From positions 1-34,118 of the forward strand of contig JBBDWV010000026.1 of assembly GCA_040902655.1 (NCBI GenBank): 34,118 nucleotides of DNA, given 5' to 3'. Position numbers and translations under genes: made by a program. The notes under the pieces were generated by a model that saw only the letters and a list, made by a program, of their open reading frames with translations, did not search any database and was not told the origin of the DNA. The DNA is from Mycobacteriales bacterium (GTDB lineage: Bacteria > Actinomycetota > Actinomycetes > Mycobacteriales > SCTD01). Shown piece after piece: positions 1-34,118 of this stretch (its first letter is position 1; every line of letters starts with the position of its first letter).

Positions 1-5
1 GGCTC

Positions 6-52
6 ATGAGTCAACGACTACCGCTACGCGCGCATCTTGACGTGAGTCACCA
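6..52. repeat. Degenerate 36-bp-period repeat, left copy
   Basis: The motif TGAGTCA occurs at 7-13 and again at 43-49, exactly 36 bases apart, with TACGCGCGCA at 25-34 between them. The same order of motifs (TGAG-CAACGAC-ACC-TACGCGCGCA-TGAG) returns at 912-971 on the other side of the membrane-protein gene. The array may continue to the left of the window. There are no unique spacers, so it is not a CRISPR array. Confidence 0.55.
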
Positions 53-89
53 GGGCATCGTCATGGGCAGCGACACCGGAGGTGGCGGG

Positions 90-746
90 ATGACGCGCCA
101 AGTACGTCTGCGCTCCTCTGGTCGTGGTCGAGCGGCCAGATTCGCCGGCCGAGCCGCGCTACTTGGTGGTGTCGCGTGGCTGGCGCTGATACCGGCCGCT
201 GAACTTCACAGGCGAGACCTGCTCGGCTACGACGGCTACAACCGACTCCTCGTCGTCCCCCTGTTGCTCTTCGCCTTGGCTATGTGGCAGGCACCTCGAG
301 CTGGTCTGGCCAACGGCGGTCTCGCACGCGTCGGGTTCACGGCCGCTGCGGTAGGTGCGGCTGTCCTTGCTGCCGGAAACGTCATCGAGTTCTACGGGGT
401 CCTGTTCCAGGATGGCCTGAACGCGTACGCCGCCTCGCAGGCGGATGTCGATGAGCACTGGATCGGCTCCGACATCGGGTGGATCGTCTTCGGCATCGGG
501 ATGCTCGTCCTGCTCGTCGGCGGCGTGGTCGCCGCGCTGGGCCTTCGCCACCGCAAGCAGCGCTGGCTGGTCGCGTTCACGGCAGCACTCGGTCTCGGTG
601 TTCTCGGCGGCAATCTGTTCGGCCTGGCTCCAGCGCTCGTGAGCGTGCCGGTGCTCGCTCTGTATGCCGCCGGATGGACCGCCTTCGGGCGTCACCTCCT
701 TCTTCAAGCACCTTCGGTCGCGTCCGGTGCTGCGCCGACGGTGTAG
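90..746 (+). CDS. Integral membrane protein of unknown function (218 aa)
   Basis: I do not recognise the family. The protein has a basic N-terminus (several Arg in the first 20 residues) followed by about five or six hydrophobic segments, roughly at residues 19-38, 51-67, 80-101, 131-150 and 163-200. A polar loop around residues 105-130 contains Asp, Glu and His. I chose the ATG at 90 rather than the upstream in-frame ATG at 6, because a strong Shine-Dalgarno GGAGG lies at 78-82, seven bases before it. The stretch 6-89 also belongs partly to a repeat and reads poorly as protein. The gene is alone on its strand and lies between two copies of a degenerate 36-bp repeat, so it looks like an accessory insertion. 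No function is inferred. Confidence 0.7.
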   Translation: MTRQVRLRSSGRGRAARFAGRAALLGGVAWLALIPAAELHRRDLLGYDGYNRLLVVPLLLFALAMWQAPRAGLANGGLARVGFTAAAVGAAVLAAGNVIEFYGVLFQDGLNAYAASQADVDEHWIGSDIGWIVFGIGMLVLLVGGVVAALGLRHRKQRWLVAFTAALGLGVLGGNLFGLAPALVSVPVLALYAAGWTAFGRHLLLQAPSVASGAAPTV

Positions 747-908
747 GAGCGGCGGCAACACCGAAAGGCGCCCGTCCACAAGCGCTCATGGCGGGGCTTT
801 CGCGACCACGGGGTGATGCGATCGCCTTGGTCACTGCCTGCCGCTGGCCCATCGTCAGTCCCACGATCAGGACCTATCGGCAGGCTACTCACCAGCCAGG
901 CAGGCACG

Positions 909-972
909 CTGTACGCGCGCATCGCTGAATGAGGCAACGACCACCCTTACGCGCGCACTTTTGGTGAGCCAA
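909..972. repeat. Degenerate 36-bp-period repeat, right copies
   Basis: TACGCGCGCA occurs at 912-921 and 948-957 (36 bases apart). TGAGGCA at 930 and TGAGCCA at 965 are 35 bases apart. The stretch 929-968 aligns with 6-45 at roughly four of five positions. Together with the left copy it brackets the membrane-protein gene. The rest of the 747-1003 gap shows no convincing gene. Confidence 0.55.
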
Positions 973-1003
973 CGCGAACCGGCACAGCAACGACCGTGCG
1001 CCA

Positions 1004-1306
<303 letters not shown>

Positions 1307-1743
1307 TCAACTGCGCCTGAGTGCGTCGTCTTCCCGTACGGGTACGGGTGTCGCGACCTGTGCCACGGTGCGCAGAGCTACGTGCAGGCGGAGCCCGGCG
1401 GCGGCGGTCAGTGCGGCCACGACCGCGATCGCGGGGAGGGCCCCGAGCCGGTCGCTGACGAGGCCGGCGATGAGAGCTCCGGCGAGGTAGCCGAGGTCGC
1501 GCCAGGGTCGGTACACCCGAGGGCTGCCGGTCGGTCGCTGGGTCCGACGAGGTCGGTGATCGCGGCGAGCACCATGAGTGGGCGCCGAGCAGGAGCAGCG
1601 GCACGGCTGTGCGCTCGACGCCGATGGCCGCGCCGAGGAAGGCGTAGACGACGACGAGCAGGCCGAACCGCGCTGAGTTCTCACGCGGTCCGAGCCGGAT
1701 CTCGCCCGCCGTCGCCCGGGCGCGGCCACCTGCCGTGCCACGT
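1307..1743 (-). pseudogene. Decayed MFS transporter: both ends kept, middle lost, two frameshifts
   Basis: Three reading frames must be joined to follow one transporter. The N-terminal piece (about 1590-1690) reads RFGLLVVVYAFLGAAIGVER, a typical first transmembrane helix. The frame then changes near 1576-1590 to a piece reading MVLAAITDLVGPSDRPAALG. It changes again near 1514-1522 to the C-terminal piece YRPWRDLGYLAGALIAGLVS, which matches the late helices of major facilitator permeases, and ends at the stop at 1307. A complete permease needs about 400 residues, and only about 140 codons are present, so roughly two thirds of the gene is missing. It sits between the dioxygenase gene and the regulator, where persulfide operons often carry a sulfite or sulfur transporter. 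I infer that it once exported a product of the pathway. Assembly error is a possible alternative for the frameshifts. Confidence 0.75.
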
Positions 1744-3141
1744 TCACGCTGGCGTCGTCACGACCGGCAGGCCGGCGCCTTCGGCCTCGTTGAACGCCCC
1801 GATCACGGCGGTCACGTCCTTGCCGGCCGCGTCGAGGATCGACGCGGCGATGGTGGCGCGGAACCCGCCGGCGCAGTGCACGTGCACCGGCTGGTCTGCC
1901 GGGACCTCGTCCGTGCGGTCGAGCAGCTCGTGCAGCGGGATGTGCACGGCCCCCTCCACGTGTCCGTCCTGCCACTCGGCGTTGCGGCGGACGTCGAGGA
2001 TGAGGACGTCCGGGTCCCGCTCCCGGACGGCGGCGACGTCTTCGAACGTGGCCGTACGGAAGCTGGCGACCCCGCGTTCACCGGCGAGCTGCTCGACGGG
2101 TGCCGTGGCCTGCGCGGCGGGTCGATCGATGCCGATGCGGACGAGCTCGCGCTGCGCCTCGGCGACCTGCTCGGGTGAGTCCGCGATGAGCGTGAGCGGG
2201 GTGCCCCACGGGATGAGCCAGCCGAGGAAGGTGACCATGTTGCCGTTGGCGTCGAAGCTGTAGCTGCCGGGGACGTGACCGCGGGCGAAGGCGGTCCGGT
2301 CGCGCAGGTCCACGACCCACTCGCCGGCGTCGACGCGGCGGCGCAGCTCGTCGGCGTCCGCGTGGTGCACGGGTGACAGGTCGACCGGTGCCGGTCCGGC
2401 GAGGTTGGTCGGGCCCATGTGGACGTAGTACGCGGGATAGGCGTCGAACCCGTCGAGCAGACTGCGGACGAAGTCGTCCTCGTCCTGGGTCAGCGCCGGG
2501 TTCTGGGTGCGCTGCTGCTCGACGGTGGAGGCGTCGCCGGAGGTGGGGGTGGCCGAGCAGAAGCTCCCGAACCCGTGGGTGGGGAGCACCGCGGCGTCGC
2601 CGGGCAGCTCGTCGGCCAGGCGTCGCACGGACGCGTACTGCCGGTGGCTGAGATCCACGGTCAGCTCGGGGGACACCAGGTCGGTGCGCCCGACCGAACC
2701 GAACAGCATCGACCCGCCGGTGAAGACCATCGTGGGCCGGTCACCCCGGCCGACGGCGAACGAGACGTGGTGCGGTGTGTGCCCGGGGGTGCCCATGGTG
2801 CGGACGGTCATCTGACCGACCTGCCGGACGTCCTCGTCGCAGACCTGGGTGCGCTCGTAGTCAGCCTCGGCCTCGCACGGCACGAGGTAGGGCACGTCGG
2901 CCTTGCGGGCGAACTCGAGCCCACCGGTGACGTAGTCGTTGTGCGCGTGCGTCTCGGCGACGGCCGCCAGCTGCACGCTGCGCTGTTCGAGAACCTTCTC
3001 GATGCGGTCGATGTCGCGCTGCGGATCGATGACCAGGGCGCTGGTGCCGTCGTCGACGACGTAGCTGCGGTCGCCCAGGCTCGGTGTCTCGACGATGGTG
3101 ACGGTCAGACCGTCGCGCTGCAGGGTGCTGTGGTCGCTCAT
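1744..3141 (-). CDS. cstB: CstB-like persulfide dioxygenase-rhodanese fusion (465 aa)
   Basis: The N-terminal metallo-beta-lactamase domain (about 1-235) has the ETHE1-type signature THAHNDY at 64-70 (H65, H67, D69) and the later TPGHTPHH and LPTHG metal motifs. Two rhodanese-like domains follow. The first (about 260-360) has no Cys in its active-site loop and looks catalytically dead. The second (about 370-465) has HCAGGFRA with catalytic Cys423. The order dioxygenase, inactive rhodanese, active rhodanese is the layout of staphylococcal CstB, which oxidises low-molecular-weight persulfides to thiosulfate in the cytoplasm. Length is normal for the family. The start ATG at 3141 is preceded by GAAGGAG, and upstream codons in this frame overlap the rhodanese gene and are not coding. 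It is the best-preserved gene of its operon. Confidence 0.9.
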   Translation of the reverse strand: MSDHSTLQRDGLTVTIVETPSLGDRSYVVDDGTSALVIDPQRDIDRIEKVLEQRSVQLAAVAETHAHNDYVTGGLEFARKADVPYLVPCEAEADYERTQVCDEDVRQVGQMTVRTMGTPGHTPHHVSFAVGRGDRPTMVFTGGSMLFGSVGRTDLVSPELTVDLSHRQYASVRRLADELPGDAAVLPTHGFGSFCSATPTSGDASTVEQQRTQNPALTQDEDDFVRSLLDGFDAYPAYYVHMGPTNLAGPAPVDLSPVHHADADELRRRVDAGEWVVDLRDRTAFARGHVPGSYSFDANGNMVTFLGWLIPWGTPLTLIADSPEQVAEAQRELVRIGIDRPAAQATAPVEQLAGERGVASFRTATFEDVAAVRERDPDVLILDVRRNAEWQDGHVEGAVHIPLHELLDRTDEVPADQPVHVHCAGGFRATIAASILDAAGKDVTAVIGAFNEAEGAGLPVVTTPA

Positions 3142-3166
3142 GAGATGGCTCCTTCTGCGGTGCAGA

Positions 3167-3400
3167 TCAGTGGCCCGGGGCGCCGGTCTCGACGGGTCGG
3201 CCGCTGCGGATCCACGCGCTGGTGCCGCCGGCGACGTTGCGTACGTCGATGCCGGCCCGGTCGAGCAGCTGAGCGGCCTGGGTGCTGCGGCCGCCGCTCT
3301 GGCAGGTGACGAACACGGGCTCGCTCTTGCGCACGTCCAGGACGGTGGCGCCGGCCTCGCGGGCGACATCCAGGTCGTCGTTGGCGACCTCGGTCAGCAT
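3167..3400 (-). CDS. Small single-domain rhodanese with internal deletion (77 aa)
   Basis: The active-site loop CQSGGRS at 33-39 (Cys33) and the C-terminal NVAGGTSAWIRSGRPVETG are classic for single-domain rhodaneses, which move sulfane sulfur between persulfide carriers. The usual protein is about 100-110 residues. Here the strand LDVR at 21-24 runs straight into KSEPVFVTC, so the conserved segment with the E-Y-x-x-GHI-x-GA region is absent. The deletion is in frame and the gene keeps a strong ribosome-binding site (AAGGAGG just before the ATG at 3400). The fold is probably damaged. It is the first gene of the leftward persulfide operon, 25 bases upstream of the dioxygenase. Translation may still matter for coupling even if the enzyme is inactive. 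Confidence 0.75.
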   Translation of the reverse strand: MLTEVANDDLDVAREAGATVLDVRKSEPVFVTCQSGGRSTQAAQLLDRAGIDVRNVAGGTSAWIRSGRPVETGAPGH

Positions 3401-3417
3401 GGTTCCTCCTTCAGAGC

Positions 3418-3455
3418 TGCAATGGCGTTAGTACCCCAGGGGGTATCCATTGCAA
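3418..3455 (-). promoter_or_regulatory. Promoter and nested palindromic operator of the persulfide operon
   Basis: A perfect inverted repeat TACCCC-AG-GGGGTA spans 3432-3445, the C-tract/G-tract form of operator used by CsoR-family repressors. It lies inside a larger 8-bp inverted repeat, TGCAATGG (3418-3425) and CCATTGCA (3447-3454). Read leftward, TTGCAA (3450-3455) and TACTAA (3428-3433) could be -35 and -10 boxes with a 16-base spacer, which would put the operator between them. The rhodanese start is about 30 bases downstream. The palindromes are seen; the promoter boxes and the regulator pairing are inferred. Confidence 0.7.
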
Positions 3456-3551
3456 CCCCCTTCGGCCGGAAATGTTCCGGCGTCCACGGCGCCCAGCCCG
3501 TGGGCGCCAGTCCCGACGGCACGAAGGCCGGCCCTTGTGCCTGTCGGCCCG

Positions 3552-3863
3552 CTAGGAGGAGGTAGGTCGACGGGCGAGCAGCAGCGTGTCGACGGCGGTG
3601 TCCTCGCCGACCTGCCAGTCGATCTGCAGCCCACGCTCCTGCGCGCGTTGCTGTCCGCGTTGCAGCCCGACCGGGGAGAAGTCCAGCGCCGTGACCGTCC
3701 AGCCGCGCGAAACCAGCCACAGCGACATCCGGCCCTCACCGGCAGCGACGTCCAGCGCTCGTCCGGCGGGCACGTTCGCGAGCAGCGACGCGGCCAGCGC
3801 GTTCGGTTCGTCCGACCACTGCTGAGCGGCGGCGTACCTGTTGTCCCAGTCCTCAGCGCGCAC
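3552..3863 (-). pseudogene. SAM-dependent methyltransferase, apparently lacking its centre (103 aa)
   Basis: The first 65 residues are a normal class I methyltransferase start: EDWDNRY, then the SAM-binding glycine loop LDVAAGEGRMSLWL and the acidic LDFSP that ends strand 2. After the segment ending in IDW, the protein jumps to VGEDTAVDTLLLARRPTSS, which resembles the very C-terminal strand of this family (proteins of about 200 residues). I infer an in-frame loss of roughly 90-100 residues that includes most of the substrate-binding half. The start is probably GTG at 3863, after GGAAGGGG; longer in-frame starts exist up to 3929. It lies upstream of, and in the same direction as, the persulfide operon, but is separated from it by the operator. 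Probably inactive. Confidence 0.6.
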
Positions 3864-4086
3864 GCCATGTCCCCTTCCCGGTCGAGCGACGGCGCCACCG
3901 TCGGTGCTGCCTGATCCTGGCAGTGACACCGGCCGAGTGTGCCGGAGGCGTCAGGGTGCGAGGCCGCGTCGCCGGGTGGGCGGCGCAGTCGTGCTGCCCC
4001 GCGACGACAAGGGCGACGGCGCTGTGCGGAGGTGGCAGCCGGGGCGAGACACTGAGCAACGAGTCGACGGAGAGGCGTCAGATCAG

Positions 4087-4467
4087 ATGAGCAGCGACCA
4101 CCCGGACGACGGCGAGCCAGCCGGGGAGCGGGAGCCGGACTACCGCTTCACGCTGGCCAACGAGCGCACCTTCCTGGCCTGGCTGCGGACGGCGCTGGCA
4201 CTGGATGCTGCCGGCATCGCCGCCGTGCACCTGCTGCCGCAGTTGCTCGTGCCGGGAGTGCGGGAGCTCGCCGGCGTGTCGCTGGTGGTGCTCGGCGCCG
4301 TCGTCGCCGGCGGTGCGTACTCGCGCTGGCAGTGCTACCAGCAGGCACTACGCCACGGGAGGCCGCTTCCGCCGAGCCGGCTGCCCGCGGTCCTCGTGAT
4401 CGTCCTGACCGTGGTGAGCGTGCTCGCCGTGGCGCTGCTGGTCGTCGAGTCGGCGGTCGAGTCGTGA
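4087..4467 (+). CDS. DUF202/YidH-family membrane protein (126 aa)
   Basis: The motif RFTLANERTFLAWLRTALAL near residues 19-38 is the hallmark of the DUF202 family. Three transmembrane helices follow (about 33-52, 59-80, 97-122), with RWQCYQQALRHGRPLPPSR as the loop between the last two. These short inner-membrane proteins have no well-established biochemical role. The ATG at 4087 follows a weak GGAGAGG and gives the usual family length; the codons upstream are not protein-like. The next gene, of the same family, begins inside this gene's stop codon (GTGA), so the two are translationally coupled and may form a hetero-oligomer. The 223 bases upstream are a divergent promoter region in which I see no gene. 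Confidence 0.9.
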   Translation: MSSDHPDDGEPAGEREPDYRFTLANERTFLAWLRTALALDAAGIAAVHLLPQLLVPGVRELAGVSLVVLGAVVAGGAYSRWQCYQQALRHGRPLPPSRLPAVLVIVLTVVSVLAVALLVVESAVES

Positions 4468-4811
4468 CCACTGATCGTTTGTTCGACGAGGGCGCGGCGC
4501 TCGAGCGCACGCAGATGGCCTGGGCCCGCACCGGCCTCGGGCTGCTGGCGACGTCTGCGATCGCAGCTCGGCTGACGCTCGACGAGTCGACGTGGATGGC
4601 CGCAGTGGTGGCGGCTGTCGGAGGCCTGGGCGCCATCGCTCTCCTGCTCGTCGGGCAGAGCCGTTACCGGGCGGTGCACGAGGAGCTCTGGACGTCCGCT
4701 TCCGCCGCGACGATCGGGGCTCGGCCCGCAACAGCGGGAGTACGGGCCGCAACATCCGCCGCGATCGTGCTTTCCACGGTGCTCGTGGTGAGCATCGCCC
4801 TGAGTGGGTGA
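4464..4811 (+). CDS. Second DUF202-family membrane protein (115 aa)
   Basis: The N-terminal ALERTQMAWARTGLGLLATSA is the DUF202 motif in the variant form usual for the second member of such pairs. Three hydrophobic helices are visible (about 19-40, 46-63, 92-113). The start is GTG at 4464, overlapping the stop of the upstream DUF202 gene by four bases. Tandem DUF202 pairs of unequal sequence are common in Actinobacteria, which supports treating the two as one functional unit. Function unknown. Confidence 0.88.
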   Translation: MTTDRLFDEGAALERTQMAWARTGLGLLATSAIAARLTLDESTWMAAVVAAVGGLGAIALLLVGQSRYRAVHEELWTSASAATIGARPATAGVRAATSAAIVLSTVLVVSIALSG

Positions 4812-4812
4812 C

Positions 4813-4830
4813 ACCCGTACGGGCACGGGT
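4813..4830 (+). terminator. Possible hairpin after the DUF202 pair
   Basis: ACCCGT and ACGGGT flank a 6-base loop directly after the stop at 4811, with a nested CCCGTACGGG palindrome at 4814-4823. There is no T-tract, so this is only a weak terminator or operator candidate. Confidence 0.25.
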
Positions 4831-4893
4831 ACGCCCCCGTTACCGTCCACGTCGGGAGGCGCCCATGCAGCCGGACTCGTCGACGTCGTCGTG

Positions 4894-4983
4894 ATGGGCA
4901 CGGTGGAGCAGACGATGCGACGGTTCTCGGTGGCTGACAGCTCTGACGACGGACGGGTCGTCACATGTCCGGCGCTGACATGA
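4894..4983 (+). CDS. Possible 29-aa micro-ORF leading into the hexosaminidase gene
   Basis: An ATG at 4894 opens 29 codons that end in a TGA overlapping the ATG at 4980 (ATGA). It is itself preceded by a 9-codon ORF (4865-4894) that has a GGGAGG site and a TGATG junction. The chain of overlaps suggests translational coupling, either a leader or the remnant of a lost gene. The peptide itself (FSVADSSDDGRVVTCPAL) is not recognisable, and such short overlaps also arise by chance in GC-rich DNA. Confidence 0.2.
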   Translation: MGTVEQTMRRFSVADSSDDGRVVTCPALT

Positions 4984-6743
4984 CGTCCGGTCTCTACCCC
5001 GAGCCGCGATCCCTGCGGGTGGAGGAGGCGGCTGCGGCGGGCGAGCAGGTCACGGTCATCGACGACTCCTCCTTGCCGACACAGGGCTACTCGATCCGCG
5101 CGGACGCTGACGGCGTCGTCGTACGCCATACCGGCGCTGCCGGTCACCGGTACGCGGCGTCGACGCTCCGGCAGCTCCGTGCGGTGTACGGGGGGAGGCT
5201 GCCGCGGTGCGAGGTCGTTGACTGGCCCGACCTCCCGGTGCGCGGCTTCCTGCTCGACGTCTCACGGGGGCGGGTGCCGACCCGCGAGACACTCGCCCGG
5301 CTGGTCGGCCTGCTGGAACTGGGGCGCTACAACCACCTGCAGCTCCACGTGGAGCACGCCTTCGCCTACGCCCACCACTCCACGGTGTGGCGCGGCAGCT
5401 CGCCGCTCACCGGTGCGGACCTCGTATGGCTGGACGACACCTGCAGCGCGGCGGGTATCGAGCTCGCCGCGAACCAGTCGTCGTTCGGGCACTTCGGCCG
5501 CTGGCTCGCGCACGAGACGTACCGCTCCCGCGCGGAGTGCCCCTCGGGCTGGGAGCCGGTGCCGGGTCACCCCGCGCCACCGACGGTGCTCGCACCCCGT
5601 CCGGAGAACGCCGACTTCGTGCTGTCCCTCCTGCACGAGCAGCTCGGCTTCCTCAGCTCCGACACGGTGAACATCGGCTGTGACGAGACCTTCGAGCTCG
5701 GGTGGGGGCGCAGCCGCGACCGGGTGGTCGCCAACGGCGTGGGGAGCGTCTTCGTCGAGCACGTGAACCGCATCGCCCGCCCCCTGCTCCAGCAGGGGCG
5801 ACGGGTGCTCGCGTGGGGCGACATGCTGGCCAAGCACCCGGAGGCGCTGCCGCTACTCGACAAAGCTGTGACGTCACTGGTGTGGTCGTACGAAGCACCT
5901 GGCGCCACGCCGCCGGAGCTCAGCCCACGTCAGGCGAAGCTCGCACAGGCGCTCGGCTTCGAGGGGGGAGCGCCACCGGACTTCGCCTCCCTCGTCGAAC
6001 CGCACGTCGACGCCGGCCGGGACTTCTGGGTGTGTCCCGGCACGTCGACGTGGAACTCCTTCGTCGGTCGCGGCGAGAACGCCCGGGCCAATCTGCTCGA
6101 CGCAGCGGTCGCCGGGCGCGACAGCGGGGCCAGCGGCTACCTGGTCACCGACTGGGGCGACAACGGCCACTTGCAGCCGCCCTCGGCCAGCTTCGCGCCC
6201 CTGCTGTACGGCGCCGCGGTCGCGTGGTGCGCCCGGACCAACAGCGACCTCGACGTGGCGCCGGTGCTCGACCGTGAGGTGTTCGCCGACGTCGCGGAGC
6301 GGCTCGGCGGCAGCGTCGAGCTGCTCGCGAGCGCCGCCGCTGCCACCGGGATCCCCGCGCTGAACGCGAGCCCGCTGTTCAGCCGCGTCCTGCCGAAGGC
6401 GCTGTCGTTCGTCGCCTCCGAGGTGGATGCTCGGGGCGCCGCAGCGGCTCTGGAGGCGCTCGATGCCGGCCTGGCGGCGCTCACCGCGGCGCGTCCGCAG
6501 TGCGCCGACGGAGATCTGGTCGTCGCCGAGCTGCAGACGGCGGCGCGGCTGGCGCGCGTGGGTGCGCTGCGCCTGCTCGGCGCGGCCGGCGCGCCTCGGT
6601 CGGTGGACGAGCAGGATCTGCAGGGCCTGCTCGACGACGTGCGCTCCTGCTGGCTTGCGCGCAGTCGCCCTGGCGAGATGGACGAGAGCCTGCGTCCGCT
6701 GCGCGAGGGGCTCGACGCGGGCGCGGAAGGCCCGGCCGGATGA
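4980..6743 (+). CDS. Glycoside hydrolase family 20 beta-N-acetylhexosaminidase, cytoplasmic (587 aa)
   Basis: An N-terminal GH20b-like domain (about 1-80) precedes the TIM-barrel that begins at PVRGFLLDVSRGRVPT. The catalytic Asp-Glu pair is D235-E236 in NIGCDETFELGW. The Asp orients the substrate acetamido group and the Glu is the general acid, as known for GH20. Trp-rich loops (LAWGDM, SLVWSYEAP, TDWGDNGH) fit the sugar-binding pocket. There is no signal peptide, so it probably acts on imported amino-sugar oligosaccharides. The start is uncertain: ATG 4980 is coupled to a micro-ORF, ATG 4965 is also in frame, and neither has a clear ribosome-binding site. The stop overlaps the ATG of nagA, which places it in amino-sugar use. 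Substrate preference (chitobiose, other GlcNAc or GalNAc glycosides) cannot be told. Confidence 0.85.
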   Translation: MTSGLYPEPRSLRVEEAAAAGEQVTVIDDSSLPTQGYSIRADADGVVVRHTGAAGHRYAASTLRQLRAVYGGRLPRCEVVDWPDLPVRGFLLDVSRGRVPTRETLARLVGLLELGRYNHLQLHVEHAFAYAHHSTVWRGSSPLTGADLVWLDDTCSAAGIELAANQSSFGHFGRWLAHETYRSRAECPSGWEPVPGHPAPPTVLAPRPENADFVLSLLHEQLGFLSSDTVNIGCDETFELGWGRSRDRVVANGVGSVFVEHVNRIARPLLQQGRRVLAWGDMLAKHPEALPLLDKAVTSLVWSYEAPGATPPELSPRQAKLAQALGFEGGAPPDFASLVEPHVDAGRDFWVCPGTSTWNSFVGRGENARANLLDAAVAGRDSGASGYLVTDWGDNGHLQPPSASFAPLLYGAAVAWCARTNSDLDVAPVLDREVFADVAERLGGSVELLASAAAATGIPALNASPLFSRVLPKALSFVASEVDARGAAAALEALDAGLAALTAARPQCADGDLVVAELQTAARLARVGALRLLGAAGAPRSVDEQDLQGLLDDVRSCWLARSRPGEMDESLRPLREGLDAGAEGPAG

Positions 6744-7882
6744 TCGGCGTCGTCGGGGGAACGCGGATCGACGCCCTGCCGGACGGCCCTGCCGCGGCGG
6801 GTGACCTGGTGCTCGTCGACGGCCGCATCGGTGAGCCCGACGGCGCGCCGGCACGTCGCGCCGACGCGACCGGGCTGCTCGTCGCGCCGGCACTGCTCGA
6901 CCTGCAGTGCAATGGCTTCGGCGGCATCGATCTCACGCTGGAGCCCGAGCGGTTGTGGGAGGTCGGGACGCACCTGCCCCGGTTCGGGGTCGGTGCGTTC
7001 CTGCCCACGCTCGTGTCGGCCGGTGACGTCATCGTCGTTCGGGCGCAGCGGGCGCTCGCGCAGCGTCCCGACGGCTATCGCGGTGCCGAGCCACTCGGCC
7101 TGCACCTGGAAGGGCCGCTGCTCGCGAAGGTCCGCCGCGGCGCCCACGCTGCCGAGGCAGTACGAGCGTTGGCCGACACCGATACCGCGTCCTGGTCGCG
7201 CCGTGCCGGCGTCGTCTGTGTGACGCTCGCGCCCGAGCTGCCCGGCGTGCTCGACCTCGTGAACGAGCTCTCGCAGCGCGACGTTCTCGTCTCGCTGGGG
7301 CACAGTGACGCCACCGCCGAGCAGGCCTCGGCAGCCGTCGACGCCGGTGCCCGCAGCGTGACGCACCTGTTCAACGCGATGCGCCCGTTCGGCCACCGGG
7401 ATCCGGGGCTTGCCGGAGTAGGCCTGGCCGACCTCAGATTGAGCTGCGGGCTCATCGCCGACGGACTGCACTGCCACCCCACGGCGGTCGCGGCGGCGTG
7501 GCGGGCGCTCGCGCCAGACAGGGCAGTCCTGGTCACCGACAGCGTCGCCGCTGCCGGCGGCAGGACGACCGGTTCCACCCTCGGCCGCGAGCGTGTTGTT
7601 CTCGAGGGCGACGCGGTACGCACGCGTGCTGGAGTGCTGGCCGGCAGCACCCTGACCCTCGACGCCGCGGTCCGCAACCTGATCCGGTGGACCGGGTGCT
7701 CACCGGCCGCGGCGGTACGCGCAGCGACACGTACGCCGGCCGATCTGATCGGCTGCTCTCGTAAGGGGCGGCTGGAGCCCGGCGCAGACGCCGACGTGGT
7801 GCTGCTCCACCCGGACCTGACGGTTGCCGCGACGGTGCTGCGGGGCGAGGTCGTGCACGGGGAGGTGCGGTGGAGGTCCTGA
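6740..7882 (+). CDS. nagA: N-acetylglucosamine-6-phosphate deacetylase (380 aa)
   Basis: An amidohydrolase-superfamily enzyme that removes the acetyl group from GlcNAc-6-phosphate before deamination or wall-precursor synthesis. Metal and catalytic residues are present: E124 in HLEGP, H188 in GHSDAT, H209 in THLFNAM and the catalytic D267 in VTDSVAAAGG. The first barrel strand reads LDLQCNGFGG, so the HxH pair of two-metal relatives is replaced by Q-x-N as in the one-metal E. coli type. Length is normal. The ATG at 6740 overlaps the hexosaminidase stop (ATGA), giving tight coupling. No GlcNAc kinase or NagB is in the window, so the partner steps must be encoded elsewhere. The 202 bases after it hold no convincing gene. 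Confidence 0.93.
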   Translation: MIGVVGGTRIDALPDGPAAAGDLVLVDGRIGEPDGAPARRADATGLLVAPALLDLQCNGFGGIDLTLEPERLWEVGTHLPRFGVGAFLPTLVSAGDVIVVRAQRALAQRPDGYRGAEPLGLHLEGPLLAKVRRGAHAAEAVRALADTDTASWSRRAGVVCVTLAPELPGVLDLVNELSQRDVLVSLGHSDATAEQASAAVDAGARSVTHLFNAMRPFGHRDPGLAGVGLADLRLSCGLIADGLHCHPTAVAAAWRALAPDRAVLVTDSVAAAGGRTTGSTLGRERVVLEGDAVRTRAGVLAGSTLTLDAAVRNLIRWTGCSPAAAVRAATRTPADLIGCSRKGRLEPGADADVVLLHPDLTVAATVLRGEVVHGEVRWRS

Positions 7883-8084
7883 CATCGCCGGGGTGTCCAG
7901 CGCTCGAGCGCACGCGTCGAGATCTGCCGCCACCAGTTCGCTGATCCGCGCCACCGGTGCTTTCGGGTCCGGCGCTGGCAGCGACAGTCGATCGGCTCTA
8001 CGGTGCACGGGCCCCGGGACGACCGGGATACCGTCCGCCGCCGGAACCCGGTCGCGACCTGCAACCGGCCCGGAGAGGAGCCCC

Positions 8085-9332
8085 ATGCCGCCAGCACCGA
8101 GTGCCGCTCCCGCTGTCCCCGCGTTGCTGCACCCCTTCGCCCGACCGGCCGCCCCGGTCGAGTCGTTCATCCGCGTGGTGCGGGGCGAGGGCGCGGCGGT
8201 CTTCGACGACCGCGGCCGTCGCTACGTCGATGCCATGGCCTCGCTCTGGTACTGCAACATCGGGCACGGCCGGCGGGAGATCGGCGACGCGGTCGCGGCG
8301 CAGATGTGCGAGCTGGAGACCTACCACTGCTTCGACCGGTTCTCGGGACCCCGAGCGGAGGAGTTGGCCCAGCGGCTGTCCGACCTGGCCCCGGTTCCGG
8401 GCAGCCGGGTGTTCCTGACCAGCGGAGGCTCGGAGTCCGTCGAGACAGCTCTCAAACTCAGCCGAGCGGCGCACACCCAGGCAGGCAGCCCGGAGAGAAC
8501 GATCGTGATCAGTCGGGCACCCAGCTACCACGGCGTGACGTACGGCGCCATGGCGCTGACCGGGCTGCCGCTGAACCACGTGGGCTTCGGGGACGGCGTC
8601 GCGGACGTCGTGCAGGTCCCCAAGGACGACCTCGACGCGGTGCGGTCCGTGATGGAGGGACACCCCGGCCGGGTGGCCGCGGTGTTCGCCGAGCCGGTCG
8701 TCGGCGCCGGCGGGGTCTTTCCACCGGCGCCGGGCTACCTGCAGGGCCTGCGTGCGCTGTGCGACGAATTCGGCGCGCACCTCGTGCTCGACGAGGTGAT
8801 CTGCGGCTTCGGGCGACTCGGCAGCTTCTTCGGCGGCCAGCACTACGGCGTGCAGGCCGACCTCACCACCTTCGCGAAGGGCGTCACGAGCGGCTATGTC
8901 CCCCTCGGGGGCCTTCTCGTCGCTCCCTCCGTGCACCAGGCGCTCGCGGCCGATCCGGCGTTCGTGCTGCGGCACGGCTACACCTACTCGGGCCACGGCG
9001 CCGCGTGCGCAGCCGCCCTCGCGTGCCTGGCCATCATGGAGCGCGAGGGCCTGGTGAAGAAGGCGACGGAGATCGGTCACAGGTTGGCGCCCGCCCTGCG
9101 GTCGCTGCTGGCGGACGGGCTGGTCAGCGACGTACGCGGCGAAGGTGCCGTCTGGGCTGTGGGCGTTCCGGAGGACCAGGATCTGGTGGCGGTCCGCGAC
9201 CGGGTCCTGGACGAGGGGGTCATCGTGCGGCCGATCGCGCCGGACACCTTGGCGATGTGCCCGCCGCTGGTCATCGGCGACGAGGACCTCGACCACATCC
9301 CCGCGGCGCTACGGGCGGCGCTGACGCGGTGA
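8085..9332 (+). CDS. Class III (omega) aminotransferase, PLP-dependent (415 aa)
   Basis: A fold-type I aminotransferase of the ornithine/omega-amino-acid group. The PLP lysine is K265 in TFAKGVTSGY. VLDEVICGFGRLG carries the Asp that binds the pyridine nitrogen, and SGGSESVETALKL is the phosphate-binding turn. The N-terminal ASLWYCNIGHG is shared with putrescine and beta-alanine:pyruvate transaminases. The ATG at 8085 is chosen because GGAGAGGAG stands just before it; the frame is open further upstream but that part is not protein-like. It follows nagA after a 202-base gap, so it may be a separate unit. Its 3' end overlaps the convergent ATPase gene by 24 bases. The amine substrate cannot be predicted. 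Confidence 0.88.
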   Translation: MPPAPSAAPAVPALLHPFARPAAPVESFIRVVRGEGAAVFDDRGRRYVDAMASLWYCNIGHGRREIGDAVAAQMCELETYHCFDRFSGPRAEELAQRLSDLAPVPGSRVFLTSGGSESVETALKLSRAAHTQAGSPERTIVISRAPSYHGVTYGAMALTGLPLNHVGFGDGVADVVQVPKDDLDAVRSVMEGHPGRVAAVFAEPVVGAGGVFPPAPGYLQGLRALCDEFGAHLVLDEVICGFGRLGSFFGGQHYGVQADLTTFAKGVTSGYVPLGGLLVAPSVHQALAADPAFVLRHGYTYSGHGAACAAALACLAIMEREGLVKKATEIGHRLAPALRSLLADGLVSDVRGEGAVWAVGVPEDQDLVAVRDRVLDEGVIVRPIAPDTLAMCPPLVIGDEDLDHIPAALRAALTR

Positions 9333-10100
9333 CCGCGCCTCACGCTGCTGCTCGTCGAGCACGCGGGCGAGCTGCTGGATCGCCTGCACGGCAGGCGAAT
9401 CAGGCGCGTAATCGAGCACGCACATCCCGCGCCGGTCCGCCTCGATGACGGCGTCGTCGTGCGGAATGACCCCCAGCAGCCGACGCCCGCGCTCGGCCGC
9501 GAACTCCTCCAGCCGTGGACGGTCCGCCTCCCGGACGCGGTTCCCGACGAAGGCGACGTCGGCGATGCCGAGCTCCACCGCCAGCCGATGGGCGCGGTCC
9601 GCCGTCAGCAGCACCTTGGCTGTCGGCTGGAGCACCACGAGCAGCAGATCGGCGTACCGCAGCGTCCCGCCGGCCCAGGACAGGTGCTCCAGGCCCGCCT
9701 CCATGTCGGCGACCACGAACGCGTACGGCATGGCCTGCTCGACGTTCTCGATGAAGTCACGGACCGTGACGTGGGCACTGCCCGTTCAACCGCTGCCAGC
9801 CTTCTCGGAGCGGGCGCCCAGCAGGATCGTGACGTCGTCCGGGCCGGCCTGGCCGTAGCTCGCCAGCAGTTCGGGAGGTGTCAGGCCACTCGGGACGTGC
9901 CGCCTGGGGCCGGACTGGTCGAGCAGTGACCGCATCCGGTCGGAGTCCGCCTCGCCCAGGCCGATGCTCACGCCGAGGTTGGGGTCGGAGTCGGCGTCGA
10001 TGGCGATGACCTGCTGCCCCTCCCGGGACAGCGTCCGCGACAGCACCGCGGCGATCGTCGACTTGCCGACACCGCCCTTGCCCGCAATCCCCACCCGCAT
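9309..10100 (-). CDS. CooC/MinD-type P-loop ATPase with an in-frame UGA at codon 105 (263 codons)
   Basis: The protein begins with the deviant Walker A motif GKGGVGKST (8-16), then IDADSDPNLG (34-43). After codon 105 it continues with VVADMEAGLEHLS and LLLVVLQPTAK, exactly as in CooC-type nickel-insertion or carbon-monoxide-dehydrogenase-accessory ATPases. Codon 105 is TGA (9786-9788). Both sides are in the same frame with no shift, and 158 further sense codons follow. In the CooC family this place, just after KAGSG, normally holds a Cys of a Cys-x-Cys motif; the second Cys is Gly here. So either UGA encodes selenocysteine, or a Cys codon mutated to a stop. If it is a stop, a 104-residue fragment plus a possible restart at ATG 9731 would result. 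Start: ATG 10100, or ATG 10112 in frame. An unknown 69-aa gene lies just upstream. Confidence 0.7.
9756..9788 (-). other. In-frame UGA with downstream hairpin, possible SECIS-like element
   Basis: On the minus strand the UGA (9788-9786) is followed 15 bases later by GUCACGGUCCGUGAC (9770-9756). This is a perfect 7-bp inverted repeat around one base, which in RNA would be a 5-bp stem with loop GGUCC. A short GC hairpin (GGGC-AGU-GCCC) also lies between. The E. coli fdhF selenocysteine element has a GU in an apical loop at nucleotides 23-24 counted from the UGA; here GU falls at 25-26. The bulged U of the classical element is not visible. The hairpin is seen; its function is inference. Confidence 0.35.
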
Positions 10101-10162
10101 GGGCGACAGCATGCACCCTGAGGGTGCTGCGTGGGAATGTCCGTACGGGCAGCGGGCGCAGG

Positions 10163-10372
10163 CTACAAGGGTGGCTCGGTGAGTTCGATGTCGTTGCGGA
10201 CGGCCATGGCGCGCAGGTCGGCGAGGTCGGCCTCGGCGATCTGCGCGATCAGCGGCTCGCCAAGGACCTCGGCCGCCTCGAGCGAGGTGGCCGCCTCCAC
10301 GACACGCACGCGGAGCTCGGTGGCGAAAGCACTCGGGTCGGCCGACGAAGGGCTCTGCTGTCCAGAGTTCAC
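10163..10372 (-). CDS. Small soluble protein of unknown function (69 aa)
   Basis: A short acidic protein that starts at GTG 10372 behind a very strong ribosome-binding site (GAGGAGGAG). It is predicted to be mostly helical and rich in Ala, Glu and Leu (ELRVRVVEAATSLEAAEVLG, then AEADLADLRAMAVRND). It contains no Cys and no membrane segment. It lies 62 bases upstream of the CooC-type ATPase on the same strand and is likely co-transcribed with it. I do not recognise the family. The pairing suggests an accessory or client role for the ATPase, which is inference only. The 208 bases between it and sbcD form a divergent promoter region. Confidence 0.65.
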   Translation of the reverse strand: MNSGQQSPSSADPSAFATELRVRVVEAATSLEAAEVLGEPLIAQIAEADLADLRAMAVRNDIELTEPPL

Positions 10373-10580
10373 TGCTCCTCCTCGGATGGTGCATGGCGGG
10401 AGGTGCCCGGACCGGGTCGGGCGCCCCCCGGCGAGCCGGCACTGTCGCATCAACGCAGGCCGGCACGCAAGGCGACCGGCAGGGCCGCCGCGGCCAGCAG
10501 CACCACCGCCACGAGCAGCAGGACGTGGTGAAGCCGTGTCGTCGGGCGATCCTGTCGGGGGGCGCACCTACCGTCGAGGC

Positions 10581-11765
10581 ATGCGCCTGCTGCACACCTC
10601 CGACTGGCACCTCGGCCGCACCCTGCACCGGGCCGACCTGGCCCCGGCCCAGGCCGGCTTCCTGGACTTCCTCGTGGAGACCGTCCGCCGCGAGCGGGTC
10701 GACGCGGTCCTGGTCGCCGGTGACGTCTACGACCGCGCCGTTCCGTCGGTCGACGCCGTGGGGCTGTACGACGAGGCGCTGTGCCGGCTCCGGGATGCGG
10801 GGGCGCGGGTCGTGGTGACGAGCGGCAACCACGACTCGGCCTCGCGGCTCGGGGTGGGCGCCCGGCTGGTCGACGCGGCGGGGGTGCACGTCCGCACCCG
10901 CCCCCAGGACTGCGCGATGCCCGTCCTGCTGGCCGACGACCACGGGGAGGTGGCGGTCTACGGGTTGCCCTATCTCGAGCCCGAGGCGGTCCGCGACCTC
11001 CTGCCCGCCGACCCGGCGGGTGCGACCGACCTTCCGCGCGGGCACTCCGGCGTCCTCGGCCGCGCGATGGCCTGTGTGCGGGCCGACGCCGCGCGCCGCC
11101 GCGCCCGCTCCGTCGTGCTCGCCCACGCCTGGGTCACCGGCGGGGAGCCCAGCGACAGCGAGCGGGACATCCGGGTCGGCGGTGTCGGCGACGTGGGTGC
11201 GGCGCTGTTCGACGGCATCGACTACACGGCGCTGGGTCATCTGCACGGCGCGCAGGTGCTCCGTGCGGGGCTGCGCTACAGCGGCTCGCCACTGGCCTAC
11301 TCCTTCTCGGAGGCGGCCCACGTCAAGGGCTGCTGGCTGGTCGAGCTCGACGCCGCCGGGCTGGGGCGCGTGGAGCAGGTCCCGGCGCCCGTCCCGCGCC
11401 GGTTGTCCGCCCTGCGTGGCGCGCTGGCCGACCTGCTGGGCGACCCCTCGCTCGCCGACCGGGAGTCGGACTGGCTGTCGGTGGTGCTCACCGACGCCGT
11501 CCGGCCGGAGGACGCGATGGTGCGGTTGCGCTCCCGCTTCCCACACGTGCTGGTCCTGGACTGGCAGCCGGCGGGCGCCGTCGCCGACGAGCGCAGCTAC
11601 GGCACCCGCGTCGCGGGTCGCGACGACCTGGAGGTCGTCACCGAGTTCGTCCGGCACGTGCGCGGCGGCGGCTCCACCTCTACCGTCGGAGCGGCCGACG
11701 AGCGGGACCGGGCGCTGCTGCAGCAGGCGCTCGACGCGGTCCGGCTCGCGGCGGTGGCCGGATGA
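10581..11765 (+). CDS. sbcD: Exonuclease SbcD, nuclease subunit of SbcCD (394 aa)
   Basis: An Mre11-type calcineurin-like phosphoesterase that binds two manganese ions. The motifs are in order: D8-x-H10 in SDWHLG, GDVYD at 47-51, GNHDS at 82-86, then HAWVTGG and GHLHGAQ. It cleaves DNA ends and hairpins together with the SbcC ATPase. The start ATG at 10581 opens directly with the first catalytic strand MRLLHTSDWH; the upstream extension of the frame is not protein-like. The stop overlaps the ATG of sbcC by four bases. Length is typical. Confidence 0.96.
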   Translation: MRLLHTSDWHLGRTLHRADLAPAQAGFLDFLVETVRRERVDAVLVAGDVYDRAVPSVDAVGLYDEALCRLRDAGARVVVTSGNHDSASRLGVGARLVDAAGVHVRTRPQDCAMPVLLADDHGEVAVYGLPYLEPEAVRDLLPADPAGATDLPRGHSGVLGRAMACVRADAARRRARSVVLAHAWVTGGEPSDSERDIRVGGVGDVGAALFDGIDYTALGHLHGAQVLRAGLRYSGSPLAYSFSEAAHVKGCWLVELDAAGLGRVEQVPAPVPRRLSALRGALADLLGDPSLADRESDWLSVVLTDAVRPEDAMVRLRSRFPHVLVLDWQPAGAVADERSYGTRVAGRDDLEVVTEFVRHVRGGGSTSTVGAADERDRALLQQALDAVRLAAVAG

Positions 11766-14716
11766 GGCCGCACCGGCTGCGGTTGCGGGCCTTCGGGCCG
11801 TTCCCGGAGGAGGTGGTCGTCGACCTCGACGCCCTCGCCGCCAGCGGCCTGTTCCTGCTGCACGGCGAGACCGGTTCGGGCAAGACGACGTTGCTCGACG
11901 GCATCGGCTTTGCGCTCTATGGCCGGGTGCCGGGTGCGCGCGGCAAGTCCGGCCGACTGCGCTCGGACCACGCCGACCAGAGCGTCCGTACCGAGGCCGA
12001 GCTCGAGGTCACGCTGGGCGGCCGGCGCTGGCGCATCACGCGCAGCCCGGCGCAGGAGCGGGCCAAGAGCCGCGGCACCGGCACCACCACCGAGCCGGCG
12101 CGGGTGCACCTCGAGGAGCTGCGCGGCGGTTCGTGGAGCTCGGTGTCCACCCGCATCGACGAGGCGGCGGCCGAGCTCGACCCGCTGCTGGGCATGAGCG
12201 CGGACCAGTTCTTCCAGGTCGTGCTGCTGCCGCAGGGCGAATTCGCCCGCTTCCTGCGCGGTGACAGCAGGGAGCGCGGCGAGCTGCTGCAGCGGCTGTT
12301 CGCGACCGAGCGGTTTCAGGCGGTCGAGGCCTGGCTGGTCGCCCGCCGCATCAGCACCTCCTCGGCGGTCGCCGCCGCGCGCCAGCAGCTCGAGGTGCTG
12401 GCGGCCCGGCTCGCGCAGGCGGCGGGCACCGAGCTGCCCGACCCGCTGCCGCCCGGCTGGGAGCGGGCGCAGCTCCAGGCCGCCGAGGCCGCGCTCGACA
12501 CCGCCCGGGTGGGCGCCGCCGAGGCCGTTCGCGCGCGCGACACGCGACGCGCGGAGGCCGAGCAGGCCTCCCGGCTGGCCGGCCTGCAGGCACGCCGCCG
12601 CAGTGCGCTCACGGGGCGCGTGGCGCTGGAGGCGGCGCGCCCGGCCGCCGACGCGCTGCGGGGGGTGGGGGGGGGGGCGGGCCGCGCCGCCGAGCTGCTG
12701 GCCGTGCTCGACGACGCGGCCGAGCGGGAGGCGGCGCACCGCGCGGCGACCTCGGCCGAGTCCTCCGCGCGGGCGCTGCTCGCGCCGGCCGGGCTCCCGG
12801 TCGAGGCGACGCCGGCCGTGCTCGGCGCGAGTGCCGACGCCGCCCGCCGCCGGACCGGGCGGCTCGAGTCGCTGCGCAGCGTGTCCGACGCGCTCGACAC
12901 CGAGCGGGACCTGCAGGCCGCGGCCGGAGCGGAGGCGGCCGAGGCGGCCACTGCCCTGGAGGCGCTGCGCAGCGAGTTGGCGGCGCTGCCGGAGCAGCGG
13001 GCCGAGTTGCGGCAGGCGCTGGAGGCGGCGCGGGCGGCCGCCGAGCACCTGCCGGCGGTCGAGGCCCGGGCCGGCGCGCTGTCCACGGCGTTGGGCGAGG
13101 CGCGCGGGCTGCGGGATTCCCGGGTGCGGCAGGAGTCGCTGCGTGAGGAGCACGTCCTGGGCCGCGAGACGCTGGTGTCGTTGCGGGAGAAGGAGCACGA
13201 CCTGCGGGAGGCGCGGTTCGTGTCGATGGTGGCCGAGCTGGCGGGCCGGCTGGAGGACGGCGCCCCTTGCGAGGTCTGTGGCGCCACCACCCATCCCGAC
13301 CCCTACGAGGGCCTCGGCGGGGGTGTCACCCGCGACGATGAGGACCGGGCCCGGCTGGAGGCCGAGCAGGCCGCGCGGGAGGTGGCCGACGTGGAGGCGC
13401 GGCTGGCGGCCGAGGTCGCCACCGCCCAGGGTCACCTCGAGCGGCTGGCGGGTCACGACCCGGAGGTCCCCGCCCTCGAGCGGGCGGCGCAGGACGCCCT
13501 GCGCGAGCTCGGCGCGCTGCGGGCGACGGCCGCGACTCTGGCCGGCGCCACGGACCGGCTGGAGCAGCTCGACCGGCGGCAGGCCGCGGCGGAGGCTGCG
13601 GCCGCGCGGCTCGAGGGGGAGCGGGGGGCCGCGCAGCGGCGGGGCGCCGAGGCGGCGGCCCGCGCCGAGACCGCTGTCCTGCGGCTGCGCGACGAGCTGG
13701 ACGGCGCCGCCGACCTGCCGACCGCGCTCGCGGCCGCCGAGGCCGAGGCCGCTGCCTGCGACGCCGTCCGGGAGGCCGCCGCAGCGACGGAGCGCAGCTG
13801 CGCCGAGGCGGTGCGCACCGCGGGCGCCGCGGCGGCGGCCGCCAGCGCTGCCGGCTTTGCCGACGTGGCGCAGGCCCGGGCGGCGCTGCGGCCGGCGCCC
13901 TGGCGGGAGGACGCCGAGCGGCGCTGCCGCGCCCACGACGACGAGCTGGCTGCCCTCGGGGCGGCGCTGGCCGACCCCGAGCTCGTCGGGCTGCCCGAGC
14001 AGCCGGTCGACCTGGCGGCCGCGACGGCGGCCGTGCAGGAGGCGGACGTCCTGGTGCGGAAGCTCAGCGGAGTCGAGGCAGCCGCCGCCGGGCGGCTCGG
14101 TCAGCTGGCCGAGCTCGCACCGGCGCTGAGTGCCGCCGCCGACGCGTTGGTCCCGCTCGAGCAGGAGGCCGGCCACGTCCGCCGGCTGGCCGACCTGTGC
14201 TCGGGCGGCGGCGGCAACGCCCTGAGGATGACGCTGACGTCGTTCGTGCTGGCCGCCCGGCTCGAGGAGGTCGCCGCCGTGGCCAGCGCCCGGCTGTTGC
14301 GCATGACGCAGGGCCGCTACCGCCTGGTGCACACCGACGGTGCGGCCAAGGGCGGCGCGCGTTCCGGGCTGGGCCTGCTGGCCCGGGACAGCTGGACGGG
14401 TCAGGATCGGGAGACCAGCACGCTGTCCGGCGGTGAGACCTTCCTCGCCTCGCTGGCCCTCGCGCTGGGCCTGGCCGACGTCGTGCAGGCCGAGGCGGGC
14501 GGCACCCGGATCGAGGCGTTGTTCGTCGACGAGGGCTTCGGCACTCTCGACGAGGACACCCTCGACGAGGTGATGGACGTGCTCGACGGCCTGCGCGAGG
14601 GCGGCCGCGTCGTGGGGCTGGTCAGCCACGTCGCCGAGCTGCGGGCCCGGATCCCCGCGCAGGTGCACGTCCGCAAGACCCGGCGCGGCAGCGACGTGCG
14701 GTTGCTCGGCTGCTGA
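11762..14716 (+). CDS. sbcC: Exonuclease SbcC, Rad50-type ATPase subunit (984 aa)
   Basis: An SMC-like ATPase. Walker A is GETGSGKTT at 35-43, the ABC signature is LSGGE at 888-892, and Walker B ends in D923-E924 (LFVDEGFGTLD). Between them run two long Ala/Glu/Arg-rich coiled coils joined by a zinc hook, Cys503-x-x-Cys506 (PCEVCGATTHPDP). ATP binding by the heads gates the SbcD nuclease, and the hook joins complexes across DNA. The length is near the usual 1000-1050. A run of ten G (12667-12676) within the first coiled coil encodes an unusual Gly-rich turn (RGVGGGAGR), a slippage-prone site. The ATG at 11762 overlaps the sbcD stop (ATGA). Confidence 0.95.
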   Translation: MRPHRLRLRAFGPFPEEVVVDLDALAASGLFLLHGETGSGKTTLLDGIGFALYGRVPGARGKSGRLRSDHADQSVRTEAELEVTLGGRRWRITRSPAQERAKSRGTGTTTEPARVHLEELRGGSWSSVSTRIDEAAAELDPLLGMSADQFFQVVLLPQGEFARFLRGDSRERGELLQRLFATERFQAVEAWLVARRISTSSAVAAARQQLEVLAARLAQAAGTELPDPLPPGWERAQLQAAEAALDTARVGAAEAVRARDTRRAEAEQASRLAGLQARRRSALTGRVALEAARPAADALRGVGGGAGRAAELLAVLDDAAEREAAHRAATSAESSARALLAPAGLPVEATPAVLGASADAARRRTGRLESLRSVSDALDTERDLQAAAGAEAAEAATALEALRSELAALPEQRAELRQALEAARAAAEHLPAVEARAGALSTALGEARGLRDSRVRQESLREEHVLGRETLVSLREKEHDLREARFVSMVAELAGRLEDGAPCEVCGATTHPDPYEGLGGGVTRDDEDRARLEAEQAAREVADVEARLAAEVATAQGHLERLAGHDPEVPALERAAQDALRELGALRATAATLAGATDRLEQLDRRQAAAEAAAARLEGERGAAQRRGAEAAARAETAVLRLRDELDGAADLPTALAAAEAEAAACDAVREAAAATERSCAEAVRTAGAAAAAASAAGFADVAQARAALRPAPWREDAERRCRAHDDELAALGAALADPELVGLPEQPVDLAAATAAVQEADVLVRKLSGVEAAAAGRLGQLAELAPALSAAADALVPLEQEAGHVRRLADLCSGGGGNALRMTLTSFVLAARLEEVAAVASARLLRMTQGRYRLVHTDGAAKGGARSGLGLLARDSWTGQDRETSTLSGGETFLASLALALGLADVVQAEAGGTRIEALFVDEGFGTLDEDTLDEVMDVLDGLREGGRVVGLVSHVAELRARIPAQVHVRKTRRGSDVRLLGC

Positions 14717-14736
14717 CCGGGCCCCGGCGGGCCCGG
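14717..14736. terminator. GC hairpin between convergent sbcC and parC
   Basis: A perfect 8-bp stem, CCGGGCCC (14717-14724) and GGGCCCGG (14729-14736), with loop CGGC, fills the 26-base gap between the two converging genes. It has no T-tract, but its position suits a bidirectional terminator as often seen in high-GC actinomycetes. Confidence 0.55.
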
Positions 14737-14742
14737 CGGGCC

Positions 14743-17256
14743 TCAGCGGTGCGGGCGCCCGACGGCCGAAGGCGGCCTGTCGACCGGGGTGCCTGAGCCG
14801 TCGCGCCGGCCGTAGGTCGCCGGTAGCTCCACCGGATCGCCCGAGGCCGCGGCGGCCCACGCCGGACCGCGGCCGGCCCAGCCGAGCACCAGCAGCGCCT
14901 CGCCGGACAGCAGCCGCTGGCAGCGCACGCCGCCGGTCGCGCGCCCCTTGCGCGGGTATTCCGACAGCGGCGTCACCTTCACGCTGGACACCACGCCGAC
15001 GCCCTTGCCGCGGCCCTCCGGCGGTAGCCCGCCGCCGGAGACGACGACCGGCTCGTCGACCACGTCGAGCATCCCCTCCGGCGGAGCCAGCGAGACCGCG
15101 CTGAAGCCGACGAGGACGGCACCGGGGGTCAGCTTCATCCCGGCCATGCCACCGGCCGAACGACCCTGAGGTCGTACCGCCGACGCCGGAAAGCGCAGCA
15201 GGTCCCCGGTGGAGGCGAACAGCACCAGCTCCTCCTCGCCGTCCACCAGCTCGGCCGCGCCGACCACCTCGTCCCCCGGCTTGAGCGCGACGATCTCGAC
15301 TGCCTCGCCCTTGCTGGGCCACTCCGGTGCGACCCGCTTGACGACCCCCTGTGTGGTGGCCAGCGCGATGCCCGGTCCGTCGGCGGGCAGGGCGGACAGC
15401 GCGAGGACGCGCTCGCCCCGCTCGATCGCCGCGAACTCCGACGCCGGAGCACCTCCGCGCAGTGACAGGGCGCCGGTCGTGACGGCCGGCGCGTTCGGCA
15501 GGTCGAGCACGCCGACGCGGAGCACCCGCCCGGCGGACGTGATCAGCCCGACTGTCCCGCGGGTGGTCGACCGTGCCACCGACACGATGACGTCATGCCG
15601 GCTGCGGCCGGTGCGCTTGCGTCCGGAGGTGTCCTCCGGGTCGGCGTGCAGGGGGGTACGAGCCAGCAGCCCCGCGCTGGACAGCACCACGTCGCACGGC
15701 TCGTCGGCGACCTCCAGGCTCGCGGCCCGCTGCGTGACGAGCGCCTTCAGGTCGCCGCCGACCAGCACGGTCCTGCGTGCGGTGCCGTGCTCCGCCGCCA
15801 CCTCCGCGAGCTCGTCGGCGAGAACTCCCCGCAGCAGCACCGGGTCGGCGAGAATCCCCTCCAGGTAGCCGATCGTCTCGCGCAGCGATGCGAGCTCGGC
15901 CTCGAGCTTGGCCACCTCGAGCGCGACCAGCCGGCGCAGCTGCATGTCCAGCACGTAGCCGGCCTGCAGGTCCGTCAGCCCGATCAGGGCGACCAGCGAC
16001 GCCCGCGCCTCGCCGACGTCCTGCGAGCCGCGGATGATGCGTACGACCTCGTCGATGTCCATCAGCGCGAGAAGCAGGCCCTCGACCAGGTGGGCCCGCT
16101 CCTGCGCCTTGCGCAGCCGGAAGCGGGACCGCCGCGTGACGACGTCGACCCGGTGGTCGAGGAAGACCTGCAGCAGGTCCTTCAGCCCCAGGGTGCGCGG
16201 CTGCCCGTCGACCAGCGCGACGTTGTTGATGCCGAAGGACTCCTCCAGCGGCGTCAGCCGGTAGAGCTCGGCCAGCACCGCCTGCGGGTTGAAGCCGGCC
16301 TTGACCTCGAAGACCAGGTGGGTGCCGAGCTGCCGGTCGGTGAGGTCTTTGACGTCGGCGATGCCCTGCAGCTTCTTGCCGGTGACGAGCTCCTTCACCT
16401 TGGCGATGACCCGCTCCGCGCCGACGCCGTACGGCAGTTCGGTCACCGTGATGCTCGACTTGCCGCGGGGGAGCGGGCCCACCTCGGCGGTGGCGCGCAT
16501 CCGCACGACCCCGCGACCGGTCTCGTACGCCGTACGCACCTCGCTCATGCCGAGCAGCTGCCCGCCGGTGGGCAGGTCCGGCCCGGGCACGAAGCGCATC
16601 AGGTCGTCGAGGTCGGCGTCCGGGTGGGCCAGCAGGTGGCGCGCGGCGTCGACGACCTCGACGAGGTTGTGCGGGATCATGTTGGTGGCCATCCCGACCG
16701 CGATGCCGGACGTGCCGTTGACGAGCAGGTTGGGCATCGCGGCGGGCAGCACCGACGGCTGCTGCAGCGACCCGTCGTAGTTGTCCTCGTGGTCGACGGT
16801 CTCCTCGTCCAGCCCGTCCGTGAGGAGCAGAGCGGCTGCTGTCAAACGACATTCGGTGTACCTGCTGGCGGCTGCGCTGTCGTCGGGGCTTCCCCAGTTG
16901 CCGTGCCCGTCGATGAGCGGCACCCGCATGGCGAACGGCTGCGCCAGGCGCACCATCGCGTCGTAGATCGCGCTGTCGCCGTGCGGGTGGTAGCGGCCCA
17001 TGACGTCGCCCACGACGCGGGCGCTCTTGACGTACGGCCGATCGGGACGCAGGCCGGAGTCGGCCATGGAGTACAGGATCCGGCGGTGCACCGGCTTGAG
17101 CCCGTCGCGCGCGTCGGGCAGCGCGCGGGAGTAGATGACCGAGTAGGAGTAGTCGAGGTAGCTGGACTCGATCTCGTCGACGACCGAGGTGTCGAGGATC
17201 GTCCCCTCGCCCTCGAAAGGGGGGATGTGGCTCGAGGAGCTCCGCTTGCGCGCCAT
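14743..17256 (-). CDS. parC: DNA topoisomerase IV subunit A (837 aa)
   Basis: A type IIA topoisomerase breakage-reunion subunit. The N-terminal half carries [16 protein letters not shown] at 46-61, the [18 protein letters not shown] helix-turn-helix and the catalytic Tyr133 in [11 protein letters not shown]. The C-terminal half is a six-bladed DNA-wrapping propeller made of repeats such as [10 protein letters not shown] and [13 protein letters not shown]. There is no canonical GyrA box (QxxGGKG), which favours ParC over GyrA, as does pairing with parE. It decatenates daughter chromosomes. The start is ATG 17256 after AAGGAGGTGC; the last copy of an upstream 18-bp repeat contributes that ribosome-binding site. 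Transcribed after parE. Confidence 0.92.
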
Positions 17257-17268
17257 CAGCGCTGCACC

Positions 17269-17340
17269 TCCTTGTGCCCTGCTGAGCCCTTGTGCCCTGC
17301 TGAGTCCTTGTGTCCTGCTGAGTCCTTGTGTCCTGCTGAG
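17269..17340. repeat. Four tandem 18-bp repeats in the parE-parC spacer
   Basis: Units at 17269-17286, 17287-17304, 17305-17322 and 17323-17340 read TCCTTGTGYCCTGCTGAG on the plus strand, with only single-base differences (units 1 and 2 GCCC, units 3 and 4 GTCC). On the transcribed strand the unit nearest parC supplies the AAGGAGG ribosome-binding site. Four exact-length units make recent expansion likely. Confidence 0.9.
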
Positions 17341-17376
17341 AGGACAGGGGCGCCACAGGGGGAGCAGGACACAAGG
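17324..17376 (-). promoter_or_regulatory. 14-bp perfect stem formed by the last repeat unit and an inverted copy
   Basis: CCTTGTGTCCTGCT (17324-17337) is perfectly complementary to AGCAGGACACAAGG (17363-17376), with a 25-base loop. In the parE-parC mRNA this would fold shortly after the parE stop. Because each of the four tandem units carries nearly the same sequence, several alternative pairings are possible. It could act as a partial terminator, an RNA-stability element or a switch on parC translation. The role is inferred. Confidence 0.6.
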
Positions 17377-17389
17377 GTGGGGGGCAGGG

Positions 17390-19468
17390 TCATGTGTCCA
17401 GCAGCTCTCGGTTGACCCGCGAGGCGCTGCTGACGATGAAGTCGCGGCGCGGCGCGACGTCGTTGCCCATGAGCAGCTCGAGCACCCGCTCCGCCGCATC
17501 GAGGTCGCCCTCGTTGATCCGCCGCAGGGTGCGGGTCGCCGGGTGCATCGTCGTCTCCGCCAGCTGGTCGGGGTCCATCTCGCCGAGGCCCTTGTAGCGC
17601 TGGATCTGCCCCTTGACCTTCGCGCCGCGGGCCGCGATCTTGCGCAGCTCGTCCTTTCGCTGCTTCTCGCTGTAGGTGTAGATCGGCTCCTTCGCGCCGG
17701 CCACCTCGATGCGGTGCAGCGGCGGCACCGCGGCGAACAGACGCCCGCTCTCGAGCACCGGCCGCATGTAGCGGGCGAACAGCGTGATGAGCAGGCAGCG
17801 GATGTGCGCACCGTCGACGTCGGCGTCCATCATCAGGATCACCTTGCCGTAGCGCATCTGCTCGAGGTCGAAGGTGCGTCCGGTCCCGGCGCCGACGACC
17901 TGGATGATCGAGGCGCACTCGGCGTTGGAGAGCATCTCGCTGACGCCGGCCTTCTGGACGTTGAGGATCTTGCCGCGCAGCGGCAGCAGCGCCTGGAACT
18001 CGCTGTTGCGCGCGAGCTTGCCGGTGCCGAGCGCGCTGTCACCCTCGACCAGCCACAACTCGGTGCGGCTGACGTCGGTGGAGCGGCAGTCGGCGAGCTT
18101 CGCCGGCAGCGTCGAGGTCTCGAGCGCGGTCTTGCGGCGGGCCGCGTCCTTGCTCGCCCTGGCGGCCTGCCGGGTCTTGGCGGCCGCGGCGACCTTGTCG
18201 AGGATCGTGCGCGCCTGCGCCTTGCGCTTCTTGTTCTCCAGGAACTCCGTGCGAAGCCCCCGTCCGACGACGTCGGCCACGATCTTGGTGACGCCGGGGG
18301 TGCCGAGCTCGTCCTTGGTCTGCCCGAGGTACTGCGGCTCGGGCACCTTCACCGTCACCACGGCGGTCAGTCCCTCGAGGACGTCATCCTTGATCACCGG
18401 GTCGTCGTTGGCCCGCAGCACGCGCGCGGCCTTCATCGCGTCGTTCAGCGTGCGCAGCAGCGCGCGCTCGAAGCCGTTCTGGTGGCTGCCGCCGTGCGGT
18501 GTTGCGACGACGTTGCAGAACGTCTGCACCCGGGTGTCGTAGCCGGTGCCCCAGCGCAGGGCGACGTCGACCTCGCAGTGCCGCTCGACCACCGTGGTCA
18601 CCATGTGGCCCTGGTCGTCGAGCACCGGGACCGTCTCCTTGTAGTTGCCCGATCCGAGGATGTGCACCGGGTCGCACACCGCCCCGTCGACGGCGAGGTG
18701 CTCGACGAAGTCGGCGGTGCCGCCGTCGAAGCGGAAGCTCTCCTCCACCAGCTCGCCGGAGCGCCGATCCAGCATCGCCAGCGTCAGCCCTGGTACGAGG
18801 AAGGCCGTCTGGCGCAGCCGGTCGTGCAGCTGGTCGACGTGGACGGCCGAGCCCTTGCTGAACAGCGGCAGGTCGGGCCACCAGCGCACGCTCGTGCCGG
18901 TCGCCGTCCGGGGCGCCTTGCCGGCCACGGACAACCCGTCCCGCGGCGTGAACGCGGCCGTCGGCCCGTCGCCCGCGAAGACCCCCGGCACGCCGCGGCT
19001 GAAGGACATCGTGTGCACCCGGCCACCGCGGCGTACGACCACGTCGAGCCGGACCGACAGCGCGTTCACGACGCTGGCGCCGACGCCGTGCAGGCCGCCG
19101 GAGGTCTTGTAGCCGCCGCCGCCGAACTTGCCACCGGCGTGCAGCTTGGTCATCACCAGCTCGACGCCGGTCAGCCCGCTCCTGGGCTCGAGGTCGACGG
19201 GGATGCCGCGGCCGTCGTCGCCGACCTCGACCGAGCCGTCGGCGTGCAGGGTCAGCTCGATCCGGTTGCAGTGGCCGGCCAGGGCCTCGTCGACGGCGTT
19301 GTCGATGATCTCGTAGGCCAGGTGGGTCAGACCCTTGGAGTCGGTCGAGCCGATGTACATGCCCGGGCGCTTGCGGACCGCCTCGAGGCCCTCGAGGACG
19401 GACAGGTGCTGGGCGGTGTAGCCGCTCTCTCGGCTGGGCGGAGGAGGGGCAGGGGAGGGCTGCGTCAT
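17390..19468 (-). CDS. parE: DNA topoisomerase IV subunit B (692 aa)
   Basis: The ATPase subunit of topoisomerase IV. A GHKL ATPase domain (about 1-230) has [24 protein letters not shown] and [14 protein letters not shown] transducer domain follows. The TOPRIM domain has E475 in [11 protein letters not shown] and [10 protein letters not shown] starting at 548. The C-terminal [19 protein letters not shown] region contacts ParC. It lacks the long insertion of Gram-negative GyrB, and its size is right for actinobacterial ParE. ATG 19468 directly follows GGGGAC with little leader. It is the first gene of the parE-parC unit, diverging from the deaminase gene over only 83 bases. Confidence 0.93.
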
Positions 19469-19551
19469 GTCCCCGTCATTGTGGCCGATGCGGCAGGCGC
19501 CCGGGTGCTGCGACACGACCCCGGTGCAGCCGATGGGGCAGGATTTCCGGC

Positions 19552-20586
19552 GTGCGCGACCTGGCCCGGCTCCCCAAGGCGCACCTGCACCTCCACCTCG
19601 CGGGCGCGATGCGGCCGGCCACCCTCGTCGAGCTCGCCGCCCAGCAGGGCCGGCGGCTGCCGGCGGAGCTGTTGGACCCTGCCGGTGCGCGGCTCGACGT
19701 CACGGCGCGGCGCGGCTGGTCCCGCTTCCAGCGGCTGTACGACGCCGCCCGCGACGTGCTGGCCGGCCCCGACGAGGTGCGCCGGCTGGTGCGGGAGATC
19801 GCCGAGGACGAGCGATCGGCCGGCTCCGGCTGGGTGGAGGTGCAGGTGGACCCCTCCTCGTACGCCGCCCGGCTCGGCGGGTTGCAGGCGACGGTGGAGG
19901 TGGTGCTCGACGCGATGGCCGACGCCGCCGCCGCGACGGGAGTCGGGATGGCGCTGGTGGTCGCGGCCAACCGCACCCGGCATCCGGGCGACGCGGAGAC
20001 GTTGGCGCGGCTGGCACGCAGGTTCGCCGATCCCCCGGGGAGCGGCCCCGGCGTGGTCGGCTTCGGGCTGTCCAACGACGAGACGAAGGGCCGCCCGGAG
20101 GAGTTCGCCAAGGCGTTCCGGATCGCGCGTGAGGCCGGCCTGCTCTCGGTGCCGCACGCGGGAGAGCTGCGGGGGATCCGGAGCGTGATCGGGGCCGTGG
20201 AGGTGCTGCGGGCCGACCGGCTCGGCCACGGTGTCCGCTCCGTCGAGGACCCGACGACGGTCCGGCTGCTCGCCGGTCGGGGCGTGGTGCTGGAGGTCTG
20301 TCCGGCCTCCAACGTCGCGCTCGGGGTGGCGGGCGCGGTGGAGCTGGTGCCGGTACGCCAGCTGCGCGAGGCGGGGGTGCCGGTGGCGCTCGGTGCCGAC
20401 GACCCCCTGCTGTTCCGCTCCGGGCTGCTCGAGCAGTACGCCGCGGTGCGCGCCCAGCAGGGGCTGGACGACGCGGCGCTGGCCGGCCTCGCGGGGGACG
20501 CGGTGCGCGGAAGCGCGGCGCCGCCGGAGCTGAAGGCGCAGCTGCTCGGCGGCATCGACGCCTGGCTGGCCGCGCCTGCGACCTGA
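19552..20586 (+). CDS. Adenosine deaminase family protein (344 aa)
   Basis: A zinc-dependent TIM-barrel hydrolase of purine nucleosides or bases. Metal ligands are in HLHLHLAGAMRP (H13, H15). The catalytic HAGE is at 202-205 (E205 is the proton shuttle), RLGHGVRSV carries the catalytic His, and ADDPLLF (D283, D284) closes the site. The residue after the HxHL motif is Ala17, where typical adenosine deaminases have Asp or Glu contacting the ribose, so the substrate may not be adenosine. Adenine, aminodeoxyfutalosine or 6-amino-purine analogues are alternatives. It starts at GTG 19552. The final product cannot be fixed from sequence alone. Confidence 0.85.
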   Translation: MRDLARLPKAHLHLHLAGAMRPATLVELAAQQGRRLPAELLDPAGARLDVTARRGWSRFQRLYDAARDVLAGPDEVRRLVREIAEDERSAGSGWVEVQVDPSSYAARLGGLQATVEVVLDAMADAAAATGVGMALVVAANRTRHPGDAETLARLARRFADPPGSGPGVVGFGLSNDETKGRPEEFAKAFRIAREAGLLSVPHAGELRGIRSVIGAVEVLRADRLGHGVRSVEDPTTVRLLAGRGVVLEVCPASNVALGVAGAVELVPVRQLREAGVPVALGADDPLLFRSGLLEQYAAVRAQQGLDDAALAGLAGDAVRGSAAPPELKAQLLGGIDAWLAAPAT

Positions 20587-20741
20587 CCCTGGGAGGCCCG
20601 GGGAGACGACAAACGCAGCAGGGTGGCAGAGGACTGGCCACGCAGCGTCATCAGTGGCACCATGGGTCACAGCAGTCACAGCACGGACGCCGCTGGACGA
20701 GGCCGCTGGGGAAGGCGCACCTCGACCCACCAGGAGGCACC

Positions 20742-21227
20742 GTGTCCGCCGGCGTGCTCTACGTCCACTCCGCTCCGCCTGCGCTGTGCCCCCATGTCGA
20801 GTGGGCGGTGGCCGCGGAGCTGGGCACCCGTGCCCGGATGGAGTGGAGCGACCAGCCGTGCGCGCCGGGCCAGCTCCGGGCCGAGATCAACTGGCGCGGT
20901 CGCCCCGGCACGGCCGGGCGGTTGGCGGCTGCGCTGCGCGGCTGGAGCGTGCTGCGTTACGAGGTCACCGAGCAGGCCAGCCCGGGGCTGGACGGCGAGC
21001 GGTACGCCGTGACGCCGACGCTGGGTGCCTTCCGCGCCGTCATGAGCGCGAACGGCGATGTGCTCGTGGGGGAGGACCGGCTCCGGGCGCTGCTCGGGAC
21101 GGCGACCGGAGCCCAGCTCGCGCAGGGTCTCGACGGCCTGCTCGGCGCGGCCTGGGACGCCGAGCTGGAGCCGTTCCGGGAGGCCGGCGACGGTGCGCCG
21201 GTGACCTGGTTGCACCAGGTGGTGTGA
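20742..21227 (+). CDS. DUF3145 family protein (161 aa)
   Basis: Recognisable from the N-terminal VLYVHSAPPALCPHVEWAVA and the middle RGWSVLRYEVTEQASPG, both typical of the actinobacterial DUF3145 family. It is soluble, with no membrane segment. The start is GTG 20742 after CAGGAGG. Two copies of the 9-mer GTCACAGCA (20666-20674, 20675-20683) stand in the promoter region about 60 bases upstream. No biochemical function is established for the family. Confidence 0.9.
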   Translation: MSAGVLYVHSAPPALCPHVEWAVAAELGTRARMEWSDQPCAPGQLRAEINWRGRPGTAGRLAAALRGWSVLRYEVTEQASPGLDGERYAVTPTLGAFRAVMSANGDVLVGEDRLRALLGTATGAQLAQGLDGLLGAAWDAELEPFREAGDGAPVTWLHQVV

Positions 21228-21255
21228 ATCCCGGCGATCTGATCAGGCTGGTCCT

Positions 21256-21948
21256 GTGACGAGGGCGCAGGAGTGGGCCGGGCTGCGGCTCGCCCTCGGG
21301 TTGCTGGGGGCTCTGGTCGTGCTGGTCGCGGCGGTGCCGCTGGCCGTCCTCGTGCGGGCCGCGCACCCGGGGGTGGTCCAGGCCGATCTCGGCGTCTCGG
21401 TCGCCGCCGCGCGCGCCGTCGGGGAGCACGACGCGCTGCTGCGCGCGGCGCAGGGCGTCACGCTGCTCGGCGACCCGTTCCTGCTCACCGCGGCCACGGC
21501 AGGAATCGCGCTCGTGCTGTTCCGGCGCGGCCGGGCGCGCCTCGCGCTGTTCGTCCTCGCGGCCCGGCTCGGCGCGGTCGTGCTGTCCAGCGGGCTCAAG
21601 CTCGCCGTCGACCGGACCCGGCCGGTCTTCGACGAGCCGGTGGCGACCGCCCTGGGGGCGTCCTTCCCCAGCGGCCACGCCCTGGGCGCCGCCGCCTTCT
21701 GGGCGACCGGCGCGGTGCTGCTGCAGCCCTACGTCCGCCGCGTCCGGCTGCTGTTCACCGCCGCTGTGGCCGTCGCGGTCCTGGTCGCGGTCAGCCGGGT
21801 GCTGCTGGGGGTGCACTTCCCCAGCGACGTCACCGCCGGGTTGTTCATCGGACTCGGCTGGGCGGCGCTGTGCACAGCGGTCTTCGCCGCCTGGCGGGCC
21901 GAGGAGGGCCGCCCGGTGGACGTCGCGCAGGAGGGGATCGGCCGGTGA
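21256..21948 (+). CDS. PAP2-family lipid phosphatase (230 aa)
   Basis: An integral membrane phosphatidic-acid-phosphatase type 2 enzyme. The three signature motifs are present: K115 with RTRP in KLAVDRTRP, the PSGHA motif with catalytic His141, and SRVLLGVHFPSD with His187. Five or six transmembrane helices are visible, and the active site would face outward, as known for the family. Likely substrates are phosphatidic acid, phosphatidylglycerol phosphate or undecaprenyl diphosphate. The start is GTG 21256, 28 bases after the DUF3145 gene; the stop overlaps the next gene (GTGA), so these genes form an operon. Confidence 0.9.
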   Translation: MTRAQEWAGLRLALGLLGALVVLVAAVPLAVLVRAAHPGVVQADLGVSVAAARAVGEHDALLRAAQGVTLLGDPFLLTAATAGIALVLFRRGRARLALFVLAARLGAVVLSSGLKLAVDRTRPVFDEPVATALGASFPSGHALGAAAFWATGAVLLQPYVRRVRLLFTAAVAVAVLVAVSRVLLGVHFPSDVTAGLFIGLGWAALCTAVFAAWRAEEGRPVDVAQEGIGR

Positions 21949-23006
21949 GCGGGCAGCGCGACCCCGCGGCGGACCTGCGCAGCATCGCCTTCTGCCTGGA
22001 GCGGGCGCTGGAGCCGAGCTTCCGGGTCCGGGCGTTCCGGACCGCCGCCGCGACGGTGGACGCGGTGCCGCGTCCCGAGCTGGAACAGCGCGCGCGAACC
22101 GGGGGCCTCGAGGAGCTGCCCGGCATCGGGAAGGTCACTGCGACGGTGGTCCGCGAGGCCCTGGACGGTGCGGAACCGGTCTACCTGAGAAGGGTCCGCA
22201 CCCTCGGCGACACCCCGGTCAGCGAGGGTGCGGCCGCGCTCAGGTCGGCGCTCAGGGGCGACTGCCACACCCACTCCGACTGGTCGGACGGTGGTGCGTC
22301 GATCGAGGAGATGGCCCGGGCCGGCCGGGCGCTCGGCCACCGCTACCTGGTGCTCACCGACCACTCGCCGCGGCTGACGGTGGCCCGCGGCCTGAGCGCG
22401 GAGCGGCTCGGCGAGCAGCTCGACGTCGTCGCCGCGCTCAACGACCGCTTCGCGCAGGAACCGGGCCCGCCCTTCCGGCTGCTGACCGGCATCGAGTGCG
22501 ACATCCTCGAGGACGGCAGCCTGGACCAGTCGCCCGAGCTGCTGGCCCGCCTCGACCTCGTCGTCGCCAGTGTGCACGGCACGCTGCGGATGCCGCACGA
22601 CGACATGACCGCCCGGATGGTGGCCGCCATCAGCAATCCGCACACCGATGTGCTGGGCCACTGCACGGGCCGGAAGGTCAGGGGCCACGGCCGCGGCGGC
22701 CGGGGCCGGCCCGAGTCGGAGTTCGACGCCGAGCTGGTCTTCGCGGCGTGCGCGCAGTTCGGCGTGGCGGTGGAGGTCAACAGCCGGCCGGAGCGGCTCG
22801 ACCCGCCCAAGCGGCTGCTGCGGCTGGCGGTCGAGGCGGGCTGCCGCGTCGCGATCGACACCGACGCCCACGCGCCCGGGCAGCTCGACTGGCAGCACCT
22901 GGGCTGCGAACGGGCCTACCTGTGCGGCATCACGCCCGAACAGGTGGTCAACGCCTGGGGGATCGACCAGCTGCTCAGCTGGACCCGGCGCGCTGCATCG
23001 GGATGA
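21945..23006 (+). CDS. HhH-PHP domain metal-dependent hydrolase, PolX-tail-like (353 aa)
   Basis: An N-terminal helix-hairpin-helix region (LPGIGK at 58-63) is joined to a PHP phosphoesterase domain. PHP metal motifs are CHTHSDWSDG (H108, H110), LTDHSPR, GIECDILEDG, ASVHG, and the closing DTDAHAP. This is the layout of the C-terminal part of bacterial DNA polymerase X, but the polymerase palm is absent. The role could be a stand-alone DNA 3'-end processing enzyme or a histidinol-phosphatase-like phosphatase; DNA binding through the HhH is inferred. GTG 21945 overlaps the PAP2 stop. The last 32 bases overlap the convergent 277-aa gene. Confidence 0.88.
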   Translation: MSGQRDPAADLRSIAFCLERALEPSFRVRAFRTAAATVDAVPRPELEQRARTGGLEELPGIGKVTATVVREALDGAEPVYLRRVRTLGDTPVSEGAAALRSALRGDCHTHSDWSDGGASIEEMARAGRALGHRYLVLTDHSPRLTVARGLSAERLGEQLDVVAALNDRFAQEPGPPFRLLTGIECDILEDGSLDQSPELLARLDLVVASVHGTLRMPHDDMTARMVAAISNPHTDVLGHCTGRKVRGHGRGGRGRPESEFDAELVFAACAQFGVAVEVNSRPERLDPPKRLLRLAVEAGCRVAIDTDAHAPGQLDWQHLGCERAYLCGITPEQVVNAWGIDQLLSWTRRAASG

Positions 23007-23808
23007 GCGCGAGCACCGGGTCGGCGAGCAGGTGCAGGCAGGCGTCGGAGAGGGCGTCGGCGACGAGCAGCGCGCAGGCGGCGTCCAGGCACAGCTCCAG
23101 CACCCGCTGGCCCTCGCGGTCGTGTGCGGTGGACGCGCGGCAGGTCGGGCACGGGCGCAGCAGCCCTTCGGTACCGGAGCGGCGTACCAACGTCCAGGTG
23201 CGGCGGCGGCTGGTGAGGACGGCGGCGTCGAAGGCGGTCTGCGCAGCCTGCGCGCGGTCCGCCTCCGCGACGAAGGAGCGGTCGACCAGCGCCTCGAACA
23301 GCGCCCGGCCGGATGCGTCGTGGCAGCGGACGGACAGGCCGGGCAGCGTCGACAGCAGCGTCTTGACCTGCTCCGCCCGGGGACCCAGGTCCGGCTCGTC
23401 GACGGTGGGTGTCGGGAAGACGGTGTGCCAGGGTCGCAGCAGGGCGGTGTGCTGGTGCCTGGTGAGGACCGGGCGGGCGTAGCTGGCAGCGATGGCGTCG
23501 CGGACCGCCTTGAGCGCCCGGATGGTCACGGTGGCGTCCACCAGGACGTACGCCGCGGTGCCCGCCAGGTCGTCGGCGAACAGCGCGGTGAGGGCGTCGA
23601 AGGCGGCCAGTACCTCGACCACCAGCGGGCTGTCCGGGCTGAGGGCACGGCCGCGCGCCTCCGCCAGGGCCGGGCTGTTGACCCAGGCGTCGGCCAGCGC
23701 GACCAGGTGGCCGTCCCCGATGTGCGGCAGCTGCGCCAGGACGCCGAGGATCTCCGGGAGGTTCGCGTGCTCCTCCAGCCGGCTGACCGTGACCGCATGC
23801 CTGCCCAT
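22975..23808 (-). CDS. Protein of unknown function with CPTC motif (277 aa)
   Basis: I do not recognise this protein. It is soluble and mostly helical in its first 150 residues (leucine/alanine-rich). A second half carries RRRTWTLVRR, a Cys220-Pro-Thr-Cys223 pair and further Cys at 240, 245 and 257, which could form a zinc ribbon. Coding is supported by strong third-position GC and by an ATG at 23808 with GGGAG upstream. A 12-bp palindrome (23881-23892) lies in the promoter region. Its 3' end overlaps the PHP gene. It has no evident operon partner; the DUF2795 gene is 127 bases upstream on the same strand. Confidence 0.7.
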   Translation of the reverse strand: MGRHAVTVSRLEEHANLPEILGVLAQLPHIGDGHLVALADAWVNSPALAEARGRALSPDSPLVVEVLAAFDALTALFADDLAGTAAYVLVDATVTIRALKAVRDAIAASYARPVLTRHQHTALLRPWHTVFPTPTVDEPDLGPRAEQVKTLLSTLPGLSVRCHDASGRALFEALVDRSFVAEADRAQAAQTAFDAAVLTSRRRTWTLVRRSGTEGLLRPCPTCRASTAHDREGQRVLELCLDAACALLVADALSDACLHLLADPVLALIPMQRAGSS

Positions 23809-23880
23809 GGCCGTGCTCCCGTCCGCTGACGTGTCGCTTCCTGCTTGAGTCTGCGGCACGGCAGGGGCTGAACTGGAGCA

Positions 23881-23892
23881 TTCCGCGCGGAA
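23881..23892. promoter_or_regulatory. 12-bp perfect palindrome upstream of the 277-aa gene
   Basis: TTCCGCGCGGAA is self-complementary and sits about 70 bases before the start of the CPTC protein. It could be an operator, though short GC palindromes are common in this genome type. Confidence 0.3.
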
Positions 23893-23935
23893 AGATGTCA
23901 CGAACAACCCGAACGGGTCCCCTGCGGGTGGTCTG

Positions 23936-24343
23936 TCAGAAGCGGTGGCCCTCCACGTGGCCCCCACTGAGCGCCGCCCACAACTCCTGCAGGTTCGCGT
24001 AGCTCTGCCCGGGCGGCAGCTGCCGCAGCGGAGCGAGGACGGTCTCCGTGGCGTCGTTCTCGGTCGCGGCGGCGAGCACCTGCTCGCTGGTCGCCGGCCA
24101 GATCCGGCCGAGGACACCGGCCAGCTCGCTGCGCTGTGCGACGTCCTGCTCCGTCATGCCCTCCGGCACGCCTCCGGCCAGGGTGCTGTGGGGCGCCAGG
24201 TCCACGTCGGGCTGGTCCTCCCCGGAGGGCTCCGGGGAGTTCCAGTCGGCCCGGTTGTCGTGGCCGGACCGGACCAGCCCGCCGACCTCGGCGCCCAGAG
24301 CGTCGTCCTTGCGTGCGCTGTGCTTGTCGCTGCCTCGTTGCAT
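23936..24343 (-). CDS. DUF2795 domain protein (135 aa)
   Basis: The N-terminal MQRGSDKHSARKDDALGAEV and the C-terminal region with LAGVLGRIWPATSEQVLAAA and LPPGQSYANLQELWAAL match the widespread actinobacterial DUF2795 family. The N-terminus is charged and probably disordered, and the DUF2795 domain is a small helical fold. The middle is rich in Asp, Glu and Pro. ATG 24343 has no strong ribosome-binding site, but the conserved N-terminus supports it. It lies 28 bases after the aceE stop on the same strand and may be read through from it. Function unknown. Confidence 0.85.
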   Translation of the reverse strand: MQRGSDKHSARKDDALGAEVGGLVRSGHDNRADWNSPEPSGEDQPDVDLAPHSTLAGGVPEGMTEQDVAQRSELAGVLGRIWPATSEQVLAAATENDATETVLAPLRQLPPGQSYANLQELWAALSGGHVEGHRF

Positions 24344-24371
24344 GAGGCGCCGATACCCCCTGCCCGCAGCC

Positions 24372-27113
24372 CTACTCGCTCGAGCCCACGGTCGTGTCCT
24401 TCTCGGCCGGGAGGTCCTCCGAGTGCAGGGCGTACTGCTGCACGGCCCGCTGCGGGAGGTCGGCGGCGAGTTCGCCGCGGCGGGCCAGCTCGACCAGCAC
24501 CGCCACCGCAATCGACTCCGGGTCGATCCGGAAGTGGCGACGCAGCGACGCCCGTGTGTCGGACCGGCCGAAGCCGTCGGTGCCCAGCGACGTCCAGTCG
24601 TTCGGGACCCACCGGCTGATCATGTCCGGTACCGCCCGCATCCAGTCGCTGACCGCCACGACCGGACCGGTCGTGGCCATCAGGGCCTGCGTCACGTAGG
24701 GGGTGCGGCGTGCCTCCGGCTCGAGCAGGTTGTGCTGCTCGCACGCGACGGCGTCGCGGCGCAGCTCGTTCCAGCTCGTCACGCTCCACACGTCGGCGGC
24801 CACTCCCCAGTCCTCGCGCAGCAACCGCTGGGCGTCCATGGCCAGGCGCACCCCGATGCCACTGGCGAGCACCTGCGCCCGCGGTCCCTCGCCGTCGGCG
24901 GTGGAGTAGCGGTACAGCCCGCGCAGCACGCCCTCGCGCAGCCGCGGCAGGTCGGGCAGGACCGGCTGCGGATAGGGCTCGTTGTAGACGGTGAGGTAGT
25001 AGAAGACGTCCTCGCCATGTGGATGGACATCGCTCTCGCCGTACATCCGCCGGAGACCGTCCTCGACGATGAAGGCGACTTCGTACGCGAACGCCGGGTC
25101 GTAGGCCACGCAGGCCGGGTTGGTGCTGGCGAACAGCAGGCTGTGTCCGTCCTGGTGCTGCAGCCCCTCGCCGTTGAGGGTCGTGCGGCCGGCGGTCGCG
25201 CCGAGCAGGAAGCCGCGGCCCAGCTGGTCGGCGAAGGCCCACATCTGGTCGGCAGTGCGCTGGAAGCCGAACATCGAGTAGAAGACGTAGACCGGGATCA
25301 TCGGCTCGCCGTGCGTGGCGTAGGACGTGCCGGCCGCGATCACCGACGCCATCGAGCCCGCCTCGGTGATGCCCTCGTGCAGGATCTGCCCCTGCGCACT
25401 CTCCTTGTAGGACAGCAGCAGCTCACGGTCGACCGCCTCGTAGGTCTGACCGAGCGGGGAGTAGATCTTCGCGGTCGGGAACATCGCGTCGATGCCGAAC
25501 GTGCGCGCCTCGTCCGGGATGACCGGCACGATCCGGGCGCCGATGCCCTTGTCCTTCACCAGGTCCTTCAGCAGCCGGACGAAGGCCATCGTCGTGGCGA
25601 CCTCCTGCTTGCCCGAACCGCGCTTGAGCTCGTCGTAGACCTCCGGACCCGGCAGGGGCAGCGCCTTGGCGCGCACCACCCGCCGCGGCAGCGATCCGCC
25701 GAGCTCGGCCCGCCGCTCCTTCATGTAGCGGATCTCGTCGGAGTTCTCACCGGGGTGGTAGTACGGCGGGAGGTCGGCCTCCAGAGCGCTGTCGGAGATC
25801 TCCAGATGGAGCCGGTCGCGCAGCGCCTTGAGGTCGTCCTTGCTGAGCTTTTTCATCTGGTGCGTGGCGTTGCGGCCCTCGAAGCCCTTGCCCAGGGTCC
25901 AGCCCTTGATGGTGTGGGCCAGGATCACGGTCGGCTGCCCGACATGCTTGGTCGCGGAGTCGAAGGCCGCATGCACCTTGCGGTAGTCGTGGCCGCCGCG
26001 CGGCAGGTTGCGGATCTGGTCGTCGCTCAGGTGCTCGACCATCTTCAGCAGCCGGGGGTCGGAGCCGAAGAAGTTCTGCCGGGTGTAGGCGCCGGTCTCG
26101 ACCGAGTAGGTCTGGAACTGCCCGTCGGGGGTCGTGTTCATCGCGTTGACCAGCAGCCCGTCGACGTCCTGGGCGATCAGGTCGTCCCACTGGCGGCCCC
26201 AGACCACCTTGATGACGTTCCACCCGGCGCCGCGGAAGGAGGACTCCAGCTCCTGCATGATCTTCCCGTTGCCGCGGACCGGCCCGTCCAGGCGCTGCAG
26301 GTTGCAGTTCACCACGAAGACCAGGTTGTCCAGCTCCTCACGGGCGGCCAGGCCGATCGCGCCGAGCGACTCCGGCTCGTCCATCTCGCCGTCGCCGAGG
26401 AAGCACCAGACACGGCTGGCGCTGGTGTCCTTGATCCCGCGGTCGTGCAGGTAGCGGTTGAAGCGGGCCTGGTAGATCGCGGCGATCGGCCCCAGACCCA
26501 TGGAGACGGTGGGGAACTCCCAGAAGTCGGGCATCAGCCGCGGGTGCGGGTAGCTGGGCAGGCTCGCCGGCCGCGACTCCTGCCGGAAGCCGTCGAGCTG
26601 GTCCTCTGTCAGCCGGCCCTCCAGGAAGGCCCTGGCGTAGATGCCGGGGGAGGCGTGGCCCTGGAAGAAGACCGAGTCCCCGGAGTCGTCCGGCCGCTCC
26701 TTGCCACGGAAGAAGTGGTTGAAGCCGACCTCGTAGAGGCTGGCCGCGCTGGCGTAGGACGCGATGTGGCCGCCGACTCCGATCTCGGGACGGTTGGCCC
26801 GGCTGACCGTGATCGCGGCGTTCCAGCGGATGTAGGCCCGGATCCGCCGCTCGACGTGCTCGTCTCCGGGGAAGGCCGGCTCGCGCTCCGGTGGGATCGT
26901 GTTGATGTAGTCGGTGCTGCGCAGCGCCGGCACACCGACGGCCTTCTCGCGCGCCCGCTCCAGCATCTTCAGCATGAGGAACCGGGCTCGGCCGCGGCCG
27001 GCGTTGTCCAGTACCGCGTCGAGCGACTCGAGCCACTCCGCGGTCTCGGCCGGGTCGATGTCCGGCAGCTGGGTGGGCAGGCCGTCGCTGATGACGCTGA
27101 ACCGCTCGGTCAC
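24372..27113 (-). CDS. aceE: Pyruvate dehydrogenase E1 component, homodimeric (913 aa)
   Basis: The thiamine-diphosphate enzyme that decarboxylates pyruvate and passes the acetyl group to the E2 lipoyl domains. The ThDP-binding motif [10 protein letters not shown] starts at 240 and ends with NCNLQRLDG about 30 residues later. The E1 core motifs [20 protein letters not shown] and [14 protein letters not shown] are intact. The length is that of the single-chain AceE of Actinobacteria and Proteobacteria, not the alpha/beta type. The start is GTG 27113 after GGGGAGAAGC. No E2 or E3 gene is adjacent, which is usual for actinomycetes, where they lie elsewhere. It diverges from the DUF3052 gene over a 253-base region with inverted repeats. 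Confidence 0.97.
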
Positions 27114-27156
27114 GCTTCTCCCCGGATAGGACGTTGCACCTGTCCCACCATCCTGC

Positions 27157-27198
27157 CTGCTACCAGCCGGTAGCCGGTAGCAGCCCCGCAGGGCGGGG
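27157..27198. promoter_or_regulatory. Two adjacent inverted repeats in the aceE/DUF3052 divergent region
   Basis: CTGCTACC (27157-27164) pairs with GGTAGCAG (27176-27183), and GGTAGC is repeated in direct orientation at 27169 and 27176. Immediately after, CCCCGC-AGG-GCGGGG (27184-27198) forms a second hairpin. They lie about 45-85 bases upstream of the aceE start, so an operator for aceE or a shared control site is plausible. The rest of 27114-27366 shows no gene. Confidence 0.5.
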
Positions 27199-27366
27199 TC
27201 CGGCGGAGCCACGAGCCGGTCCCGACCGGGGGCCGCGACGGGACCGGACGGCCGGGTCCGTGGGCGGGTCTTCGTCCTCCGGCGCAGCGGGGGCACTTGC
27301 GCGTCCGGGCCTTGTCCGGTGGACTGCCCTCGAGCGCCCCGCCGGGGCCGAGGGGAAGGGGCAACC

Positions 27367-27828
27367 GTGAGCACGTCCGCGGACCACGCGGCACAGCGTG
27401 GCCTGGCCGAGAAGCTCGGGATCGAGCCCGGCATGGTCGTGCAGGTGGTGGGGACCGGTCCTGACCTGGTCTCCGACGTCGCCGTCGACCAGTCGCTGCT
27501 CGACGACGTCGCGGCCCGCACCGGCACCGAGCTGCTCCTCACCGACGACACCGACGACGTGGTCGACGTCGTCCTGCTCTGGTGGCGCGAGGGTGACGGC
27601 GATCTGGTCGATGCACTCGTCGACTCCCTCACCAACCTCGCCGACAGCGGGGTGGTCTGGCTGCTCACTCCCAAGGCGGGCCGTGCGGGGCACGTCGAGC
27701 CGAGTGACATCGACGAGGCCGCGCCCACCGCAGGGCTGTCCAGCACCCGCAGCACCAGTGCCGCGCCGGAGTGGTCCGGCACCCGGCTGGTCTCGCCGAA
27801 GGCCAGCAAGGGCAAGAACCGCCGCTGA
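27367..27828 (+). CDS. DUF3052 family protein (153 aa)
   Basis: The N-terminal [18 protein letters not shown], the central [20 protein letters not shown] and the ending [15 protein letters not shown] match the actinobacterial DUF3052 family, whose genes commonly stand divergently beside aceE. It is soluble, with a Rossmann-like alternation of strands and helices. The start is GTG 27367 after GGGGAAGGGG. The C-terminal tail is basic and low-complexity. No enzymatic function is established. The next gene overlaps its 3' end if the earliest start of that gene is used. Confidence 0.9.
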
Positions 27829-28976
27829 CGCCGGAGCAGGTCCGGGCGCTGCTCTCGCCGCAGGGGCGGCACGCCGTCGAGGCCGCCGAGCTGCTGGACC
27901 TCTCGCCGGCGGCGCGGGTGCGCACTGCGGAGGCGGTACGCACCTTCGGTGTGCTCGGGCCGCTCGCCCTCGAGCAGGCGCTGCTGCGCGAGCGGGCACG
28001 GGCCAAGCACCCCCGCGGGCACGAGCTGTGGTGGACGGGCCCGGCTCTCGAGCAGGCCTCCTCGTACGACCTCGCGACGCACCGGGCCCGGCTGTTCGAC
28101 CGCCCGGTGCTCGACCTGTGCTGTTCCGTGGGCGGGGACCTGCTCGCGCTGCCGGTCGGCTCGGTCGGCGTGGACCTCGACGAGGCCAGGCTGCTGCTCG
28201 CCCGGGCCAACGCCGAGGTGCTCGGACGTGAGGTCCGGCTGCTGCGCGCCGACGCCGCCCGGGTGCGGCTGCCGCCCGGCGCCGACGTCGTGGTCGACCC
28301 GGCGCGCAGGGCGGGCGGCCGGCGCGTCTTCGACCCGCGCGCCTACAGCCCCCCACTGGATGTCGTGCTGTCGTGGCGGGACCGGGTGCGCTCGCTGGTC
28401 GTGAAGGTGGCGCCGGGGGTGGACCACGACGCGCTGCCACCGGATGTGGAGGTCGAGGTGGTGTCGCTGCGTGGCGACGTCAAGGAGGCGGTGTTGCTGT
28501 CCGGCGCGGGCCGCAGCGGGCACCGCCGCAGCGCGACCCTGCTGCCCGGCCCGCACACGCTGCTCGACCACCCCGTCGAGGCGCCGGCCGTGCGGCCGCC
28601 CGGTCGCTGGCTGCTCGAACCGGACGGCGCCGTGGTGCGCGCCCATCTGGTGGCGCAGCTGGCCGCTCAGGTCGGCGGCTGGCTCGTCGATGCCACCATC
28701 GCCTACATCAGCGCCGACACCAGGGTCCCGACGCCGTACGGCACCTGGTACGAGGTGCTCGAGGTCCTGCCCTTCGGGCTCAAGACCCTGCGGGAGCGGC
28801 TGCGGGCGCACGACGCCGGGTCGGTGGTGGTGAAGAAGCGGGGGACCGCGGTCGAGCCGGACGTGCTGCGCAGGCAGCTCAAGCTGACCGGGACCCGCGA
28901 GGTGACCGTGGTGCTGACGCGTGCGGCCGGGCGCCAGATCGCGATGGTGGTCCGGCCGGACGGCCGGTCCCGCTAG
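27771..28976 (+). CDS. Class I SAM-dependent methyltransferase with THUMP-like C-terminus (401 aa or about 383 aa)
   Basis: SAM-binding motifs are [16 protein letters not shown] and [18 protein letters not shown], followed by [18 protein letters not shown] in the position of motif IV. The C-terminal part ([20 protein letters not shown] and [14 protein letters not shown]) fits the THUMP-like domain of this actinobacterial family, which is presumed to act on RNA. The start is uncertain: GTG 27771 overlaps DUF3052 by 58 bases, while the more natural N-terminus [12 protein letters not shown] begins at a CTG at 27825 overlapping the DUF3052 stop. The gene converges on the isomerase gene with only 12 bases between them. 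Confidence 0.85.
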
Positions 28977-28988
28977 CAGACGTCGGGC

Positions 28989-29915
28989 TCAGCCCCGGAA
29001 CTGCCCGAGCAGCCGGCCGACGCGGCCCGCGACGCCGGACACCCCGCCGACGGCGGCCCGCAGTGCGGCGCCGCCGGGCAGGCCCGGGACGTCGTCCAGC
29101 AGCGGCGCGAGGCGCATCCACTGGGGCAGCTGCTGCACCTGCAGCCGGCGGCTCACCAGCAGTTGCGGCAGGCCGGCCCGGCCGGCCGAGACGTCCAGCA
29201 GGTCGACCGCGGAGCCTCGTACGCCGACGCCGTCGAAGGGCCCGGCGGCGACCCGCCCGGTGGACCAGCTGTGCGCCTGGCTGGTGCAGGACCAGCCACC
29301 GTCCGCGGTCATGGCGGTGATCGCGACGTCGATCCCGGCGCGGGCGGTGAGCGCGCCGGTCACGTCGACGAGCGCTGCCAGCCCGCGATCGAGCAGGACG
29401 GGGGCCGGCGGGGGAGCGCCGCACGGAGCGAGGTCGAGGGTGTGCACCGCCAGCTCGTAGGTGCCGGCGTGCACCAGGGACAGGACCGGCAGCGGCCCGA
29501 CAGCGGAGCCGGCCAGCAGCCGGCCGGTCTCCTCGGCCTCACCACCGGCGAAGAAGTGGGCGATCCGCTCCCGCGCCTGCACCAGCGCCCCCACGACGTC
29601 CTCGTCCGTGGCCTCGCGGTGGGCGCGGACGAGCAGGTCGCTCACGCGGTCGGGGGGTGGCGGCTCCTTCAGCGCGCCGGTCCGCGCCGACGCGAGGATG
29701 CCCTCCAGGACCTGCGAGTCGTCCCAGTTTCCCAGGTGGATGCAGGTCTCGCGGCCGGTCCAGCCGGACAACCGGGAGGGGCGGGACAGGTCGGTCGACG
29801 GGTCACGCACCCCGTCCAGGAAGGCGTCCCAGGCGGCGACGACCTCGCGGCCCAGCTCCGGGACACCCAGCTCGCCCAGCCCGAAGCGACCGGGAGCGGG
29901 AACAGGTCCTGGCAT
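28989..29915 (-). CDS. Mycothiol-dependent maleylpyruvate-isomerase/DinB-fold protein (308 aa)
   Basis: The N-terminal half has the DinB-like four-helix bundle of TIGR03083 proteins: LSGWTGRETCIHLGNW with His60, and VHAGTYELAVHTLDLA with E154 and H158. Together these make the zinc-binding His-Glu-His set of mycothiol-dependent maleylpyruvate isomerase. The C-terminal part (about 190-308) resembles an SCP2-like lipid/sterol carrier extension. It probably carries out a mycothiol-dependent transfer or isomerisation. The substrate is unknown, and no aromatic-degradation genes are nearby. ATG 29915 opens the frame. The tRNA gene lies 70 bases away on the other strand. Confidence 0.82.
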   Translation of the reverse strand: MPGPVPAPGRFGLGELGVPELGREVVAAWDAFLDGVRDPSTDLSRPSRLSGWTGRETCIHLGNWDDSQVLEGILASARTGALKEPPPPDRVSDLLVRAHREATDEDVVGALVQARERIAHFFAGGEAEETGRLLAGSAVGPLPVLSLVHAGTYELAVHTLDLAPCGAPPPAPVLLDRGLAALVDVTGALTARAGIDVAITAMTADGGWSCTSQAHSWSTGRVAAGPFDGVGVRGSAVDLLDVSAGRAGLPQLLVSRRLQVQQLPQWMRLAPLLDDVPGLPGGAALRAAVGGVSGVAGRVGRLLGQFRG

Positions 29916-29985
29916 GTCGCCATCCTGCCCTGGAGCCGTGGACGGGTACCGGGAGGTGCTCGTCAGGCTCTAGCCTGGGGTCGCG

Positions 29986-30058
29986 GGACCCATGGCTCAG
30001 TTGGTAGAGCAGCGCCCTTACAAGGCGAAGGTCGGCAGTTCGAGTCTGTCTGGGTCCA
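29986..30058 (+). tRNA. tRNA-Val (anticodon TAC)
   Basis: A complete cloverleaf can be folded. The acceptor stem GGACCCA pairs with TGGGTCC, the D-arm GCTC pairs with GAGC, the anticodon loop CTTACAA has TAC at 30019-30021, and the T-arm GGCAG-TTCGAGT-CTGTC has one G-T pair. The discriminator base is A, followed by CC; the final A of CCA is not encoded. The first anticodon-stem pair is a G-A mismatch. Confidence 0.95.
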
Positions 30059-30093
30059 CCTCCCGTGCACCGGTCCGTACGGCCGGCGAACGG

Positions 30094-31521
<1,428 letters not shown>

Positions 31522-31679
31522 GTCGGGAACCGCCCTCCTGCGTCGTGCCGACCGTCTCCCGGTCGACTGCCCGTACGGCGAGGTTACCGACGTGTCACGG
31601 TTCGTCCGTTCCGGCGCGTCCGCCCGGGGGGCCGACCCTCCCGTGCACGCCCGCGTGCGCGTCGTGCAGGCTGGAGGGC

Positions 31680-32183
31680 ATGAGAACGCGATCCTTCCGC
31701 CTGCCCGTGCTGTCCCTGGCCGCCGTCGCGGCGCTGTCCGCCTGCACCGCCGAGACCCCGCCCGCCCCCGCCGGCCCCGAGGCCTCCGGCGCAGCCGGGG
31801 ACCTGAAGGTGGTCACCGATCCCGACGCTGTGCTGCAGGTCGAGGACCAGACCAGTGAGGGGCCGACGGTGCTCGCCGAGGCGGCCGCCACCAAGGGCGG
31901 CTTCGTCGTCGTCTTCGCCGACGAGGGCCGCAACGTGCTGGGCACCGGCATCGTCCCGGCCGGGACCGAGCCGGCCAAGGTGCAGGTCTCGCTCGCCGAG
32001 GAGCCGACCGAGGAGATCGAGCTGATCGCCCGGCTCTATGCCGACAGCGACGGCGACGGCCTCTACAGCGCCGGCGACCAGCCGGTGAGCAACGGCGAGG
32101 ACGACGACAGCGACGACGCCGAGGTCTTCCCCGGCGAGCAGGAGACGTTCAGCTTCACCGGCAAGCGGGTCGTCAACCAGTGA
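31680..32183 (+). CDS. Secreted lipoprotein, DUF7282-like beta-sandwich (167 aa)
   Basis: A lipoprotein signal peptide is clear: basic MRTRSFRLPV, a hydrophobic core LSLAAVAALS and a lipobox LSAC with Cys22. An acidic Pro/Ala-rich linker follows, then a domain (about 40-165) with DQTSEGPTVLAEAAA, GFVVVFADEGRNVLGTGIV and an Asp-rich loop DSDGDGLYSAGDQPV that may bind calcium. This pattern resembles the DUF7282 domain found in surface proteins of archaea and actinomycetes. The start is ATG 31680 after GGAGGG. It is divergent from otsA over a 158-base promoter region. Function unknown; it would be anchored to the outer face of the membrane. Confidence 0.8.
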   Translation: MRTRSFRLPVLSLAAVAALSACTAETPPAPAGPEASGAAGDLKVVTDPDAVLQVEDQTSEGPTVLAEAAATKGGFVVVFADEGRNVLGTGIVPAGTEPAKVQVSLAEEPTEEIELIARLYADSDGDGLYSAGDQPVSNGEDDDSDDAEVFPGEQETFSFTGKRVVNQ

Positions 32184-32225
32184 CGCCGGGCGGGTGACGC
32201 TGGAGAGTCGCTCTAGGTTGACCGG

Positions 32226-33350
32226 GTGACCCCGCGGTTGGCTGATGTGCTCGACGTCCTCGAGGGCTTCTATCCGGCGGCGCACGCCGAGCCGTGGGAC
32301 GCAGTCGGGCTGGTCTGTGGTGATCCGGCCGCCCCGATCCGGCGGGTGCTGCTGGCCGTCGACCCGGTCGAGGCGGTGGTCCAGGAGGTGGTCCAGGGCG
32401 GCTTCGACCTGTTGCTCACCCACCACCCGCTCTACCTGCGCGGCACCACCTCGGTCGCGGCCACCGACCCCAAGGGCAGGGTCGTGCACCGGCTGGTCTC
32501 GGCCGGGGCCGCGCTGCACGTCGCGCACACCAATGCCGACGTCGCCGATCCGGGCGTCTCCGACGCGCTGGCGGCGCTGTTCGACCTGCAGGACCTGCGG
32601 CCGCTGGAACCCGCGGCCGGCGAGCCGCTGGACAAGCTCGTCGTCTTCGTTCCCGTCAGCGATGCCGACCGGCTGCTCGACGCGCTGGCCGCCGCCGGGG
32701 CCGGCAGTGTCGGGAACTACGACCGGTGCGCGTGGTCGACCTCCGGCACCGGCACCTTCCGGCCGCTGCCGGGTGCCGCGCCTTCGGTCGGGGAGGTGGG
32801 CCGGGTCGAGCGGGTGGCGGAGGCCCGGCTCGAGGTGGTGCTGCCCCGCGCCGGCCGCGGGCGGGTGCTGCGTGCGCTGGTCGACACGCACCCGTACGAA
32901 CAACCGGCGTACGACCTGCTGGAGCTCGCGACGGTGGCCGGCTCGCGCGGGCTCGGCCGGGTGGGCGAGCTGCCCTCGCCGGTGCCGCTCGGCGTGCTGA
33001 CCGAGCGCGCCGCGCAGGTGCTGCCGGCGACCGCCTGGGGCGTACGGGCCGCCGGCGACCCGGCGCAGCCCGTGACCACGCTCGCCGTCTGCGGCGGCTC
33101 CGGCGACGGGCTGCTCGGCGCGGCGGCGCGGTCCGGCGCGGACGCCTTCCTCACCGCCGACCTCAGGCACCACCCGGCCAGCGAGTCACCGGAGGGGCTG
33201 GCCCTGCTGGACGCTGCGCACTGGGCGACCGAGTGGCCGTGGCTGGCCGACGCGGCCCGGCGGCTGGCTGCCGCCACTACGGTGGAGACGGTCGTGTCGA
33301 CACTCGTCACCGACCCCTGGACGTACTCTGCGAGGAGTCCCACCGCGTGA
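32226..33350 (+). CDS. Nif3-like dinuclear metal centre hexameric protein (374 aa)
   Basis: The two Nif3 halves are visible. The N-terminal one has THHPLYLRG (H66, H67) and HVAHTNADVADPG, and the C-terminal one has FLTADLRHHPASE and LLDAAHWATEWPWL; together these provide the dinuclear metal ligands. A PII-like insert (about 140-245) carries the NYDRCAWSTSGTGTFRPLPG signature typical of the longer Nif3 group. The protein forms hexameric rings, and members act as GTP cyclohydrolase-like hydrolases, though the role in Actinobacteria is not settled. The start is GTG 32226. The stop overlaps the GTG of the next gene, a common actinobacterial pair. Confidence 0.93.
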   Translation: MTPRLADVLDVLEGFYPAAHAEPWDAVGLVCGDPAAPIRRVLLAVDPVEAVVQEVVQGGFDLLLTHHPLYLRGTTSVAATDPKGRVVHRLVSAGAALHVAHTNADVADPGVSDALAALFDLQDLRPLEPAAGEPLDKLVVFVPVSDADRLLDALAAAGAGSVGNYDRCAWSTSGTGTFRPLPGAAPSVGEVGRVERVAEARLEVVLPRAGRGRVLRALVDTHPYEQPAYDLLELATVAGSRGLGRVGELPSPVPLGVLTERAAQVLPATAWGVRAAGDPAQPVTTLAVCGGSGDGLLGAAARSGADAFLTADLRHHPASESPEGLALLDAAHWATEWPWLADAARRLAAATTVETVVSTLVTDPWTYSARSPTA

Positions 33351-34090
33351 AGGCCGACCCGTTCGTCCAGCTCCGTCTGCTCGAGCTGCAGGTCCTCGAC
33401 AGCGCGCTCGACCGGCTGGCGCACAAGCGCCGCACGCTGCCCGAGATCGCCGAGATGGAGCGGCTCGACGGGCTTGTCGACGCGCTGCGCGACGGCATCG
33501 TCCGTGCCGAGACCGAGGTCGGCGACCTGGCCCGGGACACAGCGCGCTTCGAGCGCGAGATAGAGCAGGTCCGCGCCCGCCGTGACCGCGACGAGACGCG
33601 GCTGTCCTCCGGCGCGATCACCGTCGCCAAGCAGTTGCAGGACCTCGAACACGAGGTCGCGAGCCTCGTCCGCCGGCAGTCCGAGCTCGAGGACGGCGAG
33701 CTCGAGGTGATGGAGAAGGCCGAGACCGCGCAGGCCGAGCTGGACGAGCTGACCGGGCAGCGCTCGGCGCACGTCGAGGCCCGCGCAGCGGCCGAACGGG
33801 CGCGTGATGCGGCCTTCGCCGAGATCGACGCCGAGATCGAGCGGACGGTGGCGGAGCGGGCGGAGGTGGCGGGCTCGCTGCCCGAGGACCTGCTCGCCCT
33901 CTACGAGAGGATCCGGGCCGCCGAGGGCGGTGTCGGTGCCGGCGAGATCAGCCGTGGCCGGTGCGGCGGCTGCCGGCTGGACCTGATGAACAACGAGAAG
34001 TCTGCGGCCCGTGCCGCCGCCCCGGACGAGGTGCTGCGCCACGAGGATTGCGGCCGGATCATGGTGCGGACCGCCGAGTCGGGGCTGTGA
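33347..34090 (+). CDS. Coiled-coil protein with C-terminal zinc ribbon (247 aa)
   Basis: Residues 10-165 are a long heptad-rich coiled coil. The C-terminal ribbon carries C206-GG-C209 and a second half RHEDCGRIMVR. In most family members the second half is Cys-x-x-Cys; here the first of these is His232 and the second Cys235, so the site is Cys3His. The family is widespread next to Nif3 genes in Actinobacteria and resembles a tethering protein for nucleic acid, but no function is proven. The start is GTG 33347 after GAGGAG, coupled to the Nif3 stop. The stop codon falls inside the first copy of a 20-bp duplication. Confidence 0.9.
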   Translation: MKADPFVQLRLLELQVLDSALDRLAHKRRTLPEIAEMERLDGLVDALRDGIVRAETEVGDLARDTARFEREIEQVRARRDRDETRLSSGAITVAKQLQDLEHEVASLVRRQSELEDGELEVMEKAETAQAELDELTGQRSAHVEARAAAERARDAAFAEIDAEIERTVAERAEVAGSLPEDLLALYERIRAAEGGVGAGEISRGRCGGCRLDLMNNEKSAARAAAPDEVLRHEDCGRIMVRTAESGL

Positions 34091-34118
34091 GCCGGCGGTC
34101 GGGGCTGTGAGCCGGCGG
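34079..34118. repeat. 20-bp tandem duplication of a stop/start junction
   Basis: TCGGGGCTGTGAGCCGGCGG occurs at 34079-34098 and again, identical, at 34099-34118. Each copy holds a GTGA overlap. The TGA in the first ends the zinc-ribbon gene. A GTG start in the first copy would stop after seven codons at the TGA of the second copy. Confidence 0.95.
34107..34118 (+). CDS. Start of a further gene (partial, cut by window end)
   Basis: GTG in the second repeat copy begins V-S-R-R and runs off the window. In many actinomycetes a bifunctional RNase H/acid phosphatase gene follows the Nif3 and zinc-ribbon pair and often begins this way, so that is the likeliest identity. Only four codons are visible. 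Confidence 0.3.

Follow-up and report, generated by a model that had tools for sequence, protein, structure and literature searches.

Streptomyces coelicolor carries a CsoR-PDO-rhodanese-sulfite transporter circuit, and the operator motif ATACCn6GGTAT comes from the work on it (PMC7533328). The erosion of bacterial pseudogenes is dominated by deletions (Kuo and Ochman, PMC2916853), and in M. smegmatis direct repeats raise precise deletions about 1,000-fold over background, the repeats in this mycobacterial deletion assay being perfect and 38 bp long (PMC3519483). Here, we describe an actinobacterial locus in which a second copy of a set of sulfur-detoxification genes is probably decaying by independent deletions, under selection that has been relaxed by redundancy.

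The window, that is, the whole stretch of DNA analysed, covers positions 1-34,118 of contig C26 (genome G000), a scaffold of 131 kb. The closest relatives of the host actinobacterium are Frankiales MAGs, and the best explanation places the locus in a Frankiales genome. A run of 100 N lies just beyond the window end (G000:C26:34119-34218), where the window stops at a scaffold gap. A short dispersed repeat, CAACGACNACCNNTACGCGCGCA, was found at positions 12-34 and 935-957, close to the beginning and the end of the first kilobase, with further copies at the end of contig C22 and on contig C50; the genome holds four copies, and the reversed control pattern gave 0.

The locus is made up of a minus-strand gene set encoding a methyltransferase, a small rhodanese, a CstB-like persulfide dioxygenase-rhodanese fusion, the remnant of an MFS transporter and a CstR-like repressor. 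All five genes are also present, and intact, on contig C43 of the same genome (methyltransferase 195 aa, CstR 93 aa, CstB 462 aa, rhodanese 106 aa, MFS 431 aa). The features of the locus in the window are:

1004..1306, minus strand: CsoR/CstR-type repressor gene, full length (100 aa); PF02583 at 3.9e-23, 65-85% identical to the CstR proteins of C43 and relatives
about 1307..1745, minus strand: MFS transporter pseudogene in which ~35-45 N-terminal codons adjoin ~85 C-terminal ones, with about 295 codons missing
1744..3141, minus strand: full-length gene (465 aa) for a CstB-like persulfide dioxygenase-rhodanese fusion; Lactamase_B plus two rhodanese stretches
3167..3400, minus strand: single-domain rhodanese shortened by 29 codons through an in-frame internal deletion, to 77 aa against 106-107 aa in intact homologues; active-site loop CQSGGRS retained
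3318..3331, minus strand: approximate rhodanese deletion junction (DVRKS|EPVFV), coordinates derived from the reading frame
3431..3446, no strand assigned: operator-like site of the CsoR type, GTACCCCAGGGGGTAT, located upstream of the genes for the rhodanese and CstB, 1 mismatch to ATACCn6GGTAT
3552..3863, minus strand: SAM-dependent methyltransferase that has lost 93 internal codons in frame and counts 103 aa, against 192-207 aa in homologues
3588..3605, minus strand: approximate methyltransferase deletion junction (WQVGED|TAVDTLL), coordinates derived from the reading frame

The components of the CstR-CstB sulfane-sulfur module, namely a CsoR-type repressor, an MBL-rhodanese fusion, a rhodanese and a CsoR-type operator-like site, are all present together. 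Judged by its genes, the locus is a second copy of the actinobacterial sulfane-sulfur detoxification module, for which persulfide dioxygenase activity and persulfide sensing are predicted. A first-pass annotation of this DNA had described the CstB-like and CstR-like genes as full length, and both are indeed complete when compared with C43 and relatives. More specifically, CstB is 71-74% identical to the proteins of C43 and the genus relatives over nearly its whole length, the alignment with the C43 protein showing 74% identity and 2 gap positions. The operator-like site occurs once in the window, and sites of the same type lie upstream of the rhodanese in loci L033, L037 and L039. The retention of CstB, the repressor and this single site suggests that the operon may still be regulated. 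In several further genera of actinobacteria, relatives of the methyltransferase are encoded only a few kilobases away from CstB loci (L047, L067, L069, L101, L031), a proximity that suggests a functional link to sulfane-sulfur handling.

The same annotation had estimated that the centres of the rhodanese and the methyltransferase, about 30 and 95 residues, were missing, and both estimates come close to the measured losses. Aligned by tblastn with L033, L037, L039 and L031, the rhodanese matches end to end with one 29-residue gap in each case. When the comparison was widened to 80 loci of other genera, homologues that match the whole fragment span about 97-105 columns with the centre present, the remaining ones match the second half of the fragment only, and no short form was seen. 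Since only about 25 bases separate the rhodanese from the start of the CstB gene downstream, an out-of-frame change might disturb CstB translation; the in-frame deletion may be tolerated in that it would leave translation into CstB undisturbed. From the methyltransferase, exactly 93 codons are absent in frame compared with the C43 copy, and the centre is kept by 33 of 33 related methyltransferases (192-207 aa), among which there is no short homologue.

Two shortened genes that both remain in frame could be read as encoding mini-proteins that still function and are maintained by selection. Both the catalytic loop CQSGGRS and the SAM motif LDVAAGEGR survive, and dN/dS is not raised: over the retained codons, the rhodanese gives 0.37-0.39 in comparisons with L033, L037 and C43 (0.52 against L039) and the methyltransferase 0.17-0.45, with both remnants inside the range of intact pairs. 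However, these ratios reflect the long history that preceded the deletions, and no homologue of such length was seen among the 33 methyltransferases or the rhodaneses of the 80 loci. Furthermore, judged by the protein families, the segments lost would be core parts of the two folds. We therefore consider functional mini-proteins highly improbable, and it is scarcely credible that the 77-aa rhodanese would be a working minimal sulfurtransferase, one that has its CQSGGRS loop but lacks the central third of the fold and is kept in frame under selection. Because dN/dS resembles that of intact pairs, the deletions in the rhodanese and the methyltransferase look recent on the time scale over which the lineages diverged, unless the remnants remain under constraint.

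The first-pass annotation had proposed a search for short direct repeats at the junctions, which gave a candidate for one of these two genes. As a proxy for the lost ancestor we used the C43 methyltransferase, which is about 70% identical. In this intact gene, the sequences at the two break sites, GTCGCTGACGCCAC and GTCGAGGACGCGAC, form an imperfect direct repeat with 11 of 14 bases matching, and they are spaced by exactly 279 bp, the length deleted. None of the 269 other spacings from 30 to 299 bp at the same site reaches 11/14, and such a match occurs at 1.2% of other sites of the gene. The methyltransferase deletion thus probably arose by slippage between the imperfect repeat, as read in the C43 proxy. 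At the rhodanese junction, four homologues were tested and showed no unusual match at the 87 bp spacing.

The MFS gene is damaged in a different manner. For this gene, a missing centre of about 260 residues had been proposed between two recognisable ends. Both ends are present, but the loss is larger (about 295 of the 431 residues, measured against the C43 MFS) and the deletion is not clean. The N-terminal part (about 35 residues) is 55% and the C-terminal part 54% identical to the C43 protein, and the two lie in different frames. A 1-base frameshift near 1515 appears in all eight frameshift-aware alignments, with a second frame change near 1577-1580 in most of the alignments reaching that point, and inspection of the sequence revealed no in-frame ATG, GTG or TTG at the beginning of the remnant. 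Owing to the frameshifts and the lack of an in-frame start codon, we regard the gene as a pseudogene and not as a clean internal deletion. The best support for its N-terminal end is a tblastn match of frame 0 to C43 at 3e-8, the N-terminal alignments varying with gap settings. All aligned MFS homologues possess the centre, and none of them is short. The junction is too degraded to read a deletion mechanism from it, and the gene, more decayed than the rhodanese and the methyltransferase, looks older. Taken over all three genes, the missing segment is kept by the homologues of relatives, the MFS gene being frameshifted and the rhodanese and methyltransferase lacking 29 and 93 codons in frame.

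The damage is local and is real in the sequence. Intactness was controlled at 10.6-37.3 kb of the contig, where the relatives are syntenic and their genes could be aligned to C26, and the 19 genes there show no gap above 4 residues. With three of five locus genes damaged against none of these 19, the hypergeometric probability is about 0.005, for a comparison made post hoc. The first 10 kb are non-syntenic with the relatives examined, and most genes there were compared through protein families only. The systematic assembly fault that had been suggested at first is not supported, given the intact genes further along and the lack of a long direct repeat able to collapse within 900-4200. The direct repeats in that interval are imperfect and short, none exceeding 35 nt, so that collapse by an assembler on a 55-mer is not expected, and we rejected collapse of a long repeat on these grounds. 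A broader artefact of assembly or library would leave the true genome full-length, with the segments lost from the consensus; possible causes include polymerase jumps at hairpins, or a minor variant carrying the deletions close to a contig end. The locus does lie 1-4 kb from the contig start, and positions 1-55 of C26 are identical to the end of C22, an overlap typical of a graph break and 1.3 kb from the damaged genes. The retained parts, moreover, show no decay subsequent to the deletions, as an artefact would give. Yet the MFS remnant bears further frameshifts, and both the short repeats and the intact genes further along weigh against such an artefact, which we regard as unlikely.

The clustering could also reflect a local deletion-prone process acting on the segment, through an unusual DNA structure or a deletion-generating element, as the first-pass annotation had proposed. 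Three deletions within 2.6 kb and the repeat at the methyltransferase junction are in line with this proposal, and its local aspect holds. But CstB and CstR, inside and beside the segment, are untouched, no junction motif or element common to the deletions was found, and redundancy accounts for the tolerated loss; redundancy with C43 and deletion-biased decay suffice without a special process, which we consider improbable. The accompanying argument, that gene ends should be lost more often under random decay, proved weak. The chance that a gene-touching deletion of the observed size falls inside the gene is 0.57 for the rhodanese, 0.36 for the methyltransferase and 0.19 for the MFS gene, and the argument is weakened further because deletions reaching the kept neighbours CstB and CstR would be selected against.

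A MinD-like gene at 9309-9731, with an apparent N-terminal truncation, was considered as a fourth broken gene and rejected, as its in-frame TGA is conserved in two relatives and probably encodes selenocysteine. The gene at 9348-10100 (minus strand) encodes a MinD/CooC-like P-loop ATPase, in which a single in-frame TGA falls within GSG*TGSAHVTVR. The TGA is at the identical position in G008:C1:620436-621182 and G002:C162:13884-14513, paralogues of both relatives have Cys there, and the host genome encodes tRNA-Sec and SelB. For these reasons, the gene, rather than being a pseudogene, probably encodes a selenoprotein of the MinD/CooC-like ATPase class, and it merits more attention than the deletions.

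We favour decay of a redundant second copy, recent and still under way, as the explanation of the damage. The intact set on C43 would make the accessory genes dispensable, and their loss is tolerated because they are redundant. They would erode by independent deletions, at least one of which, in the methyltransferase, was probably repeat-mediated, while CstB, CstR and the operator-like site would be kept. Several points speak against this reading: for independent events, three deletions are tightly clustered in 2.6 kb, and two of these look recent; the rhodanese junction has no significant repeat in relatives; the methyltransferase repeat is read from a proxy of about 70% identity; and C43 could be misbinned. 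As a whole, the locus illustrates how a duplicated operon can be trimmed, with erosion of accessory genes and retention of the main enzyme, the repressor and the operator.

Compared with known systems, the locus adds a modest case to a process that is already well documented, and gives no pointer to a new one. With the pseudogenes of Kuo and Ochman (PMC2916853) it shares inactivation mostly by deletions and young lesions with little accelerated divergence. The deletions here remove 27% to about 70% of a gene, whereas the predominating class in Salmonella removes 20% or less (PMC2916853), and, unlike those cases, three are clustered in one locus. The methyltransferase repeat is imperfect, matching at 11 of 14 bases, in contrast to the perfect 38 bp repeats of the mycobacterial assay (PMC3519483). 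The circuit of S. coelicolor (PMC7533328) has in common with our locus a CsoR-like repressor, a PDO-rhodanese fusion, a separate rhodanese and an ATACCn6GGTAT-type operator, whereas the copy described here differs by its MFS remnant, the methyltransferase nearby and a truncated rhodanese.
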